DNA from: Streptomyces collinus Tu 365
GTDB taxonomy: Bacteria; Actinomycetota; Actinomycetes; Streptomycetales; Streptomycetaceae
NCBI RefSeq assembly: GCF_000444875.1
Contig: NC_021985.1
Coordinates: forward strand, 2,489,535 to 2,553,534
Direction: 5' to 3'
DNA length: 64,000 bases
Shown: one piece after another, positions 1-64,000 of the stretch
Layout of the letters: the number at the start of each line of letters is the position of its first letter
Position numbering within the stretch: the first letter of the stretch is position 1
The notes under the pieces: generated by a model
Databases searched by the model: none
Told to the model about the DNA's origin: nothing
What the model saw: the letters and a program-made list of their open reading frames with translations, nothing else
Program-made: the position numbers and the translations under genes

Positions 1-491
1 ACGTCGTGGTAGTCGCGGAACTTCCCGGCGTCCTGGGCGCAGGCCGCCGCGTTGGCCGCGCGCAGCGAGCCGCTGCCGCCGAGGTTGCCGTCGATCAGCC
101 GGACCAGGTGGTACTCGATCCGGAGCTTGCCCGCGTCGGTCAGTTCGTGGAGCGTGGGCCGGTACACCGTCTCGAAGGACTGGCACGCCGGGCAGCGGAA
201 GTCCTCCCAGACCGTGAGCGTCGCCTTGGCGCCGTCCTTGCCGACCGGGACCGCGAGGCTGTCCTTGCCCTGGGCACCGGAGGGCGCCACGACCGGGCCC
301 GCGCTGCCGCTCTTGTTCTTGCCCGCGTTCGCTGCGACCACGCCGATCACCGCCGCGAGCCCGAGGACGCAGACGACGCTCGCGCCGACGATCAGCGTGC
401 GCCGTCGTTTCTCCGCGGTCTTCTGCTTCTCACGCTCGACCGCCAGCCGCTCGCGGGCGGTGCGCTTTCCGTCACGGTTCTTCTCGCTCAC
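1..491 (-). CDS. DsbA-family membrane-anchored thioredoxin, 3' end cut by window
   Basis: Extracytoplasmic thiol-disulfide oxidoreductase of the DsbA/Thioredoxin_4 family. The start is GTG at 491 (VSEKNRDGKR). A basic, charged cytoplasmic leader of about 37 residues is followed by one membrane segment (LIVGASVVCVLGLAAVIGVV) and then an external domain with the redox motif FRCPAC in a WEDFRCPAC context. The C-terminal part, including the expected cis-Pro loop, lies beyond position 1. It lies downstream of trpA but is separated from it by a strong hairpin, so it is probably its own unit. A second member of the family is at 31904-32722. The family call is firm; the substrate is unknown. Confidence 0.85.
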   Translation of the reverse strand, partial: MSEKNRDGKRTARERLAVEREKQKTAEKRRRTLIVGASVVCVLGLAAVIGVVAANAGKNKSGSAGPVVAPSGAQGKDSLAVPVGKDGAKATLTVWEDFRCPACQSFETVYRPTLHELTDAGKLRIEYHLVRLIDGNLGGSGSLRAANAAACAQDAGKFRDYHD

Positions 492-505
492 ATCCCAGGA
501 ACGAA

Positions 506-532
506 CCGGGGAGGCGCAGCGCGCCTCCCCGG
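506..532 (-). terminator. hairpin terminator after trpA
   Basis: A perfect 12-bp inverted repeat (CCGGGGAGGCGC and its complement) with a 3-nt AGC loop lies between the trpA stop (619) and the DsbA-like start (491). There is no T-tract, as is usual for Streptomyces. It most likely ends the trpCMBA transcript. Confidence 0.7.
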
Positions 533-618
533 ACCGAGGTCCACTCGTTCGAGTGACCGAATCTTCCGTTGTGAACGCCTACGGGCCCCCGAGGGCGCCG
601 CAGACCGTCCCCGGGCGC

Positions 619-1437
619 TTACGCCCGCCCGCGCACACCCTTCGCCAGGTCGCCCGCGAGCTCGCGGACGCCCTCGAGGCCCAAGGCGTGGTCCGGGGCG
701 TCCAGCATCCGCTTGACGAACGCCGAGCCGACGATGACGCCGTCGGCGAAGCCGGCGACCTCGGCGGCCTGGACGGCGTTGGAGACGCCCAGGCCGACGC
801 AGACGGGCAGCCCGGTGCCGGTGGCCCGGGTGCGCCCGACCAGGTCGTGGGCCTGCGCGCCGACCGACTCGCGGGTGCCGGTGACGCCCATCAGCGAGGC
901 CGCGTAGACGAAGCCGCTGCCCGCGGCGGTGATCTCGGCCAGCCGCTCGTCCTTGCTGCTGGGGGCGACCACGAAGACGGTGGCGAGACCGTGCTTCTCG
1001 GCGTGCTCGCGCCACAGGGCCGACTCCTGGACCGGCAGGTCGGGCAGGATGCAGCCCGCGCCGCCCGCCTCGGCCAGCTCGGCGGTGAAGCGCTCGACGC
1101 CGTAGCGGTCGATGGGGTTCCAGTACGTCATCACGAGCACCGGCTTGCCGGTCGCCCCGTGGGCCTCGCGGACCGTGCGCATGACGTCCGCGATCCTGAC
1201 GCCGCCGCGCAGGGCGATGTCGTCGGCGGTCTGGATGACGGGGCCGTCCAGGACCGGGTCGCTGTGCGGCAGTCCGACCTCGACGACGTCGGCGCCGCCG
1301 TCGAAGACGGCCTTGATCGCCTCGATGCCGCCGTCCACGGTCGGGAACCCGGCCGGAAGGTAGGCGATGAGCGCCGCCCGCCCCTCCGCCTTGGCGGCGG
1401 CGAGGGTGTCGGTCAGCAGCTGCACGTTCCCGCTCAC
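619..1437 (-). CDS. trpA: tryptophan synthase alpha subunit
   Basis: Cytoplasmic enzyme that cleaves indole-3-glycerol phosphate to indole and glyceraldehyde 3-phosphate, passing indole to TrpB in the alpha2beta2 complex. The 272 aa are full length for the family. The active-site region reads [16 protein letters not shown], giving the catalytic Glu and the Asp of the SDPxxDGP loop; phosphate-binding glycines are at LGVSNA and GVIVGSAFV. The ATG start overlaps the trpB stop by 4 bp (ATGA), which implies translational coupling. It is the last trp gene of the cluster and is followed by a strong hairpin. Confidence 0.97.
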
Positions 1438-2717
1438 TTGGCGTCCCCCTCGATCTCGGCGATGTCGGCTTCGTCGGCGGCCACCTCGGCGTCGGTGTCG
1501 TAGAGGCCGAAGTAGCGGGCCGCGGTGTCCATGTCCTTGTCGCCGCGGCCGGACAGGTTGACGACGATCAGTCCGTCCCCGCCCAGTTCCCTGCCGACCT
1601 CCAGGGCGCCGGCGAGGGCGTGGGCGCTCTCGATGGCCGGGATGATGCCCTCGGTGCGGGACAGCAGGCGCAGCGCCTGCATGGCAGCGTCGTCGGTGAC
1701 CGCGCGGTACTCGCCGCGGCCGCTGTCGCGCAGGTAGGAGTGCTCCGGGCCGACGCCCGGGTAGTCCAGGCCGGCCGAGATGGAGTACGGCTCGGTGATC
1801 TGGCCCTCCTCGTCCTGCAGGACGTAGGAGCGGGAGCCGTGCAGGATGCCGGGCTCGCCCGCGGTCAGGGTGGCCGCGTGCTCGCCGGTCTCCACGCCGT
1901 GCCCGGCCGGCTCGCAGCCGATCAGGCGGACGCCCTCGTCGGGGATGAAGGCGTGGAAGAGGCCGATGGCGTTGGAGCCGCCGCCCACGCAGGCCACGGC
2001 GGCGTCGGGCAGGCGGCCGGTCCGCTCCAGGATCTGGCGCCGGGCCTCGACCCCGATGACCCGGTGGAAGTCGCGGACCATGGCCGGGAACGGGTGCGGC
2101 CCGGCGACCGTGCCGAACAGGTAGTGGGTGCGGTCGACGTTGGCGACCCAGTCCCGGAACGCCTCGTTGATGGCGTCCTTGAGGGTGCGGCTGCCGGACT
2201 TCACGGCGACGACCTCGGCGCCCAGCATGCGCATGCGGGCCACGTTCAGGGCCTGGCGCCGGGTGTCGATCTCGCCCATGTAGATGGTGCAGTCGAGGCC
2301 GAACAGGGCGCAGGCGGTGGCCGTCGCGACGCCGTGCTGGCCCGCTCCGGTCTCGGCGATGACGCGGGTCTTGCCCATCCGCCGGGTGAGCAGGGCCTGG
2401 CCGAGCACGTTGTTGATCTTGTGGGAGCCGGTGTGGTTCAGGTCCTCGCGCTTGAGGAACACCCGGGCGCCGCCGGCGTGTTCGGCGAACCTCGGGACCT
2501 CGGTGAGGGAGCTGGGGCGGCCGGTGTAGTGGACGAGCAGGTCGTCGAGCTCGCGGGCGAACTCGGGGTCGGCCTTGGCCTTCTCGTACTCGACGGCGAC
2601 CTCGTCCACGGCGGCGACGAGGGCCTCCGGGATGAACTTGCCGCCGAACGCGCCGAAGTAGCCCTCGGCGCTGGGCACCTGGCCGCTGGGGTCAGGGATG
2701 AAGAACTCGCTGGGCAT
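1434..2717 (-). CDS. trpB: tryptophan synthase beta subunit
   Basis: PLP enzyme that joins indole and L-serine to give L-tryptophan. It has 427 aa, slightly longer than E. coli TrpB because of an acidic C-terminal tail (about 25 residues rich in Asp, Glu and Ala). The PLP lysine is in the HTGSHKINN motif, and the phosphate-binding loop is GGGSNAIG. It starts at ATG 2717, about 90 bp after trpM, and its 3' end overlaps trpA. This is the TrpB1 type that works with TrpA; the cognate trpA next door supports that. Confidence 0.97.
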
Positions 2718-2806
2718 GCGGAAACCTCACGGTGAGTGTGTGTGGGAAGGACACGGTTCGCCGTGGGGGCGGGGTGGTCGTCCGGTGGCCGTCCGGCCGC
2801 GGGCCG

Positions 2807-3040
2807 TCAGTGGCGGCTCACGGCCACGCGGCGCGGCCGCGTGTCCGGGCGCAACCCCGCGCCCCCGTGGGGGCGCCGCTGCCATCGCATGCCGTTGACC
2901 TGCCCGGGCTCGTCGCCGATGACGTACCGCACCCGGCGGCCGTGCACCCTGCGGGCGGGCGCGCGGCAGCCACGGGGCCGGCAGCCGCGCGCCAGGCGCG
3001 CGTACCGGTCCGTGGCCGTCCGGGATGCGGTCGGGGTCAT
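2807..3040 (-). CDS. trpM: TrpM, small conserved trp-operon protein
   Basis: Small, very basic 77-aa protein encoded between trpC and trpB, at the position of trpX/trpM in Streptomyces coelicolor. In S. coelicolor TrpM is reported to modulate tryptophan synthesis and differentiation; its biochemical role is not settled. The sequence is rich in Arg and Pro (ARGCRPRGCRAPARRVHGRR) with a conserved-looking block RYVIGDEPGQVNGMRW, and it contains two Cys. The ATG at 3040 is preceded by a GGGGGA ribosome site that overlaps the end of trpC, 16 bp away. I see no membrane segment. Assignment rests on position and composition. Confidence 0.75.
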   Translation of the reverse strand: MTPTASRTATDRYARLARGCRPRGCRAPARRVHGRRVRYVIGDEPGQVNGMRWQRRPHGGAGLRPDTRPRRVAVSRH

Positions 3041-3056
3041 CGCGGTCGTCCCCCGC

Positions 3057-3866
3057 TCAGCCGCGGCCGTGCCGCAGCGCGGGGTGCTCGCCCGCCGCGA
3101 CCAGGTCGGAGACGGCCGCCTTCGGGTCGCGCCCGGTGACGAGGGACTCGCCCACCAGGACCGCGTCGGCGCCCGCGTTGGCGTAGGCGATGAGGTCGTG
3201 CGGTCCGCGCACGCCGGACTCGGCGACCTTGACGATGTGGTCGGGGATCTCCGGGGCGACGCGCTCGAAGGTGCCGCGGTCGACCTCCAGCGTCCGCAGG
3301 TTGCGGGCGTTGACGCCGATGATCCGGGCGCCGGCGTCCACCGCGCGCTCGACCTCGTCCTCGTCGTGCACCTCGACCAGCGGGGTGAGGCCGATGGAGA
3401 CGGCGCGCTCGATCAGCGACTCCAGGGCCGGCTGGTCCAGGGCGGCGACGATCAGCAGCGCGAGGTCGGCGCCGTACGCCCGGGCCTCCCAGAGCTGGTA
3501 CGACGTGACGATGAAGTCCTTGCGCAGCACCGGGATGTCCACGCGGGCGCGGACGGCCTCCAGGTCGGCCAGCGAGCCGCCGAAGCGGCGCTGTTCGGTC
3601 AGCACCGAGATGACGGCGGCGCCGCCCGCCTCGTAGTCGGCGGCGAGCCCGGCCGGGTCGGCGATCGCGGCCAGCGCGCCCTTGGACGGGCTGGAGCGCT
3701 TGACCTCGCAGATGACCTTGACGCCGTCGCCCTTGAGCGCGGCCACTCCGTCCTTGGCGGGGCGGGCCTTGGCGGCACGCTCCTTGAGCTCGTCGAGGGT
3801 GACGCGTGCCTGCCGCTCCGCGAGGTCGGCACGGACTCCGTCGATGATCTCGTCGAGCACACTCAC
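3057..3866 (-). CDS. trpC: indole-3-glycerol phosphate synthase
   Basis: Cyclises CdRP (1-(2-carboxyphenylamino)-1-deoxyribulose 5-phosphate) to indole-3-glycerol phosphate, the fourth pathway step. It is a 269-aa single-domain TIM barrel, not fused to TrpF. Motifs seen: [11 protein letters not shown] (catalytic Lys and phosphate site), PVLRKDFI (catalytic Lys), LVEVHDEDE (Glu), IGVNARNL and ESGV. The start is GTG 3866 (VSVLDEI) with an AGGGGG ribosome site; an upstream in-frame extension to 3959 lacks family similarity. It heads the trpC-trpM-trpB-trpA run. Confidence 0.96.
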
Positions 3867-4002
3867 GCGAGCGGCCCCCTTCCAGACGGTCGTTCCTTCG
3901 GGCTCTCGAAAACCCGTGGTCAATGCGATGGTATCCGGAGGTCCACGAAGGCCCTGCATCCGAGCTATGGCGGTCCCACAACCTGGACGTCCCCGCAGGC
4001 GG

Positions 4003-4443
4003 TCACGGGTGCAGCCAGCCGCCGGACGGCAGGTTGCGCACCACCGTGAAGACCAGCAGCAACGCGCCGACCGCCCACATCTGCGCCCGCCCGGGCTCGA
4101 ACCGCACCACCCGGCCGCGCGCCGCGCGGACCACCCAGACGGTCCACAGCACGGCGAAGCCGAGGTAGGCGGCGACGCCCGCCGCGTTGTCGTGCAGGGC
4201 GGTGACGAGGTCGCCGTGGACGAAGGCGTGCGCGCTGCGCAGTCCGCCGCAGCCGGGGCAGTACAGGCCGGTGAGCCGGTACAGGGGGCACACCGGGTAG
4301 TGGCCGGGTTCGTTCGGGTCGACGGTGCCGACGTACGCGAAGGCGCCGGCGACGGCCGCCAGGAGGCCGGCCGGGACGGCGAGCCGGTTCCACAGCGCCG
4401 GGGGCGGGGCGGCGCGCGGTGCGGTGCGGCTGTCGGCGTTCAC
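4003..4443 (-). CDS. DUF2752 membrane protein
   Basis: A 146-aa integral membrane protein of the DUF2752 family, with the hallmark cysteine motif [21 protein letters not shown] around residue 60 and three hydrophobic segments (residues about 22-42, 85-105 and 120-136). Function is unknown; the CPxxxxxGxxCPGCG pattern could bind metal or be redox active. The start is GTG 4443. A longer frame reaching 4665 has low-complexity sequence and runs across a terminator, so it was not used. The gene sits between the trpE-side membrane genes and trpC in the same direction, a linkage typical of actinobacteria. Confidence 0.85.
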
Positions 4444-4477
4444 GCTGGCATTGTGCCCCGCGCGCCCGCCGCACGCG

Positions 4478-4523
4478 CGCGAGGGGCGGCCCGCACCGTC
4501 GCCGGTCGGGGCCGCCCCTCGCG
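4478..4523 (-). terminator. hairpin after the HGxxPAAW gene
   Basis: A perfect 14-bp inverted repeat (CGCGAGGGGCGGCC and its complement) with an 18-nt loop lies just downstream of the stop at 4547 and upstream of the DUF2752 start at 4443. It is probably a factor-independent terminator separating the two genes. Confidence 0.65.
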
Positions 4524-4546
4524 GGAAGGCGCGGGAAGCCCGGTGC

Positions 4547-4810
4547 TCAGCCCTCGGCGCCGGCCGGCTCGCGGGCCGGGGCCGGGGCCGGGGCCGTGTG
4601 CGCGAGGGTGTGCGTCTGCTTCGGCTGGCCGAGGCCCATGGCACGCATGACGGCGCCGACGACACCGCCCAGGGCGATGATCACCATGCCGGCCCAGAAG
4701 CCGAGCGGCTGGGCCATCACCATGAAGGCGCCCGCGACGCAGAAACCGATGAAGGCGATGATGACACCGGTCCAGGCGGCCGGGGTGTGACCGTGGCTGC
4801 TGCCCGCCAT
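4547..4810 (-). CDS. HGxxPAAW-family small membrane protein
   Basis: An 87-aa protein with the N-terminal family signature SHGHTPAAW followed by two membrane segments (TGVIIAFIGFCVAGAFMVMA and GFWAGMVIIALGGVVGAVM) and a short Pro/Ala-rich tail. The family occurs in actinobacterial trp regions and has no known function. The ATG at 4810 has an excellent GAGGAG ribosome site 6 nt upstream. It is flanked by a downstream hairpin and, upstream, by an 11-bp direct repeat, so it probably has its own promoter. Confidence 0.85.
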   Translation of the reverse strand: MAGSSHGHTPAAWTGVIIAFIGFCVAGAFMVMAQPLGFWAGMVIIALGGVVGAVMRAMGLGQPKQTHTLAHTAPAPAPAREPAGAEG

Positions 4811-4828
4811 GACTTGCTCCTCATTGCT

Positions 4829-4865
4829 GTGTACGTGTCGAATTCGCGTCGCACGTGTACGTGTC
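4829..4865 (-). promoter_or_regulatory. 11-bp direct repeats upstream of HGxxPAAW gene
   Basis: Two exact copies of GACACGTACAC (minus strand) lie at 4855-4865 and 4829-4839, 26 bp start to start, in the 5' region of the HGxxPAAW gene. Each contains GACAC, the core recognised by the sporulation regulator WhiA in Streptomyces. The spacing suggests an activator or repressor site; binding is inference. Confidence 0.4.
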
Positions 4866-4988
4866 CGGGGTCCGCCCGTCCCTGTCCGAGCCGGACGCTC
4901 GCCGACCATTGTCCCGTACGCGGGTGTCCGCCGGACGCGGGGGTGACGTCTGGTTCGCCACACCCGCGCGGCGGCTGCGGGGCGCGCC

Positions 4989-5618
4989 TCAGGCGCCGGT
5001 CGGGTCCTCGCCGCGGTCGAGGGCCTTCCAGATCTCCTCGGGGCGCTCCGGGTCGACCGGGCGGGCCTTGCGCCGGGGCCGGTCGGTGCCGCGCTCGTAG
5101 CGGCCGGACATGGCGGGCCAGGTCCTTCCGAAGCGCAGGGCGAGGAGCCCGGCGAGCAGGATCAGGACGCCGCCGGCGACCGCGACGTACGGCCAGCCGG
5201 TGTGGCCGAGGGCGGCGACCGTGGCCGAGGTGTCGCCCGTGGCCTGCGCGGCCTTCTCGTCGAGCGAGGAGCCGTCGGAGGCGCCGGCCAGGGAGGCGGC
5301 GGCGATGCCGGCGCCGGAGAGGGTGAGCAGGGCGGCGACGGCGACGCGGCCGGCCCCGCGGACGGCGAAGACGGCGACGAGGGCGGCGAGGCCCACTATG
5401 GCGAGGGCCGCGGGGACGCCGGTGACGTCGCTGCCCTTCGCGGTCAGCGGGAACGCGCCGCCGGCCACCGTGGCGGTGCCCTCCGACCAGCGCTGCCGGG
5501 TCGCGAGCAGCGTCACGGCCGCGCCGAGCGCACCGCACAGCAGGGCCACGGCGAGGCTCCGCCGGCCGGACCGGGCGGGTGCGGCGGCTTCGGAACGGGG
5601 GTGAGGTACGGCTGTCAC
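4989..5618 (-). CDS. TIGR02234 trp-region conserved membrane protein
   Basis: A membrane protein of about 209 aa, matching the actinobacterial trp-region conserved membrane protein family (TIGR02234) in size, location and topology. There are four hydrophobic segments: residues about 20-42, 70-90, 95-115 and 140-162. The C-terminal cytoplasmic tail is charged and ends with RPEEIWKALDRGEDPT. It follows trpE in the same direction. I prefer GTG 5618 (VTAVPHPRS), which has a GTGGAG ribosome site; GTG 5627 is the alternative. The function is unknown, although co-occurrence with trpE suggests a link to anthranilate or tryptophan. Confidence 0.85.
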   Translation of the reverse strand: MTAVPHPRSEAAAPARSGRRSLAVALLCGALGAAVTLLATRQRWSEGTATVAGGAFPLTAKGSDVTGVPAALAIVGLAALVAVFAVRGAGRVAVAALLTLSGAGIAAASLAGASDGSSLDEKAAQATGDTSATVAALGHTGWPYVAVAGGVLILLAGLLALRFGRTWPAMSGRYERGTDRPRRKARPVDPERPEEIWKALDRGEDPTGA

Positions 5619-5635
5619 GTACTCCACTATCGCCT

Positions 5636-5665
5636 GAACCCCGGGCGAACCGTCACCCGGGGTTC
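5636..5665 (-). terminator. hairpin after trpE
   Basis: A perfect 10-bp inverted repeat (GAACCCCGGG and its complement) with a 10-nt loop, 14 bp after the trpE stop and just before the next gene's ribosome site. It could end or attenuate the hisI-trpE message. Confidence 0.5.
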
Positions 5666-5678
5666 GTCACGGGCCCGC

Positions 5679-7175
5679 TCAGGCCCGGCCGAGCCGGTTG
5701 GCGGTGTGCACCGCGCGCAGCACGGCGGCGGCCTTGTTGCGGCACTCCTGGTCCTCGGCGACCGGGTCGGAGTCGGCGACGATGCCCGCGCCCGCCTGGA
5801 CGTAGGCGGTGCCGTCCCGGAGCAGGGCGGTGCGGATCGCGATGGCGGTGTCGGAGTCGCCGGCGAAGTCGAGGTAGCCGACGCAGCCGCCGTACAGGCC
5901 GCGCCGGGAGGGCTCGAGCTCGTCGATGATCTGCATGGCGCGCGGCTTGGGGGCGCCGGACAGGGTGCCCGCCGGGAAGCACGCGGTCAGCACGTCGAAC
6001 GCCGTGCGTCCCTCGGCGACTTTGCCGGTGACGGTCGACACGATGTGCATGACGTGCGAATAGCGCTCGACGGACATGAAGTCCACGACCTCGACCGAGC
6101 CGGGCTCGCAGACGCGGCCGAGGTCGTTGCGGCCGAGGTCGACGAGCATCAGGTGCTCGGCGCGCTCCTTGGGGTCGGCGAGCAGTTCCTCGGCGAGCGC
6201 CTGGTCCTCCTGCGGGGTGGCGCCGCGGTGCCGGGTGCCGGCGATGGGGTGGACCATCGCGCGCCCGTCCTCGACCTTGACCAGCGCCTCGGGGGACGAG
6301 CCGACGACGTCGAAGGCGCCCCCGTCCTCGAGGGGGAAGCGGAACAGGTACATGTACGGGGACGGGTTGGTGGCCCGCAGCACCCGGTACACGTCCAGCG
6401 CGCTCGCCGTGCACGGCGTCTCGAAGCGCTGCGAGGGGACGACCTGGAAGGCCTCGCCCGCGCGGATGCGCTCCTTGACGTCCTCGACGGCCCGCTGGAA
6501 GTCGGGGCCGCCCCAGCGGGCGGTGTACGCGGGCAGTTCGGAGGGCGGCAGGACGGCGGGCGGCTGGGCGACCGGGCGCGCGAGGTCCGCCTCCATGGCG
6601 TCCAGGCGGGCCACCGCGTCCGCGTGGGCCTCGTCGACGCCGGTGTCGAGGTCGTTGTGGTTGATCGCGTTGGCGATCAGCAGGACCGAGCCCTCCCAGT
6701 GGTCCATGACGGCGAGGTCGCTGGTGAGGAGCATGGTCAGCTCGGGCAGCCGCAGGTCGTCGTGGTCGCCGGGGCCGATCTTCTCCAGGCGGCGGACGAT
6801 GTCGTAGCCGAGGTAGCCGACCATGCCGCCGGTGAAGGGCGGCATGCCCTCCTGGTGCGGGGTGTGCAGGGTCTGGATGGTCGCCCGCAGGGCGGCCAGC
6901 GGGTCGCCCTCGGCCGGGACGCCGACGGGCGGGGTGCCGAGCCAGTGGGCCTGTCCGTCCCGCGCGGTGAGCGTGGCGGCGCTGCGGACGCCCACGAAGG
7001 AGTAGCGGGACCAGGAGCGGCCGTTCTCGGCGGACTCCAGCAGGAAGGTGCCGGGGCGTTCGGCGGCGAGCTTGCGGTAGAGCGCGACCGGGGTGTCGCC
7101 GTCGGCGAGGAGCTTGCGCGTGACCGGGATGACGCGCCGGTCGGTGGCGAGCTTGCGGAAGGTCTCGAGGTCCAT
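5679..7175 (-). CDS. trpE: anthranilate synthase component I
   Basis: Converts chorismate to anthranilate together with a glutamine amidotransferase subunit (TrpG, not in this window). It has 498 aa, full length. The N-terminal [15 protein letters not shown] region carries the classical LLES feedback site for tryptophan. C-terminal chorismate-binding motifs: [34 protein letters not shown] and GAGIV. The ATG at 7175 lies 11 bp after the hisI stop, so hisI and trpE are probably co-transcribed. A longer upstream frame lacks family similarity. Regulation by Trp through LLES is family knowledge; no leader-peptide attenuator is visible in the short gap. Confidence 0.96.
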
Positions 7176-7186
7176 GGCGGCCGACC

Positions 7187-7588
7187 CTACTGATCCGTGC
7201 CCGGGGCGCCGGACCCGGCGTCCTCGACCAGCACGTCCTCGTCGAAGCAGGTGCGCGCGCCGGTGTGGCAGGCGGCGCCCACCTGGTCGACCTGGACCAG
7301 CACGGTGTCGGCGTCGCAGTCCAGGGCGACGGACTTCACCCACTGGAAGTGGCCCGAGGTGTCGCCCTTGACCCAGTACTCCCGGCGGCTGCGCGACCAG
7401 TAGGTGCAGCGGCCGGTGGTGAGCGTGCGGTGCAGTGCCTCGTCGTCCATCCAGCCGAGCATCAGCACCTCGCCGGTGTCGTACTGCTGGGCGATGGCGG
7501 GCAGGAGGCCGTCGTCGCTGCGCTTGAGGCGTGCGGCGATCTCCGGGTCGAGGCTGCTGGGCCGGGGTGTTCCGGTCGAACTGGTCAT
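7187..7588 (-). CDS. hisI: phosphoribosyl-AMP cyclohydrolase
   Basis: Third step of histidine synthesis: opens the adenine ring of phosphoribosyl-AMP. It is a 133-aa monofunctional HisI without the HisE (pyrophosphohydrolase) domain. Zn and Mg ligands are visible in [11 protein letters not shown] and in the [12 protein letters not shown] cysteine/histidine motif; [11 protein letters not shown] and [19 protein letters not shown] are family blocks. I chose ATG 7588 (MTSSTG); ATG 7597 (MAPM) is equally possible, and neither has a clear ribosome site. It lies away from the main his operon, directly in front of trpE, as in other streptomycetes. Confidence 0.95.
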
Positions 7589-7621
7589 GGGTGCCATTGT
7601 GCCGCGCGGCAGAGGCGGTGA

Positions 7622-7646
7622 CGGTCCGTGTCCACGGGACGGACCG
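7622..7646. repeat. inverted repeat in hisI upstream region
   Basis: An 8-bp inverted repeat (CGGTCCGT/ACGGACCG, 9-nt spacer) in the 143-bp gap between the divergent hisI and TIGR03085 genes. It may be an operator or a hairpin in the leader; there is no further support. Confidence 0.3.
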
Positions 7647-7731
7647 CCGTGCGGACGTCCACCGGCCGCCGTGGACACCGGACGGACGGTGCCCGCTGGG
7701 CGGACGCGGTACGGGGTCGTAGGCTGACGGC

Positions 7732-8367
7732 ATGTCGACCTTCGCCAAGCGTGAACGGCTCCTGCTCGCCGACCTCTTGGAAACCGTCGGACCGGACGCC
7801 GAGACCCTCTGCGAGGGCTGGCGGACCCGGGATCTGGCCGCGCACGTGGTGGTGCGCGAGCGCCGGCCGGACGCGGCGGGAGGCGCGCTGATCAAGCCGC
7901 TCGCCTCGCGTCTGGAGAAGGTGCAGGCCGAGTACGCGGCCAAGCCTTACCCGGAGCTGATCCAGCTGATCCGTACCGGCCCGCCGCGCTTCTCGCCCTT
8001 CCAGCTCAAGCAGATCGACGAGGCGGCCAACATCGTCGAGTTCTACGTGCACACCGAGGACGTACGGCGCGCCCAGCCGGACTGGAGCCCGCGCGAGCTG
8101 GACGCCGTGTTCCAGGACGCGCTGTGGTCACGTCTGGAGCGCACCGCGCGGCTGGTCGGGCGGGGTGTGCCGACCGGTCTGGTGCTGCGCCGCCCGGACG
8201 GCCAGACGGCGGTCGCGCACCGTGGCACGCCGGTGGTGACGGCGACCGGGGAGGCGTCTGAGCTGCTGATGTTCGTCTTCGGCCGGCAGAGCGCGGCCAA
8301 GGTGGAGCTGGACGGCGAGGAGGACGCGATCACCCGGCTGCACGAGTCCAGGCAACTGGGCATCTGA
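7732..8367 (+). CDS. TIGR03085 family DinB-like protein
   Basis: A 211-aa protein of the TIGR03085 family, related to the maleylpyruvate isomerase N-terminal/DinB-like metal-binding fold. Candidate metal ligands: His in [14 protein letters not shown] (residue about 39) and Glu/His in [19 protein letters not shown] (about 100-107). It starts at ATG 7732 and is divergent from hisI. Biological role unknown; relatives may use mycothiol or bind a metal. It is probably co-transcribed with the VOC gene 37 bp downstream. Confidence 0.85.
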
Positions 8368-8404
8368 GTCCGGCAGACCGGGCATCCGCGAGAGAGGACG
8401 CGCC

Positions 8405-8803
8405 GTGATCAAGGTGGCGATGACCAGTGTGTTCGTGGACGACGTGGCCACCGCGCACGCCTTCTACACGGGGGTGCTGGGGTTCGAGACCCGGCTGCAC
8501 ATGGATCTGGGCGGCGGCACGCTGTTCGTCACGGTCGGGGCGCCCGAGGGTGCCCAGCCGGACCTGCAGCTGCTGCTGGAGCCCGGTGAGGGTCCCCTCG
8601 CGGAGCCGTACCGCAAGGGGCTGTACGAGGCGGGGCTCCCGTGCATCGTCTTCTCGGTGGACGATCTTCGCGCGGAGTACGACCGGCTGCGCGGGCTCGG
8701 CGTCCGGTTCACGCATCCGCCGCAGGAGCAGGGTCCGGTGCTGGCCGCGGTGTTCGACGACACGGTCGGCAACCTGGTCCAGCTCACCCAGCCGATCGGC
8801 TGA
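8405..8803 (+). CDS. VOC (glyoxalase/bleomycin-resistance fold) protein
   Basis: A 132-aa single-domain VOC protein with the paired beta-alpha-beta-beta-beta units expected of the fold: TSVFVDDVATAHAFYTGVLGF at the N-terminus and IVFSVDDLRAEYDRLRGLGVRF in the second half. Possible metal ligand Glu or Gln residues are near the C-terminus (VGNLVQLTQP). The start is GTG 8405 with an AGAGAGGA ribosome site. Substrate unknown. It ends 3 bp from the convergent MFS gene. Confidence 0.85.
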   Translation: MIKVAMTSVFVDDVATAHAFYTGVLGFETRLHMDLGGGTLFVTVGAPEGAQPDLQLLLEPGEGPLAEPYRKGLYEAGLPCIVFSVDDLRAEYDRLRGLGVRFTHPPQEQGPVLAAVFDDTVGNLVQLTQPIG

Positions 8804-8806
8804 GTC

Positions 8807-10060
8807 TCAGCGCGGCAGTTCGGCGCGGCGCAGGGCGGGGACGCACAGGGCGACGACCCCGCCGAGACCGCTGACGACGGCGCTGGCCACGAACACCGGG
8901 CCGAGCCCCCAGGCGCCGATGGCGGCGGCCGCGAAGGGCATGCTCAGCGGGGCGAGGCCGAGGCTGACCAGGCTGGAGACGGCGGTGACCCGGCCGAGGC
9001 GTGCGGGATCGGCCTGGGTCTGCAGCAGGGCCCCGCACAGGGCACCGCTGAGTCCGGCGAGCAGTCCGATCAGCAGGGCGGTGCCGACGGCCGCCGCGAG
9101 GCCGGGCGCGTAGGCCAGGGCGCCGATGGCGACGGAGCCCGCGAGGACGGCGCAGGCGGCGACCAGTCCGGCGCGCGGCAGCCGTCCCCGGACGGTGAGC
9201 AGCAGCGAGGCGGCGCCCGCGCCGACGCCGAACCCGGCGAGCACCGAGCCCATGCCGGAGGCGCCCCAGCCGCGCTGGTGGGCGAGCAGGGTGAGGCCGA
9301 CGTTGAGCGGGCCGACGAAGCCGAGGTCGCCGAGGGCGATGGTGATCATCAGCGGGGCCAGGACGCGGTGGCGGCGGACGTAGGCCAGTCCGCCCCTGAG
9401 GTCCTGCCAGGCGCTCGTCTCCTGGCCGGCGCGCCGGTCGTCCGCCGGCAGGTCCCTCACCCGGACGGAGTACAGCAGGGGCACCGAGACGGCGATGAGC
9501 AGTCCGGCGAGGGCGAAGGCGGCGGCCGCGCCGCCGACCGCCACGCCGAGGCCGCCGAGCGGTGCCCCGACGACGCTCGCGAACCGGATCGCGAGGCCCC
9601 GCATGCCCTGCACCCGGGCGAGCTGCGGCTTGCCGGTGATCCTGGCGGGGAGGGCGCCCACGGCGGGCATGAACACGGCGTCGACGGTGCCGAAGAGGAA
9701 GGCCAGCAGGGCGAGCGGCCACAGGCCGGGGCTGGTGACGAACAGCAGGGCGGCCACCGCGAGGACGGCGGCGCAGCGCACGGCGTCGCTGCCGATGACG
9801 ACGCGGCGCGGGCCGAGCCGGTCGGCCAGCACTCCCCCGCCGAGCATGAGCAGGGCTCTGGGCAGCGCGCTGACCGACATCACGAGGCCGGCCTCGGCGG
9901 GGGTGCCGGACTGGACGGCGGCCCAGGACAGGGCGATGTAGTAGATGCTGTCGCCCAGCATGGAGGAGGTGTAGGCGCCGAGCCAGCGCAGCACGTTGGG
10001 GTCGCGGTGGGCGGGGCGGTCGTCGGTGGCGGGGGCCGGGGGTATGAGCGTGCCGGTCAC
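8807..10060 (-). CDS. MFS transporter (MFS_3/DHA3-like exporter)
   Basis: A 417-aa polytopic inner-membrane protein with about 12 hydrophobic segments and the motif A loop GGVLADRLGPRRV after the second helix. It resembles the MFS_3 group that includes macrolide and siderophore exporters. The start is GTG 10060 (VTGTLIPPAP) with an AGAAGGGC ribosome site; the longer in-frame extension overlaps the regulator gene. Its start is 13 bp downstream of the ArsR-type regulator stop, so the pair form one operon and the regulator probably controls export. Cargo cannot be read from sequence. Confidence 0.9.
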   Translation of the reverse strand: MTGTLIPPAPATDDRPAHRDPNVLRWLGAYTSSMLGDSIYYIALSWAAVQSGTPAEAGLVMSVSALPRALLMLGGGVLADRLGPRRVVIGSDAVRCAAVLAVAALLFVTSPGLWPLALLAFLFGTVDAVFMPAVGALPARITGKPQLARVQGMRGLAIRFASVVGAPLGGLGVAVGGAAAAFALAGLLIAVSVPLLYSVRVRDLPADDRRAGQETSAWQDLRGGLAYVRRHRVLAPLMITIALGDLGFVGPLNVGLTLLAHQRGWGASGMGSVLAGFGVGAGAASLLLTVRGRLPRAGLVAACAVLAGSVAIGALAYAPGLAAAVGTALLIGLLAGLSGALCGALLQTQADPARLGRVTAVSSLVSLGLAPLSMPFAAAAIGAWGLGPVFVASAVVSGLGGVVALCVPALRRAELPR

Positions 10061-10073
10061 GTGGGTGCCCTTC

Positions 10074-10661
10074 TCAGACGCGGAACGGGAAGCCGTACAC
10101 GTGCAGCGCGACGTGCTCGCGCCGCAGGCCGTCGCCGGCGGCCTCGCGGTCACGGGCGAGGGCGTCGTACCGCTTGATCACGTCGAGCAGTTCGCGCTTC
10201 ATCTCGGCGAGTTCGGCGGGGGTGAGGCGCAGCAGCGACTCGGAGTCGGAGGACGCCTCGTTCCAGTCGCGGCCCCAGGTCGCGCGCTGGTCGAGGTAGG
10301 TGCGGTACATCTCGGAGCGCTGTTCCTGGAAGAGCCGGGAGGCGGCCACGTGGGCGGCGGCCTTCTCGGGCGCGTCCCGGAAGTCCCGGTCGCGGATGGA
10401 GACGCCCTGGGTGGCCGGCTGCCACCAGCGTTCCCGGGCGTCGGCGCTGCGCGGCTCGGCCTTCTCGACGAGGCCGTGCTCGGCGAGCTTGCGCAGGTGG
10501 TAGCTGACGAGCGAGACCGCTTCGTCGACCTGTTCGGCGAGCTGGGACGCGGTGGCGGCCTCGGCGGCGAACAGCAGCCGGTAGAGCTTCATGCGCAGGG
10601 GGTGGGCCAGTGCCTTGAGGGTGCCCAGATCCGTGATCCGCCGCTGTTCTCCGCTTGCCAT
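10074..10661 (-). CDS. ArsR-type winged-helix regulator
   Basis: A 195-aa transcription factor with an N-terminal winged-helix domain (residues about 8-85: DLGTLKALAHPLRMKLYRLL, then ASQLAEQVDEAVSLVSYHLRKL as the recognition helix-turn-helix and LVEKAEPR wing) and a C-terminal effector or dimer domain of unknown ligand. There is no Cys metal site, so it is probably not a metal sensor. The start is ATG 10661 (MASGEQ); an upstream frame lies inside the operator. It is directly upstream of, and co-directional with, the MFS exporter. An AT-rich palindrome at 10678-10723 is its likely autoregulatory operator. Confidence 0.88.
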   Translation of the reverse strand: MASGEQRRITDLGTLKALAHPLRMKLYRLLFAAEAATASQLAEQVDEAVSLVSYHLRKLAEHGLVEKAEPRSADARERWWQPATQGVSIRDRDFRDAPEKAAAHVAASRLFQEQRSEMYRTYLDQRATWGRDWNEASSDSESLLRLTPAELAEMKRELLDVIKRYDALARDREAAGDGLRREHVALHVYGFPFRV

Positions 10662-10677
10662 GCCCACGACCCTAATT

Positions 10678-10723
10678 GCGAAAGAAAAATTGCACAACAG
10701 ATATTGCGCAACTTTCCTTTCGC
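10678..10723 (-). promoter_or_regulatory. AT-rich nested palindrome, likely ArsR-type operator and promoter
   Basis: A 46-bp AT-rich element in a GC-rich setting, 17 bp upstream of the regulator start. The ends GCGAAAG (10678-10684) and CTTTCGC (10717-10723) are inverted repeats; inside are TTGCACAA (10690-10697) and the perfect palindrome TTGCGCAA (10704-10711), related half-sites 14 bp apart. This is the pattern expected for a dimeric winged-helix repressor acting on its own promoter. Confidence 0.65.
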
Positions 10724-10757
10724 ATCTCCTGCGTCTCTCCGGGGCTGGGCACGAGAA

Positions 10758-10789
10758 GGCCCCGGCGCCCTCACGGGGCGGCCGGGGCC
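10758..10789 (-). terminator. hairpin terminator after hisF
   Basis: GGCCCCGGC (10758-10766) and its complement (10781-10789), with an inner CGCCC/GGGCG stem, make a long hairpin between the hisF stop (10807) and the ArsR promoter. It ends the his operon. Confidence 0.7.
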
Positions 10790-10806
10790 CTGGTCCCAGC
10801 GGGGCG

Positions 10807-11562
10807 TCAGCGCACCGGGTGACCCGCCTCCCGCAGCGTCTGCTTCACCTCGCCGATCCGCAGGTCGCCGAAGTGGAAGACGGAGGCGGCCAGGACCGCG
10901 TCCGCGCCCGCCTCGACGGCCGGCGGGAAGTCGGCCAGCCGGCCCGCGCCGCCGGAGGCGATCACCGGGACGGTGACGTGCTTGCGGACGGCCGCGATCA
11001 TCTCCAGGTCGTAGCCGTCCTTGGTGCCGTCGGCGTCCATGGAGTTCAGCAGGATCTCCCCGGCGCCCAGCTCGGCGGCGCGGTGGGCCCACTCGACGGC
11101 GTCGATGCCGGTGCCCCTGCGGCCGCCGTGGGTGGTCACCTCGAAGGAGCCGGACTCGCCGCGGCGGGCGTCCACCGAAAGCACCAGCACCTGCCGGCCG
11201 AACCGCTCGGCGATCTCGCGGATCAGGTCGGGGCGCGCGATGGCCGCGGTGTTCACGCCGACCTTGTCGGCACCGGCCCGCAGCAGCCGGTCCACGTCCT
11301 CGGCCGTGCGGACGCCGCCGCCGACGGTCAGCGGGATGAACACCTGCTCGGCGGTGCGCCGCACCACGTCGTAGGTCGTCTCCCGGTTGCCCGAGGACGC
11401 GGTGATGTCCAGGAACGTCAGCTCGTCGGCGCCCTCGGCGTCGTACACCTTGGCCATCTCGACGGGGTCGCCCGCGTCGCGCAGGTTCTGGAAGTTGACG
11501 CCCTTGACGACCCGGCCGTTGTCCACGTCCAGGCAGGGGATGACTCGGACCGCCAGGGTCAT
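10807..11562 (-). CDS. hisF: imidazole glycerol phosphate synthase cyclase subunit
   Basis: TIM-barrel subunit that uses ammonia from HisH to convert PRFAR to imidazole glycerol phosphate and AICAR. It has 251 aa, full length. Catalytic Asp residues are in [15 protein letters not shown] (residue 12) and LVLSVDARR (about 131); phosphate sites are TVGGGVRT and ASGGAG. Its ATG overlaps the stop of the RidA-like gene by 1 bp (TGATG). Last gene of the his operon. Confidence 0.97.
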
Positions 11563-11963
11563 CAGGTCACGGCTCCTCTGAATGCTTCTAGTTCCACTTC
11601 GACCAGGATGCGCGGGTCGACGAAGCCCTCCACGACCAGCAGGGTGGAGACCGGGCGCACGGAGTCGAAGATCTCCTTGTGGGCCCGGCCCGCCTCGTCG
11701 ACGTCCCGCGTGTGGGTGAGGTACATCCTGGTGCGGAGCACCGACCCGGGGCCGAGCCCGAACTCCGCGATCGCCTCCAGGGCGCTGGTGAAGGCCACCT
11801 TGGCCTGCTCGTAGGGGTCGCCCTCCCCGTACAGCACGGTGCCCTTGAAGGACGTCGTGCCGGCCACCAGCACCCGGTCACCCGCCGCGACGGCGCGCGC
11901 GAATCCGAAGCTCTCTTCCCAGGGACTTCCGCTCTGCACGCGCCGTACGGCTCCGGACGTCAT
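11562..11963 (-). CDS. RidA/YjgF-like protein within the his operon
   Basis: A 133-aa protein of the RidA (YjgF/YER057c/UK114) family: central [32 protein letters not shown] and the C-terminal [15 protein letters not shown]. The Arg in DPR is where RidA proteins place the residue that binds the enamine/imine carboxylate. RidA proteins hydrolyse reactive 2-aminoacrylate-type imines; whether this one acts on a His or Trp intermediate is unknown. Its ATG overlaps the priA stop by 4 bp and its stop touches hisF, so it is translated as part of the his operon. Confidence 0.85.
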
Positions 11964-12685
11964 GACGACACAGCCTCCAAGGCCTCTTCCAGGGTGAACG
12001 CCTTCGCGTACAGGGCCTTCCCGACGATGGAGCCCTCGACACCGAGGGGTACCAGTTCGGCGATCGCGCGGAGGTCGTCCAGCGACGACACGCCGCCGGA
12101 GGCCACGACCGGCCGGTCCGTGGCCGCGCAGACGTTGCGCAGCAGTTCCAGGTTCGGGCCCTGGAGGGTGCCGTCCTTGGCGATGTCGGTGACGACGTAG
12201 CGGGCGCAGCCCTCCTTGTCGAGGCGCGCCAGCGTCTCGTAGAGGTCGCCGCCGTCGCGGGTCCAGCCACGGCCGCGCAGGGTGGTGCCGCGCACGTCCA
12301 GGCCGACGGCGATCTTGTCGCCGTGCTCGGCGATGACCTTGGCGACCCACTCGGGGGTCTCCAGGGCGGCGGTGCCGAGGTTCACCCGGGTGCAGCCGGT
12401 GGCGAGGGCGGCGGCGAGGGTGTCGTCGTCGCGGATGCCGCCGGACAGCTCCACCTTGATGTCCATCGCCCTGGCGACCTCGGCGATCAGCTCCCGGTTG
12501 TCGCCCGTGCCGAAGGCGGCGTCGAGGTCGACCAGGTGCAGCCACTCGGCGCCGGAGCGCTGCCAGGCGAGGGCGGCCTCCAGCGGGGAGCCGTAGGACG
12601 TCTCGGTCCCGGACTCGCCGTGCACGAGGCGGACGGCCTGGCCGTCACGGACGTCGACGGCGGGGAGGAGTTCGAGCTTGGCCAT
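11960..12685 (-). CDS. priA: PriA, dual HisA/TrpF isomerase
   Basis: A 241-aa TIM barrel homologous to HisA. In Streptomyces and Mycobacterium this protein isomerises both ProFAR (histidine) and phosphoribosyl anthranilate (tryptophan), replacing a missing trpF. Motifs: [18 protein letters not shown] (catalytic Asp near residue 11), [28 protein letters not shown] (second Asp, about 130) and VVASGGVSS. No separate trpF occurs near the trp genes here, in agreement with the dual role. It overlaps the RidA-like gene by 4 bp and follows hisH by 3 bp. Confidence 0.93.
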
Positions 12686-12688
12686 GGT

Positions 12689-13330
12689 CTACAGGGTTCC
12701 GATCCAGTTGGTGAGGAGCTGGGCTCCGGCGTCGCCGGACTTCTCGGGGTGGAACTGGGTGGCCCACAGGGCGCCGTTCTCCACGGCCGCTACGAACGGC
12801 TCGCCGTGCGTCGACCAGGTGACCTTGGGGCTCTCGATCAGCGGGTTGTGGGTCTCCAGGGACCAGTCGTGGACCGCGTAGGAATGCACGAAGTAGAAGC
12901 GGGCCTCCGGGTCGAGGCCCGCGAACAGCAGGGAGCCGGCCGGGGCCGTCACGGTGTTCCAGCCCATGTGCGGGACGACGTCGGCCTTGAGCGGCGCGAC
13001 GGTGCCGGGCCACTCGTCCAGGCCCTCGGCCTCGACGCCGTGTTCGATGCCGCGGGCGAACAGGATCTGCATGCCGACGCAGATGCCCATCACCGGGCGG
13101 CCGCCGGACAGCCGCCGGTCGACGACCCAGTCGCCGCGGGCGGCGCGCAGCCCCTGCATGCAGGCCGCGAAGGCGCCGACGCCGGGCACCAGCAGGCCGT
13201 CGGCGTTCATCGCCCGGTCGAAGTCACGGGTGATCTCCACGTCGGCGCCTACGCGCGCGAGGGCGCGCTCGGCGGACCGGACGTTGCCGAAGCCGTAGTC
13301 GAAGACGACCACCTTCTTCGCAGCGCTCAA
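12689..13330 (-). CDS. hisH: imidazole glycerol phosphate synthase glutaminase subunit
   Basis: Class I glutamine amidotransferase that feeds ammonia to HisF. It has 213 aa. The triad is visible: nucleophile Cys in [10 protein letters not shown] (about residue 92), and His and Glu in [10 protein letters not shown] near the C-terminus; the [11 protein letters not shown]-terminus is typical. I chose TTG 13330 (LSAAKK) because GGAGG lies 7 nt upstream and the TTGA overlaps the stop of the 54-aa gene; GTG 13336, six bases upstream, directly abuts the ribosome site and is less likely. Confidence 0.95.
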
Positions 13331-13491
13331 TTCCACACCTCCAGCCGCATGACGCCCGCCACGAGGCACATGGCGGCGCCGATCGAGAGCAGCACGACGA
13401 GACTCGTGGGCATCTTCTGCTTGACGAAGGAGATAATGCCGCCGACGAGGAAGAGGCCGACGACGATCAGGAGGGTCGAGAGACCGTTCAT
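13327..13491 (-). CDS. 54-aa membrane protein between hisB and hisH
   Basis: A small protein of 54 residues beginning [20 protein letters not shown] and ending GVMRLEVWN. It has two hydrophobic helices (residues about 5-22 and 30-48) separated by the basic [10 protein letters not shown] loop, so it is a hairpin-type membrane protein. The ATG at 13491 is 4 bp after the hisB stop and the TGA overlaps the hisH start, so it is translationally coupled within the his operon. No catalytic motif. Too short for most ORF filters; I do not know a function. Confidence 0.75.
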
Positions 13492-13495
13492 GGAT

Positions 13496-14098
13496 TTACA
13501 GCGCGCCCTTCGTGGACGGGAGGATGCCGGCCGCGCGCGGGTCGCGCTCGCTGGCGTAGCGGAGCGCCCGGGCGAGCGCCTTGAACTGGCACTCCACGAT
13601 GTGGTGCGCGTTGCGGCCGTACGGCACGTGGACGTGCAGCGCGACCTGGGCCTGGGCGACGAAGGACTCCAGGATGTGCCGGGTCATGGTGGTGTCGTAC
13701 TCGCCGATCATCGGCGCCATGTTCTCGGGCTCGGTGTGCACGAGGTAGGGGCGGCCGGACAGGTCGACGGTGACCTGGGCGAGGGACTCGTCCAGCGGGA
13801 CCGTGCAGTTGCCGAAGCGGTAGATGCCCACCTTGTCGCCGAGCGCCTGCTTGAAGGCGGCGCCGAGCGCGAGGGCGGTGTCCTCGATGGTGTGGTGGGA
13901 GTCGATGTGCAGGTCGCCGTCGGTCTTCACGGTCAGGTCGAACAGACCGTGCCGGCCGAGCTGGTCGAGCATGTGGTCGTAGAAGCCGACCCCGGTCTTG
14001 ATGTCGGTCCGCCCGGTGCCGTCGAGGTCTATCTCGACCAGGACCGAGGTCTCCTTGGTGGTGCGCTCGATTCGTCCGACGCGGACATCGCGAGTCAT
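13496..14098 (-). CDS. hisB: imidazoleglycerol-phosphate dehydratase
   Basis: Dehydrates imidazole glycerol phosphate to imidazole acetol phosphate. It is a 200-aa monofunctional IGPD, without the HisB phosphatase domain of enterobacteria. The duplicated metal-binding motifs are both present: [14 protein letters not shown] (about residue 67) and [18 protein letters not shown] (about 164), with [14 protein letters not shown] near residue 38. It overlaps hisC by 4 bp (ATGA). Confidence 0.97.
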
Positions 14099-15201
14099 GC
14101 CTCAAGCTCCTTCTTCAAGTCCCGTACCGCGTCGAGGAACGCGTCGTTCTCCGCCGGGGTGCCGGCGGACACCCGCAGCCACCCCGGTACGCCGTTGTCC
14201 CGGACCAGGACACCCCGGTCGAGGATCTTCTGCCAGGCCCCGTGCGTGTCGTCGAACCGGCCGAACTGCACGAAGTTGGCGTCGGACTCGACGACGTCGT
14301 AGCCGGTCGCGCGCAGCTCGGCGACCAGCCGGTCCCGCTCGGACTTGAGCTGCTCGACGTATCCCAGCAGCGTGTCGGTGTGCTCCAGGGCGGCCAGCGC
14401 GGTCGCCTGGGTGATCGCCGACAGGTGGTACGGCAGCCGTACGAGCTGGACGGCGTCCACGACCGCCGGGTCGGCGGCGAGGTAGCCGAGGCGGAGTCCG
14501 GCGGCGCCGAACGCCTTCGACATGGTGCGGGAGACGACCAGGTGCGGCCGGCCGGCCAGCAGCGGCAGCAGCGAGTCGCCGTGGCTGAACTCGACGTACG
14601 CCTCGTCCACGACCACCATCGACGGCTTGGCCGCCTGGGCCGCCTCGTAGAGCGCGAGGACCGTCTCCGGCGGGACCGCGTTGCCGGTGGGGTTGTTGGG
14701 GGTGGTGATGAACACGACGTCGGGGCGGTGCTCGGCGATGGCCCGCTCGGCGGCGGCGAGGTCGATCGTGAAGTCCTCGGCGCGCGGGCCGGAGATCCAG
14801 CCGGTGCCGGTGCCGCGCGCGATGAGCGCGTGCATGGAGTACGACGGCTCGAAGCCGATCGCCGTGCGGCCGGGGCCGCCGAAGGTCTGCAGCAGCTGCT
14901 GGATGACCTCGTTGGAGCCGTTCGCCGCCCACACGTTCTCGACGCCGAGCGGGTGCTTGCCGGTGCGGGTCAGGTACCTGGCCAGCTCGGTGCGGAGCTG
15001 GACCGCGTCCCGGTCGGGGTAGCGGTTCAGGTCGCGGGCGGCCTCACGGACCCGCTCGGTGATCCGCTCGACCAGCGGCTCGGGCAGCGGGTAGGGGTTC
15101 TCGTTGGTGTTCAGCCGTACGGGTACGTCGAGCTGGGGCGCGCCGTAGGGGGACTTGCCGCGCAGCTCGTCCCGGACGGGAAGATCGTCGATGCCTGTCA
15201 C
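14095..15201 (-). CDS. hisC: histidinol-phosphate aminotransferase
   Basis: PLP fold-type I aminotransferase making histidinol phosphate from imidazole acetol phosphate and glutamate. It has 368 aa. Motifs: [11 protein letters not shown] at the N-terminus, [30 protein letters not shown] (PLP-contacting Asp) and [17 protein letters not shown] with the PLP Lys (about residue 230). The start is GTG 15201, which overlaps the hisD stop (GTGA). A much longer frame in the same phase runs back through hisD in the wrong frame and was rejected. Confidence 0.96.
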
Positions 15202-16523
15202 TTGCCTTCCGGAACCTTCCAGCCGAAACGAGCCTTGATCGCCGCGCCGTGCGCGGGCAGGTCCTCCGCCTCCGCGAGCGTCACCACGTGGTGCGCGACG
15301 TCGGCCAGCGCGTCCTTCGTGTAGTCGACGATGTGGATGCCGCGCAGGAAGGACTGGACGGACAGGCCGGAGGAGTGGCAGGCGCAGCCGCCGGTGGGCA
15401 GGACGTGGTTGGAGCCGGCCGCGTAGTCGCCGAGCGAGACCGGCGCCCAGGGGCCGATGAAGATCGCGCCCGCGTTCCGCACCCGGTCGGCGACCGCGGC
15501 GGCGTCGGCGGTCTGGATCTCCAGGTGCTCGGCGCCGTAGGCGTCGACCACCCGCAGGCCCTCCTCGACGCCGTCGACCAGGACGATCGCGGACTGCCTG
15601 CCCGCGAGGGCGGGACGGATGCGGTCCTCGATGTGCTTGGTGGCCGCGACCTGCGGCTCCAGCTCCTTCTCCACCGCGTCGGCCAGCTCGACCGAGTCGG
15701 TGACCAGGACGGCCGCCGCGAGCGGGTCGTGCTCGGCCTGGCTGATCAGGTCCGCGGCCACGTGCGCCGGGTCGGCGGTGTCGTCCGCGAGGACCGCGAT
15801 CTCGGTGGGTCCGGCCTCGGCGTCGATGCCGATCTTGCCGGTGAAGTAGCGCTTGGCGGCGGCCACCCAGATGTTGCCCGGCCCGGTGACCATGTTGGCG
15901 GGCGGGCAGGACTCGGTGCCGTGGGCGAACATGGCGACGGCGGTGGCGCCGCCGGCCGCGTAGACCTCGTCCACGCCGAGCAGGGCGCAGGCGGCGAGGA
16001 TCGTCGGGTGCGGCAGCCCGCCGAACTCGGCCTGGGCCGGGGAGGCGAGCGCGATGGAGGGGACCCCGGCCTCCTGGGCCGGCACCACGTTCATGATCAC
16101 GGACGAGGGGTAGACGGACCGGCCCCCGGGCGCGTAGAGCCCGACCCGCTCGACCGGCACCCACTTCTCGGTCACGGAGCCGCCGGGCACGACCTGGGTG
16201 GTGTGCGTGGTGCGGCGCTGCGCGCGGTGGACCATGCGGGCCCGCCGGATCGACTCCTCCAGGGCAGCGCGCACGGCCGGGTCGAGGGCCGCGAGCGCGT
16301 CGGTGAGCGCCCGGGCGGGCACCCGCACCGATTCCAGCCGCACTCCGTCGAACTTCTCGGCGAAGTCGATCAGCGCCGCGTCGCCACGATGATGCACGGC
16401 CTCGCAGATCGGACGCACCTTCTCCAGGGCGGCCTGAACGTCGAAGTCGGCTCGGGGCAGCAGGTCGCGCAGGGCGGGTCCCTCGGGAAGGGCGTCGCCG
16501 CGCAGATCGATTCGGGAGATCAC
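15198..16523 (-). CDS. hisD: histidinol dehydrogenase
   Basis: Zn-dependent enzyme that oxidises L-histidinol twice to L-histidine with NAD+. It has 441 aa. Motifs: [61 protein letters not shown] (Zn ligands Gln/His around ISQAEHDP) and [18 protein letters not shown]. The start is GTG 16523 (VISRIDLRG) with GAGAGA upstream. First gene of the his operon, divergent from the gene at 16702, with a 178-bp shared promoter region. Confidence 0.96.
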
Positions 16524-16564
16524 AGGGTCAATTCTCTCAGACCGGCATCGGGAGCCGTCCGCGC

Positions 16565-16581
16565 GTATCAATGGCTGATAC
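16565..16581. promoter_or_regulatory. palindrome between hisD and the divergent gene
   Basis: A perfect 6-bp inverted repeat GTATCA-5-TGATAC, 42 bp upstream of the hisD start. It is in the right place for an operator of the his operon or of the divergent gene. No -35/-10 pair was convincing. Confidence 0.35.
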
Positions 16582-16701
16582 AGAACGTGGCCGGAATTCG
16601 GAAGATCGCCTTCACCCCGGGTGTTCCGGGCGTCACACAACGGGCATGACCTGCTGTACGACGCAGGTGACTCACGAGTGGACAGGAAGAAGGACCGAGC
16701 G

Positions 16702-18279
16702 GTGACCGAGGGGGCCGGCCTCCACGCCGGGGACCTGCCGGACGACCTGACCGCGGCCGAGGCGGGCATGTGGCAGGCCTTCCGCAACGGCAGCGTGTAC
16801 GACCTGAGCAGCGGGGACGCCGTCGTCGACGATCCGCACGGCGGGCATCCCTGGGGGCCCGAGCGGAGCGTCAGGGCGCGGATGGTGTGCTGGCTGCTGC
16901 TGGACGGGCCGCCCGCGCTCGCGGGCCGGGTGTCCTCGCTGAAGCTCGCCGGGGTGCGCGTGACCGGCACGCTGGACCTGGCGGGCGGCACGGTCACGCC
17001 GTACGTGGAGCTGCGCGGCTGCCGCTTCGACGACCAGGTGCTGCTGCCCGAGGCCCGGTTCACCACCCTGCGCCTGGTCGACTGCGCGGTGCCGCGCCTG
17101 GAGGCGGCCCGGGTGCACACCGAGGGCGATCTGCACCTGCCGCGCTGCCGGGTCCCGCTCGGGATCCGGCTCACCGACGCCCACATCGGCACGGACCTGC
17201 TGCTCAACCAGGCGATCGTGCACCAGGACCGCAGCGGCCGCTCGATCGCGGCGGACGGCATGACCGTGGGCCAGGACCTCCAGGCGGAGCTGCTGGAGTC
17301 GCACGGCGAGCTGAGCCTGCGCAGCGCCAAGGTGGGCGTCTCGCTGAGCCTGCGGGGAGCGAGACTGGCCAACCCCTACGCGCGCCTCGCCCTGAACGCC
17401 CCCCAGCTCACGGTGGAGCGCACCCTGTACCTGACCCCGGCCGGTGTGGGCAGCCCGCTGCTGAGTGGCACCACCCCCGCGCGCGGGACGCGGATCCAGC
17501 GGTTCGAGTGCCAGGGCGGGGTGCGGCTGGACGACGGGCGGTTCGGGGACGCCATCGACCTGGACCGGGCCCGGTTCGACCTGACCGACGACCAGGTGCT
17601 GTCGCTGCGCCGGGTGCAGACGCCGGAGCTGCGCTTCCTCGGGGACGCCCCGCAGCGGGGCCAGGTGCTGCTGTCCGGCGCGCGGGTGGTGAACCTGGTG
17701 GACCGCGCGGGCAGCTGGCCGGGCCCCGGCCGGCTGCACATGGGCGGCTTCGCCTACGAGAACCTGGTACCGCGCGGGCCGTTCCCGCTGGTCCGGCGCC
17801 TGGACTGGGTGACGGCCGCGACCGCCGAGTACAACCCGGAGCCGTACGAGCGGCTGGCCGCGGTGCTGCGGGCGGCCGGGGAGGACGAGGACGCCCGGGA
17901 GGTGCTGCTCGCCAAGCAGCGCCGGCGCCGCGAGACGCTGCCACCGGCCGCCAAGACCTGGGGGTACGTCCAGGACCTGGCGGTGGCGTACGGGTACCGG
18001 CCCGGTCGCGCCGCGGTGTGGATGGCGGTGCTGTGGGCGGCGGGCACGCTGCTCTTCGCGCACGCCGACCATCCGCCGGTGAACCCCGGCGGGCATCCGT
18101 CCTGGAGCCCCGCGCTGTTCACCCTCGACCTCCTGCTGCCGGTGGTGGACCTGGGCCAGGCCGGCCAGTGGGAGCTGCACGGGGGCTGGCAGTGGCTGGC
18201 GGCGGCGATGGTGATGGTGGGCTGGGTGCTGGCCACGACGGTGGCCGCCGGGGCGACCCGGCTGCTGCGCCGCGGCTGA
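16702..18279 (+). CDS. membrane-anchored protein with pentapeptide-like repeats
   Basis: A 525-aa protein, sometimes labelled membrane-associated oxidoreductase in streptomycetes, but I see no cofactor motif. Residues about 75-340 form irregular right-handed-helix-like repeats ([50 protein letters not shown]), resembling pentapeptide-type solenoids. Residues about 355-430 are soluble with charged RRRRE segments, and the last about 110 residues hold two to three membrane helices ([49 protein letters not shown]). The start is GTG 16702 with AAGGA 7 nt upstream; GTG 16678 is possible. Function unknown. Confidence 0.75.
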
Positions 18280-18283
18280 CACC

Positions 18284-18343
18284 GGGGCCGGTGGCTGCCA
18301 TCGGGGGCCGGCGGCTGACGTCGGGGGCCGGCGTCCGGGGGCG
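18284..18343. repeat. 20-bp tandem repeat
   Basis: About two and a half copies of a 20-bp unit beginning GGGGCCGG (18284-18303, 18304-18323, then a diverged third) directly after the stop at 18279. GC-rich, non-coding, and similar in flavour to the larger array at 20.8 kb. Confidence 0.6.
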
Positions 18344-18458
18344 GCCGTTGCCGGAGATTGGTTGAACAGTCACCTTTTACTCGCCCTTGACCACCGTGCG
18401 TACAACTTTCCATTACTTGCCCCGGCCCTCTGGCGCCGCCCCGACCAGCGGACTTTCA

Positions 18459-19508
18459 ATGGTCGACACCATGGTTCTGCTGCCGGCGTTCCTCCGCCCC
18501 ACCCGGACGACACGACGCGCCTCCCGCCCCGCCGCTTCGCCGGCCGGCTTCGAGGCCGTCCTGGACGCGCCCGACGAGCACCTCTCCCCCGCCCTGGTCG
18601 CGGCCGGGCGGGGCGAGTACGGCGCCGCCTCCGCCCTGCTCGCCGCCACCCGCGCGACGGCCGCCTGGGAGGACCGCGACCGGTTCGCCAGACGGCTCGC
18701 CTCCTTCGCCCGCTCGCGCCCCGAGTGGTTCGAGGAGTGGCGCGCGGACAGCCCGCACGACCCCGACGTGGCCCTCGTCGGCGCCCAGCTCGCGGTGGAC
18801 CGGGCCTGGCCCTCGCCGGCCCGCGCCGAGCTGCTGCGCGAGGTCAGCCCGCTGATCACGGCCGCCGCCCGGGCCGACGACCGCGACCCGGTGCCGTGGC
18901 GGATCGCGCTGGACCACGCGCGCGGCTCCCGGGCCGGGCACCGGTACTTCGAGGAGCTGTGGGAGGCGGCGGTCCGGCGGGCCCCGCACCACTACGGGTG
19001 CCACGTGGCCGCCCTGCGCTACCTGGGCGCCTGCTGGCACGGCTCCCACTCGGCCTGCTTCGACTTCGCCGACCTGGCCGCGCAGGACGCCCCCGCCGGC
19101 TCCCTGGTGCAGGCGCTGCCGGCCCGCGCCGCCTTCGGCTACCTCGTCGACGGCTGCGGACCCGAGGTGCCGCGCGAGCGGCTGGAGGCGGCGGCCGACC
19201 GGGCCGTCGCGCTCTCCGGGCGCTTCCCGGCGGCCGTCCCCCGGCCCGCCGATTTCCGCAACAAGCTGCTCTACGTCCTGGTCCGGCTGGAACGCTGGGA
19301 CGAGGCCCGCGCCCAGCTCCCCCTGATCGGCCCGTACGCCACCTCCTTCCCGTGGGACCGGTTCTCGGACGACCCTCTGGGCCACTTCCTGCGGCTGCGC
19401 GACGCGCTCCTCGCGGAGGCGCCCGGACCCGTGCTCGGCGAGCTCGTCGCGGCGCCTCCGCGACCGCGAACCGAGCACCGTCGCCGGGCCGCCGTCCACG
19501 ACCATTAG
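18459..19508 (+). CDS. uncharacterised helical protein (DUF4034-like)
   Basis: A soluble protein of 349 aa, rich in Ala, Arg and Leu, predicted all-helical. Its layout (HLSPALVAAGRGEYGAASALL, YFEELWEAAVRRAPHHYGCHVAALRYLGACWHGSHSACFDFAD, a repeat-like central block with a GACWHGSH motif) resembles DUF4034/TPR-like proteins, a weak resemblance only. ATG 18459 (MVDTMVLLPAF) is chosen; ATG 18471 is an alternative. It ends 11 bp before the Lon-N gene, probably the same operon. Function unknown. Confidence 0.7.
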   Translation: MVDTMVLLPAFLRPTRTTRRASRPAASPAGFEAVLDAPDEHLSPALVAAGRGEYGAASALLAATRATAAWEDRDRFARRLASFARSRPEWFEEWRADSPHDPDVALVGAQLAVDRAWPSPARAELLREVSPLITAAARADDRDPVPWRIALDHARGSRAGHRYFEELWEAAVRRAPHHYGCHVAALRYLGACWHGSHSACFDFADLAAQDAPAGSLVQALPARAAFGYLVDGCGPEVPRERLEAAADRAVALSGRFPAAVPRPADFRNKLLYVLVRLERWDEARAQLPLIGPYATSFPWDRFSDDPLGHFLRLRDALLAEAPGPVLGELVAAPPRPRTEHRRRAAVHDH

Positions 19509-19519
19509 GCTGGGGCGCC

Positions 19520-20260
19520 GTGACCATCGCCCGCCTGCCCCTCTTCCCGCTGAACTCGGCGCTGTTCCCCGGGCTCGTGCTGCCCCTGAACATCTTCGAG
19601 GAGCGGTATCGCGCCATGATGCGCGAACTGCTGAAGACCCCCGAGGACGAACCGCGCCGGTTCGCCGTCGTGGCGATCCGCGACGGCCACGAGGTGGCAC
19701 CGGCCGCCCCCGGCATGCCGGACCAGACCGCGCGGCCCGAGCGCGGCCCGGCCGCCGGCTTCGGCCCCGACCCGCTGAAGTCCTTCCACGGGGTGGGCTG
19801 CATCGCGGACGCGGCGACCGTCCGGGAGCGCGCCGACGGCACCTTCGAGGTCCTGGCCACCGGCACCACGCGGGTGCGGCTGCTGTCCGTGGACGCCTCG
19901 GGCCCGTTCCTGACCGCCGAGCTGGAGGAGCTCACGGAGGACCCGGGCGAGGAGGCGGGCGCCCTGGCGGAGGGCGTGCTGCGCGCGTTCCGCCAGTACC
20001 AGAAGCGCCTCGCGGGCGCCCGCGAGCGCTCGCTCAGCACCGGCGCGGAGCTTCCGGACGACCCCTCGGTGGTGTCCTACCTGGTGGCGGCGGCGATGGT
20101 GCTGGACACCCCGACGAAGCAGCGGCTGCTGCAGGCGCCGGACACCGCCTCCCGGCTGCGCGACGAGCTGAAACTCCTTCGCTCCGAGACGTCCATCATC
20201 CGTAGTCTGCCGTCGCTGCCCGCGTTCGAGCTGACGCGGACGCCGACCAGCCAGAACTGA
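19520..20260 (+). CDS. LON peptidase substrate-binding-domain protein
   Basis: A 246-aa protein consisting of the LonN (PF02190-type) domain: LPLFPLNSALFPGLVLPLNIFEERYRAMM at the N-terminus, RFAVVAI, GVGCIADAATVRERADGTFEVLATGTTRVRLLSVD, then a helical C-terminal half. There is no AAA+ ATPase and no Ser-Lys protease domain, so it is a stand-alone substrate-binding-type protein, common in actinobacteria and of unknown role. The start is GTG 19520 with GGGG upstream. Confidence 0.88.
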   Translation: MTIARLPLFPLNSALFPGLVLPLNIFEERYRAMMRELLKTPEDEPRRFAVVAIRDGHEVAPAAPGMPDQTARPERGPAAGFGPDPLKSFHGVGCIADAATVRERADGTFEVLATGTTRVRLLSVDASGPFLTAELEELTEDPGEEAGALAEGVLRAFRQYQKRLAGARERSLSTGAELPDDPSVVSYLVAAAMVLDTPTKQRLLQAPDTASRLRDELKLLRSETSIIRSLPSLPAFELTRTPTSQN

Positions 20261-20319
20261 GCGCACGCGCGCGCCCGCACCGGGCGCGTGCTCCGAGCGA
20301 ACCGAGGCCGACGCACCCG

Positions 20320-20820
20320 ATGGCGAAGAAGTCCAAGAAGCAGCAGTCCGGCGGCACGCCCGCCACGGTGGCCCTGACGGCGGCGGGCGTGGCGTACACG
20401 GTCCACTCCTACGACCACGACCCCTCCCACCCGTCCTACGGGGAGGAGGCGGCCGAGGCGATGGGCGTCTCCCCCGACCGCGTCTTCAAGACCCTGGTGG
20501 CCGACGTGGACGGCACCCTGACCGTCGCGGTGGTGCCGGTCTCGGGCTCGCTGGACCTGAAGGCGCTGGCCGCCGCGGTGGGCGGCAAGCGGGCCACCAT
20601 GGCCGACCCCACGCTCGCCGAACGCACCACCGGCTACGTGCGCGGCGGCATCTCCCCGCTGGGCCAGCGCAAGCGGCTCCCCACGGTCCTGGACGACTCG
20701 GCCACGGCCCACCCGACGATCTGCGTCTCGGCGGGACGCAGGGGCCTTGAGGTCGAACTGACACCCGCAGACCTGGCAAAACTGACCGCCGCCGTACTGG
20801 CCCCTGTGGGCCGTGGCTGA
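20320..20820 (+). CDS. ybaK: Cys-tRNA(Pro) deacylase, YbaK/EbsC family
   Basis: A 166-aa single-domain aminoacyl-tRNA editing protein of the YbaK/EbsC type, which hydrolyses Cys-tRNAPro formed by mis-charging. Typical blocks: YTVHSYDHDPSHPSYGEEAAEAMGV, VFKTLVADVDGTLTVAVVP (with the conserved Lys), GYVRGGISPLGQRKRLPTVLDD and TICVSAGRRGLEVEL. The N-terminus is Lys-rich (MAKKSKKQQ). It lies 59 bp after the Lon-N gene; the intervening ribosome site is weak. Confidence 0.93.
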   Translation: MAKKSKKQQSGGTPATVALTAAGVAYTVHSYDHDPSHPSYGEEAAEAMGVSPDRVFKTLVADVDGTLTVAVVPVSGSLDLKALAAAVGGKRATMADPTLAERTTGYVRGGISPLGQRKRLPTVLDDSATAHPTICVSAGRRGLEVELTPADLAKLTAAVLAPVGRG

Positions 20821-21561
20821 GCGGCCGGGGGCCGGAACGTCCGACCTGGGCACGGCGCCCGGCCGAGGCTGAGGCGCCGGCCAGGGGCAGGGCGTCGGCC
20901 GGGGCTGAGCCGCCCCGGGGCCGCGGCGGCCGACCTGGGCACGGCGCCCGGCCGAGGTTAGGGGCCGGGCAAGGGCAGGCGTAGGCCGGGGCTGAGCCGC
21001 CCCGGGGCCGGGGCGACCGACCGGGGCACGGCGCCCGACTCAGGCGCGGGGGCCGACCCCGGACGCGGGGGCCGACCCAGGCACGGGGGCCGACCGGGGG
21101 CAGGGCTGAGCGTCGGCCTCGGCCAAGGCTGAGGGCCCCCGGAGTGCGGCGGCCGACATGGGCAGCGGCGACCCGCCGAGACTCGGGGACCGGCCGGGGC
21201 GCGGGGCCGGCCAGGGCAGGCCGGCCGCGTCGGCCGGGGCCGAGCAGCGCGGGGCCGGGACGCCGACCTGGGCACGGTGCCCGGCCGGGGAACGGGGACC
21301 GACCGGGGCGCGGGGCCGGCCAGGGCAGGCCGGCCGCGTCGGCCAGGGCCGAGCAGCGCGGGGCCGGGACGCCGATCTGGGCACGGTGCCCGGCCGGGGA
21401 CCGGGGACCGATCGAGGCGCGGGGGCCGACCGGGGCAGGGCGGGCGGCCGCGTCGGCCAGGGCTGAGCGGACACGGGGCGCAGCGCCGGCCCGAGCACGG
21501 CACCAACCAGAGCCCGGCGCCGGCAAGAGCGCGGCGCCGGACCGAGCGCTGTGCCGGCCGG
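20821..21561. repeat. extremely GC-rich degenerate tandem repeat array, non-coding
   Basis: About 740 bp between convergent genes with no credible gene. A core like GACCTGGGCACGGYGCCCGG recurs six times (near 20841, 20930, 21017, 21153, 21264, 21373), giving irregular units of about 87-136 bp. Two adjacent units, about 21183-21291 and 21292-21400, are near identical with a 109-bp period. In the last two cores, GGGCAC-G-GTGCCC is a perfect palindrome. Long open frames on both strands here are a by-product of the GC content and have no family similarity. Confidence 0.8.
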
Positions 21562-22221
21562 TCAGCCGGCGTGGGGTGGCGTCTGGACGCCGGTGTAGGG
21601 GACCTCGGGGTCTCGGGGGCCGAACAGGGCGGTGAGTCCCAGATGGACCAGCAGCCCGGCCAGCGGCCAGGCGAGCAGCGCGCCCTTCGCGCCCAGCTTG
21701 AGCGGGGCGGAGAAGGTGACCCCCTTGCCGACCGCCCTCGCGTGGGCGATCACGTCGGACGTGGGGCCCAGCCACACGCCCAGACGCCACGCCAGCACGG
21801 CCCCGAGCAGACCGCCGAGCCCGAGCGCGACCACCAGCGGCACGCCCCCGCGCCGCCGCAGCAGGAACACCACGGCCGCGCTGACCGCGCCGAAGGCCAG
21901 GCTCAGCAGCGTGAACGTGCCGTCCACACCGATCGCCTGCTCGCCCTCGGTGTCCTTGAGGTAGACCACCCAGCTCTTGTCGACCTGGTCCCCGACCAAC
22001 GGCACGTGCGGCGCCAGCCACCACCACAGCAGGCCCAGCAGCACCCCGCTCAGCGCCACGGCGAGCGTGATCAGGACGGCCTCGCGCACTTCTGTCTTCA
22101 TACCGGGGCCGTCCTGTTCGTACGGGCCCGCGACCGGCGCCCCGGCGGGCGGCGGGGCCTGCCGGACCTGATGCGGGGAGTCGTCGTGCGGCGGCGGTGG
22201 CGGAGTCAGCGGTGCGGTCAC
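21562..22221 (-). CDS. membrane protein, DUF2567-like
   Basis: A 219-aa protein: Pro/His-rich cytoplasmic N-terminus (about 40 residues), then four hydrophobic segments (VLITLAVALSGVLLGLLWWWLA, TLLSLAFGAVSAAVVFLL, VALGLGGLLGAVLAWRLG and LAWPLAGLLVHLGLTALFG). The block WWLAPHVPLVGDQ...YLKDTEGEQAIGVDGTF resembles actinobacterial DUF2567 proteins; the match is from memory. The start is GTG 22221. It lies 34 bp downstream of an ABC permease gene. Function unknown. Confidence 0.7.
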   Translation of the reverse strand: MTAPLTPPPPPHDDSPHQVRQAPPPAGAPVAGPYEQDGPGMKTEVREAVLITLAVALSGVLLGLLWWWLAPHVPLVGDQVDKSWVVYLKDTEGEQAIGVDGTFTLLSLAFGAVSAAVVFLLRRRGGVPLVVALGLGGLLGAVLAWRLGVWLGPTSDVIAHARAVGKGVTFSAPLKLGAKGALLAWPLAGLLVHLGLTALFGPRDPEVPYTGVQTPPHAG

Positions 22222-22255
22222 CCTGACATCGTGCCAGGTCGTGCTGTGGGCCGCG

Positions 22256-23077
22256 TCACCGGACGGCGGCCCGGCGGTAGGCCCAGGTGGCGACGGCCAG
22301 CGAGACCACCCCGACACCCGCGCACACCGCCAGGTCGACGAGGACGACCGCCCAGTCGGGGTGTGCCCCGAAGGTCCGGGCGTACGCCTCCACACCGTAG
22401 GTCGACGGCAGCAGGTCCCGGGCCAGCCGGATCGGCTCCGGCATCCGGTCGGCCGGCAGCACGCCCAGCAGCAGCGCCGCCGACATGCCGAGCTGCCCGA
22501 GCAGCGTGGCCAGCTCGGGGCGCGGCGCCAGCAACCCGCAGGCGGCGCCGAGCCCGGAGAGGGCGGCTCCGGCGAGCGGGATCACGGCCAGCAGGATCCA
22601 CAGGTTGGACAGCGGCAGCCCGAACAGCGCGCACCCGAAGACGGCCGTCACCAGGGTCCCCGGCACGGTGAAGGAGGCGTAGGCGGCAGCCGCGCCCAGC
22701 ACCACCGCCGCGGGCGGCACGGGCAGCGTGGCGTAGTGGTCGAGGCCGCCGCTGGCCCGCAGCTGCCCGAAGTACTGCGACAGCAGGTTCAGCGCGACGT
22801 ACGCGACGACGAGCACCGAGGAGCCCGCCACCACGGACTGCGCCTCGCCGCCGCTGTCGACGACACCGCGCATCATCACGGCGATGCCGACGGACTGGAA
22901 GGTCGCCACGAACAGCAGCGGGATGCGCGCCACCCGGGCGCGGGACAGCTGGGCCCGGTACACGGCCACCAGGGACGGCCACAGCCGCGCGGGCGGCCCG
23001 AGCTCGGCCGCGCGCCGGGCCGGTTCCGGCACCGTCCGGGCCCCGCCCGGCAGAATCTCCGCGGGTACGACACTCAC
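22256..23077 (-). CDS. ABC transporter permease (ABC-2 type)
   Basis: A 273-aa inner-membrane permease with six predicted helices: residues about 43-60, 80-100, 117-140, 150-170, 182-205 and 240-262. The N-terminal cytoplasmic helix (LWPSLVAVYRAQLSRARVARIP) and the overall layout fit ABC-2 export permeases. It follows the ATPase gene by 88 bp, so the two likely form one exporter. The start is GTG 23077; the ribosome site is weak (AGGG). Substrate unknown. Confidence 0.85.
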   Translation of the reverse strand: MSVVPAEILPGGARTVPEPARRAAELGPPARLWPSLVAVYRAQLSRARVARIPLLFVATFQSVGIAVMMRGVVDSGGEAQSVVAGSSVLVVAYVALNLLSQYFGQLRASGGLDHYATLPVPPAAVVLGAAAAYASFTVPGTLVTAVFGCALFGLPLSNLWILLAVIPLAGAALSGLGAACGLLAPRPELATLLGQLGMSAALLLGVLPADRMPEPIRLARDLLPSTYGVEAYARTFGAHPDWAVVLVDLAVCAGVGVVSLAVATWAYRRAAVR

Positions 23078-23165
23078 GACGCCCTGCTCCTCTTCCCTAC
23101 GGCGGCCCGGCCGCCGTCCCACAGGGACCATACGGGTGCGAAGTCCACCGCGCTCACGTCCGCCT

Positions 23166-24179
23166 TCACGCCTTCACCAGCCCCTGCCGCGCCGCCCCGC
23201 CCAGGGCCAGGTACACGTCCTCCAGGCTGGGTGTGGCGAGCGTGAAGTCGTCCAGGGCGGCGAACGCGGCTCCGCCGGTGACGGTGGCGACGGCGGCCCT
23301 GGCCTCCTCGGGGGCGAGCCGGAGCGTCCAGCGGCGCCCGGACTCCGCCGCCCGCTCGCGCAGCACGGCGACCTCCGGCACCTCCAGGGGTGCCCGCTCC
23401 CGCCAGACCAGCTCCACCCGCACCTCTCCGGCGACCTGTTCCTTCAGGCCGGCCGGGGTGTCGCAGGCGATGACCCGCCCCTGGTCCAGGACCGCCACCC
23501 GGTCGAGGACCGTCTCGGCCTCGATGACGTTGTGCGTGACCAGCAGCACGGTCGTGCCGTGCTCGGCCCGCCGCCGGTCCACGGCCGCCCACACCGCACG
23601 CCGGGCCACCGGGTCCATGCCGGTGGTCGGCTCGTCGAGGACCAGCAGTGGCCGCTCGCCGACGAGGGCGGCGGCGAAGCAGGCGAGGCGCCGCTGGCCG
23701 CCGGACAGCTTCTTCAGCGCCCGCCCGGCGAGCGGGGTGAGCCCCAGTTCCTCCAGTACGGCGTCCCGCTCGGCCCGCGCCCGCCGTACGTCCAGGCCGC
23801 GCAGGCGCCCGGTGGTCTCGGCGGCGAGGGCGACGGTCAGCTCGTCCAGGGCGGAGGACTCCTGCCCCAGGTAGGCGAGGAGCCGTGCGGCCCGCTCGGG
23901 GTGCCGGACGATGTCGTGCCCGAGGATCTCGACACTGCCGGTGTCCGGCCGCAGCAGGCCGGTGAGCTGCCTGACGAGGGTGGACTTGCCGGCGCCGTTC
24001 GGGCCGAGCAGCCCGAAGATCTCCCCGGACCGTACGTCCAGGTCCACGGCGTCGGTGGCCCGCACCTCGGGCGTGGCAGGCACCCCGCGCCGGCCCTTCA
24101 CGGGCGGATAGGTCTTGCCGAGCCCGCGCACGCGTAGGACCTCGTCATGCCGAAGTGCCGGTGCCGCGCGCGTACTCAC
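23166..24179 (-). CDS. ABC transporter ATP-binding protein
   Basis: A 337-aa ATPase of the ABC-2 exporter (drug/daunorubicin-like) group. Walker A GLLGPNGAGKSTLV, Q-loop YLGQES, signature LSGGQRR, Walker B LLVLDEPT and switch His LLVTHN are all intact. The C-terminal about 100 residues form the extra domain of this group. The start is GTG 24179; no clear ribosome site is visible, so an internal start cannot be excluded. It powers the permease just downstream. Confidence 0.9.
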   Translation of the reverse strand: MSTRAAPALRHDEVLRVRGLGKTYPPVKGRRGVPATPEVRATDAVDLDVRSGEIFGLLGPNGAGKSTLVRQLTGLLRPDTGSVEILGHDIVRHPERAARLLAYLGQESSALDELTVALAAETTGRLRGLDVRRARAERDAVLEELGLTPLAGRALKKLSGGQRRLACFAAALVGERPLLVLDEPTTGMDPVARRAVWAAVDRRRAEHGTTVLLVTHNVIEAETVLDRVAVLDQGRVIACDTPAGLKEQVAGEVRVELVWRERAPLEVPEVAVLRERAAESGRRWTLRLAPEEARAAVATVTGGAAFAALDDFTLATPSLEDVYLALGGAARQGLVKA

Positions 24180-24239
24180 AAGGGACGAGACTACGGGGTC
24201 CGCGCCCTTTACTCGCCTTTGGGGGCGGCCACGCGGATC

Positions 24240-25475
24240 TCAGTCGGCGGCGGGCGCGTGCTGTTCCGCGGCCGCCGGCACGTCGACCTCACGCCAGAAG
24301 CCCGCCCGGATGGCGTAACGGTCGTGCTCGTCGATCTGGTCGTCCTTGTGGGCGAGCAGCCCGAAGCGGGCCGCGTACCGCAGCAGCTCGCCGTCGATGC
24401 GGTGCGGGATGCGCGGGTACATCGTGGACAGCCGCTGCACATGGGTCTGGTCGCCGAGCCGGGCCGTCCACCGGCGGGCGAAGACCTGTCCCACCTCGTA
24501 GGGGTCGCCGCCGACGGTGGTGATGTCCTCCTCCCGGTCGGCCCACCGCTGCTCGGCGGTGGTCAGCTGGGCCAGTGTGGGCATCGAGGCGATCTCGGGC
24601 GGTTCGGCGACGGTGCCCGGCCGGTCCACCCAGCCTTTGTCGGAGGACCAGCGCAGGGTCGCGGTGGTCGGGTGCTGCGCGGCGGCCTGCGGCGCCCCGG
24701 GGGCGCGCAGCGCGGCGAGGTCCTTGGGGGTGGGGACGCCCTTGGCGGCGGGGACCCGCTCCTGGACGCCGTTCTCCCGCCCGGCGGCCGGGGCGTGGCC
24801 GCCCTCCTCGGCGGGGTGGTCGCCCGCGGGTGCCGGGGCGGACTCGGGCAGGGGGGCGGAGAGGATCGCGGCGATCTCGGGCCGGGGCGCCGGCTGCGGG
24901 GCGCAGACGCCGGTCAGCTCCTTGGCGCGGACCGCCTGGGTGATCCAGGCCCGGTCCAGCACGCGCCGCTCGTCGGCCTCGGCGACCAGGTCCTCGGACT
25001 GGTTGTAGTCACCGTCGGCGGCCTGCACGGCCCACAGGTGGACGGCGACGCCGTGTTCCTTGGCGGCCATCATGCCGGGCAGCAGGTCGCCGTCGCCGGT
25101 GACGAGGACGACGTCCGAGCAGGCGCGGTTGCGGGCCAGTTCGGTCAGCTCGGCGTGCATGGCGGCGTCCACGCCCTTCTGCGCCCAGCGTCCGTCGCTG
25201 CGGGTGAGGGCGCCGAGGCGGACGGTGACGCGGGGCATGACACGCAGCCGGCGATGCTCCGGCTGGGGGACCCGGTCGGGGGCGCCGTCGAACCAGTAGA
25301 TGCGCAGCAGCGGGCGCTCGGTCTCGGCCTCCGCGCGCTCGCGCAGCCCCTGGATCAGCGCCGCGTGGTCGACGGTGATGCGGGACCGGGAGGGCTCGCC
25401 GGCGAGGAGGCTGGCGGCGGCACCCAGCAGATATCCGGCGTCCACCAGGACGATGCAGCGGTCCACGCGACTCAC
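24240..25475 (-). CDS. NYN-domain (PIN-like RNase fold) protein
   Basis: A 411-aa protein. Residues 1-180 form an NYN/PIN-like domain with the acidic pattern of a metal-dependent nuclease: CIVLVDAGYLLG (Asp 12), WAQKGVDAAMHAEL (Asp near 103) and VVLVTGDGDLLPGM (Asp near 128 and 130). A Pro/Ala-rich linker (about 200-300) leads to a conserved C-terminal domain (YEVGQVFARRWTARL...YAARFGLLAH). The start is GTG 25475. It probably processes or degrades RNA; the target is unknown. It is divergent from the 58-aa gene. Confidence 0.85.
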   Translation of the reverse strand: MSRVDRCIVLVDAGYLLGAAASLLAGEPSRSRITVDHAALIQGLRERAEAETERPLLRIYWFDGAPDRVPQPEHRRLRVMPRVTVRLGALTRSDGRWAQKGVDAAMHAELTELARNRACSDVVLVTGDGDLLPGMMAAKEHGVAVHLWAVQAADGDYNQSEDLVAEADERRVLDRAWITQAVRAKELTGVCAPQPAPRPEIAAILSAPLPESAPAPAGDHPAEEGGHAPAAGRENGVQERVPAAKGVPTPKDLAALRAPGAPQAAAQHPTTATLRWSSDKGWVDRPGTVAEPPEIASMPTLAQLTTAEQRWADREEDITTVGGDPYEVGQVFARRWTARLGDQTHVQRLSTMYPRIPHRIDGELLRYAARFGLLAHKDDQIDEHDRYAIRAGFWREVDVPAAAEQHAPAAD

Positions 25476-25691
25476 CCTCTTCCCGGGAGGTTTTGCTTCG
25501 GACTTCCTTCGAGTCTGCCCGACCCCGCGGGGGTTAACGGCCCGAACTCGATCTTCGGCGTGGCGTTTGCGGCTCCCGCGCGCCCACCACCCCTGTCACA
25601 CACGGTAATTATCCGACATGCGCGCGTTGTCGGCATATGTGAATCTGAAGCCGGCCCTGGCCCCTAGATCCCCTTCAGGAGGCAGATCACC

Positions 25692-25868
25692 ATGGCCAAG
25701 AACAAGAACCGCAAGCAGTCCGGCCCCCAGAACCGCGCTCCGCAGAGCGAGCACGGCCAGGAGCGCGCGCAGCGACCGGCGGAGGACCACGAGTCCTCGA
25801 TGGCGCACGTGCCGGGCAGCCCGTCGGATGTTGCTCGTAAGAAGCAGAAGAGCTTCGGCCACAACTAA
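25692..25868 (+). CDS. 58-aa basic small protein
   Basis: A small hydrophilic protein starting MAKNKNRKQSGPQNRAPQ and ending DVARKKQKSFGHN: Lys/Arg-rich at both ends, Gln-rich in the middle, with no hydrophobic segment, so it is probably disordered. The ATG at 25692 has a perfect AGGAGG ribosome site 9 nt upstream and the frame ends before a strong terminator, which is good evidence that it is expressed. It may bind nucleic acid, but that is inference from charge only. Confidence 0.8.
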   Translation: MAKNKNRKQSGPQNRAPQSEHGQERAQRPAEDHESSMAHVPGSPSDVARKKQKSFGHN

Positions 25869-25921
25869 AGAGGGCTCCGCCAAGGAGCTCCGCGCACCGG
25901 GCAGTTGCCGCCCGGGCACGC

Positions 25922-25956
25922 AGAAGGGGCGCATCCCTGCCGGGTGCGCCCCTTCT
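25922..25956. terminator. bidirectional terminator
   Basis: A perfect 12-bp stem (AGAAGGGGCGCA and its complement) with an inner CCC/GGG pairing, between the convergent 58-aa gene (stop 25868) and dnaE (stop 25969). It can serve both strands. Confidence 0.85.
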
Positions 25957-25968
25957 CGCCGCATCGGC

Positions 25969-28900
25969 TCAGCCGGCCAGGCAGGACGGGCCGAGCAGCA
26001 CCTTCAGGTCGCCGAACAGTGCCGGGTCGGGCTTGACGCGGTGCCGGTCGAGGCGGAGCACGGTGGTCTTGCGGGGGCCCTGGAGCTTGATGCGGACCTC
26101 GCTGTCGCCCTTGTGGTGGCTGAGGATCTCGCCGAGGCGGCTGACCATGGGCGGGGTGACCCGGGTGGCCGGGATGGTGAGGATCACGGGCGCGTTGGTG
26201 CCGGCGTTGGAGAGGTCGGGGACCATGAGCTCCATGGCGACGAGCCGCGGCACGTCCTCCCGCTTGTCGAGGCGGCCCTTGACGAACACCACCGCGTCCT
26301 CGACGAGTTGGGTGGAGATGAGCTGGTAGGTCGCCGGGAAGAACATGCACTCGATGGAGCCGGCGAGGTCCTCGACGGTCGCGATCGCCCAGGCGTTGCC
26401 CTGCTTGGTCATCTTGCGCTGGAGACCGGAGATGATGCCGCCGATGGTGACGACCGCGCCGTCGGCGTGCTCGCCGCCGGTGAGCTGGGAGATGCCCGCG
26501 TCGGCCTTGTCGGCGAGGACGTGCTCCAGGCCGAAGAGCGGGTGGTCGGAGACGTAGAGACCGAGCATCTCCCGCTCCTGGGCGAGCAGATAGGTCTTGT
26601 CCCACTCGTCCGTGGTGAACTCCACGTCGAGTCCGAAGCCGGGCTCGCTGCCGGTGTCCTCGCCCATGCCGCCGAAGAGGTCGAACTGCCCCTCGGCCTC
26701 CTTGCGCTTGACCGCGACGACGTTGTCGATCATCGGCTCGTACTGGGCGGTGAGTCCCTTGCGGGTGTGGCCCATCTCGTCGAAGGCGCCGGCCTTGATC
26801 AGTGATTCCGTGGTGCGCTTGTTGCAGACGACGGCGTCGACCTTGTCGAGGTAGTCGGGGAAGGAGGCGTACTTCCCCTTGGCCTTGCGGCACTTGATGA
26901 TCGACTCGACGACGTTGGTGCCGACGTTGCGCACGGCGGAGAGGCCGAAGAGGATCACGTCGTCGCCCTGGGCGGCGAAGTTGGACTCGGACTCGTTCAC
27001 GTTCGGCGGGAGCACCTTGATGCCCATGCGGCGGCACTCGTTGAGGTAGACCGCGGACTTGTCCTTGTCGTCCTTGACGGAGGTCAGCAGGGCGGCCATG
27101 TACTCGGCGGGGTAGTTCGCCTTGAGGTAGGCGGTCCAGTAGGAGACCAGGCCGTACGCGGCGGAGTGCGCCTTGTTGAACGCGTAGCCGGCGAACGGGA
27201 CCAGCACGTCCCACAGGGCCTGGATGGCCTCGTCGCTGTATCCCTTCTTGCGCGCGCCCGCCTGGAAGAGCACGAAGTTCTTCGCCAGTTCCTCGGGCTT
27301 CTTCTTGCCCATCACGCGGCGCAGGATGTCGGCCTCGCCGAGCGAGTAGCCCGCGATGATCTGGGCGGCCTTCTGCACCTGCTCCTGGTAGACGATCAGG
27401 CCGTAGGTGACGGCGAGGACCTCTTCCAGGGGCTCCGCCAGCTCCTTGTGGATCGGGGTGATCTCCTGGAGCTTGTTCTTGCGCAGCGCGTAGTTGGTGT
27501 GCGAGTCCATGCCCATCGGGCCCGGACGGTAGAGCGCGGAGACGGCGGAGATGTCCTCGAAGTTGTCGGGCTTCATCAGCCGCAGCAGCGAGCGCATGGG
27601 GCCGCCGTCGAACTGGAAGACGCCGAGGGTGTCGCCGCGCTGGAGGAGCTCGAAGGTCTTGGGGTCGTCGAGCGGCAGGGACAGCAGGTCGATGTCGAGG
27701 CCCTTGTTGGCCTTCACCATCTTGACCGCGTCGTCCATGATCGTGAGGTTGCGCAGGCCCAGGAAGTCCATCTTCAGCAGGCCGAGCGACTCGCAGCTCG
27801 GATAGTCCCACTGGGTGATGGTCACGCCGTCGGTGTGCCTGACCCAGACCGGGACGTGCTCGGTGATGGTCTCGCTGGACATGATCACGCCGGCGGCGTG
27901 CACGCCCATCTGGCGGACCAGGCCCTCCACGCCCTTGGCGGTGTCGATGACCTTCTTCACGTCCGGCTCGTTCTCGTACATCCCGCGGATCTCGCCCGCC
28001 TCGCCGTAGCGCGGGTGCGAGGGGTCGGTGATGCCGTTGAGGTCGATGCCCTTGCCGAGGACGTCGGCGGGCATCGCCTTGGTGAGCCGGTCGCCCATGG
28101 CGTACGGGTAGCCCAGGACGCGCGCGGAGTCCTTGATCGCGTTCTTGGCCTTGATCTTGCCGTAGGTGCCGATCATGGCGACCTTGTCGGCGCCGTACTT
28201 CTCGGTCACGTAGCGGATCACCTCGACGCGCCGGCGCTCGTCGAAGTCGATGTCGACATCGGGCATGGAGACGCGCTCGGGGTTGAGGAAGCGCTCGAAG
28301 ATCAGGCCGTGCGGGATCGGGTCCAGGTCGGTGATGCCCATGGCGTAGGCGACGATCGAGCCGGCCGCGGAGCCTCGGCCGGGGCCGACCGCGATGCCGT
28401 TGTTCTTGGCCCACATGATGAAGTCGGCGACCACGAGGAAGTAACCCGGGAACCCCATCTGGATGATGACGTCCATCTCGTAGTCGGCCTGCTTCTGCCG
28501 GTCCTCGGGGATGCCGCCCGGGAAGCGGCGCTCCATGCCGCGGCGGACCTCCTCCTTGAACCAGGTCACCTCGGTGTAGCCGTCGGGGATGTCGAACTTC
28601 GGCATGAGGTTCTTGGCCTCGAACATGCCGGTGGTGTCGACCATCTCGGCCACCAGGAGCGTGTTGGCGCAGCCCTCCTGCCAGGCGTCCGAGGAGTCGA
28701 TGGCGTACATCTCGTCCGTGGACTTCAGGTAGTAGCCGGTGCCGTCGAACTTGAAGCGGTCCGGGTCGGAGAGGTTCTTGCCGGTCTGGATGCACAGCAG
28801 GGCGTCGTGGGCGCCCGCCTCGTGCGCGTACGTGTAGTGCGAGTCGTTGGTGACCAGCGGCGGGATGCCGAGCTTCCTGCCGATCTCCAGCAAGCCGTCG

Positions 28901-29508
28901 CGGACCCGGCGCTCGATCTCGATGCCGTGGTCCATCAGCTCCAGGAAGTACCGGTCCTTGCCGAAGATGTCCTGGTAGTCGGCGGCCGCCTTGAGGGCCT
29001 CGTCGAAGTGGCCGAGGCGGAGCCGGGTCTGCACCTCGCCGGAGGGACAGCCGGTGGAGGCGACGATGCCCTCGGACCACTGGGAGATGGTCTCCTTGTC
29101 CATCCGGGGCCACTTCTGCAGCCAGCCCTCGGCGTAGGCGTCGGAGGAGAGCCGGAAGAGGTTGTGCAGTCCGGTACGGTTCACCGCCCACATCGTCTTG
29201 TGGGTGTAACCGCCGGAACCGGAGATGTCGTCCCGCTTCTGGTGGGGCTGGCCCCAGAGGATCTTGCGCTTGTTGCGCCGGGACTCGGGGGCGACGTACG
29301 CCTCGATCCCGATGATCGGGGTGACTCCGGCCTTCTTCGCGCTGTGGAAGAAGTCGTACGCCCCGTGGAGGTTGCCGTGGTCGGACATGGCGATGTGCGT
29401 CATGCCCATCTCGTTGCAGGCCTCGAACATGTCCTTGAGCCGCGCGGCACCGTCCAGCAGCGAGTACTGGGTGTGGACGTGCAGGTGCGTGAAGGGCGGC
29501 TTCGACAC
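25969..29508 (-). CDS. dnaE: DNA polymerase III alpha subunit
   Basis: The replicative polymerase catalytic subunit, DnaE1 type, 1179 aa. The PHP domain at the N-terminus has the full HLHVHTQYSLLDGAA motif and MSDHGN, so this domain appears metal-competent. The polymerase active site is MPDVDIDFDERRR (catalytic Asp pair, about residue 415) with PGRGSAAGS upstream; the C-terminal OB-fold and tau-binding region are present. The start is GTG 29508 (VSKPPFTHLH) with GGAGG 8 nt upstream. The next in-frame start upstream gives an unrelated extension. It stands alone, with a terminator on its 3' side. Confidence 0.96.
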   Translation of the reverse strand: MSKPPFTHLHVHTQYSLLDGAARLKDMFEACNEMGMTHIAMSDHGNLHGAYDFFHSAKKAGVTPIIGIEAYVAPESRRNKRKILWGQPHQKRDDISGSGGYTHKTMWAVNRTGLHNLFRLSSDAYAEGWLQKWPRMDKETISQWSEGIVASTGCPSGEVQTRLRLGHFDEALKAAADYQDIFGKDRYFLELMDHGIEIERRVRDGLLEIGRKLGIPPLVTNDSHYTYAHEAGAHDALLCIQTGKNLSDPDRFKFDGTGYYLKSTDEMYAIDSSDAWQEGCANTLLVAEMVDTTGMFEAKNLMPKFDIPDGYTEVTWFKEEVRRGMERRFPGGIPEDRQKQADYEMDVIIQMGFPGYFLVVADFIMWAKNNGIAVGPGRGSAAGSIVAYAMGITDLDPIPHGLIFERFLNPERVSMPDVDIDFDERRRVEVIRYVTEKYGADKVAMIGTYGKIKAKNAIKDSARVLGYPYAMGDRLTKAMPADVLGKGIDLNGITDPSHPRYGEAGEIRGMYENEPDVKKVIDTAKGVEGLVRQMGVHAAGVIMSSETITEHVPVWVRHTDGVTITQWDYPSCESLGLLKMDFLGLRNLTIMDDAVKMVKANKGLDIDLLSLPLDDPKTFELLQRGDTLGVFQFDGGPMRSLLRLMKPDNFEDISAVSALYRPGPMGMDSHTNYALRKNKLQEITPIHKELAEPLEEVLAVTYGLIVYQEQVQKAAQIIAGYSLGEADILRRVMGKKKPEELAKNFVLFQAGARKKGYSDEAIQALWDVLVPFAGYAFNKAHSAAYGLVSYWTAYLKANYPAEYMAALLTSVKDDKDKSAVYLNECRRMGIKVLPPNVNESESNFAAQGDDVILFGLSAVRNVGTNVVESIIKCRKAKGKYASFPDYLDKVDAVVCNKRTTESLIKAGAFDEMGHTRKGLTAQYEPMIDNVVAVKRKEAEGQFDLFGGMGEDTGSEPGFGLDVEFTTDEWDKTYLLAQEREMLGLYVSDHPLFGLEHVLADKADAGISQLTGGEHADGAVVTIGGIISGLQRKMTKQGNAWAIATVEDLAGSIECMFFPATYQLISTQLVEDAVVFVKGRLDKREDVPRLVAMELMVPDLSNAGTNAPVILTIPATRVTPPMVSRLGEILSHHKGDSEVRIKLQGPRKTTVLRLDRHRVKPDPALFGDLKVLLGPSCLAG

Positions 29509-29548
29509 GGTTTCGGCCTCCAAGGAAAACGGGCGGCGACGATCTTCC

Positions 29549-29599
29549 GACCGGCTGCGGACCGACTGCGGACAGTCTGGGGGACAGCGTCGAAGTCTA
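29549..29599 (-). promoter_or_regulatory. dnaE upstream region: 11-bp direct repeats and a candidate -10
   Basis: GACCGGCTGCG and GACCGACTGCG at 29549-29559 and 29560-29570 are direct repeats followed by a partial third, and TAGACT (minus strand, 29594-29599) could be a -10 box. No good -35 was found. The region is 248 bp between divergent dnaE and the DUF2252 gene. Confidence 0.3.
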
Positions 29600-29756
29600 T
29601 GCCCCGGCACTGACACACGCGGGCCTCGTCCCCGTACCTTCATGCGGGAACCGGGCACTCCCGCGTGGCGTCGCCCGTTGGAGACGGCGGAAGCGCTGTC
29701 GTACCCGTACACCTACGTTCATGCACCACCCGTCCTGTACCAGGAGGCACCCCGCG

Positions 29757-31082
29757 ATGTCGGTCCCCCAGCTCAACGACGAGCAGCGCGGCGAGGAGAT
29801 CCTCGCCGTCTTCGACACCGCCTTCGGCCGGCTCCTCGCCGCCGACCCGGCCGCGTTCCGGGTGAAGTTCCGGAAGATGGCCGCCTCGGCCTTCGCGTTC
29901 TACCGGGGGACGGCCGCGCTCTTCTACCACGACGTCGACGCCGAGAAGCGCGGCGGGCCCTACCTGGACGACCGCACCTCGCGCGTGTGGATCCACGGCG
30001 ACCTGCACGCCGAGAACTTCGGCACCTACATGGACTCCAACGGGCGCCTGGTCTTCAACGTCAACGACTTCGACGAGGCCTACGTCGGCCCCTTCACCTG
30101 GGACCTCAAGCGCTTCTCGGCCTCCGTCGCGCTGATCGGCTACGCGAAGGCGCTCAGTGACGAGCAGATCACCGAGCTGGTGACGATCTACGCGGCCGCC
30201 TACCGCGAGCGGATCCACGCCCTCGCCACGGGCGCCAAGAGCGACGAGGTCCCGCCGTTCACCCTGGACACGGCCGACGGCCCGCTGCTGGGCGCCCTGC
30301 GCGCCGCCCGCTCGCTGACCCGCTTCGAGCTGCTGGACTCGATGACCGAGATCCGCGACTTCGAGCGCCGCTTCGCCCCGGGCGGCGGCTCCATCGAGCT
30401 GGACGCGGCGACCCGCTACAAGGTGCTGGCCGCCTTCGACGGCTACCTGGAGACGCTCCCGGACGCCTCGCTGGCCCGCCCCGACTCCTACCGGGTGAAG
30501 GACGTCGTGGGCCGCCGGGGCATCGGCATCGGGTCGGCCGGCCTGCCCTCGTACAACATCCTCCTGGAGGGCTCCAGCGACGCCCTGGAGAACGATGTCG
30601 TGATCTACATCAAGCAGGCCCAGACCCCGGCCGTCTCCCGGCACATCACGGACCCGGCGATCGCCGGGTACTTCCAGCACGAGGGGCACCGCACGGTGAT
30701 CTCCCAGCGCGCCCTCCAGGCGCACGCCGACCCGTGGCTGGGGTGGACCGAGCTGGACGGCGCGGGCCAGCTGGTCGCCGAGGTCTCGCCGTACGCCGTC
30801 GACCTGGACTGGAACGACATCGACGACCCGGAGGAGATCGCGGCCGTCGTCGCCGACCTGGGCCGGGCCACGGCCACGATGCACGCGGCGGCGGACGACA
30901 CCTCCGGCGAGTCGCTGGTGCCGTTCTCCACCGAGCGGGCCATCGACGCGGCCCTCGCCGCCGACGAGGAGGGCTTCGGTCCCCTGCTGGTGGACTTCGC
31001 GCACCGCTACGGCGCACGCGCGCGTGCCGACCACCAGATCTTCGTCGACCTGTTCCGCAACGGCCGGATCCCGGGGCTGTAA
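29757..31082 (+). CDS. DUF2252 protein, kinase-like fold
   Basis: A 441-aa DUF2252 protein, distantly related to aminoglycoside phosphotransferase/protein kinase folds. The catalytic-loop-like motif WIHGDLHAENFG (about residue 79-90) and the metal-binding-like NVNDFDEA (about 100-107) are intact; VIYIKQAQT supplies a candidate ATP-binding Lys. The start is ATG 29757 with AGGAGG 8 nt upstream. Substrate unknown. It is divergent from dnaE. Confidence 0.88.
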   Translation: MSVPQLNDEQRGEEILAVFDTAFGRLLAADPAAFRVKFRKMAASAFAFYRGTAALFYHDVDAEKRGGPYLDDRTSRVWIHGDLHAENFGTYMDSNGRLVFNVNDFDEAYVGPFTWDLKRFSASVALIGYAKALSDEQITELVTIYAAAYRERIHALATGAKSDEVPPFTLDTADGPLLGALRAARSLTRFELLDSMTEIRDFERRFAPGGGSIELDAATRYKVLAAFDGYLETLPDASLARPDSYRVKDVVGRRGIGIGSAGLPSYNILLEGSSDALENDVVIYIKQAQTPAVSRHITDPAIAGYFQHEGHRTVISQRALQAHADPWLGWTELDGAGQLVAEVSPYAVDLDWNDIDDPEEIAAVVADLGRATATMHAAADDTSGESLVPFSTERAIDAALAADEEGFGPLLVDFAHRYGARARADHQIFVDLFRNGRIPGL

Positions 31083-31150
31083 CCTCCGCCCTTTCACAGG
31101 CACCCTTTAGGGGTCCCTTACCCGCGCACGTGACAGACTCTTCTCTCGCT

Positions 31151-31837
31151 ATGGACATATCCGGGACCCACCTCAGAGCCGTGCGCGCGGCGCTGTTCAC
31201 GGCCGTGGCCGTGACGCTCAGCACCGCGTCGCACGTCCTGCTGTCGCGGGCCCCGCTGCCGGTGGCGACCGTGGCCGCGGTCGCCGCCGGGGTGTTCCTG
31301 ACCGCGTACGCGCTGGCGGGCCGCGAGCGCGGTTTCGGCCGCATCGCGGCGCTGCTGGTCCCGCTGGAGCTGGCCGCCGACACCGTGTTCACCACCGGCC
31401 AGCACGCCTGCTACGGCAGGGCGGGCGGTCCGGTCGCCGGACCGCTGCGCGCCTTCGGCTTCGACGTGCTGTGCCAGGGCGGTGCCGTCGGCGCCCCGCT
31501 GGCCCAGGTCACCGGCGGCCACGGCGGCCCGGACGAACTGCTCGCGCACGCCGAGCCGGCCGCCGCCTGGCTGCTGCTCGCCGCGCACGTGGGCGTGGGC
31601 CTGCTGGCCGCCGCCTGGCTGCGCCGGGGCGAGCGCGCCCTGGTACAGCTGCTGCGCGCGGTCACCGCCACCACCTTCCGGCCGCTGTCGCTCGCGGTGG
31701 CGGCCGCCCGGTCCGTGCGGCTCTCGCCGGTCCGCCGGCTGCCGAACCCCTCGCCCCGGCCGGCCACCGCCCTCGACCGGCTCCTGGTGCACTCCCTGGG
31801 ACGGCGTGGACCGCCGTGCTTCTCGGCTCTCGGCTGA
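31151..31837 (+). CDS. uncharacterised integral membrane protein
   Basis: A 228-aa protein with about five hydrophobic segments (residues about 10-30, 35-55, 60-78, 92-118 and 130-155) and a basic C-terminal tail. The TTGQHACYG segment could bind metal or haem, but that is speculation. It starts at ATG 31151 and lies 66 bp before a DsbA-like gene in the same direction, with no terminator between them. I do not recognise the family. Confidence 0.7.
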   Translation: MDISGTHLRAVRAALFTAVAVTLSTASHVLLSRAPLPVATVAAVAAGVFLTAYALAGRERGFGRIAALLVPLELAADTVFTTGQHACYGRAGGPVAGPLRAFGFDVLCQGGAVGAPLAQVTGGHGGPDELLAHAEPAAAWLLLAAHVGVGLLAAAWLRRGERALVQLLRAVTATTFRPLSLAVAAARSVRLSPVRRLPNPSPRPATALDRLLVHSLGRRGPPCFSALG

Positions 31838-31903
31838 GCACGACAAGTCCCCCACACGTATCCCGCGTACGGCATGTGCGCGTCCCATCTGGAGATCACC
31901 ACC

Positions 31904-32722
31904 ATGAGCAAGCGGAACACCCAGTCGGCGAAGACGGCGGCCCGGGAGCGGCTGCGCCAGGAGCGCGAGCGGCAGGCCAAGCGCGACAAGGCGAGGCGGC
32001 AGCTGATCGTGGCCGGTTCGGTCGTGGCCGTGCTGGCCGCGGCCGGCGGCATCGGCTACGCGGTCGTGCAGATGAACAAGCCCGGCCACTGGGACGGCCT
32101 GAAGGACGCCTCCGTCGTCGCCCCGGCCAACACCACGGGCACGAAGGGCACCACCGTCGTCCTCGGCAAGGACAGCGCCAAGAAGACCCTGAAGGTCTAC
32201 GAGGACCCGCGCTGCCCGGTGTGCGCCCAGTTCGAGCAGACGGTCGACTCGACGGTGAAGAAGGACCTGGACGACGGCAAGTTCAAGATCCAGTATATCG
32301 GTGCCACCTTCATCGACAACCACGACAACGGCGAGGGCTCCAAGAACGCGCTGAGCGCCCTCGGCGCGGCGCTCGACGTCAGCCCCGAGGCGTTCCTCGA
32401 GTACAAGACGGCGCTGTACTCCGCCAAGTGGCACCCGGACGAGCAGGCCGACAAGTTCAAGGACGACAGCTACCTCGTCAAGGTCGCCGACACCGTCCCC
32501 GCGCTCAAGGGCAACGCCAAGTTCCAGGACGCGGTCAAGAAGGGCACCTACGACGCCTGGGCGATGGCCATGTCGAAGACCTTCGACGACAACAAGGACG
32601 GGGTGAGCGGCACCCCGAGCTTCGTGATGGACGGCAAGAAGCTGACCGCCGACAGCCAGGGCAACCCGCCCATGTCGGTGGCCGACTTCGACCGGGTGGT
32701 GGACGCGGCCCTCAAGGGCTGA
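31904..32722 (+). CDS. DsbA-family membrane-anchored thioredoxin
   Basis: A 272-aa membrane-anchored thioredoxin-fold protein. A basic cytoplasmic stretch (residues 1-32) and a membrane helix (LIVAGSVVAVLAAAGGIGYAVV) precede the external DsbA domain with active site DPRCPVCAQFE (CPVC, about residue 107) and the cis-Pro loop SGTPSFVMDG near the C-terminus. It starts at ATG 31904 with GGAG upstream. It is a paralogue of the partial gene at 1-491. Probably oxidises secreted proteins; the partner is unknown. Confidence 0.9.
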   Translation: MSKRNTQSAKTAARERLRQERERQAKRDKARRQLIVAGSVVAVLAAAGGIGYAVVQMNKPGHWDGLKDASVVAPANTTGTKGTTVVLGKDSAKKTLKVYEDPRCPVCAQFEQTVDSTVKKDLDDGKFKIQYIGATFIDNHDNGEGSKNALSALGAALDVSPEAFLEYKTALYSAKWHPDEQADKFKDDSYLVKVADTVPALKGNAKFQDAVKKGTYDAWAMAMSKTFDDNKDGVSGTPSFVMDGKKLTADSQGNPPMSVADFDRVVDAALKG

Positions 32723-32750
32723 CCCCGCTCGGTGACGAGCCCGGTGTGAA

Positions 32751-32781
32751 GAGTGGGCGAACTTCCGAAGTTCGCCTACTC
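32751..32781. promoter_or_regulatory. 31-bp palindrome upstream of phoD
   Basis: GCGAACTTC and GAAGTTCGC around a single base, extended by five of six matching outer bases to about 31 bp, starting 29 bp after the DsbA stop. GTTCGCC resembles the GTTCACC unit of Streptomyces PHO boxes, and an 11-bp direct-repeat reading is possible on the minus strand. It could be a PhoP site or a terminator of the DsbA gene. Confidence 0.45.
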
Positions 32782-32790
32782 TCGCGCATA

Positions 32791-32810
32791 CCGATCAGTA
32801 ACCTGATCGG
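32791..32810 (+). promoter_or_regulatory. perfect hairpin immediately upstream of the phoD start
   Basis: CCGATCAG and CTGATCGG with a TAAC loop end 2 bp before the GTG at 32813, so no Shine-Dalgarno is available. TAACCT (32799-32804) is also a possible -10 box, in which case the message would be nearly leaderless. Confidence 0.45.
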
Positions 32811-32812
32811 TC

Positions 32813-34483
32813 GTGACCAGTCGATACAGATCTTCCGAGGCCCACCAGGCCCTCAACTCCCTCTCCCCTCGCCGCCGTACGGTCGTCAAGGCCGCGGCGG
32901 CGACGGCTGTGCTGGCCGGCCCGCTCGCCGCCACCCTCCCGGCGCGCGCGGCCGACCAGGCCCCCGCCTTCCTGCACGGTGTCGCCTCCGGCGACCCGCT
33001 GCCCGACGGTGTCCTGCTGTGGACCCGGGTGACCCCCGTCCCCGAGGCCCTGCCCGGCTCCGGCGTCGGCCCGGACACCGAGGTGAGCTGGACCGTCGCC
33101 CGGGACAAGGCGTTCACCAGCATCGTCGCCAAGGGCTCCACCACGGCGACGGCCGCAACCGACCACACCGTCAAAGCGGACATCCGCGGCCTGGCACCGG
33201 CCACGGACTACTGGTTCCGGTTCTCGGCGGGCGGCACCGACTCCCCGGCGGCGCGCACCCGCACCGCGCCGGCCGCGGACGCCGCCGTCGCCGGTCTGCG
33301 CTTCGGCGTGGTCTCCTGCGCCAACTGGGAGGCGGGCTACTTCTCCGCCTACCGCCACCTCGCGGCCCGCAACGACCTGGACGCGTGGCTGCACCTGGGC
33401 GACTACATCTACGAGTACAAGTCGGGCGAGTACGCGGCCCGCGGCACCGTGGTCCGTCCGCACTCCCCCGCGAACGAGATCCTCACCCTCGCCGACTACC
33501 GGATCCGGCACGCGAAGTACAAGACCGACCCCGACCTCCAGGCGCTGCACGTGAAGGCGCCGGTCATCGCGATATGGGACGACCACGAGTTCGCCGACAA
33601 CGCCTGGTCGGGCGGCGCGGTCAACCACACCGAGGGCGCCGAGGGCACCTGGACCGCCCGGCAGGCCGCTGCCAAGCAGGCCTACTTCGAGTGGATGCCG
33701 GTCCGCCCCGCCATCGCCGGCACCACCTACCGCCGGCTGCGCTTCGGCAAGCTCGCCGACCTCTCCCTGCTGGACCTGCGCTCCTTCCGCTCCCAGCAGG
33801 CCTCGACGGCCAGCGGCTCGGTGGACGACCCGAACCGTACGATCACCGGCCGTGCCCAGCTCGACTGGCTGAAGGCGAACCTGTCGGCCTCCGACACCAG
33901 GTGGCGGCTGGTCGGCAACTCGGTGATGATCTCGCCGTTCTCCTTCGGCTCGCTCTCCGCCGACCTGTTCAAGCCGCTCGCCAAACTGCTCGGGCTGCCG
34001 CAGGAGGGCATCGCCGCCAACACCGACCAGTGGGACGGCTACACCGACGACCGCCGCGAGCTGCTCGACCACCTGCGCTCCAACGCCATCGGCAACACCG
34101 TCTTCCTGACCGGTGACATCCACATGGCGTGGGCCAACGACGTGCCGGTGGACGCGGGCACCTACCCGCTGTCGGCCTCGGCGGCCACCGAGTTCGTGGT
34201 CACCTCGGTGACCTCCGACAACCTCGACGACATCGTGAAGGTGCCCGAGGGCACCGTCTCGGCGGTCGCCGCTCCGGTCATCAAGGCCGCCAACCGGCAC
34301 GTCCACTGGGTGGACACCGACCGCCACGGCTACGGCGTCCTGGACATCACCGCGGACCGCACGCAGATGGACTACTACGTCCTGTCCGACCGCACGAACG
34401 CGAACGCCACCTCCGCCTGGGTCCGCTCCTACCGCACCCGCAGCGGCACGCAGAAGATCGAGCGCACCTACGACCCGGTGTGA
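32813..34483 (+). CDS. phoD: Tat-secreted alkaline phosphatase/phosphodiesterase PhoD
   Basis: A 556-aa secreted metallophosphatase of the PhoD family. A twin-arginine signal ([20 protein letters not shown], residues 17-36) ends near LPARA, so it is probably folded before Tat export. Catalytic-metal residues are visible in [32 protein letters not shown] and [13 protein letters not shown]-terminal PhoD domain (about 50-140) plus catalytic domain. The S. coelicolor homologue (SCO2068) is PhoP-controlled, from memory. The start is GTG 32813; an alternative is not evident. A palindrome and a hairpin precede it. Confidence 0.93.
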
Positions 34484-34525
34484 CCGCCCTCCGCAGGCCC
34501 GTGACCGCCTTCTAGCGGCCGCCTC

Positions 34526-35095
34526 CTAGAGGCTGTCGAGGAAGCCGAGCGCCACCCGCCAGGTGGCCTCGGCCGCCTCCTCGTCGTAGTCGGGCAGCGC
34601 GGGGTCGGTGTAGAGGTGGCCGGCCCCGGGGTACCGGTAGACCTCGACGTCCGCGCCCGCCCGGCCCATCTGCAGGTACCAGGCGCTCAGCCAGTCGTCC
34701 GTCTCGAACGGGTCGGGCTCCGCCACGTGCAGCTGCACCGGCAACTCGTCCACCCGGGCGTTCGGCGCGATGTCGGACGTGCCGTGCAGGAGCAGCAGGC
34801 CACGGGCCCGCTCGTCGCCGAGCGCGAGCGTCTGGGCGACGGAGGCGCCGAGCGAGAACCCGGCGTACACCAGCCCGCGCTCGGAGTAGGGCGCGGCAGC
34901 CAGCACGGCCCGCTTCAGCAGCTCGTCCTTGCCGGTCCGCTGCTCGAACTCCATGCCCTGCTCGACCGTGTCGAACGTGCGCCCCTCGAAGAGGTCCGGC
35001 GTCCACACCTCGTGGCCGGCCGCGCGCAGCCGGTCCGCGGCCGCGCGCACCGCGGGCCCGAGCCCGTACGTCGAGTGAAAGAGCATGATGTTCAT
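34526..35095 (-). CDS. dienelactone hydrolase-family protein
   Basis: A 189-aa alpha/beta hydrolase of the dienelactone hydrolase family. It begins MNIMLFHSTYGLGP; the nucleophile elbow is GFSLGAS, so Ser replaces the Cys of classical DLH, with acid Asp in AEPDPFETDDW and His in GAGHLYTDPAL. ATG 35095 is the start chosen; a longer frame to 35164 has no family similarity. Substrate unknown. It is convergent with phoD, 42 bp between stops. Confidence 0.88.
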   Translation of the reverse strand: MNIMLFHSTYGLGPAVRAAADRLRAAGHEVWTPDLFEGRTFDTVEQGMEFEQRTGKDELLKRAVLAAAPYSERGLVYAGFSLGASVAQTLALGDERARGLLLLHGTSDIAPNARVDELPVQLHVAEPDPFETDDWLSAWYLQMGRAGADVEVYRYPGAGHLYTDPALPDYDEEAAEATWRVALGFLDSL

Positions 35096-35201
35096 GAGGC
35101 CATGGTGCCAGCCCGGTACGACGGGGCCGAACCGCGGCCGTACCCATCCGCGCCCGGAACTCACATGTTCATGAACCGCCGAGTCCGGTTAGGTGCGCAG
35201 G

Positions 35202-36308
35202 ATGGAGAACGTACTCCGTCCTTTGATCGTGCTCGGCAGCACGGTGCTGCTCACCCTGGCCATCGGGTGGGCGACCGACCGGCTGCTGCGCAAGGCAGAC
35301 GAACGAAATTCCGAGACACCGCTGTGGGGGCTGCTTCGGCGCGGCCGCATCCCGTACCAGCTCGTCCTGTGCGCCGCCATGCTCAGGGGTTCGTACGACC
35401 AGGCGAAACTCCTGGAGCGCCACCACGTGGGCATCGGCCAGGGGCTGACCCTGGTGCTGATCGGATCCGCCGCCTGGCTGGTGATCCGGATCGCCTCGGC
35501 GATCGTCGAGAGCTCCTACTCCCGCTACGCGCGGGTCCACCGGGACGCCGCCCGGGTGCGCAGGGTGCGCACCCAGGTGGAACTGATCATGCGGGTGGTC
35601 TCCGCGATCGTGATCGTGGTGGCCAGCGCCTCGATGCTGCTCACCTTCCCGGCGATGCGCGCGGCCGGTGCCTCGCTGCTGGCCTCCGCCGGCCTCCTCG
35701 GCATCGTCGCCGGTGTCGCCGCCCAGTCGACCCTGGCCAACATGTTCGCGGGACTCCAGATCGCCTTCGGCGACATGGTGCGCATCGGCGACACCGTGGT
35801 GGTGGACGGCGAGTGGGGCACGGTCGAGGAGATCACCCTGACCTTCCTGACGGTGCGGACCTGGGACGAGCGGCGGATCACCATGCCGGTGTCGTACTTC
35901 ACCTCCAACCCCTTCGAGAACTGGTCGCGCGGCACTCCGCAGATGACGGGCATCGTCTACTGGCACCTGGACCACAGCGCGCCGATCGAGGCGATGCGCG
36001 AGAAGCTGCGCGACATCCTGCGCCAGTGCCCGGCCTGGGACGGCCGCGCCTACAGCCTCCAGGTGACGGACACGACCCCGAGCACCATCCAGGTGCGCGC
36101 CCTGGTCACCGCCAAGGACGCGGACGACATCTGGACCGTCCGGGTCGCCGTCCGCGAGCAGATGATCGGCTGGCTGTCCACGGAGCACCCCTACGCCCTG
36201 CCGCGGGTCAACACCTCCGAGGCGGTGCTCCCGCCGAGCCGTGTCCCGTCGCCCGACGGCGCGACCCTGCGCCGGGCCTACGAGTTCCCGCGCACCGGCC
36301 GCGGCTGA
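35202..36308 (+). CDS. MscS-type mechanosensitive channel
   Basis: A 368-aa membrane channel of the MscS family. Several N-terminal helices (residues about 7-25, 50-65, 75-100, 125-145) are followed by the pore helix TM3 region ASLLASAGLLGIVAGVAAQSTLANMFAG and the beta domain IAFGDMVRIGDTVVVDGEWGTVEEITL, FLTVRTWDERRITMPVSYF, then the C-terminal alpha-beta domain. Protects cells from hypo-osmotic shock. ATG 35202 (MENVLRPL) is chosen; GTG 35193 is three codons earlier. Convergent with the antiporter gene. Confidence 0.92.
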   Translation: MENVLRPLIVLGSTVLLTLAIGWATDRLLRKADERNSETPLWGLLRRGRIPYQLVLCAAMLRGSYDQAKLLERHHVGIGQGLTLVLIGSAAWLVIRIASAIVESSYSRYARVHRDAARVRRVRTQVELIMRVVSAIVIVVASASMLLTFPAMRAAGASLLASAGLLGIVAGVAAQSTLANMFAGLQIAFGDMVRIGDTVVVDGEWGTVEEITLTFLTVRTWDERRITMPVSYFTSNPFENWSRGTPQMTGIVYWHLDHSAPIEAMREKLRDILRQCPAWDGRAYSLQVTDTTPSTIQVRALVTAKDADDIWTVRVAVREQMIGWLSTEHPYALPRVNTSEAVLPPSRVPSPDGATLRRAYEFPRTGRG

Positions 36309-36324
36309 GCGGCCCCGCCCTCAG

Positions 36325-36352
36325 CGGTCCCGCCCGGCACCGGGCGGGACCG
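36325..36352. terminator. bidirectional terminator
   Basis: A perfect 12-bp stem (CGGTCCCGCCCG and its complement) with a 4-nt loop, 16 bp past the mscS stop and upstream of the antiporter stop at 36397. It serves both convergent genes. Confidence 0.8.
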
Positions 36353-36396
36353 GCCGGTGCCGGGCGGCGGTCACGCCGTCCGGCGGCCCCGCCCGG

Positions 36397-37983
36397 TCAG
36401 CGCAGGCTGCGTACGTCCAGGTGGCGCAGGACCCGGTCCACGATCTCCGGGTCGGCCCCCGGCTCGCTCCGCGCCGCCAGCACCTCGTGCCGGGCGGCGC
36501 TGAGCATCTCGCCCTGGATCCGCCGCACCCGGCGCAGCCGCCGCGCCCGCTGCTGGTGCGCCTCCCGACGCTCCTCCTCGCCCATGTCCGGGCTGATCCG
36601 GATGCCGATGTCGAAGGCGCGCCGCAGCATCTGCTCGGACAGTTCCTCCGGCAGGTCCTCCACCTGCTCGATCTCCCGCAGCCTGCTCTTGGCCGCCTTC
36701 GCCGCCCGCCGGGCCAGTTCCTTCTCGAACTCCTTCTCCCGCTCGGAGTCGGCCTGCACCCCGAGCCGCTTCACCAGCCACGGCAGGGTCAGCCCCTGCA
36801 GCACCAGGGTGACGATGATCACTCCGAAGGCGATGAAGACGATCTCGTCGCGGTCGGGGAACGGCTTGCCCGCGCCCGTCTTCAGCGGGATGGCCAGCGC
36901 CAGCGCCACCGACGCCACTCCGCGCATCCCCGACCACCACATGATCACGGTCTCCCGCCAGCTCACCGGGATCTCCTCGTCGTAGTCCCGCCGGGCGTGC
37001 AGCCGCTGGGTCAGCCAGGTCGCGGGCAGCAGCCACAGCAGCCGGACCAGGACGACGACGCCGGCGGTCGCGGCGGCCCAGCCGAGCAGCTCGCCCCAGC
37101 GCCCGGACGCCGTCCTGATCGCGTTGTGCAGTTCGAGGCCGATCAGCCCGAAGGCGACGCCGGTGACGAGCGTGTCGATGATGTCCCAGAAGGTGTGGCC
37201 GGCGAGCCGGGTCATCACGTCGTCGGCGTCGGTGGCGTACTCGGAGAGGAAGAGCGCCGTGGTGAGCACGGCCAGCACGCCGGACCCGTGCAGCTCCTCC
37301 GCGAGCACGTAGGAGGCGTAGGGCACCAGCAGGGTCATGCCGATCTGCAGGGTGGGGTCGCCGAGGAGGTCCATCAGCCGGTTCGCGCCCCAGCCGAGCA
37401 CCAGCCCGACCGCCACCGCGACCACGGCGGACAGCACCAGATCGAGCCCGGCGCGCCAGGCCGAGAACTCCCCGCTCACCACGGCGGCGATCGCCACGTG
37501 GTAGAGCACGATGGCGGTGACGTCGTTGAAGAGGCCCTCGCCCTCCAGGATCGACACCAGCCGGCGCGGCAGCCCGAGCTGTCCGGCGACGGCGGTGGCG
37601 GCGACCGGGTCGGGCGGGGCGATCAGCGCGCCCAGCGCGAGCGCGGCGGCGATCGGCAGCCCGGGCACGATCGTGTGGGCGACGGCCGCCACGCACAGCA
37701 TCGTCACGAACACCAGGGCCACGGCCAGCAGGAAGATGGGCCGTTTGTTGGCGGCGAACTGCCGCCACGAGGTCCGGCGTACGGCGGCGTAGAGCAGGGG
37801 CGGCAGCAGGGCGGGCAGGATCAGCTCGGGCGGGATGTCCACGTTGGGAACGAAGTCGGCCACCGCCAGCGCCCCGCCGAGCAGCGTCATCAGCACCGGC
37901 GCGGGCAGCCCGAACCGGTCCCCGATCGGGACGCTGACCAGGGCCCCCAGCAGCAGCACGAACAACAGGGCCAACTGATCCAC
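36397..37983 (-). CDS. Na+/H+ antiporter, CPA1 family
   Basis: A 528-aa sodium/proton exchanger: about 12 membrane segments to residue 410 followed by a charged cytoplasmic tail of about 110 residues with coiled-coil character (RREAHQQRARRLRRVRR). CPA1 signatures: APPDPVAATAVAGQL (ion-binding Asp) and GEGLFNDVTAIVLYHV, plus the Arg-rich MMWWSGMRGVASVALALAI-like block near residue 345. The start is GTG 37983 with GGAG 8 nt upstream. Probably for pH and Na+ homeostasis. Confidence 0.93.
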   Translation of the reverse strand: MDQLALLFVLLLGALVSVPIGDRFGLPAPVLMTLLGGALAVADFVPNVDIPPELILPALLPPLLYAAVRRTSWRQFAANKRPIFLLAVALVFVTMLCVAAVAHTIVPGLPIAAALALGALIAPPDPVAATAVAGQLGLPRRLVSILEGEGLFNDVTAIVLYHVAIAAVVSGEFSAWRAGLDLVLSAVVAVAVGLVLGWGANRLMDLLGDPTLQIGMTLLVPYASYVLAEELHGSGVLAVLTTALFLSEYATDADDVMTRLAGHTFWDIIDTLVTGVAFGLIGLELHNAIRTASGRWGELLGWAAATAGVVVLVRLLWLLPATWLTQRLHARRDYDEEIPVSWRETVIMWWSGMRGVASVALALAIPLKTGAGKPFPDRDEIVFIAFGVIIVTLVLQGLTLPWLVKRLGVQADSEREKEFEKELARRAAKAAKSRLREIEQVEDLPEELSEQMLRRAFDIGIRISPDMGEEERREAHQQRARRLRRVRRIQGEMLSAARHEVLAARSEPGADPEIVDRVLRHLDVRSLR

Positions 37984-38069
37984 GGCCAGCGCTCCGAGGG
38001 TCGACGATCACACGGCAGGCCACCAGCCTGCCACGGCACCCGCCCGCCGGCCGTTCCGGGGGCCTCGGC

Positions 38070-38537
38070 TTACAGCACGCGCCGCATCGACCGGTGCGGG
38101 ATCCCGGCGTCCAGGAACTCCGGGCCGTACGCCACGTAGCCCAGGCGCTCGTAGAAGCCCAGGGCCTGGGTCTGCGCGTGCAGGTCCACCGCGGTCAGGC
38201 CGTGCGCGCGGGCCGCCTCCTCGATGGCCCGCACCAGGGCCACGCCGATGCCCAGCCCGCGGGCCGCGCCGGCGACGGCGAGCCGCCCCAGCGAGCCCAC
38301 CGACGCGTCCCCGCCGGTCTTGGCGGCGGCCACCTCGCCGAACAGCAGGCGCCCGGTGCCGAGCGGCTCGCCGTCCTCGCGGACCGCGAGGACATGGACG
38401 GCGACGGCGTCGTACGCGTCGTACTCGATGTCCTGCGGGACGCCCTGCTCGGCGACGAACACCTCCTTGCGGATCGCGAAGCAGGCCTCGCGGTCGGCGG
38501 GGTCCTCGGCGATCCGGACGGTGACGGGCGCGCTCAC
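38070..38537 (-). CDS. GNAT-family N-acetyltransferase
   Basis: A 155-aa GNAT acetyltransferase related to the ElaA/YitI type: [22 protein letters not shown] at the N-terminus, the acetyl-CoA loop [22 protein letters not shown] (R/Q-x-x-G-x-G/A pattern) and [31 protein letters not shown] at the C-terminus. The start is GTG 38537, which overlaps the RluD-type gene stop (GTGA), so the two are translationally coupled. Substrate unknown. Confidence 0.92.
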
Positions 38538-39478
38538 GCGTAGGTCTCCTCGCGTACCTGGTCGAGGGCCTTGCTCAGGTCCTCCGGGTAGTCGCTCCCG
38601 AACTCCACCCACTGGCCGTCGCCCGGGTGCTCGAAGCCGAGCCGGACGGCGTGCAGCCACTGGCGGGACAGGCGCAGCCGCTTGGCGAGGGTCGGGTCGG
38701 CGCCGTAGGTGAGGTCGCCCACGCAGGGGTGGCGGTGGGCGGACATGTGGACGCGGATCTGGTGGGTGCGGCCGGTCTCCAGCTTCACGTCGAGCAGGGA
38801 GGCGGAGCGGAAGGCCTCGATGAGGTCGTAGTGGGTCACCGAGGGCTTGCCCTCGGCCGTGACCGCCCACTTGTAGTCGTGGTGCGGGTGCCGGCCGATG
38901 GGGGCGTCGATCGTGCCGCTCGTCGGGTCCGGGTGGCCCTGGACGAGGGTGTGGTAGCGCTTGTCGACCGTGCGCTCCTTGAACTGGCGCTTGAGCGAGG
39001 TGTACGCCCGCTCCGACTTGGCGACCACCATCAGGCCGGAGGTGCCGACGTCCAGGCGGTGCACGATGCCCTGGCGCTCGGCGGCGCCCGAGGTGGAGAT
39101 CCGGTACCCGGCGGCGGCGAGGCCGCCGATGACGGTCGGGCCGCTCCAGCCCGGCGAGGGGTGCGCGGCCACGCCGACCGGCTTGACGATCACGACCACG
39201 TCGTCGTCGTCGTGCACGATCTCCATGCCCTCGACCGGCTCGGCGACCACCTGCACGGGCGCGGGCGCCTGCGGCATCTCGACCTCGAGCCAGGCGCCTC
39301 CGTGCACCCGCTCCGACTTGCCGACCACCGCCCCGTCGACCTGGACCTTGCCGGCCGCGGCCAGGTCCGCCGCCTTGGTGCGGGAGAAGCCGAACATGCG
39401 GGAGATGGCGGCGTCGACGCGCTCGCCCTCCAGGCCGTCGGGCACGGGCAGGGTACGGATCTCGGGAATCGTGCTCAC
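38534..39478 (-). CDS. RluD/RluA-type 23S rRNA pseudouridine synthase
   Basis: A 314-aa enzyme: N-terminal S4 RNA-binding domain ([32 protein letters not shown], residues about 20-75) and catalytic domain with the RluA/RluD motif [19 protein letters not shown] (catalytic Asp near 142), [15 protein letters not shown] and [11 protein letters not shown]. It isomerises uridines in 23S rRNA, most likely at RluD-type positions in helix 69. The start is GTG 39478 (VSTIPEIR); 69 bp after lspA, the same direction. Confidence 0.92.
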
Positions 39479-39547
39479 CCGTCGAGTATGCCGGACGGCC
39501 GCGACGGCCCCGCACGAGCCTGTGGACAACCGGGTACGACCCGGGGC

Positions 39548-40183
39548 TCAGTCCTTGTGGACGGTGCCGTCCGGGTCCAGGCCGCGGAAGGACAGCAGCA
39601 CGATCAGGATGCCGCCGCAGACGATCGCCGAGTCGGCCAGGTTGAACACCGCGAAGCCCTTGGGCGCGATGAAGTCCACGACCTCGCCCTCGAAGATCCC
39701 GGGCGCCCGGAAGACGCGGTCGGTGAGGTTGCCGAGCGCGCCACCGAGCAGCAGGCCGAGCGCGATCGCCCAGGGGAAGCTGTAGAGCTTGCGCGCCAGG
39801 CGGATGATCACGACGATCACGGCGGCCGCGATCAGGGTGAAGATCACCGTGAAGGCCGCGCCGAAGCCGAAGGCCGCGCCGGGGTTGCGGATGGCGTGCA
39901 GCTCCAGCAGGTCGCCGACCAGCCGGATCGGCTCGCGGTGCTCCAGCTTCGCGACCACGAGCAGCTTGCTGATCAGGTCGAGGGCATAGGCGAAAGCGGC
40001 CACCGCGAACAGCACGGCGATCCTGCGCCCGCGTCCGGTCCGCCGCCCTGCCGGCGCCGCCGGCTCGCCCGCGCCGGACGGTCCGGACGCGCCCGGACCG
40101 TCGGGCGTCCCGGCGGCCGCCGCCCGCTCGCCGCCGTCGTCCGGGGTGTCCGGCGTACCGATGATGCGCTCCGCCTCTGCCAC
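39548..40183 (-). CDS. lspA: prolipoprotein signal peptidase (LspA)
   Basis: Type II signal peptidase that cleaves lipoprotein signal peptides after lipid attachment; 211 aa with a Pro/Gly/Ala-rich N-terminal extension of about 50 residues typical of actinobacteria. Four membrane helices; catalytic Asp residues in [12 protein letters not shown] and [13 protein letters not shown], and the conserved NPGAAFG loop. The start is ATG 40183. It lies between the DksA-type gene (66 bp upstream) and rluD in the same orientation. Confidence 0.95.
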
Positions 40184-40249
40184 GTGAGTCCCTCAACCTA
40201 GGTGCCTGACTGAGACGAGACTACGGCACGGTCCGGCGGACCCCGGTGC

Positions 40250-41875
40250 TCAGGAGCGGCGTTCCTGCTTCTGCTTGCACTCGACGCAGAGTGTGGCCCT
40301 GGGGAAGGCCTGCATGCGGGCCTTGCCGATCGGGTTGCCGCAGTTCTCGCACAGGCCGTAGGTGCCCGCGTCGAGCCGTTCCAGGGCGTGCTCGTTCTGC
40401 GTCAGCATCTCGCGCGCGTTGGCGGCCAGCGCCATCTCGTGCTCGCGCGTGATGTTCTTGGTGCCGGTGTCGGCCTGGTCGTCGCCCGCGCCGTCGCCGG
40501 AGTCCCGCATCAGGCCCACGAGGGACGCCTCGGAGGTGCTGATCTCGTTCCGCAGCCGCTCCACCTCGGACTGGAGCTCGGCCCGGGCCTCGGTGACCTC
40601 CTCCGGGGTCCAGGGGTCCTCGCCGGGACGCACCGCCAGCTCGCCCGGCTCCACCGCGGCGAGCCGTGCCTTGGGAACGGCGCCCTGCTCCGCCGTGGCC
40701 GTGCCAGGAGTCTTCTTCGCAACCACTGTCGTGGCTCCCGTCTGCTTCGCGGCCCGCGCCGCGCCCGCTTTCTTGGCCGTGCTCTTCCGGGCCGCCCCCG
40801 CGGAGGCTTCCCCGGCGACCGCTTTCCCGGTGCCGTCCTTCTCGCCGCCCGCCTTCCCGGTGGCCGTCCTCTGCGCGGCCGTCCTCTTCGAGGCCGCCGT
40901 CTTCCCGGTGCCCGCCCTCCCGGCGGCCTTCGCCTCTCCCCCGGCCGCCCCCTCGGCCTTCTCGGCCGCCGTCTTCCTCGCGGCCGTCCTGGCCGCCGCC
41001 GTCCTCCGGGCGGCCGGCTTCGGAGCGGCCGAAGGACTCGTCCCCTCGGCGGCCGCCGCCTCCCCGGTGACCGCTCCTCCGGGGACCGCCTCCTCGGCGC
41101 CCGCCACACCGGTGGCCACCTCCTCGGCGCCCGCCTTCTTCGCCGCCGCCTTCTTGGCCGCCGACCCCACACCCGTCGCCTTCTTCGCCGTCGCCGTCTT
41201 GGCCGCCGTCTTCCCCGAGCCCGCCTTGCCTTCCGCAGCCGTCTCGGTCCCCGACTTCCCGGAGGCCACCCCGCCGTGCGCCGCCGTTCCGGTGCCCGCC
41301 TTGCCCTGCGCCGCCTTCCCCGCCGTCGCCGTCCCGGTCCCCGCCGTTCCGGTGCCCGCCCTGCCGTCCGTCGCCTTCCCCGCCGCCTTACCGGCCGTCG
41401 TCCTACCGGTGGCCGTCCTGCCGTGCGCCGCCTTCTCAGCCGTCGTCCTCTTCGATGCGGGCGTGGCCGTCGCCGGTTCCCCGGCCGCCGCCCGCTCGGC
41501 CGTCCCCGCCCGCTTGTCCGTCGGCTTCTCCGCCGTTCTCCCGCCCGGCCCCCTGCCGGTCGGGCCGGTCTTCGCGGCCCCCTCGACCGCAGTCTTCTTC
41601 CCGGCCCCGGCAGTACTACCCCGCTTCCGGCCGCTTTCCTCCCCGGGGGGCGCCCCACCCGGGGCGGTGCCCGGCCCTGCGCCGGAGGACTTGCCAGCCG
41701 GTCCCCGGACCGTCCGCAGCGGCTCGGCGCGGCCCGCCGTGGCGTCGTCCGCGTGCGTGCCCTTCCCGTGGCCGGTCCGCTTGCGCCCGCCCGGGGACGC
41801 GGCCGTACCGGGGGCGTCCGCACCCCGGGAGCGGCCGGTCGCCGGCTGCTGTACGGCGGTCTTCTTCGCCACCAT
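40250..41875 (-). CDS. DksA/TraR zinc-finger protein with long basic tail
   Basis: A 541-aa protein. Only about the last 140 residues are a folded DksA/TraR domain: a helical coiled coil (EDPWTPEEVTEARAELQSEVERL, HEMALAANAREMLTQNEHALERL) and the zinc finger CENC-x17-CVEC with MQAFPRATLC. The first about 390 residues are low-complexity Lys/Ala/Gly/Thr repeats (AAKKAAAKKAGA, TGKTAASKRTAAQ-like), resembling histone H1 or HupS tails. Family members are usually 120-160 aa. It starts at ATG 41875 with AAGGGG upstream. Probably binds nucleic acid and/or RNA polymerase; the DksA domain function is inferred. Confidence 0.85.
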   Translation of the reverse strand: MVAKKTAVQQPATGRSRGADAPGTAASPGGRKRTGHGKGTHADDATAGRAEPLRTVRGPAGKSSGAGPGTAPGGAPPGEESGRKRGSTAGAGKKTAVEGAAKTGPTGRGPGGRTAEKPTDKRAGTAERAAAGEPATATPASKRTTAEKAAHGRTATGRTTAGKAAGKATDGRAGTGTAGTGTATAGKAAQGKAGTGTAAHGGVASGKSGTETAAEGKAGSGKTAAKTATAKKATGVGSAAKKAAAKKAGAEEVATGVAGAEEAVPGGAVTGEAAAAEGTSPSAAPKPAARRTAAARTAARKTAAEKAEGAAGGEAKAAGRAGTGKTAASKRTAAQRTATGKAGGEKDGTGKAVAGEASAGAARKSTAKKAGAARAAKQTGATTVVAKKTPGTATAEQGAVPKARLAAVEPGELAVRPGEDPWTPEEVTEARAELQSEVERLRNEISTSEASLVGLMRDSGDGAGDDQADTGTKNITREHEMALAANAREMLTQNEHALERLDAGTYGLCENCGNPIGKARMQAFPRATLCVECKQKQERRS

Positions 41876-41924
41876 GGCCGCGGCCCCTTCACATATTGTG
41901 ATCTTGCACGCGAATCGTGCTGGG

Positions 41925-41953
41925 ACGATAAATCGACTTGAGTCCCGCGGCAA
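41925..41953 (-). promoter_or_regulatory. sigma70-type promoter for the DksA-like gene
   Basis: On the minus strand TTGCCG (-35) and TATCGT (-10) with a 17-bp spacer, 50 bp upstream of the ATG at 41875, which would give a leader of about 40 nt. Confidence 0.55.
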
Positions 41954-42161
41954 CGGGGCACACCGCCCGATTCGCCCGCCCGCACCCCCCGCGCAGCGGA
42001 CCTGCATCCGTTGTGCCCCGCTCCCCGCCGGGTAATCCGGCAGGTCCGCCCGGCCGCGACGCCGGTCGCCGCGCCCGGCGCCATCCGGGTCACCCGGCCC
42101 GCTCCGGCCGGACGCCCGCGCGGGCCGCGAAAAGCGGTCGGCCGCTGTCCGCGCGGCGCCG

Positions 42162-42167
42162 TACACT
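42162..42167 (+). promoter_or_regulatory. candidate -10 box for ileS
   Basis: TACACT matches the TAnnnT -10 consensus just upstream of the T-box leader; transcription would begin near 42174. The -35 region is poor. The stretch 41954-42161 shows no gene or repeat. Confidence 0.5.
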
Positions 42168-42173
42168 GGGCGG

Positions 42174-42473
42174 AGCGAAAAGCGTGGATGGGGACGAGTA
42201 GCGACGTACGCAGCCCAGAGCGACCCGGGGACGGTGTGAGCCCGGGGGCGAGCGCGACGTGAAGATCACCCCGGAGCCGCCGGAAGAAAGCCGTGAAGAC
42301 CCGCGGCGAGTAGAACCGGCTCGCGACCCCAATGAGGGGGCCCAGCGGCGCGTACGGCACGCCGAGGGGCCAAGGAGGGTGGTACCGCGGGAGCGCGCCG
42401 CACACGGCGTAGACGATTGAAGGCTCTCGTCCCTCCGACGGAAGGCAGCAAGTCCGTTGGAGGATGCTCGCAG
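42174..42473 (+). ncRNA. T-box leader of ileS (Ile, translational type)
   Basis: A T-box riboswitch of about 300 nt. The conserved T-box sequence AGGGTGGTACCGCGG at 42376-42390 is a perfect match to the family core. Upstream, an AGTA motif at 42198-42201 faces GAAGATC (42261-42267), giving a specifier-loop-like bulge with specifier codon ATC (42265-42267), an isoleucine codon flanked by a GGGG/CCCC helix. Uncharged tRNAIle should stabilise the antisequestrator and expose the ribosome site. Actinobacterial ileS T-boxes are mostly translational, which fits this 3' end. Stem boundaries are my estimate. Confidence 0.9.
42432..42463 (+). promoter_or_regulatory. Shine-Dalgarno sequestering hairpin of the ileS T-box
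   Basis: CCTCCGACGG (42432-42441) can pair with CCGTTGGAGG (42454-42463), nine Watson-Crick pairs plus one G-U, burying the GGAGG ribosome site 10 nt before the ileS ATG. This is the OFF state expected of a translational T-box. Confidence 0.75.
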
Positions 42474-45400
42474 ATGACAGCGCCGACGTACCGCCAGGTG
42501 CCCGCCCAGGTCGACCTGCCCGCGCTTGAGCACGCGGTGCTCGACTTCTGGCGCGACCAGAAGATCTTCGCCAAGAGCCTGGAGCAGTCCGAGGGCCGCC
42601 CGGAGTGGGTGTTCTACGAAGGGCCGCCCACCGCCAACGGCATGCCCGGCGCCCACCACATCGAGGCACGCGTCTTCAAGGACGTCTTCCCCCGCTTCCG
42701 CACCATGCGCGGCTACCACGTGGGCCGCAAGGCCGGCTGGGACTGCCACGGCCTGCCCGTGGAGCTGGCGGTGGAGAAGGAGCTGGGCTTCTCCGGCAAG
42801 CAGGACATCGAGGCGTACGGCATCGCCGAGTTCAACGCCAAGTGCCGCGAGTCCGTGACCCGGCACACCGACGCCTTCGCCGAGCTGACCACCCGCATGG
42901 GGTACTGGGTCGACCTGGACGACGCCTACCGCACCATGGACCCCGAGTACGTGGAGTCGGTCTGGTGGTCACTGAAGGAGATCTTCGGCAAGGGCCTGCT
43001 GGTCCAGGACCACCGCGTCGCCCCGTGGTGCCCGCGCTGCGGCACCGGCCTGTCCGACCACGAGCTCGCCCAGGGCTACGAGACGGTCGTGGACCCGTCC
43101 GTGTACGTCCGCTTCCCGCTCACCTCGGGCCCGCTCGCCGGTGAGGCCGCGCTCCTGGTGTGGACGACGACCCCGTGGACCCTGGTGTCCAACACGGCGG
43201 TCGCCGCGCACCCCGGGGTCACCTACGTCGTCGCGACCGACGGCGAGGAGAAGGTCGTCGTCGCCGAGCCGCTCGTCGCCAAGGCGCTCGGTGAGGGCTG
43301 GGAGACCACCGGGCAGTCCTTCACCGGCGCCGAGATGGAGCGCTGGACCTACCGGCGCCCCTTCGAGCTGGTCGAGTTCCCGGCGCCCGCCCACTACGTG
43401 GTGAACGCCGACTACGTCACCACCGAGGACGGCACGGGTCTGGTCCACCAGTCCCCCGCCTTCGGTGAGGACGACCTCAAGGTCTGCCGCTCCTACGGCC
43501 TGCCCGTGGTGAACCCGGTCCGCCCCGACGGCACCTTCGAGGAGGACCTGCCGCTGGTCGGCGGCGTCTTCTTCAAGAAGGCCGACGAGCAGCTCACCGA
43601 GGACCTCAAGCAGCGCGGCCTGCTCTTCCGGCACCTGCCGTACGAGCACAGCTACCCGCACTGCTGGCGCTGCCACACCGCCCTGCTGTACTACGCGCAG
43701 CCCTCCTGGTACATCCGGACGACGGCGATCAAGGACCGCCTGATTCAGGAGAACGAGAAGACCAACTGGTTCCCGGACACGGTCAAGCACGGCCGTTACG
43801 GCGACTGGCTGAACAACAACATCGACTGGGCGCTCTCCCGCAACCGCTACTGGGGCACCCCGCTGCCGATCTGGCGCTGCGAGGACGACCACCTCACCTG
43901 TGTCGGCTCCCGCGCGGAGCTGACCGAGCTGACCGGCACCGACCAGTCGGGCCTCGACCCGCACCGCCCCTACATCGACGAGGTCACCTTCGCCTGCCGT
44001 CACGACGGCTGCGGGAAGACCGCCGTACGGGTTCCCGAGGTCATCGACGCCTGGTACGACTCGGGTTCGATGCCGTTCGCCCAGTGGGGTTACCCGTACA
44101 AGAACAAGGAGCTGTTCGAGAGCCGCTACCCGGCCCAGTTCATCTCCGAGGCGATCGACCAGACCCGCGGCTGGTTCTACACGCTGATGGCCGTCGGCAC
44201 CCTGGTGTTCGACCGGTCGTCGTACGAGAACGTCGTCTGCCTCGGCCACATCCTCGCCGAGGACGGCCGCAAGATGTCCAAGCACCTGGGCAACATCCTG
44301 CAGCCGATCCCGCTGATGGACCAGCACGGCGCGGACGCGGTGCGCTGGTTCATGGCGGCCGGCGGCTCCCCGTGGGCGGCCCGCCGGGTCGGTCACGGCA
44401 CCATCCAGGAGGTCGTCCGCAAGACCCTGCTGACGTACTGGAACACGGTGGCCTTCCAGGCCCTGTACGCCCGTACGTCGGACTGGGCGCCGTCAGCGGC
44501 GGACCCGGCCCCGGCCGAGCGCCCGCTGATCGACCGCTGGCTGCTGTCCGAGCTGCACGCGCTCACCGACCAGGTGACCCAGGCCCTGGAGGCGTACGAC
44601 ACCCAGCGCGCCGGCAAGCTGCTGTCCGCGTTCGTCGACGACCTGTCCAACTGGTACGTCCGCCGTTCGCGCCGCCGTTTCTGGCAAGGCGACAAGGCCG
44701 CGCTGCGCACGCTGCACGAGGTGCTGGAGACGGTCACCAAGCTCATGGCCCCGATCACCCCGTTCATCACCGAGCGGGTGTGGCAGGACCTGGTCGTGCC
44801 GGTGACGCCGGGCGCCCCGGAGTCCGTGCACCTGGCCCCCTGGCCGGAGGCGGACCTCTCCGCCATCGACCCGGAGCTGTCGAAGCAGATGGTCCTGGTC
44901 CGCCGGCTGGTGGAGCTGGGCCGTGCCACGCGCGCGGAGTCGGGCGTCAAGACCCGCCAGCCGCTGTCCCGGGCGCTGATCGCCGCGACCGGCTTCGAGG
45001 CCCTGGACCGGGAGCTGCACGCCCAGATCACCGAGGAGCTGAACGTCTCCTCCCTGGCCTCGCTGTCCGAGGTCGGCGGCTCGCTGGTGGACACCACCGC
45101 CAAGGCCAACTTCCGCGCGCTGGGCAAGCGGTTCGGCAAGCGGGTGCAGGACGTGGCCAAGGCCGTCGCCGCCGCCGACGCCGCCGCGCTGTCGCTGGCG
45201 CTGCGCGAGGGCACGGCGTCGGTGGAGGTCGACGGCGAGACGGTCGCCCTCGCCCCCGACGAGGTGATCATCACGGAGACCCCGCGCGAGGGCTGGTCGG
45301 TGGCCTCCGACTCCGGTGCCACCGTGGCGCTGGACCTGGAGATCACCGAGGAGCTGCGGCAGGCGGGCCTGGCCCGTGACGCGATCCGGCTGATCCAGGA

Positions 45401-45617
45401 GGCCCGCAAGAACAGCGGCCTGGACGTCGCCGACCGGATCGCCCTGCGCTGGACCTCCACGGACCCGGCGGTCGTCGCGGCCCTGGCCGAGCACAGCGGG
45501 CTGATCGCCGAGGAGGTCCTGGCGACCGACTTCGCCCAGGGCGAGGCGGACGCCGGCTTCGGTGAGCCGTTCACCGACGAGGGTCTGTCCCTCGTCTTCC
45601 GGCTGCGCAAGGCGTAA
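42474..45617 (+). CDS. ileS: isoleucyl-tRNA synthetase, type 2-like with GAHH motif
   Basis: Charges tRNAIle; 1047 aa, a class I synthetase with Rossmann catalytic domain, CP1 editing domain (GTGLVHQSPAFGEDD, editing Asp), KMSKHLGN loop and C-terminal anticodon-binding domain. It is the eukaryote-like type 2 form by N-terminal motif GPPTANGMPGAHH. In place of the class HIGH signature (HxGH) it has G-A-H-H: first and third positions exchanged. Swapped motifs of this kind are linked to high mupirocin resistance in type 2 IleRS. Start ATG 42474 after the T-box leader. Confidence 0.94.
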   Translation: MTAPTYRQVPAQVDLPALEHAVLDFWRDQKIFAKSLEQSEGRPEWVFYEGPPTANGMPGAHHIEARVFKDVFPRFRTMRGYHVGRKAGWDCHGLPVELAVEKELGFSGKQDIEAYGIAEFNAKCRESVTRHTDAFAELTTRMGYWVDLDDAYRTMDPEYVESVWWSLKEIFGKGLLVQDHRVAPWCPRCGTGLSDHELAQGYETVVDPSVYVRFPLTSGPLAGEAALLVWTTTPWTLVSNTAVAAHPGVTYVVATDGEEKVVVAEPLVAKALGEGWETTGQSFTGAEMERWTYRRPFELVEFPAPAHYVVNADYVTTEDGTGLVHQSPAFGEDDLKVCRSYGLPVVNPVRPDGTFEEDLPLVGGVFFKKADEQLTEDLKQRGLLFRHLPYEHSYPHCWRCHTALLYYAQPSWYIRTTAIKDRLIQENEKTNWFPDTVKHGRYGDWLNNNIDWALSRNRYWGTPLPIWRCEDDHLTCVGSRAELTELTGTDQSGLDPHRPYIDEVTFACRHDGCGKTAVRVPEVIDAWYDSGSMPFAQWGYPYKNKELFESRYPAQFISEAIDQTRGWFYTLMAVGTLVFDRSSYENVVCLGHILAEDGRKMSKHLGNILQPIPLMDQHGADAVRWFMAAGGSPWAARRVGHGTIQEVVRKTLLTYWNTVAFQALYARTSDWAPSAADPAPAERPLIDRWLLSELHALTDQVTQALEAYDTQRAGKLLSAFVDDLSNWYVRRSRRRFWQGDKAALRTLHEVLETVTKLMAPITPFITERVWQDLVVPVTPGAPESVHLAPWPEADLSAIDPELSKQMVLVRRLVELGRATRAESGVKTRQPLSRALIAATGFEALDRELHAQITEELNVSSLASLSEVGGSLVDTTAKANFRALGKRFGKRVQDVAKAVAAADAAALSLALREGTASVEVDGETVALAPDEVIITETPREGWSVASDSGATVALDLEITEELRQAGLARDAIRLIQEARKNSGLDVADRIALRWTSTDPAVVAALAEHSGLIAEEVLATDFAQGEADAGFGEPFTDEGLSLVFRLRKA

Positions 45618-45624
45618 GCGGGAC

Positions 45625-45672
45625 CACGCGAAGGGCCCGGCCCCCTGCTCGGGGGGCCGGGCCCTTCGCGTG
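45625..45672 (+). terminator. strong terminator after ileS
   Basis: A perfect 21-bp stem (CACGCGAAGGGCCCGGCCCCC and its complement, split as 45625-45645 and 45652-45672) with a 6-nt loop, 8 bp after the ileS stop. One of the strongest hairpins in the window. Confidence 0.9.
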
Positions 45673-45711
45673 GGTGCGCATGTCCGGCGCACCCGGCTCA
45701 ACACGCGTAAA

Positions 45712-45749
45712 AGGGCGGGGCCCCGGACCGAAGTCCGGGGCCCCGCCCT
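45712..45749 (-). terminator. intrinsic terminator after divIVA
   Basis: A perfect 17-bp stem with a CGAA tetraloop (45712-45728 and 45733-45749). On the minus strand it is followed by TTTT, so it looks like a true intrinsic terminator for divIVA and the dcw message. Confidence 0.88.
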
Positions 45750-45792
45750 CGATGAACGCTGCCGACGCCCTTGTCGTACTAGTGCTCGATAC

Positions 45793-46971
45793 TCAGTTGT
45801 CGTCCTCGTCGATCAGGAACCCGCGCATCGGCGAGGGCGCCTGGCCCATCGGGGACGGACCCTGCGGACGGACCGGAGCCATGGGCTGGGTCATCGCGGG
45901 GGTCATCTGCTGCTGGCCGCCGTAGGACGGGGCGGACGGCGCGGACGGGCCGCCCATTCCCTGGTTTCCGCCGTAGGACGGGGCGCTCGCGCCGGCCGGA
46001 GCCATCGAGGGCGCCGGGGACGGCGGCAGGGACGCGGTGGCCGGAGTGCGCGGCGGCGCCAGGGAGTCGTCGGCCTGGGTCTCCAGCTGACGCAGCTGGG
46101 ACTCGAGGTACGACTTCAGACGCGTGCGGTACTCGCGCTCGAAGCCGCGCAGGTCCTCGACCTTGCGCTCCAGCGTGGCGCGGGCGGACTCCAGGGAGCC
46201 CATCGCGACGCGGTGCTTCTCCTGCGCGTCCCGCTCCAGGGCGTCGGCCTTGGCACGGGCGTCACGCTCCAGACCCTCGGCGCGGCTGCGGGCCTCACCG
46301 ACGATCTTGTTGGCCTCGGAGCGGGCCTCGGCGATCGCCTGGTCGGCGGTCTGCTGGGCCAGCGAGAGGACACGCGCGGCGCTGTCGCCACCGGGACCCT
46401 GACCGGGGCCGCCCATCGGACCGCCCATGGGGCCGCCCATCGGGCCACCCATCTGCTGCTGCATGGGCGGCTGACCGCCCATGGGGCCCTGACCCATCGG
46501 ACCCTGGCCCATCGGACCCTGACCCATCGGACCCTGGCCCATGGGGCCCTGACCCATCGGACCCTGACCCATCGGACCCTGACCCTGCGGGCCGCCCTGG
46601 CTGCTGGGGCCGGCAGGCAGCTGCGGGGCACCGCTCGGCAGCTGGGGCGGGCCACCCATGGGGCCACCCATCTGCTGCTGCGGCGGGCCCGATATGCCGG
46701 CGGGCACCGGCGCGCCGGGACCTCGCATGCCCTGCTGCTGAGGATGCGGCTGGTCCTGCTCCGGAGGCTTGCGCATGTTCTGCTGGTTCTGCGCAGCAGC
46801 GCGCGTGGCCGCGGCCAGCTTGGCGCGCAGGTCCTCGTTCTCGCGGAGCAGACGGGTCAGCTCGGCTTCGACCTCGTCGAGGAAGGCATCGACCTCGTCC
46901 TCGTCATAGCCTTCTCGGAGGCGGACGGTCGTGAACTGCTTGTTCCGCACGTCCTCGGGGGTCAACGGCAT
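45793..46971 (-). CDS. divIVA: DivIVA polar growth scaffold
   Basis: A coiled-coil scaffold that marks the hyphal tip and drives polar wall growth in streptomycetes; 392 aa. The N-terminal DivIVA domain is [42 protein letters not shown]-like with a coiled coil to residue about 60; a Gly/Pro/Gln/Met-rich linker of about 130 residues contains seven QGPMG units; a second long coiled coil lies at about 205-295 ([28 protein letters not shown]); the tail is disordered with [16 protein letters not shown] at the end. The ATG 46971 has GAGGTG upstream. Confidence 0.95.
46478..46582 (-). repeat. 15-bp tandem repeat within divIVA
   Basis: Seven copies of a 15-bp unit, CCCAT-containing, at exact 15-bp steps (46478, 46493, 46508, 46523, 46538, 46553, 46568), encoding repeated QGPMG. 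Synonymous changes differ between copies, so it is partly old. Likely to vary in copy number. Confidence 0.85.
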
Positions 46972-47026
46972 CTCTTCACCTCAACGTAGTCATCGGCAGT
47001 CGGCAAGACCGTATCGTCCATCCTCA

Positions 47027-47314
47027 TCACACGAATCTCTGTGCGACGGAGATGAGGATCCAGACGATGATCATCAGTACGAAGAAGGACAGGTCGAGCG
47101 CCACGCCCCCGAGACGCAGCGGCGGGATGAACCGCCGCAGAAGCTTCAGCGGTGGATCGGTGACAGTGTAGGTGGCCTCCAGGATGACCACCATCGCCTT
47201 GCCGGGTTGCCACGAGCGGGCGAACTGGAAGACGTAGTCCATGACCAGCCGGAAGATCAGCACGACGAGGAACACCATCAGCGCGATGTAGATCACCTGC
47301 GCGAACACGCTCAT
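47027..47314 (-). CDS. sepG: SepG (YlmG/YggT family) membrane protein
   Basis: A 95-aa YggT-family membrane protein with two helices (IYIALMVFLVVLIFRLVMDYV and VALDLSFFVLMIIVWILISVAQ) linked by the conserved FARSWQPGKAMVVILEATYTVTDPPLKLLRRFIPPLRLGGVALD. In Streptomyces SepG helps place SepF and FtsZ at sporulation septa. The start is ATG 47314. It is the next gene upstream of divIVA, 55 bp away, and 49 bp after sepF. Confidence 0.93.
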   Translation of the reverse strand: MSVFAQVIYIALMVFLVVLIFRLVMDYVFQFARSWQPGKAMVVILEATYTVTDPPLKLLRRFIPPLRLGGVALDLSFFVLMIIVWILISVAQRFV

Positions 47315-47363
47315 GGTCTGGCTTTCCCTCTCCCCTGTTCCGTGCCTTCTCCGGTGGTACGTC

Positions 47364-48005
47364 TCAGCTCTGGTTGAAGAACCCGCCCTCTGCGATGCGG
47401 GCCTTGTCCTCCGCCGTGACATCGACGTTAGCAGGCGACAACAGGAACACCTTCTGCGTCACCCGCTCGATGCTGCCGTGAAGACCAAACACCAAACCGG
47501 CCGCAAAGTCGACAAGTCGCTTGGCGTCTGTGTCATCCATCTCAGTGAGATTCATGATCACCGGGGTGCCCTCACGGAAGTGTTCCCCGATGGTACGGGC
47601 CTCGTTGTAGGTCCGGGGGTGAAGCGTGGTGATCCGGTACGGCTCTCGTTCGGACACGACCTTGGGCATGATCACCGGCGCGTTCTTCTCCAGGGACTGA
47701 CGTTCTTGTGTGATGGATGCCACGGGCGCGATGCGCGCCGGACGGCTGGATTCCGCGGCGAGCGCAGTCGCTCGGGCCACCGGCTCGCGCGGCGCGGGCG
47801 GTTGCACGATTCGCACCTCTTCGTCCCTTTGGGACTGGTGCGCGCCATGCGACTGGTGTGACGGTTCATGCCGTCGGTGCTCCCGCTCGGGCTCCGGGTC
47901 CAGCTCGGGCTCGAAGTCGTCGTCGGGGTCGAATCCACGGCCGTCGTACCCATCGTCCTCCACGAGGCCGAGGTAGACCGCCATCTTGCGCATCGCGCCG
48001 GCCAT
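47364..48005 (-). CDS. sepF: SepF cell-division protein
   Basis: A membrane-associated FtsZ anchor, 213 aa. The N-terminus [18 protein letters not shown] is the amphipathic, membrane-binding start; the middle is acidic with His/Gln runs; the C-terminal SepF domain occupies residues about 118-205 ([69 protein letters not shown]). Start ATG 48005 has GGAGGA 8 nt upstream. Likely co-transcribed with sepG; the 128 bp upstream hold a possible -10 TATGGT but no good -35. Confidence 0.95.
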
Positions 48006-48133
48006 GCTCTGAGTCCTCCGCTCTGTGGTGGATCGGGTGACGACTGCCAAGTGCCCGCGATCCACGAGGTCGTTGCGCCCGCCTGGGCGGACATTGACCA
48101 TATTTTCTGCTGTGGTCCGACTTCTTGGCGACG

Positions 48134-48853
48134 TTACCCGAGCCTGGGTCGGACTCCGAGTACCGCGGTGCCGACGCGCACATGTGTCGCTCCGGCGGCC
48201 ACGGCCTGTTCGAGGTCCGCACTCATCCCTGCGGACACCATGGTTGCAGCCGGATGGGTCCGGCGCAGGTCGGTCGACAAATCCATGAGCCGTCCGAACG
48301 CCGCCTGTTCGCGTCCCGCGTATTCCCCGGTGAGCGGAGCGACGGTCATCAGTCCGTCGAGCCGCAGCCCGGGCGCCTCGGCCACGAGCCGGGCCAACTC
48401 CCCGATCCCGCCGGGCGCGACGCCTCCGCGCTCGCCCCGCTCGCGCTCGCCCGCGTCGAGCGCGACCTGGACCAGACAGCCCACCTCGCGCCCCGTCCGC
48501 ACGGCCTCCTTCGACAGCGCGGTCACCAACCGGTCCCGGTCGATGGACTGCACCACATCGGCATAACCCACCACGGAACGGACTTTGTTGGTCTGCAATT
48601 GTCCGACAAAGTGCCACTTCAAGGGCAGATCCGCACAGGCGGCGGCCTTCGGGGCGGCGTCCTGGTCCCGGTTCTCGGCCACGTGACGCACACCGAGCTC
48701 CGACAGGATCCGCACGTCGCTCGCCGGGTACGTCTTGGTGACCACGATCAGGGTCACCTCGTCCCGCTCGCGCCCGGCCGCCGCACAGGCGGCGGCGATG
48801 CGCTGCTCCACTTTCGCCAGATTCGCGGCGAGTTCTGCCTTACGTTCCGTCAT
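48134..48853 (-). CDS. ylmE: YggS-family PLP-binding protein
   Basis: A 239-aa YggS/PLPBP protein that binds PLP without a known enzymatic reaction and maintains B6 and amino-acid balance. PLP Lys in [13 protein letters not shown] (about residue 39), [29 protein letters not shown] and [27 protein letters not shown]. ylmE in dcw clusters is required for normal sporulation septation in Streptomyces, from memory. It starts at 48853 (ATG), 6 bp after ylmD. Confidence 0.93.
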
Positions 48854-48859
48854 GCCCCA

Positions 48860-49588
48860 TCAGTCCAGCCAGACATAACCGGCGAGCCGCCCGGTGGTGC
48901 GGTCGCGCCGGTAGGAGAAGAGGTCGCCCGACTCCAGCGTGCACGCCGGAGACTGCGCCCGGTCGTCCACCCCGAGCCGTTCGAGCTGGGCGTGCACGCC
49001 GGCGCCCACGTCGACCGCCGGTGTGCCCCAGCTCGTCTCGGCGTGCGCCGCCGGCTCGACGGCGGCCACCTCGGCGCGCATCGCCTCCGGCACCTCGTAG
49101 CACCGGCCGCACACGGCGGGGCCGGTGCGGGCGACGATCCGGCCCGGCTCGGCGCCGAGTTCGGTCATGGCCCGTACGGCGGCGGGGACGACCCCCTTGA
49201 TCATGCCGGGCCGCCCGGCGTGCGCGGCGGCCACGACGCCGGCGACCGGGTCGGCCAGCAGGACCGGTACGCAGTCGGCGGTGAGGACCGCCAGGGCGAG
49301 CCCCCGGCGGGTGGTGACGAGGGCGTCGACCTCCGGCACGGGCTGCGCGCCCCAGGGCTCGTCCACGACGGCCACGCCGGCGCCGTGCACCTGGTTCATC
49401 CAGACGACGAGTCCGGGGTCGAGCCCGAGCGCCTCGGCCGCCCGTTCCCGGTTCGAGCGCACGGACCCGGGGTCGTCGCCGACCGCCCCGCCGAGGTTGA
49501 GCTCCTCATACGGAGCGGCGCTCACCCCGCCCCACCGGTCGGTGAAGGCGAAGTGCGCGCCGCTCACGCTCTCGCGCTGTCCTATCAC
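48860..49588 (-). CDS. ylmD: YlmD/PgeF, laccase-domain purine/peptidoglycan-editing protein
   Basis: A 242-aa protein of the YfiH/PgeF (multicopper-like Cu-oxidase_4) family. Conserved [26 protein letters not shown] (Cys near 107) and [15 protein letters not shown] (His/Ala/His-type metal residues), and [13 protein letters not shown]. Homologues act as purine nucleoside enzymes or correct misincorporated residues in peptidoglycan precursors. The start is GTG 49588, overlapping the ftsZ stop by 4 bp. Confidence 0.93.
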
Positions 49589-50793
49589 TTCAGGAAGTCC
49601 GGCACGTCCAGCTCCTCGGCCGCGCTGTCCGAGTAGGTCCGCGGCGACGGCGGGACCGGCGGGGCCACCGGGATCTCGGCGACCGGCTCGGGCGCCGGCT
49701 CCGGGTCCTCCTTCGGCGTCACGCTGCCGAGCGAGCCGAAGGACGGGCGGCTCTCCGGCTGCCGCGCCGGAGCGGGCTCCTCGCGGCGGGCCGGGGCCGG
49801 CGAGGAGGAGGCCGAGCCGAGGACGTTGTCCCGGCGGGCCGGCGGCTGGCCGCCGTCGAATCCGGCCGCGATCACGGTGACCCGGACCTCGTCGCCGAGG
49901 GCGTCGTCGATGACGGCGCCGAAGATGATGTTGGCCTCGGGGTGGGCCGCCTCGCTGACCAGCTGGGCCGCCTCGTTGATCTCGAACAGGCCGAGGTCCG
50001 AACCGCCGGAGATGGAGAGCAGCACGCCCCGGGCGCCGTCGATGGACGCCTCCAGCAGCGGCGAGGAGATCGCCATCTCGGCGGCGGCCACCGCGCGGTC
50101 GTCGCCGCGGGCCGAGCCGATGCCCATGAGGGCGGAACCGGCCTCGGACATGACCGACTTGACGTCGGCGAAGTCGAGGTTGATCAGGCCGGGGGTGGTG
50201 ATGAGGTCGGTGATGCCCTGGACACCGGAGAGCAGGACCTGGTCGGCCGACTTGAAGGCGTCCAGGACCGAGACCTGGCGGTCCGAGATGGACAGCAGCC
50301 GGTCGTTCGGGATGACGATGAGGGTGTCGACCTCCTCGCGCAGCTCGGCGATGCCGTCCTCGGCCTGGTTCGCGCGGCGCCGTCCCTCGAAGGTGAACGG
50401 GCGCGTGACCACGCCGATGGTGAGGGCGCCCAGCGAGCGCGCGATGTTGGCCACGACCGGCGCCCCGCCGGTGCCGGTGCCGCCGCCTTCACCGGCCGTC
50501 ACGAAGACCATGTCGGCCCCCTTGAGGACCTCCTCGATCTCCTCGCGGTGGTCCTCGGCCGCCTTGCGGCCGACGGCCGGGTTGGCTCCGGCGCCGAGTC
50601 CGCGGGTGAGTTCACGGCCGACGTCGAGCTTCACGTCGGCGTCGCTCATCAACAGCGCCTGTGCGTCGGTGTTGATGGCGATGAACTCGACGCCCTTGAG
50701 ACCGACCTCGATCATCCGGTTGATGGCATTGACACCACCGCCGCCGACACCGATGACCTTGATGACTGCGAGGTAGTTCTGCGGTGCTGCCAC
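49585..50793 (-). CDS. ftsZ: FtsZ cell-division tubulin homologue
   Basis: GTPase that polymerises into the Z-ring; 402 aa. Tubulin signature [13 protein letters not shown] (residues about 98-110), the N-terminal P-loop-like [13 protein letters not shown], the T7 loop [13 protein letters not shown] with catalytic Asp, and the C-terminal conserved peptide ELDVPDFLK that binds SepF/FtsA-like partners. The disordered linker between is Pro/Ala/Glu-rich. The start is GTG 50793 ([10 protein letters not shown]). Sporulation-specific expression is known for streptomycete ftsZ; candidate promoter elements are in the following 278-bp gap. Confidence 0.97.
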
Positions 50794-50890
50794 GTCGAAG
50801 GCCTCTCGCCTCGAATTACGTTGTCGCCGCGGGGCGGTTCCCCGCACCGGGACGACTGATGCCGAATGGGACGGTCCGAACGCCGACCCG

Positions 50891-50915
50891 AACCCTAACC
50901 TTGAAGTTTAGGGTT
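50891..50915 (-). promoter_or_regulatory. inverted repeat in ftsZ leader
   Basis: An 8-bp inverted repeat (AACCCTAA and its complement, 9-nt spacer) about 100 bp upstream of ftsZ. Either an operator of the sporulation-controlled ftsZ promoter or an RNA hairpin. Confidence 0.4.
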
Positions 50916-50951
50916 ACCAGTGTGTCTGTTCCCTGGAGTCTTCTGAACAGG

Positions 50952-50981
50952 ACACTAAGTCGACAAGTGGCGCCCGTTCAA
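50952..50981 (-). promoter_or_regulatory. ftsZ: candidate ftsZ promoter
   Basis: On the minus strand TTGAAC (-35) and TAGTGT (-10) with an 18-bp spacer, about 160 bp upstream of the ftsZ start. GACAC on the plus strand at 50951-50955 overlaps the -10; GACAC is the WhiA recognition core. ftsZ of S. coelicolor has several promoters in this gap. Confidence 0.45.
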
Positions 50982-51071
50982 CGAACACGCCGAACCTCCC
51001 GTTTTTCTTTTCACCCTATGTGATCAGCCATAGCAGTGCCCAACCAGGGTGCTGGCCTGCGCTGATGTGCG

Positions 51072-51872
51072 TCAACTCCCCGATGACGCAGGGGCGGTGG
51101 GCACGCTGACATCGAAGTGCCGTGCGCCGGGAACTGCTTTCATGAGTGCTGTGAGGGCCCGTGCCTTGGCGCGGCCGTCCTCGCCGCTGCCCCACGCGAC
51201 CGAGCGCCCGTCGCCCAACTCCAGTGAGATGTCGTCGTAGGAGCCGACTTTGACGGTCCGGGTCTGCCGCGCCACCGCCGCGGGCAGGTCGCCGCCGACC
51301 CGCACGGCCTCGCGCACCAGCCGGTCGGTGCCGAAGCGCCGGAAGCTCGCGGCGCCGGAACCGGAACGGGACGCGGTCAGTTCCAGTACCGGAACGCCTT
51401 TCGGCGCCTGCGAAACCGTGGCGAACCGGACACCGTCGTCGTCGACTTCCACGAACGTCCCGGCTTTTCGGACAAGGAGCACCGGGGTGCGTTCGGTCAC
51501 TTTCAGACCGATTCCGTGCGGCCAGGAACGGACGACGTCGACGGTGTCGATCCGGGGCAGTTTCCGGCGCAGGCGGGCCTCGACGGCCTCCGTGTCGACG
51601 GAGACCAACGGCGCCCCGACCGGCACGGAGGCGGCCTCGCGCACGTCGGCGGGGGTCAGCATCCGGGTGCCGGAGACCGAGACGCGCTCCAGGCGCAGCC
51701 ACGAGGAGCCGTACAGCAACCAGGCGCAGCCGCCCGCGAGAAGCACCAGCAGGGCGGCCAGGACGACGAGGGCGCGGAGGCGGCGTGTGCCCGACCACCG
51801 CGCGGGCGGCGGGCCGGACGACTCCTGCTGGCGGTCACCGCGCTCGGCGGTCGTCGGTCCGGCCACGCTCAC
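51072..51872 (-). CDS. ftsQ: FtsQ division protein
   Basis: A bitopic membrane protein of the divisome, 266 aa: cytoplasmic N-terminus (about 28 residues), one membrane helix (ALVVLAALLVLLAGGCAWLLY), a POTRA domain (LRLERVSVSGTRMLTPADVREAASVPVGAPLVSVDTEAVEARLRRKLPRI, about residues 60-130) and a beta domain with KVTERTPVLLV and DGVRFATV. The start is GTG 51872 (VSVAGPTTAERGD), 20 bp after the murG stop. It links FtsL/FtsB to the septal synthases. Confidence 0.93.
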   Translation of the reverse strand: MSVAGPTTAERGDRQQESSGPPPARWSGTRRLRALVVLAALLVLLAGGCAWLLYGSSWLRLERVSVSGTRMLTPADVREAASVPVGAPLVSVDTEAVEARLRRKLPRIDTVDVVRSWPHGIGLKVTERTPVLLVRKAGTFVEVDDDGVRFATVSQAPKGVPVLELTASRSGSGAASFRRFGTDRLVREAVRVGGDLPAAVARQTRTVKVGSYDDISLELGDGRSVAWGSGEDGRAKARALTALMKAVPGARHFDVSVPTAPASSGS

Positions 51873-51892
51873 AGCCCTTTCGTCATACGGTC

Positions 51893-52981
51893 CTAACGGC
51901 GCGAGGCGATCGCCTCGTACACCATGCCGACGAGCAGCTCGTCGGCGTCCCGGCGGCCGAACTCGCCCGCGGCGCGGGACATCTCGTACAGCCGGTGCGG
52001 ATCGGCGAGCACGGGCAGGACGGTCTGCTGCACCCACTCCGGGGTGAGTTCCGCGTCGTCGACCAGGAGTCCGCCGCCGGCCTTGACCACCGGCTGGGCG
52101 TTGAGCCGCTGTTCGCCGTTGCCGATGGGCAGCGGGACGTAGGCGGCCGGGAGACCCACGGCGGAGAGTTCGGCGACGGTCATCGCGCCCGCGCGGCAGA
52201 GCATCATGTCGGCCGCGGCGTACGCGAGGTCCATCCGGTCCAGGTAACTTACCGGGATGTAGGGGGGCATTCCCGGCATCTGCTGCACCTGCGGCAGTTC
52301 GTTCTTCGGGCCGACCGCGTGGAGGATCTGGATGCCGGCCTGCTGGAGCCACGGGGCGACCTGCTGGACGACCTCGTTGAGGCGCCGTGCGCCCTGCGAG
52401 CCGCCCGAGACGAGCAGCGTGGGCAGGTTGGGGTCGAGGCCGAAGCGGGCGCGGGCCTCGGGGCGGACGGCGGCGCGGTCCAGGGTGGCGATGGAGCGGC
52501 GCAGCGGGATGCCGATGTAGCGGGCGTCGCGCAGCTTGCTGTCCGGCGTGGAGACGGCGACCCGGGCCGCGTACCGTGAGCCGATCTTGTTGGCCAGGCC
52601 CGGGCGGGCGTTGGCCTCGTGGATCACGATGGGCACACCGAGGCGCTTGGCGGCCAGGTAGCCGGGCAGGGCGACGTAGCCGCCGAAGCCGACCACGCAG
52701 TCCGCCTTGGTGCGCTCCAGGATCTGCTCGGCCGCCTTGATGGTCCCGCGCAGCCGGCCCGGGACGGTGATCAGCTCGGGCGTGGGCTTGCGGGGCAGCG
52801 GCACGGCGGGGATCAGCGCCAGCTCGTAGCCGCGCTCCGGGACGAGTCGGGTCTCAAGTCCGCGTTCCGTGCCCAGGGCCGTGATGCCCACGGTCGGGTC
52901 CTGCCTGCGCAGGGCGTCCGCGAGGGCGAGCGCGGGCTCGATGTGGCCGGCGGTCCCCCCACCAGCGAGTACGACATGCAC
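51893..52981 (-). CDS. murG: MurG glycosyltransferase
   Basis: UDP-GlcNAc transferase converting lipid I to lipid II on the cytoplasmic face; 362 aa. N-terminal motif [19 protein letters not shown] (G-loop 1), [15 protein letters not shown] with [11 protein letters not shown], and [14 protein letters not shown] (G-loop 3) plus [31 protein letters not shown] for UDP-sugar binding. Start GTG 52981, 4 bp after ftsW. Confidence 0.95.
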
Positions 52982-52987
52982 CGAAAT

Positions 52988-54349
52988 TCACCGCTCTCCG
53001 GACGTACGCGCCACCGAGGCGCGCCGTCGCATCGTGTTCCATCTCCGAGGCCCCCGATCCATCCTGGCGCCTCCAGCCCGCTTTCTACCAAAGCGAGGTT
53101 GCCTCATCGCAAGCGCCGCCCGCGCAGCGGGCTCGTCGCGTGCGAAGGCGATCAGCAGCCCGATGGCGAACATGGTCGGCAGCAGGGCGGACCCTCCGTA
53201 GGAGAACAGCGGGAGGGGGACGCCGGCGATCGGCAGCAGGCCGAGCACCGCACCGATGTTGATCACCGCCTGAGCGGTGATCCACGTGGTCACGCCTCCC
53301 GCGGCGTACCTCACGAAGGGGTCCTCCGTGCATCCGGCCACGCGGATACCCGCATAGCCTAGAGCCGCGAACAGGGCGAGTACCGACAGCGTCCCCGCCA
53401 GGCCCAGTTCCTCACCGGTGACGGCGAAGATGAAGTCGGTGTGCGCTTCTGGCAGTTGGCCCCATTTTTCCACACTCGCGCCGAGGCCGGATCCGAAGAG
53501 CCCGCCGGAGGCGAGGGCGTAGATGCCGTGCACGGCCTGCCAGCAGTCGGCCACCCCGGCCTTGGGCTCGGTGGCGCCGATGCAGGCCAGCCGGGCCATG
53601 CGGTTGGGGCTGGTCTTGATGAGGACACCGCCGATCAGGGCGGCGATGGTCAGCACCCCGGCGAACAGCCGGGTCGGCGCCCCGGCGAGCCAGAGCAGGC
53701 CGAACAGGATCGCGGTGAGGATGATCGCGGTGCCCATGTCGCCGCCGAGCATGATCAGGCCCAGCAGCAGGAAGGCGACCGGGACCAGCGGCACCAGCAT
53801 GTGCTTCCACTGGGTCAGCAGCTTGCGCTCCTGCTTGCGGGCGATCAGGTCGGCGCCCCACAGGACGAGGGCGAGCTTGCCGAACTCGCTGGGCTGGATC
53901 TGGAACGAGCCGCCGAGGGAGATCCAGTTCTGGTTGCCGTTGATCGACATCCCTATCCCGGGCACCTGCACCAGGGCCATCATGAAGACGGCGCCGGCCA
54001 GGATCGGGTAGGCGAGCGCCCGGTGCAGCTTCACCGGCATGCGGGAGGCGGCGAACAGCAGGGCGCCGCCGATCAGCGCCGCGAGGGCCTGCTTGCGGAA
54101 GAAGTACGACCCCGGGAGCGAGAGCTGGAGCGCGGTGATCTGGGAGGCCGAGTAGACCATCACCAGGCCCAGCACGGTGATCAGCAGGCTGCCGCCGAGG
54201 ATCAGGTAGTAGGCGGTCAGCGGGCGGTCCCAGGCCTTGCGTGCCCGCGTGTAGAGCCGCAGCAGGGGGTTCTCGCGCGCGGGCCGGGCGGTGGGGGGAC
54301 GGCGGGACGCCCGCTGTACGGGCGGCCGGCCGGTACGGCTACCGGGCAT
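52988..54349 (-). CDS. ftsW: FtsW septal peptidoglycan polymerase
   Basis: A SEDS-family glycosyltransferase of 453 aa with about ten membrane helices. Motifs: IGMSINGNQNWISLGGSFQIQPSEFGKL, LGGDMGTAIIL (helix with conserved Asp) and GGVTTWITAQAVINIGAVLGLLPIAGVPLPLFSYGGSALL, the classic SEDS signature. N- and C-termini are Arg-rich and cytoplasmic. The ATG 54349 has GGAGG 6 nt upstream; a longer frame to 54523 lies in murD. Works with FtsI. Confidence 0.95.
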   Translation of the reverse strand: MPGSRTGRPPVQRASRRPPTARPARENPLLRLYTRARKAWDRPLTAYYLILGGSLLITVLGLVMVYSASQITALQLSLPGSYFFRKQALAALIGGALLFAASRMPVKLHRALAYPILAGAVFMMALVQVPGIGMSINGNQNWISLGGSFQIQPSEFGKLALVLWGADLIARKQERKLLTQWKHMLVPLVPVAFLLLGLIMLGGDMGTAIILTAILFGLLWLAGAPTRLFAGVLTIAALIGGVLIKTSPNRMARLACIGATEPKAGVADCWQAVHGIYALASGGLFGSGLGASVEKWGQLPEAHTDFIFAVTGEELGLAGTLSVLALFAALGYAGIRVAGCTEDPFVRYAAGGVTTWITAQAVINIGAVLGLLPIAGVPLPLFSYGGSALLPTMFAIGLLIAFARDEPAARAALAMRQPRFGRKRAGGARMDRGPRRWNTMRRRASVARTSGER

Positions 54350-54416
54350 GAGCGCCTCCAGTGAACGTCGACCGTCCCACGCGTCCCTCCCAAGATCCGC
54401 CCGGCAGGCGGCCGGG

Positions 54417-55844
54417 TCAGGCGCCGAGTTCGCGGACCGCCTCCGCGAACGCGTCACCGCGCTCGTTGTAGTTGGTGAACATGTCCATGGAGGCGCAGGC
54501 CGGGGCCAGCAGCACCGTGTCACCGGGCTGTGCGAGCCGCTTCGCTTCCGTCACCGCCTGGAGCATCGCCCCAGTGTCGGTCCGTTCGAGGTCGACGACG
54601 GGTACTTCCGGGGCGTGTCGCGTGAGGGCCTCGCGGATCAGGGCCCGATCGGCGCCGATCAGGACGGCGCCGCGCAGCCGCTTCGCGGACCTGGCGACCA
54701 GTTCGTCGAAGGTCGCGCCCTTCGCCAGACCACCGGCAATCCATACAATCGGCTCATATGCCGCCAACGAGGCTTCCGCGGCATGGGTGTTGGTCGCCTT
54801 GGAGTCGTCCACGTACGCCACTCCGTCGATGTCCGCGACGTGCGCGATGCGGTGCGCGTCGGGACGGAAGGCGCGCAGACCGTCGCGGACGGCCGCGGCG
54901 GGCACCCCGAAGGCGCGCGCGAGGGCGGCGGCGGCAAGGGCGTTGGCGATGTTGTGCGGGGCCGGCGGTTCGACGTCGGAGACCTCGGCCAGCTCCTGCG
55001 CGTTCTTGTACCGGTTCTCCACGAAGGCCCGGTCGACCAGGATGCCGTCCACGACGCCGAGTTGGGACGGGCCGGGGGCACCGAGGGTGAACCCGATGGC
55101 CCGGCAGCCCTCTTGGACGTCGGCCGCACGCACCAGGTCCTCGGTGCGCGGGTCGGCCGTGTTGTAGACGCAGGCGACCTGGTTGCCCTCGTAGATGCGC
55201 CCCTTGTCGGCCGCGTAGGCCTCCATGGAGCCGTGCCAGTCGAGGTGGTCCGGGGCGAGGTTCAGCACGGCCGCGGAGTGGGCGCGCAGGGAGGGCGCCC
55301 AGTGCAGCTGGTAGCTGGACAGCTCCACGGCGAGCACGTCGTACGGCTCCTCGCCGAGGACCGCGTCCAGCAGCGAGACCCCGATGTTGCCGACCGCGGC
55401 CGTGCGCAGGCCCGCGGCCCGCAGGATCGAGGCCAGCATCTGCACGGTCGTGGTCTTGCCGTTGGTGCCGGTCACGGCGAGCCAGGGGGCCGCGTCGGGC
55501 CCGCGCAGGCGCCAGGCCAGTTCCACGTCGCCCCAGACGGGCACGCCCGCCTCCGCGGCCGCCAGGAAGAGCGGCTTGTCGGGCTTCCAGCCGGGGGCGG
55601 TGACGATCAGCTCGGTGCCCTCGGGGAGGGTCGCGCCGTCACCGAGGCGCACGGTGACACCGAGCGCCTCCAGTTCGGCGGCCTGCTCACGCGCGCGTGC
55701 GTCGTCGCCGTCGTTGACGACCGTGACGATCGCGCCGCGCGCGTGGAGCACCCTGGCCGCTGGGACGCCGGAGACGCCGAGTCCCGCGACGGTGACGTGC
55801 TTGCCCTGGAACTCCGAAAGCCCAGTGGGCACCGAGGAGGTCAC
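54417..55844 (-). CDS. murD: UDP-MurNAc-L-alanine:D-glutamate ligase
   Basis: Adds D-glutamate to UDP-MurNAc-L-Ala; 475 aa. N-terminal UDP-binding domain (HVTVAGLGVSGVPAARVL), central P-loop VTGTNGKTTTVQML (Lys for ATP), NLAPDHLDWHGSMEAYAADKGRIY and VDDSKATNTHAA, and the C-terminal ligase domain (WIAGGLAKGATFDEL, LLAPACASMDMFTNYNERGDAF). GTG 55844 overlaps the mraY stop (GTGA); ATG 55859 is an alternative with five more residues. Confidence 0.95.
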   Translation of the reverse strand: MTSSVPTGLSEFQGKHVTVAGLGVSGVPAARVLHARGAIVTVVNDGDDARAREQAAELEALGVTVRLGDGATLPEGTELIVTAPGWKPDKPLFLAAAEAGVPVWGDVELAWRLRGPDAAPWLAVTGTNGKTTTVQMLASILRAAGLRTAAVGNIGVSLLDAVLGEEPYDVLAVELSSYQLHWAPSLRAHSAAVLNLAPDHLDWHGSMEAYAADKGRIYEGNQVACVYNTADPRTEDLVRAADVQEGCRAIGFTLGAPGPSQLGVVDGILVDRAFVENRYKNAQELAEVSDVEPPAPHNIANALAAAALARAFGVPAAAVRDGLRAFRPDAHRIAHVADIDGVAYVDDSKATNTHAAEASLAAYEPIVWIAGGLAKGATFDELVARSAKRLRGAVLIGADRALIREALTRHAPEVPVVDLERTDTGAMLQAVTEAKRLAQPGDTVLLAPACASMDMFTNYNERGDAFAEAVRELGA

Positions 55845-56914
55845 TTGTCCGCTGCCCATCCCGCGTAGAAGAGGCCGAGTCCGACGATCACGCAGATGCC
55901 CTGGATGATCCAGAAGCGGACCACCACCAGGACCTCGGACCAGCCCTTGAGTTCGAAGTGGTGCTGGAGCGGTGCCATCCGGAAGACGCGTTTCCCGGTG
56001 AGCCGGAACGAGCCGACCTGGATGACGACCGACATGGTGATGAGGACGAACAGGCCGCCCATGATGGCCACCAGCAGCTCCGTGCGGGAGAGGATGGCCA
56101 GACCGGTGAGCACACCGCCGAGGGCGAGCGAGCCCGTGTCCCCCATGAAGATCTTGGCGGGCGAGGTGTTCCACCACAGGAAGCCCAGGCAGGCACCCAT
56201 CAGCGCGGACGCGACGACCGCGAGGTCCAGCGGGTCGCGCACCTCGTAGCAGGCGTTCGGGTTCGTCAGGGTCTGCGCGTTGGCGCACGACTCCTGGAAC
56301 TGCCAGACGCCGATGAACGTGTAGGCGCCGAAGACGAGCACGGAGGCGCCGGTGGCCAGACCGTCCAGACCGTCCGTCAGGTTCACGCCGTTCGACATCG
56401 CCAGGATCATGAACAGCGCCCAGACCACGAACAGCACCGGGCCGATCGACCAGCCGAAGTCGGTGATGAAGGACAGCTTGGTGGACGCCGGGGTGTTGCC
56501 GCGGGCGTCGGAGAACATCAGCGACAGCACGGCGAAGCCGATGCCGACGATGAGCTGGCCGGCCATCTTCGCCTTGGCCCGCAGACCCAGCGACCGGCGC
56601 TTGACGATCTTGATGTAGTCGTCCAGGAAGCCGACCAGGCCCATGCCGAACATCAGGCCGAGGACCAGCAGACCCGAGTAGGTCGGGGCGTAGCCGGTGA
56701 TGAGCTTGCTGAGGAAGTACGCCGCGATCGTCGCCAGGATGAAGGCGATGCCGCCCATGGTCGGCGTACCGCGCTTGCTGGCGTGCTCACGCGGGCCGTC
56801 GTCGCGGATGTACTGGCCGTAGCCCTTGCGGGCGAGGAGCTTGATCAGCAGCGGGGTGCCGACCAGCGTCAGGAAGAGGCCGATGACTCCCGAGAACAGG
56901 ATCTGCTTCATCAT
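55841..56914 (-). CDS. mraY: MraY phospho-MurNAc-pentapeptide transferase
   Basis: Makes lipid I from UDP-MurNAc-pentapeptide and undecaprenyl phosphate; 357 aa, ten membrane helices. Family motifs: DGPREHASKRGTPTMGGIAFI, FLDDYIKI (catalytic Asp), NGVNLTDGLDGLATG and KIFMGDTGSLALGG, and FRMAPLQHHFELKGW at the C-terminal side. The ATG 56914 overlaps the murF stop (ATGA); MM start, second ATG 56911. Confidence 0.96.
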   Translation of the reverse strand: MMKQILFSGVIGLFLTLVGTPLLIKLLARKGYGQYIRDDGPREHASKRGTPTMGGIAFILATIAAYFLSKLITGYAPTYSGLLVLGLMFGMGLVGFLDDYIKIVKRRSLGLRAKAKMAGQLIVGIGFAVLSLMFSDARGNTPASTKLSFITDFGWSIGPVLFVVWALFMILAMSNGVNLTDGLDGLATGASVLVFGAYTFIGVWQFQESCANAQTLTNPNACYEVRDPLDLAVVASALMGACLGFLWWNTSPAKIFMGDTGSLALGGVLTGLAILSRTELLVAIMGGLFVLITMSVVIQVGSFRLTGKRVFRMAPLQHHFELKGWSEVLVVVRFWIIQGICVIVGLGLFYAGWAADK

Positions 56915-58314
56915 CGGGCATCGACCCCGCCCTCGACGAGCGCCTGGGCGACGCTCTCGAGCCCCACCGAACGGGAGGCCTTCACGAGTACGACGTCCCC
57001 CGGGCGCAACTCGCTGCGCAACAGGTCGACCGCCGCCTGTGCGTCGGACACGTGCACCGACTCCTCACCCCACGAACCCTCGTTATATGCGCCCAGTTGC
57101 AGCCAGGAGGCCTCAATCCCCCCGACCGCGACGAGCTTGCTGACGTTGAGCCGGACGGCGAGCCGTCCGACGGCGTCGTGCTCGGCGAGCGCCTCGTCCC
57201 CCAGCTCGGCCATCTTGCCGAGCACCGCCCACGTGCGGCGCCCCTTGCCCATGGCCGCGAGCGCCCTGAGGGCGGCCCGCACGGACTCGGGGTTGGCGTT
57301 GTAGGCGTCGTTGACGATGGTCACGCCGTCCGGGCGCTCGGTGACCTCCATCCGCCAGCGGGAGAGGGAGCCCGCCTCGGAGAGCGCGAGGGCGATCTCT
57401 TCCGCGGACATGCCCAGCTCATGGGCGACGGCGGCCGCGGCGAGCGCGTTCGACACGTGGTGTTCACCGTACAGGCGCATGGTCACATCGCTTGCACCGG
57501 AGGGTGTGTGAAGCCTGAAGGCGGGCTGTCCGCTGTCCGTGAGTCGTACGTTCTCGGCGCGTACGTCCGCTTCGGCCGACTCTCCGAAAAGGACCACCTT
57601 CGCCTTGGTACGGGAGGCCATGGCGCGCACCAGCGGGTCGTCGGCGTTGAGGATCGCGGCACCGCCCTCGGCCGCGGCCGGAAGCGCCTCGACGAGTTCG
57701 CCCTTGGCCTGGGCGATCTGCTCACGGCCGCCGAACTCGCCGATGTGGGCGGTGCCGACGTTGAGCACCAGGCCGATCCGCGGCGGGGTCAGCTCGGCGA
57801 GGTAGCGGATGTGGCCGATGCCCCGGGCGCCCATCTCCAGGACCAGGAAACGGGTTTCCGCGGTCGCGGACAGGGCGGTCAGCGGCAGCCCGATCTCGTT
57901 GTTGAGCGAGCCGGGCGTGAAGACGGTGGGCGCCTTGCGCCGGAGCACCTGGGCGATGAGGTCCTTGGTGCTGGTCTTGCCCGCCGAGCCGGTCAGGGCG
58001 ACGAGGGTCGCGCCGAGCCGGCGTACGACGTGGCGGGCGAGGGCACCGAGGGCGGCCTGGACGTCCTCGACCACGATCGCGGGCACGCCGACGGGCCGGG
58101 ACGCCAGTACGGCGGCGGCACCGGCCTCGACCACCTCCCGCGCGTAGTCGTGGCCGTCGGCGCGCTCGCCGACGAAGGCCACGAAGAGGCTGCCTTCGCG
58201 CACCTCCCGGGAGTCCCGGACGACCGGTCCCGTGACGAGGACGGACGGATCCGGTATGTCGTGCGTCTGCCCGCCGACGACTTCAGCGATCTCGGCGAGA
58301 GAGAGGGCGATCAC
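56911..58314 (-). CDS. murF: MurF UDP-MurNAc-tripeptide:D-Ala-D-Ala ligase
   Basis: Adds D-Ala-D-Ala to the tripeptide precursor; 467 aa. ATP site LVALTGSAGKTSTKDLIAQVL (P-loop), EMGARGIGHIRYLAELTPP, NVGTAHIGEFGG, IVNDAYNANPESVRAALRAL and WAVLGKMAELG. GTG 58314 (VIALSLAEIAEVVGG) follows the murE stop by 5 bp with AGGGA upstream. Longer frame to 58506 overlaps murE. Confidence 0.95.
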   Translation of the reverse strand: MIALSLAEIAEVVGGQTHDIPDPSVLVTGPVVRDSREVREGSLFVAFVGERADGHDYAREVVEAGAAAVLASRPVGVPAIVVEDVQAALGALARHVVRRLGATLVALTGSAGKTSTKDLIAQVLRRKAPTVFTPGSLNNEIGLPLTALSATAETRFLVLEMGARGIGHIRYLAELTPPRIGLVLNVGTAHIGEFGGREQIAQAKGELVEALPAAAEGGAAILNADDPLVRAMASRTKAKVVLFGESAEADVRAENVRLTDSGQPAFRLHTPSGASDVTMRLYGEHHVSNALAAAAVAHELGMSAEEIALALSEAGSLSRWRMEVTERPDGVTIVNDAYNANPESVRAALRALAAMGKGRRTWAVLGKMAELGDEALAEHDAVGRLAVRLNVSKLVAVGGIEASWLQLGAYNEGSWGEESVHVSDAQAAVDLLRSELRPGDVVLVKASRSVGLESVAQALVEGGVDAR

Positions 58315-58318
58315 AAGT

Positions 58319-59836
58319 TCATCCCTGGGTCTTCTGGATAGCTTCGCGAAGCACCTGGCGGTCGTCGAAGGGACGGACCACGCCGGCGATGTCCTGGCCC
58401 TGCTCGTGGCCCTTGCCCGCGACCAGCACGGTGTCGCCGGCCTGGGCGCGGCCCACGGCGGCGGCGATGGCGGCGGCCCGGTCCTCGAACAGGAGGACCT
58501 CACCACGCTCGTGCGCGGGCACGGAGGCCGCGCCCTCGAGCATGGTCGCGAGGATCGCCAGGGGGTCCTCGGAGCGGGGGTTGTCGGAGGTCAGTACGGC
58601 CGTGTCGGACAGCCGGGCCACGGCGGCGCCCATCGGGGCGCGCTTGGTCCGGTCGCGGTCGCCGCCGCAGCCGAGGACCACGTGCAGCCGGCCCTTGGTG
58701 ACCTTGCGCAGCGCCTTGAGCACCGACTCGACCGCGTCGGTCTTGTGGGCGTAGTCCACGACGGCGAGGTAGGGCTGGCCGGCGTCCACGCGCTCCAGGC
58801 GGCCGGGGACGCCCGGCACGGCGGCGATGCCGTCGGCGGCGGTCTGCGGGTCGAGACCGGCCACGGCGAGGGCGACGATCGCGGCGAGGGTGTTCGCCAC
58901 GTTGAACGGCCCGGCGATCGGTGACCTGGCGTGGACGCGCCGGCCCTCGGGGCCGAGCACGGTGAACGTCGAGTCCATGGGGCCGACCTGGACGTCCTCG
59001 GCGCGCCAGTCGGCGTCGGGGTGGCCCTCGGCGGAGAAGGTGACCACCGGGACGGTCGCCTCGGCGGCGAGCCGGCGGCCGTACTCGTCGTCGGTGTTGA
59101 CGACGCCGAGCCTGCTGCGTTTCGGTGTGAACAACTGCGCCTTGGCCCGGAAGTAGTCCTCCATGTCGGAGTGGAACTCCATGTGTTCCGGGCTGAGGTT
59201 GGTGAAGACGGCGATGTCGAAGACGCAGCCGTCGACCCGGCCGAGGACCAGCGCGTGGCTGGAGACCTCCATGGCGACCGCCTCGACACCGCGCTCGCGC
59301 ATGACCGCGAACAGGGCCTGCAGGTCGGTGGCCTCGGGGGTGGTGCGCTCGGACTTGATGCGCTCCTCGCCGATGCGCGTCTCGACGGTTCCGATGAGAC
59401 CGGTGGAGCGCGTGGTGCGCAGCCCGCCCTCGACCAGGTAGGCGGTGGTGGTCTTGCCGGAGGTGCCGGTGATGCCGATCTGGAGCAGGTCGCGGCCCGG
59501 GTGACCGTAGATGGTGGCCGCCAGTTCGCCCATCCGCGCGCGCGGGTCGTCCACCACCAGGGCCGGCAGTCCGGACGCGGCGGCGCGCTCGGCGCCGGCC
59601 GGGTCGGTGAGCACGGCGACCGCGCCGAGGCCGGCGGCCTGGGTGACGAAGTCGGCGCCGTGCAGGCGGGCGCCCGGGAGGGCGGCGTACAGGTCGCCGG
59701 GGCGGACGGCGCGCGAGTCGTGGGTGATCCCCGTGACCTCGGCGGCGGCCGGAGCGGCGGCGCCCAGCTGATCGGCCAGCTCCGCGAGAGGTGTGGCGGA
59801 GACCTGAGCCGGTCGCGGCGGTCCCGGATATGTCAC
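58319..59836 (-). CDS. murE: MurE UDP-MurNAc-dipeptide:diamino acid ligase
   Basis: Adds the third residue (in Streptomyces LL-diaminopimelate) to UDP-MurNAc-L-Ala-D-Glu; 505 aa. Motifs: TGITHDSRAVRPGDLYAALPG, GITGTSGKTTTAYL (P-loop), ERTTPEATDLQ, EVSSHALVLGRV, FTNLSPEHMEFH, VVDYAHKTDAVE, and LTSDNPRSEDPLAI with the DNPR loop that binds meso- or LL-Dap. GTG 59836 (VTYPGPPRPAQ) has AAAGGCG upstream and gives the usual length; an in-frame GTG at 59974 would add 46 low-complexity residues. Confidence 0.92.
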   Translation of the reverse strand: MTYPGPPRPAQVSATPLAELADQLGAAAPAAAEVTGITHDSRAVRPGDLYAALPGARLHGADFVTQAAGLGAVAVLTDPAGAERAAASGLPALVVDDPRARMGELAATIYGHPGRDLLQIGITGTSGKTTTAYLVEGGLRTTRSTGLIGTVETRIGEERIKSERTTPEATDLQALFAVMRERGVEAVAMEVSSHALVLGRVDGCVFDIAVFTNLSPEHMEFHSDMEDYFRAKAQLFTPKRSRLGVVNTDDEYGRRLAAEATVPVVTFSAEGHPDADWRAEDVQVGPMDSTFTVLGPEGRRVHARSPIAGPFNVANTLAAIVALAVAGLDPQTAADGIAAVPGVPGRLERVDAGQPYLAVVDYAHKTDAVESVLKALRKVTKGRLHVVLGCGGDRDRTKRAPMGAAVARLSDTAVLTSDNPRSEDPLAILATMLEGAASVPAHERGEVLLFEDRAAAIAAAVGRAQAGDTVLVAGKGHEQGQDIAGVVRPFDDRQVLREAIQKTQG

Positions 59837-60008
59837 GGAAGCGCCTTTCTGGGTGGTTTGGGACTGATCAGCGTGTGGCACGGCGGTGAGCGTACCGGGC
59901 GCACCCGCTCCGGAGCGAAGTGAGGGGCCGGGGGTGCTGCCCCGGTCCCCGGGGTTCGGGCTGTTCGTCGTCACGAGTGGGTTCCTGGTGGTCGTTCGCG
60001 TGTGCTGA

Positions 60009-61982
60009 TCAGGGCTTGTAGTCGACGGGCAGGTTCGCGGACCTCGCCCCGGTCGGCGGGACCTGGAGGGTCTTCAGGGCGAACTCCATCACCTGCTTGT
60101 AGATCGGGCCGCAGATCTGGCCGCCGAAGTAGCTGCCCGACGTGGCGTTCTGGATCGCGCAGTAGACGGTGATCCGCGGGTTGTCCGCGGGTGCGAAACC
60201 GGCGAAGGACGAGGTGTAGCCGTGGTAGCGGCCGGTGGCCGGATCCACGCGGTTGGCCGTGCCGGTCTTGCCCGCGACCCGGTACCCGGGGATGCGGGCC
60301 TTGATGCCGGTCCCCTGCTCGTCGTCCACGACCGACTCCAGCATCTGGGCGAGGGTCTTCGCGGTCTTCGCGCTGACCACACGGGTCTTCTTGGGCTGCG
60401 GGACCGGTGCGAAACGTCCGTCGGCGCCCTTCGTCCCGCGTACCAGGGTCGGCTCCACGCGGACGCCGCCGTTGGCGATCGTCGAGTACACGGAGGCGGC
60501 CTGCATGGCGCTGAGCGAGAAGCCCTGGCCGAAAGGAATCGTGTACTGCTGCGACGTGGACCACTTTCCGGCGGGCGCGAGAATGCCCCTGGTCTCGCCG
60601 GGGAAGCCGAGGCCGGTGGCGCTGCCGATGCCGAACCGGCGCAGGTACGAGTAGAGGACCTTGTTGGCCTCGGGCTGGGTCCGGCCGAGCTGGCCGGTGG
60701 CGAGGATGGTGCCGATGTTGCTGGACTTGGCGAGCACGCCGTTGAGCGTGAGGTACCAGGTGCCGTGGTCGACGTCGTCCTGGAAGAGCCGGTCGCCGCG
60801 GTGCAGCCGGTTGGGCACGACGACGTGGGTCAGCGGCGTGGCCGCGTTCCGTTCGAGGACGGCCGCCATCGACATCACCTTGGCGGTGGAGCCGGGCTCG
60901 AAGGCGTCCTGGACGGCCGCGTTGCCCATGGCCTCGCCGTCGGCCTTCGACAGGTCGTTGGGGTCGAAACCGGGCGAGTTGGCCATGGCCAGGATCTCGC
61001 CGGTGCGGGTGTCCTGGACGATGACGTAGCCGCGGTCCGCCCTGGACTTGCGCACCTGCTCCGTGATGGCGTTCTGGGCGGCCCACTGGATGTCGCGGTC
61101 GATGGTGAGTTCGACGTCGGAGCCCGGTACGGCGGGGGTCTCCGTCGAGCCGGCCGTGGGTACCTCGCGACCGCCGGACTGGGCGTAGCGCAGCTGGCCG
61201 TCCTTGCCCGACAGCCGCTTGTCCAGCTCCTGTTCGATGCCGCCGCCGCCCCGGCCGTCGGCGTTGACCCAGCCCAGTATCCCGGCGGCGAGGTCGCCGT
61301 TCGGATACACGCGCTGGCTGCTCGGGTCGGCGAAGACGCCGGCGAGCACGTTGACCGTGCCCTTGTCGGTCTCGGCCTTCTTGGTGAGCGCGGCCTTCAG
61401 GTCCTTGATCTGCTTCCAGACCTGCGGCGTCCGGCGGGTGGCGAGCCGGGTGTAGCGCGAGAGCCTGTTCGCGGGCCTGAGTTTCCTGGCGATGGCCGCC
61501 TGGTCCTGGCCGAGGATCGGCGCGAGCAGCGCGGCGGCCTGCTCCGGTCCGTCGCCGATCTTCAGCTGCTTGGCGGTGAACATCGTCGGGTCGGCCGTGA
61601 TGTCGTAGGCGTCCTCGCTGATGGCGAGGGCCACGCCGTTGCGGTCGGTGATGCCGCCGCGCTCGGCGGCCAGGGTGTGCACGACATAGCGGTTCTGCAC
61701 GGCCTTGGCGGCGTACGCGGCGGCGTCGACGGCCTGGACCTGGAGCAGCCGTACGACGAAGGCGAGCATCACCAGGGTGAGCGCGAGGCCGACCATGCGC
61801 AGCCGGGGCCTCGGGCTGCCGAGCCGGAGGACCGGCGCGGGCGGCGGCCGGTACGCGCCGGTCCGGCGGGCCGGCCGGGCGCCCGGCCCCGGCTGGCGCC
61901 GGACGGGGCCCCTCGGACGGGGCGGCTTGGCGGGGCCGGGCACGCGGCGGCGCGGCGGTTCCCTGTCGGACACTTCCGTCAC
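60009..61982 (-). CDS. ftsI: FtsI septal penicillin-binding protein (class B transpeptidase)
   Basis: Septal transpeptidase of 657 aa: cytoplasmic Pro/Arg-rich N-terminus (about 60 residues), one membrane helix (MVGLALTLVMLAFVVRLLQV), PBP dimerisation domain, and transpeptidase domain with SxxK (EPGSTAKVM, Ser near 365), SxN (AKSSNIG) and KTG (AGKTGTANRV, Lys near 570). Partners FtsW. The start is GTG 61982 (VTEVSDREPP), overlapping the ftsL stop by 4 bp. Confidence 0.96.
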   Translation of the reverse strand: MTEVSDREPPRRRVPGPAKPPRPRGPVRRQPGPGARPARRTGAYRPPPAPVLRLGSPRPRLRMVGLALTLVMLAFVVRLLQVQAVDAAAYAAKAVQNRYVVHTLAAERGGITDRNGVALAISEDAYDITADPTMFTAKQLKIGDGPEQAAALLAPILGQDQAAIARKLRPANRLSRYTRLATRRTPQVWKQIKDLKAALTKKAETDKGTVNVLAGVFADPSSQRVYPNGDLAAGILGWVNADGRGGGGIEQELDKRLSGKDGQLRYAQSGGREVPTAGSTETPAVPGSDVELTIDRDIQWAAQNAITEQVRKSRADRGYVIVQDTRTGEILAMANSPGFDPNDLSKADGEAMGNAAVQDAFEPGSTAKVMSMAAVLERNAATPLTHVVVPNRLHRGDRLFQDDVDHGTWYLTLNGVLAKSSNIGTILATGQLGRTQPEANKVLYSYLRRFGIGSATGLGFPGETRGILAPAGKWSTSQQYTIPFGQGFSLSAMQAASVYSTIANGGVRVEPTLVRGTKGADGRFAPVPQPKKTRVVSAKTAKTLAQMLESVVDDEQGTGIKARIPGYRVAGKTGTANRVDPATGRYHGYTSSFAGFAPADNPRITVYCAIQNATSGSYFGGQICGPIYKQVMEFALKTLQVPPTGARSANLPVDYKP

Positions 61983-62629
61983 CTGCCGGGGGTCGGGGTG
62001 GGTGCGGGCTGAAGGGTGGTGAGCGGCGTCACGACCGCCGGCGCGCCGGGCGCCTGGGCCGGGGCGGTGGGGCCGGTCGGAGCCGCGGGGTCGGCCGGGT
62101 TCGCGGGATTGGCCGGGTTCGCGGGGTCGGCCGGGTTCGCCGGGTCCGCGGGGGGCTGCGCCGGCGTGGCCGAGGGGCCGGTGGAGGGGCTCGCGACGGC
62201 ACCGGGTCCCGCGGCCGGGGCGATGCTCTCCGGGGCGAGCGGGTCGGTGAGGGCGGCGGGCTCGGGACCGGCCGCGTTCGGAACGCCCTTGACGGTGCCG
62301 CCGGGACCGAGGAACGCCGGGTCACCGCCGGGAACCATGCCCAGCCGGCGGGCGCGGCGCTGCAGGGCGTCGGGGGACGAGTAGGCGTCGATGTCCCGTT
62401 GCAGGGCCTGTTCCTCGTCGGTGAGGTTCTTCGTCCGCTTCTGCAGCGCGTCGAGCTTGAACGAGCCTTCGCTCAGGGCGGAGTTCAGCACCAGCAGCCC
62501 GATGAGACCACCGCCGAGCAGCAGGACGACGAGAAGGACGAACGGGGCGCGGGCCGCCCGGGCACGGCCGACCGGGAAGAGCCGGGCGAGCCGGGCCGCC
62601 CTCCCCTTGAGTTCGGGTTTCCTGCTCAC
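61979..62629 (-). CDS. ftsL: FtsL-like division protein with Pro/Ala-rich tail
   Basis: A bitopic membrane protein of 216 aa: cytoplasmic basic N-terminus (VSRKPELKGRAARLARLFPVGR), a helix (APFVLLVVLLLGGGLIGLLVLNSAL), then a leucine-zipper-like coiled coil (KLDALQKRTKNLTDEEQALQRDIDAYSSPDALQRRARRL), typical of FtsL. Residues about 125-216 are Pro/Ala/Asp/Asn-rich repeats (PADPAN) not found in short FtsL proteins. The start is GTG 62629, with GGAGG 4 nt upstream. Assigned by position between rsmH and ftsI plus topology. Confidence 0.85.
   Translation of the reverse strand: MSRKPELKGRAARLARLFPVGRARAARAPFVLLVVLLLGGGLIGLLVLNSALSEGSFKLDALQKRTKNLTDEEQALQRDIDAYSSPDALQRRARRLGMVPGGDPAFLGPGGTVKGVPNAAGPEPAALTDPLAPESIAPAAGPGAVASPSTGPSATPAQPPADPANPADPANPANPANPADPAAPTGPTAPAQAPGAPAVVTPLTTLQPAPTPTPGR
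62088..62155 (-). repeat. PAN/PAD tandem repeats in ftsL
   Basis: A run of 9-nt units encoding PAD and PAN, about eight in all, in the extracytoplasmic tail of FtsL. Short-period repeats prone to copy-number change. Confidence 0.7.
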
Positions 62630-62693
62630 TGGTCCTCCGGTGGCTCCGGCGCGCCGACAGGTGCGTCCGGAAACCCAACCGGCCCGGTTCCGC

Positions 62694-63650
62694 TCACTCG
62701 GCGTCCTCCCTGATGCGCTCGGCACCCCGCAGCCTGGCCGGGGCGGCCCTGCGGTTCTCGGCGATCTCTTCCTCCGTGGGAAGTTCGGCACCGCGCGTGA
62801 GCAGCTTGAGCCGCGGCTGGTAGCGCTCGGGCACGACCGGCAGTCCGGGCGGCGCGGTGGACGCGGCGCCGGCCGCGAACACCTGCTTCACCAGCCGGTC
62901 CTCCAGCGAGTGGTACGACAGCACGGCGACGCGGCCGCCGACGTCGAGCGCCTTGACCGCGGCCGGGATCGCCCGTTCCAGGACGGACAGTTCGCCGTTG
63001 ACCTCGATGCGCAGCGCCTGGAAGGTGCGCTTGGCCGGGTTGCCGCCGGTGCGCTTGGCGGCCTGCGGCAGCGCGTCCCGGATCAGTTCGACGAGCCGCG
63101 CGCTGTTGTCGAACGGCTCCTTCTCGCGCTCGCGGACGATGGCGGAGACGATCCGCTTGGCCTGCTTCTCCTCGCCGTAGGCGCGCAGGATGCGCACCAG
63201 TTCGCCCGGCGGGTAGGTGTTGAGGACCTCGGCGGCGCTGATGCCGGTCGTCTGGTCCATGCGCATGTCGAGGGGCGCGTCCTGGGCGTAGGCGAAACCC
63301 CGGTCGGCCTCGTCCAGCTGCATGGAGGAGACGCCGAGGTCGAACAGGACACCGCGCACGCGCGGGACGCGCAGCCGCTCCAGCACCTCGGGCAGCTCGT
63401 CGTAGACGGCGTGCACGAGGGTGGCGCGCTCGCCGTAGGGGGCGAGCCGCTCGCCGGAGAGCCGCAGCGCCTCCTTGTCCCGGTCGAGGCCGATCAGCCG
63501 CGCCTCGGGGAACCGGGCCAGCAGCGCCTCGCTGTGGCCGCCGAGGCCGAGGGTGCAGTCGACGACCACCGCTCCCGGCCGCTCCAGTGCGGGTGCCAGC
63601 AGGTCCAGGCACCGCTGGAGCATCACCGGGAAGTGTCGACTCTGGCTCAA
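62694..63650 (-). CDS. rsmH: RsmH (MraW) 16S rRNA m4C1402 methyltransferase
   Basis: SAM-dependent methyltransferase, N4-methylates C1402 of 16S rRNA; 318 aa. N-terminal [20 protein letters not shown] motif [58 protein letters not shown] and [13 protein letters not shown]. The start is TTG 63650 (TTG AGC CAG AGT), with AGAGG 5-6 nt upstream; a shorter ATG start would remove conserved sequence. First gene of the dcw cluster in this window. Confidence 0.93.
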
Positions 63651-64000
63651 GGGGGCCTCTCAGGTCCGGCGGGCGGTACGCACCGCCGGGTCCCCGCCCG
63701 CTCTGTGAAGGGGTGGCCTGCCGGCGCCGGAAGCGTCAGCCGACCGGGAGCGGGAGGAGGCCGAGCCGTACGTACGCGCCGCGCACGCGGGGAGACGGTC
63801 CGGGTCTCGTACCGGGGTCTCCTGGGGTTTCACCAGCGGGGAGAGCCGCGCCTCCCGCTTCGCGTCACTTTAGTCCACCGTGTCGCGCGGTCAATCAACC
63901 GGCCTGCGCGTCGCGCACCGCGTCCCGGCACGGTCCGCACTTCGGGGGATTCACCCTCCCGGGTCCTGTTTGCCCTCCGTGTGGATCAGCTCACCATGCG
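63651..64000. other. upstream region of rsmH, no gene seen
   Basis: About 350 bp. It contains the promoter above and a long 5' untranslated leader. I saw no convincing gene on either strand; the last 100 bases are too short to judge. mraZ, often found upstream of rsmH, is not seen here. Confidence 0.5.
63867..63894 (-). promoter_or_regulatory. dcw promoter upstream of rsmH
   Basis: On the minus strand TTGACC (-35, 63889-63894) and TAAAGT (-10, 63867-63872) with a 16-bp spacer, a close match to the housekeeping consensus. The leader to the rsmH TTG would be about 210 nt. GACAC lies in the spacer. Confidence 0.65.

Follow-up and report, generated by a model that had tools for sequence, protein, structure and literature searches.

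The ddbA gene of Streptomyces collinus Tu 365 was found to carry a Shine-Dalgarno (SD)-like sequence and an in-frame GTG codon at the junction between its long basic tail and its DksA-like domain. Across aligned orthologous sequences, this SD and GTG are conserved at the level of bases, beyond the protein. It is quite probable from this comparison that ddbA is one gene for two proteins from one reading frame, with a tail-less short form in addition to the long form. The conserved internal SD and proposed start codon are the new part of the finding; the long-tailed architecture is already known and widespread, and is not presented as new. The window (the whole 64,000-nt stretch of DNA that was analysed) covers positions 2,489,535 to 2,553,534 of contig NC_021985.1. 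The features of the locus are as follows, in window coordinates.

41925..41953, minus strand: promoter-like element TTGCCG-17-TATCGT, present in 108/108 loci with a placed start
41884..41889, minus strand: ribosome-binding site AAGGGG of the upstream start
40250..41875, minus strand: ddbA orthologue, full-length coding sequence in a single frame of 541 codons (541 aa), ATG at 41875, stop at 40250-40252
40727..41875, minus strand: N-terminal low-complexity basic tail, residues 1-383, net charge +39, by composition
40735..40739, minus strand: internal Shine-Dalgarno-like GGGAG, from the third base of codon 379 to the first base of codon 381
40724..40726, minus strand: proposed internal start codon GTG, codon 384, GTG in 112/112 loci
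40250..40726, minus strand: proposed short isoform of 158 aa, tail-less and DksA-like by AlphaFold model and fold matches
40463..40480, minus strand: coiled-coil tip motif DQADTG (at the DksA DxxDxA position), residues 466-471
40259..40366, minus strand: C4 zinc finger PF01258 (zf-dskA_traR), residues 504-539, by Pfam
39548-40183: lspA, downstream of ddbA
38534-39484: pseudouridine synthase, downstream of ddbA

Identity of the gene

The window gene is ddbA by architecture. DdbA (SCO2075) is said to have been described by Aldridge in 2013 as a "bifunctional histone" of Streptomyces. Like DdbA of S. coelicolor, the window's protein has a long basic low-complexity N-terminal tail followed by a C-terminal DksA-like domain. 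S. violaceoruber NRRL S-981 (L067), which we take to be close to S. coelicolor, has a copy with 91% domain identity to that of the window and with identical GGA and GTG codons at its junction. In the available part of one review, DdbA is described as a nucleoid protein with two functions, whose N-terminal domain is histone H1-like and whose C-terminal domain is of the DksA kind (PMC9043899). A table in the available part of another review lists it as SCO2075, with a deletion that affects chromosome compaction and spore stress resistance (PMC11942623). The probable link of the window gene to SCO2075 draws on architecture and on that table as excerpted (PMC11942623). DdbA is also treated in the accessible part of PMC11229371, and another DksA-like protein, SCO6164, is named in that of PMC9739823. 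The DNA-binding role that the initial annotation thought possible for the tail is likely, in line with what the excerpts of two of these reviews tell of DdbA (PMC9043899, PMC11942623). By extension from these accounts, the tail probably binds DNA in the window's strain as well.

Reading frame, upstream start and neighbourhood

Orthologues were sought in 61 genomes, the window's own among them. A match at E <= 0.001 was present in 60/61, and strong matches (E <= 1.7e-41) were present in 57/61 by manual count. Further loci came from named genome contigs, of which the best 80 out of 272 were taken. In one genome (G017, 99% complete, 1140 contigs), the DksA-type matches were weak only (best E 7.3e-9) and no ddbA orthologue was found, which could be an assembly gap.

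The initial annotation had placed the protein at 40700-41875. This interval corresponds to the tail, that is, to the N-terminal 392 codons, and the gene itself is longer (40250-41875). The ddbA frame is supported by the GC content of the tail, which reaches 0.90 at the third codon position and only 0.68 and 0.76 at the first and second (0.71, 0.50, and 0.95 for positions 1 to 3 in the domain). The upstream start was placed by an exact GAAGGGG-N-CG site, which succeeded in 108 of 137 loci. The 29 loci without a placed start are the 22 loci L038-L059 together with L031, L067, L073, L104, L106, L120, and L141. These loci lack an exact in-frame GAAGGGG-N-CG site, run into a contig end, or, like L104, have their frame broken. 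Leaving out 3 duplicate proteins from the 108 start-placed loci gives 105 distinct orthologues. An earlier start rule was dropped because it yielded implausibly long proteins for L070 and L103.

The region upstream of ddbA is strongly conserved among orthologues, whose N-termini are MVAKKTAVQQ-like. The promoter that had been proposed at 41925-41953 proved to be a conserved element: TTGCCG-(16-18)-TATCGT was found in every start-placed locus and ends 48-50 nt before the ATG. In the window, the two hexamers lie at 41948-41953 and 41925-41930. A strict sigma-70 scan (at least 9 of 12 positions) over 40100-42600 found no promoter, and these hexamers match sigma-70 at 8 of 12 positions by manual count, below the threshold of that scan. 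The conserved block ahead of the start, made of the GAAGGGG site and the promoter-like element, supports the upstream ATG. A frameshift or a wrong start was rejected because conservation extends to the frame, the start, the ribosome site, and the promoter-like element. The concern that an alternative start might leave the C-terminal domain alone turned out to be half right: the upstream start is not replaced, but a conserved candidate internal start exists in addition to it. In the assembly of Streptomyces tuirus (L104), an interruption of the ddbA frame lies between the start and the domain while the junction and domain are intact; this is taken as an assembly or strain oddity.

Upstream of ddbA lies ileS, named from its translation, which is divergent from ddbA as annotated and starts at ~42474. 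A permissive Rfam search covering 41876-42500 placed a T-box leader ahead of ileS at 42176-42437 on the plus strand (RF00230, E 1.4e-8; its 44.6 bits fall short of the gathering score of 93), and the leader carries the AGGGUGGUACCGCG box. A DivIVA homologue further along the window (45793-46971, minus strand) contains a 15-bp tandem repeat at 46478-46585 with 7.2 copies, giving GPMGQ units.

The low-complexity tail

The tail, annotated as a basic extension of about 390 residues rich in Ala, Gly, Thr, and Lys, is borne out by composition. It is 383-405 residues long by choice of end point, with a net charge of +39 to +42. Residues 1-392 consist of 28% Ala, 19% Gly, 14% Thr, 10.7% Lys, and 6.6% Arg with a net charge of +41, and residues 1-383 contain a single Leu and lack Phe, Trp, Tyr, and Ile. 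Comparison of tail length across relatives, which had been suggested as a check, showed that nearly all orthologues examined in the window's genus have a tail, with the exception of L038, which goes against the refuting possibility that every relative might lack one. Among the 105 distinct orthologues, the protein ranges from 236 to 741 residues (median 340), the tail from 100 to 605 residues (median 204), and the net tail charge per residue from 0.06 to 0.25 (median 0.15). The claim that the size of the tail is unusual was not upheld, because the architecture is widespread and published and the window's copy is long but not extreme. Its tail of 405 residues stands against the median of 204, and it is the seventh longest of the 105, with 6 longer.

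The description of the tail as histone-like is weaker for the window's copy because its Lys content is lower than in most orthologues (the Lys fraction is smaller in 6/105 only). Its Gly content is high, with 1/105 higher. Thus, unlike typical DdbA orthologues, the window's protein has a tail that is longer and poorer in Lys. A constant number of tail charges was not supported, as longer tails carry more net charge (Spearman 0.84, log-log slope 0.86, 105 orthologues). Charge density drops slightly with length (rho -0.25, 105 orthologues).

In 60 close orthologue pairs, tail gaps came in multiples of three in 290/312 cases. Tail mismatches by codon position were 3030, 2934, and 2694, in pairs that are not independent and in a low-complexity alignment that is noisy, and domain mismatches in the same pairs were 232, 190, and 1064. 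The even spread of tail mismatches across codon positions suggests that the tail sequence is nearly free apart from frame and composition. In other words, there looks to be hardly any constraint on individual residues, with frame and composition kept. Degenerate tandem repeats of 45 and 60 bp occur within the ddbA tail at 41188-41387, and 15-bp repeats also occur in the tail. These repeats suggest that the tail may lengthen by slippage, of which they are a likely trace.

A conserved candidate start site at the tail/domain junction

Codons 379-390 of the window's gene read ACG GGA GCC ACG ACA GTG GTT GCG AAG AAG ACT CCT. GGGAG is followed by 8 nt and then by GTG. Codon columns were compared in 112 distinct loci (115 Streptomyces/Kitasatospora-type loci minus 3 duplicates), excluding the 22 loci L038-L059, which belong to other genera or, in the case of the tail-less L038, to the window's genus. 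The 112 loci are kin rather than independent events, and the control is therefore given by other columns of the same genes. G380 is GGA in 112/112 loci as against 3.5% of the Gly codons in codons 407-541 of these loci, and V384 is GTG in 112/112 as against 49% of the Val codons there. Codon 385 is GTT in 82 of 87 valines, as against 0.2% of Val codons in the domain. The residue at codon 385 varies (Val in 87, Ala in 17, Gly in 8) but its third base is T or A in 110/112, which argues that bases, and not the amino acid, are under constraint. Codon 379 ends in G or A in 111/111, a purine that extends the SD. The largest departures from codon usage in 175 columns fall, in order, on codons 385, 380, 390, and 389, with GC3 values of 0.02, 0.00, 0.35, and 0.35 where the domain median is 0.98. 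At positions 389 and 390, too, codons ending in T are favoured (ACT in 72/101 and CCT in 61/78, respectively, in the alignment of 112 loci), something that a start site does not call for.

Further evidence comes from SD pairing. A start codon together with an SD (dG <= -5 kcal/mol) was present at column 384 in 111/111 loci and at any other of the 175 columns in 16/112 at most. SD pairing at the junction averaged -6.6 kcal/mol as against -2.7 for synonymous shuffles (103 of the 112 loci). RNA structure around the GTG was -10.3 kcal/mol as against -12.0 in synonymous shuffles, of which 28% were as weak, a slight hint that the RNA may be unfolded at the internal start. In the window, two other in-frame GTG codons of the tail have SD scores of -10.6 (codon 257) and -6.4 (codon 253), with -6.6 for codon 384; the tail is too variable for codons 253 and 257 to be aligned.

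The junction was also searched as a protein pattern. A first pattern matched 100/137 loci and was superseded by the codon alignment. A pattern with codons left free matched in 172/295 genomes of the genus, a count that misses genomes with differing residues. A match with a glycine codon other than GGA was found in 1/295, in a search that varied the glycine codon alone and not the GTG. This sole match (G219:C9) lies at a different place from the GGA-bearing match of its genome.

Relatives outside the main set carry comparable sites in part. In one genus of a second family, an ATG with AAGGAG occurs at the same junction in 10/10 loci and would give a short form of 144-145 residues; the tail is coding in these loci, with 56/56 gaps in multiples of three. 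In four loci from two further genera of this second family (L040, L053, L056, and L057), tails are shorter and no junction start was found. Of six class-level relatives (L049, L050, L054, L055, L058, and L059), a candidate start near the domain was seen in L058 only. In L038 (G010), which belongs to the window's genus, the promoter-like element is retained but the basic tail is missing; possible starts lie 141 or 145 codons ahead of the stop. L039 encodes a form of 156 residues, about 21 of which are tail. Together, L038 and L039 indicate that a DksA-like protein without a long tail occurs in nature. The locus L002 (G000:C1:7623549-7626644) holds a second, ordinary-size DksA/TraR-type protein of the window's own genome, in a stop-to-stop frame of 175 codons.

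Do the conserved bases serve to start a second protein? The best rival to the reading with two isoforms is a translational pause: one protein only would be made, and GGA, GTT, ACT, and CCT would form a rare-codon, SD-like pause at the tail/domain boundary that aids folding or tunnel clearance. Pausing at intragenic SD-like sequences has been discussed, and the four rare codons do lie at the domain boundary, with codons 389-390 included. However, a pause leaves unexplained why codon 384 is the common codon GTG and never GTC in 112/112 loci, and why codon 379 ends in a purine in 111/111, given that Thr is most often encoded by ACC in the rest of the domain (65%). The spacing of SD, 8 nt, and GTG is that of a start site, and the second-family genus has an ATG with AAGGAG at the same place in all 10 loci. 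We therefore consider the pause unlikely.

Ordinary DdbA alone, in which a DksA-like regulator is held on DNA by its H1-like tail and the internal site has no meaningful use, would agree with the descriptions of DdbA in the excerpted reviews (PMC11942623, PMC9043899) and with the slightly better mean SD of the upstream start (-7.5 as against -6.6 for the internal site), but it leaves the conservation of synonymous sites unexplained and appears very unlikely. Least probable of all is an internal promoter, RNA-processing site, or regulator-binding site within ddbA: base-level conservation by itself names no cause and the constrained codons 389, 390, and 400 fall outside the SD and start, but both invariant elements are what a start site would have, no Rfam family was found at gathering score over 38000-47000, and the promoter scan of 40100-42600 was empty, a result of little weight since that scan missed the element at 41925-41953 too.

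The reading with two isoforms would place the putative short protein's N-terminus at (f)MVAKKTPGTATA. Ribosomes would initiate at GTG 40726, and the short form would accumulate beside the long one, each with a function of its own. Nested in-frame isoforms from internal starts are known in bacteria, for example in infB and cheA. As in those genes, an in-frame SD and start codon are predicted to give an N-terminally shortened product; unlike in those genes, the ddbA start would split a chromosome-binding tail from an RNA-polymerase-type domain. For DdbA, the available parts of the reviews cited above mention neither a conserved internal start nor a short isoform. No report of a short DdbA form was found in the literature searched; the 2013 report by Aldridge, which lay outside the search, may contain one.

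The DksA-like domain

The C-terminal DksA/TraR-type domain that had been annotated was recovered by Pfam at E <= 0.001, where PF01258 was the only match (residues 504-539, E 5.7e-13, model positions 1-36 of 36). The four zinc-binding cysteines of the DksA type are present. The NCBIfam cut-offs were missed both for DksA (61.9 vs 115.5 for TIGR02420 and 60.2 vs 105 for NF033459) and for TraR (40.0 vs 59.7 for TIGR02419). An AlphaFold model of the putative short isoform, built on 41 aligned short sequences, has two long helices, a tip, a zinc finger, and a final helix, with a mean pLDDT of 77.6 and the first 24 residues below 50. The best four PDB chains for this model are all DksA (Z 12.3 to 11.4 over ~120 residues); the match to E. 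coli DksA (1tjl) has Z 12.1 and an rmsd of 2.7 over 120 residues at 26% identity, on a scale where Z below ~13 can mean a mere common arrangement of long helices. From rank 5 on, the matches look like unrelated long helical structures, except for Chlamydia DksA (6ptg, rank 11). Because such unrelated-looking helical hairpins reach Z 10.8, the sequence matches weigh more than the fold matches.

Like E. coli DksA, the domain combines a coiled coil bearing Asp at its tip with a C4 zinc finger, and the putative short isoform would be of similar size (158 aa vs 151). DksA positions were assigned in the 112 loci by HMMER alignment to E. coli DksA and by distance from the first zinc Cys. D71 and D74 are kept in 112/112 and A76 is Gly in 112/112. 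Thus, unlike that of E. coli DksA, the tip of the window's family reads DxxDxG and not DxxDxA. The domain resembles TraR of the F plasmid in having the same kind of zinc finger, with CEACGNPI, and a Phe at the place of DksA R129. TraR, which is not known to have a long coiled coil or to need ppGpp, differs in its length of 72 residues as against 541 or (putatively) 158 for the ddbA products.

The available part of a structural source gives K98, R91, K139, L95, and R129 as the ppGpp contacts of DksA, and reports that K98A or R129A abolishes binding at site 2 with RNA polymerase binding unaffected (PMC7676912). Of this set, only K139 is kept in the ddbA family (112/112). K98 is replaced by Gln and R129 by Phe in 112/112, R91 by Asn in 107, and L95 by Met in 104 of the 112 loci. 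Since four of the five contact residues are replaced, we infer that the domain would bind polymerase without use of ppGpp at site 2, in which it would resemble TraR. The excerpted review table, in which DdbA modulates RNA polymerase "combined with ppGpp" (PMC11942623), speaks against such independence of site 2, unless ppGpp acts through site 1.

A proposed switch and its implications

Initiation at ATG 41875 would give the known long form, with a disordered basic tail and a DksA-like domain. The tail would hold DNA non-specifically, and the domain of this form could still enter the secondary channel of RNA polymerase. Initiation at the internal GTG (40726) would yield a tail-less protein of 158 residues, similar in size to an ordinary DksA, which would be free to act on RNA polymerase, untied from the nucleoid. 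The ratio of long to short form would then set the share of DksA-like activity that is bound to the chromosome. On balance, we find it reasonably likely that ddbA acts as such a two-protein switch between a histone-tailed, nucleoid-bound form and a free form that makes no use of ppGpp at site 2, with a similar arrangement in the second-family genus built on a different start site.

In spores, DdbA has been proposed as a link between chromosome packing and transcription. If two proteins are indeed made, the published phenotypes of ddbA deletion would mix the loss of both, and the link between packing and transcription would become a tunable ratio. Streptomyces would also gain a DksA-like factor that apparently does not need ppGpp at site 2.
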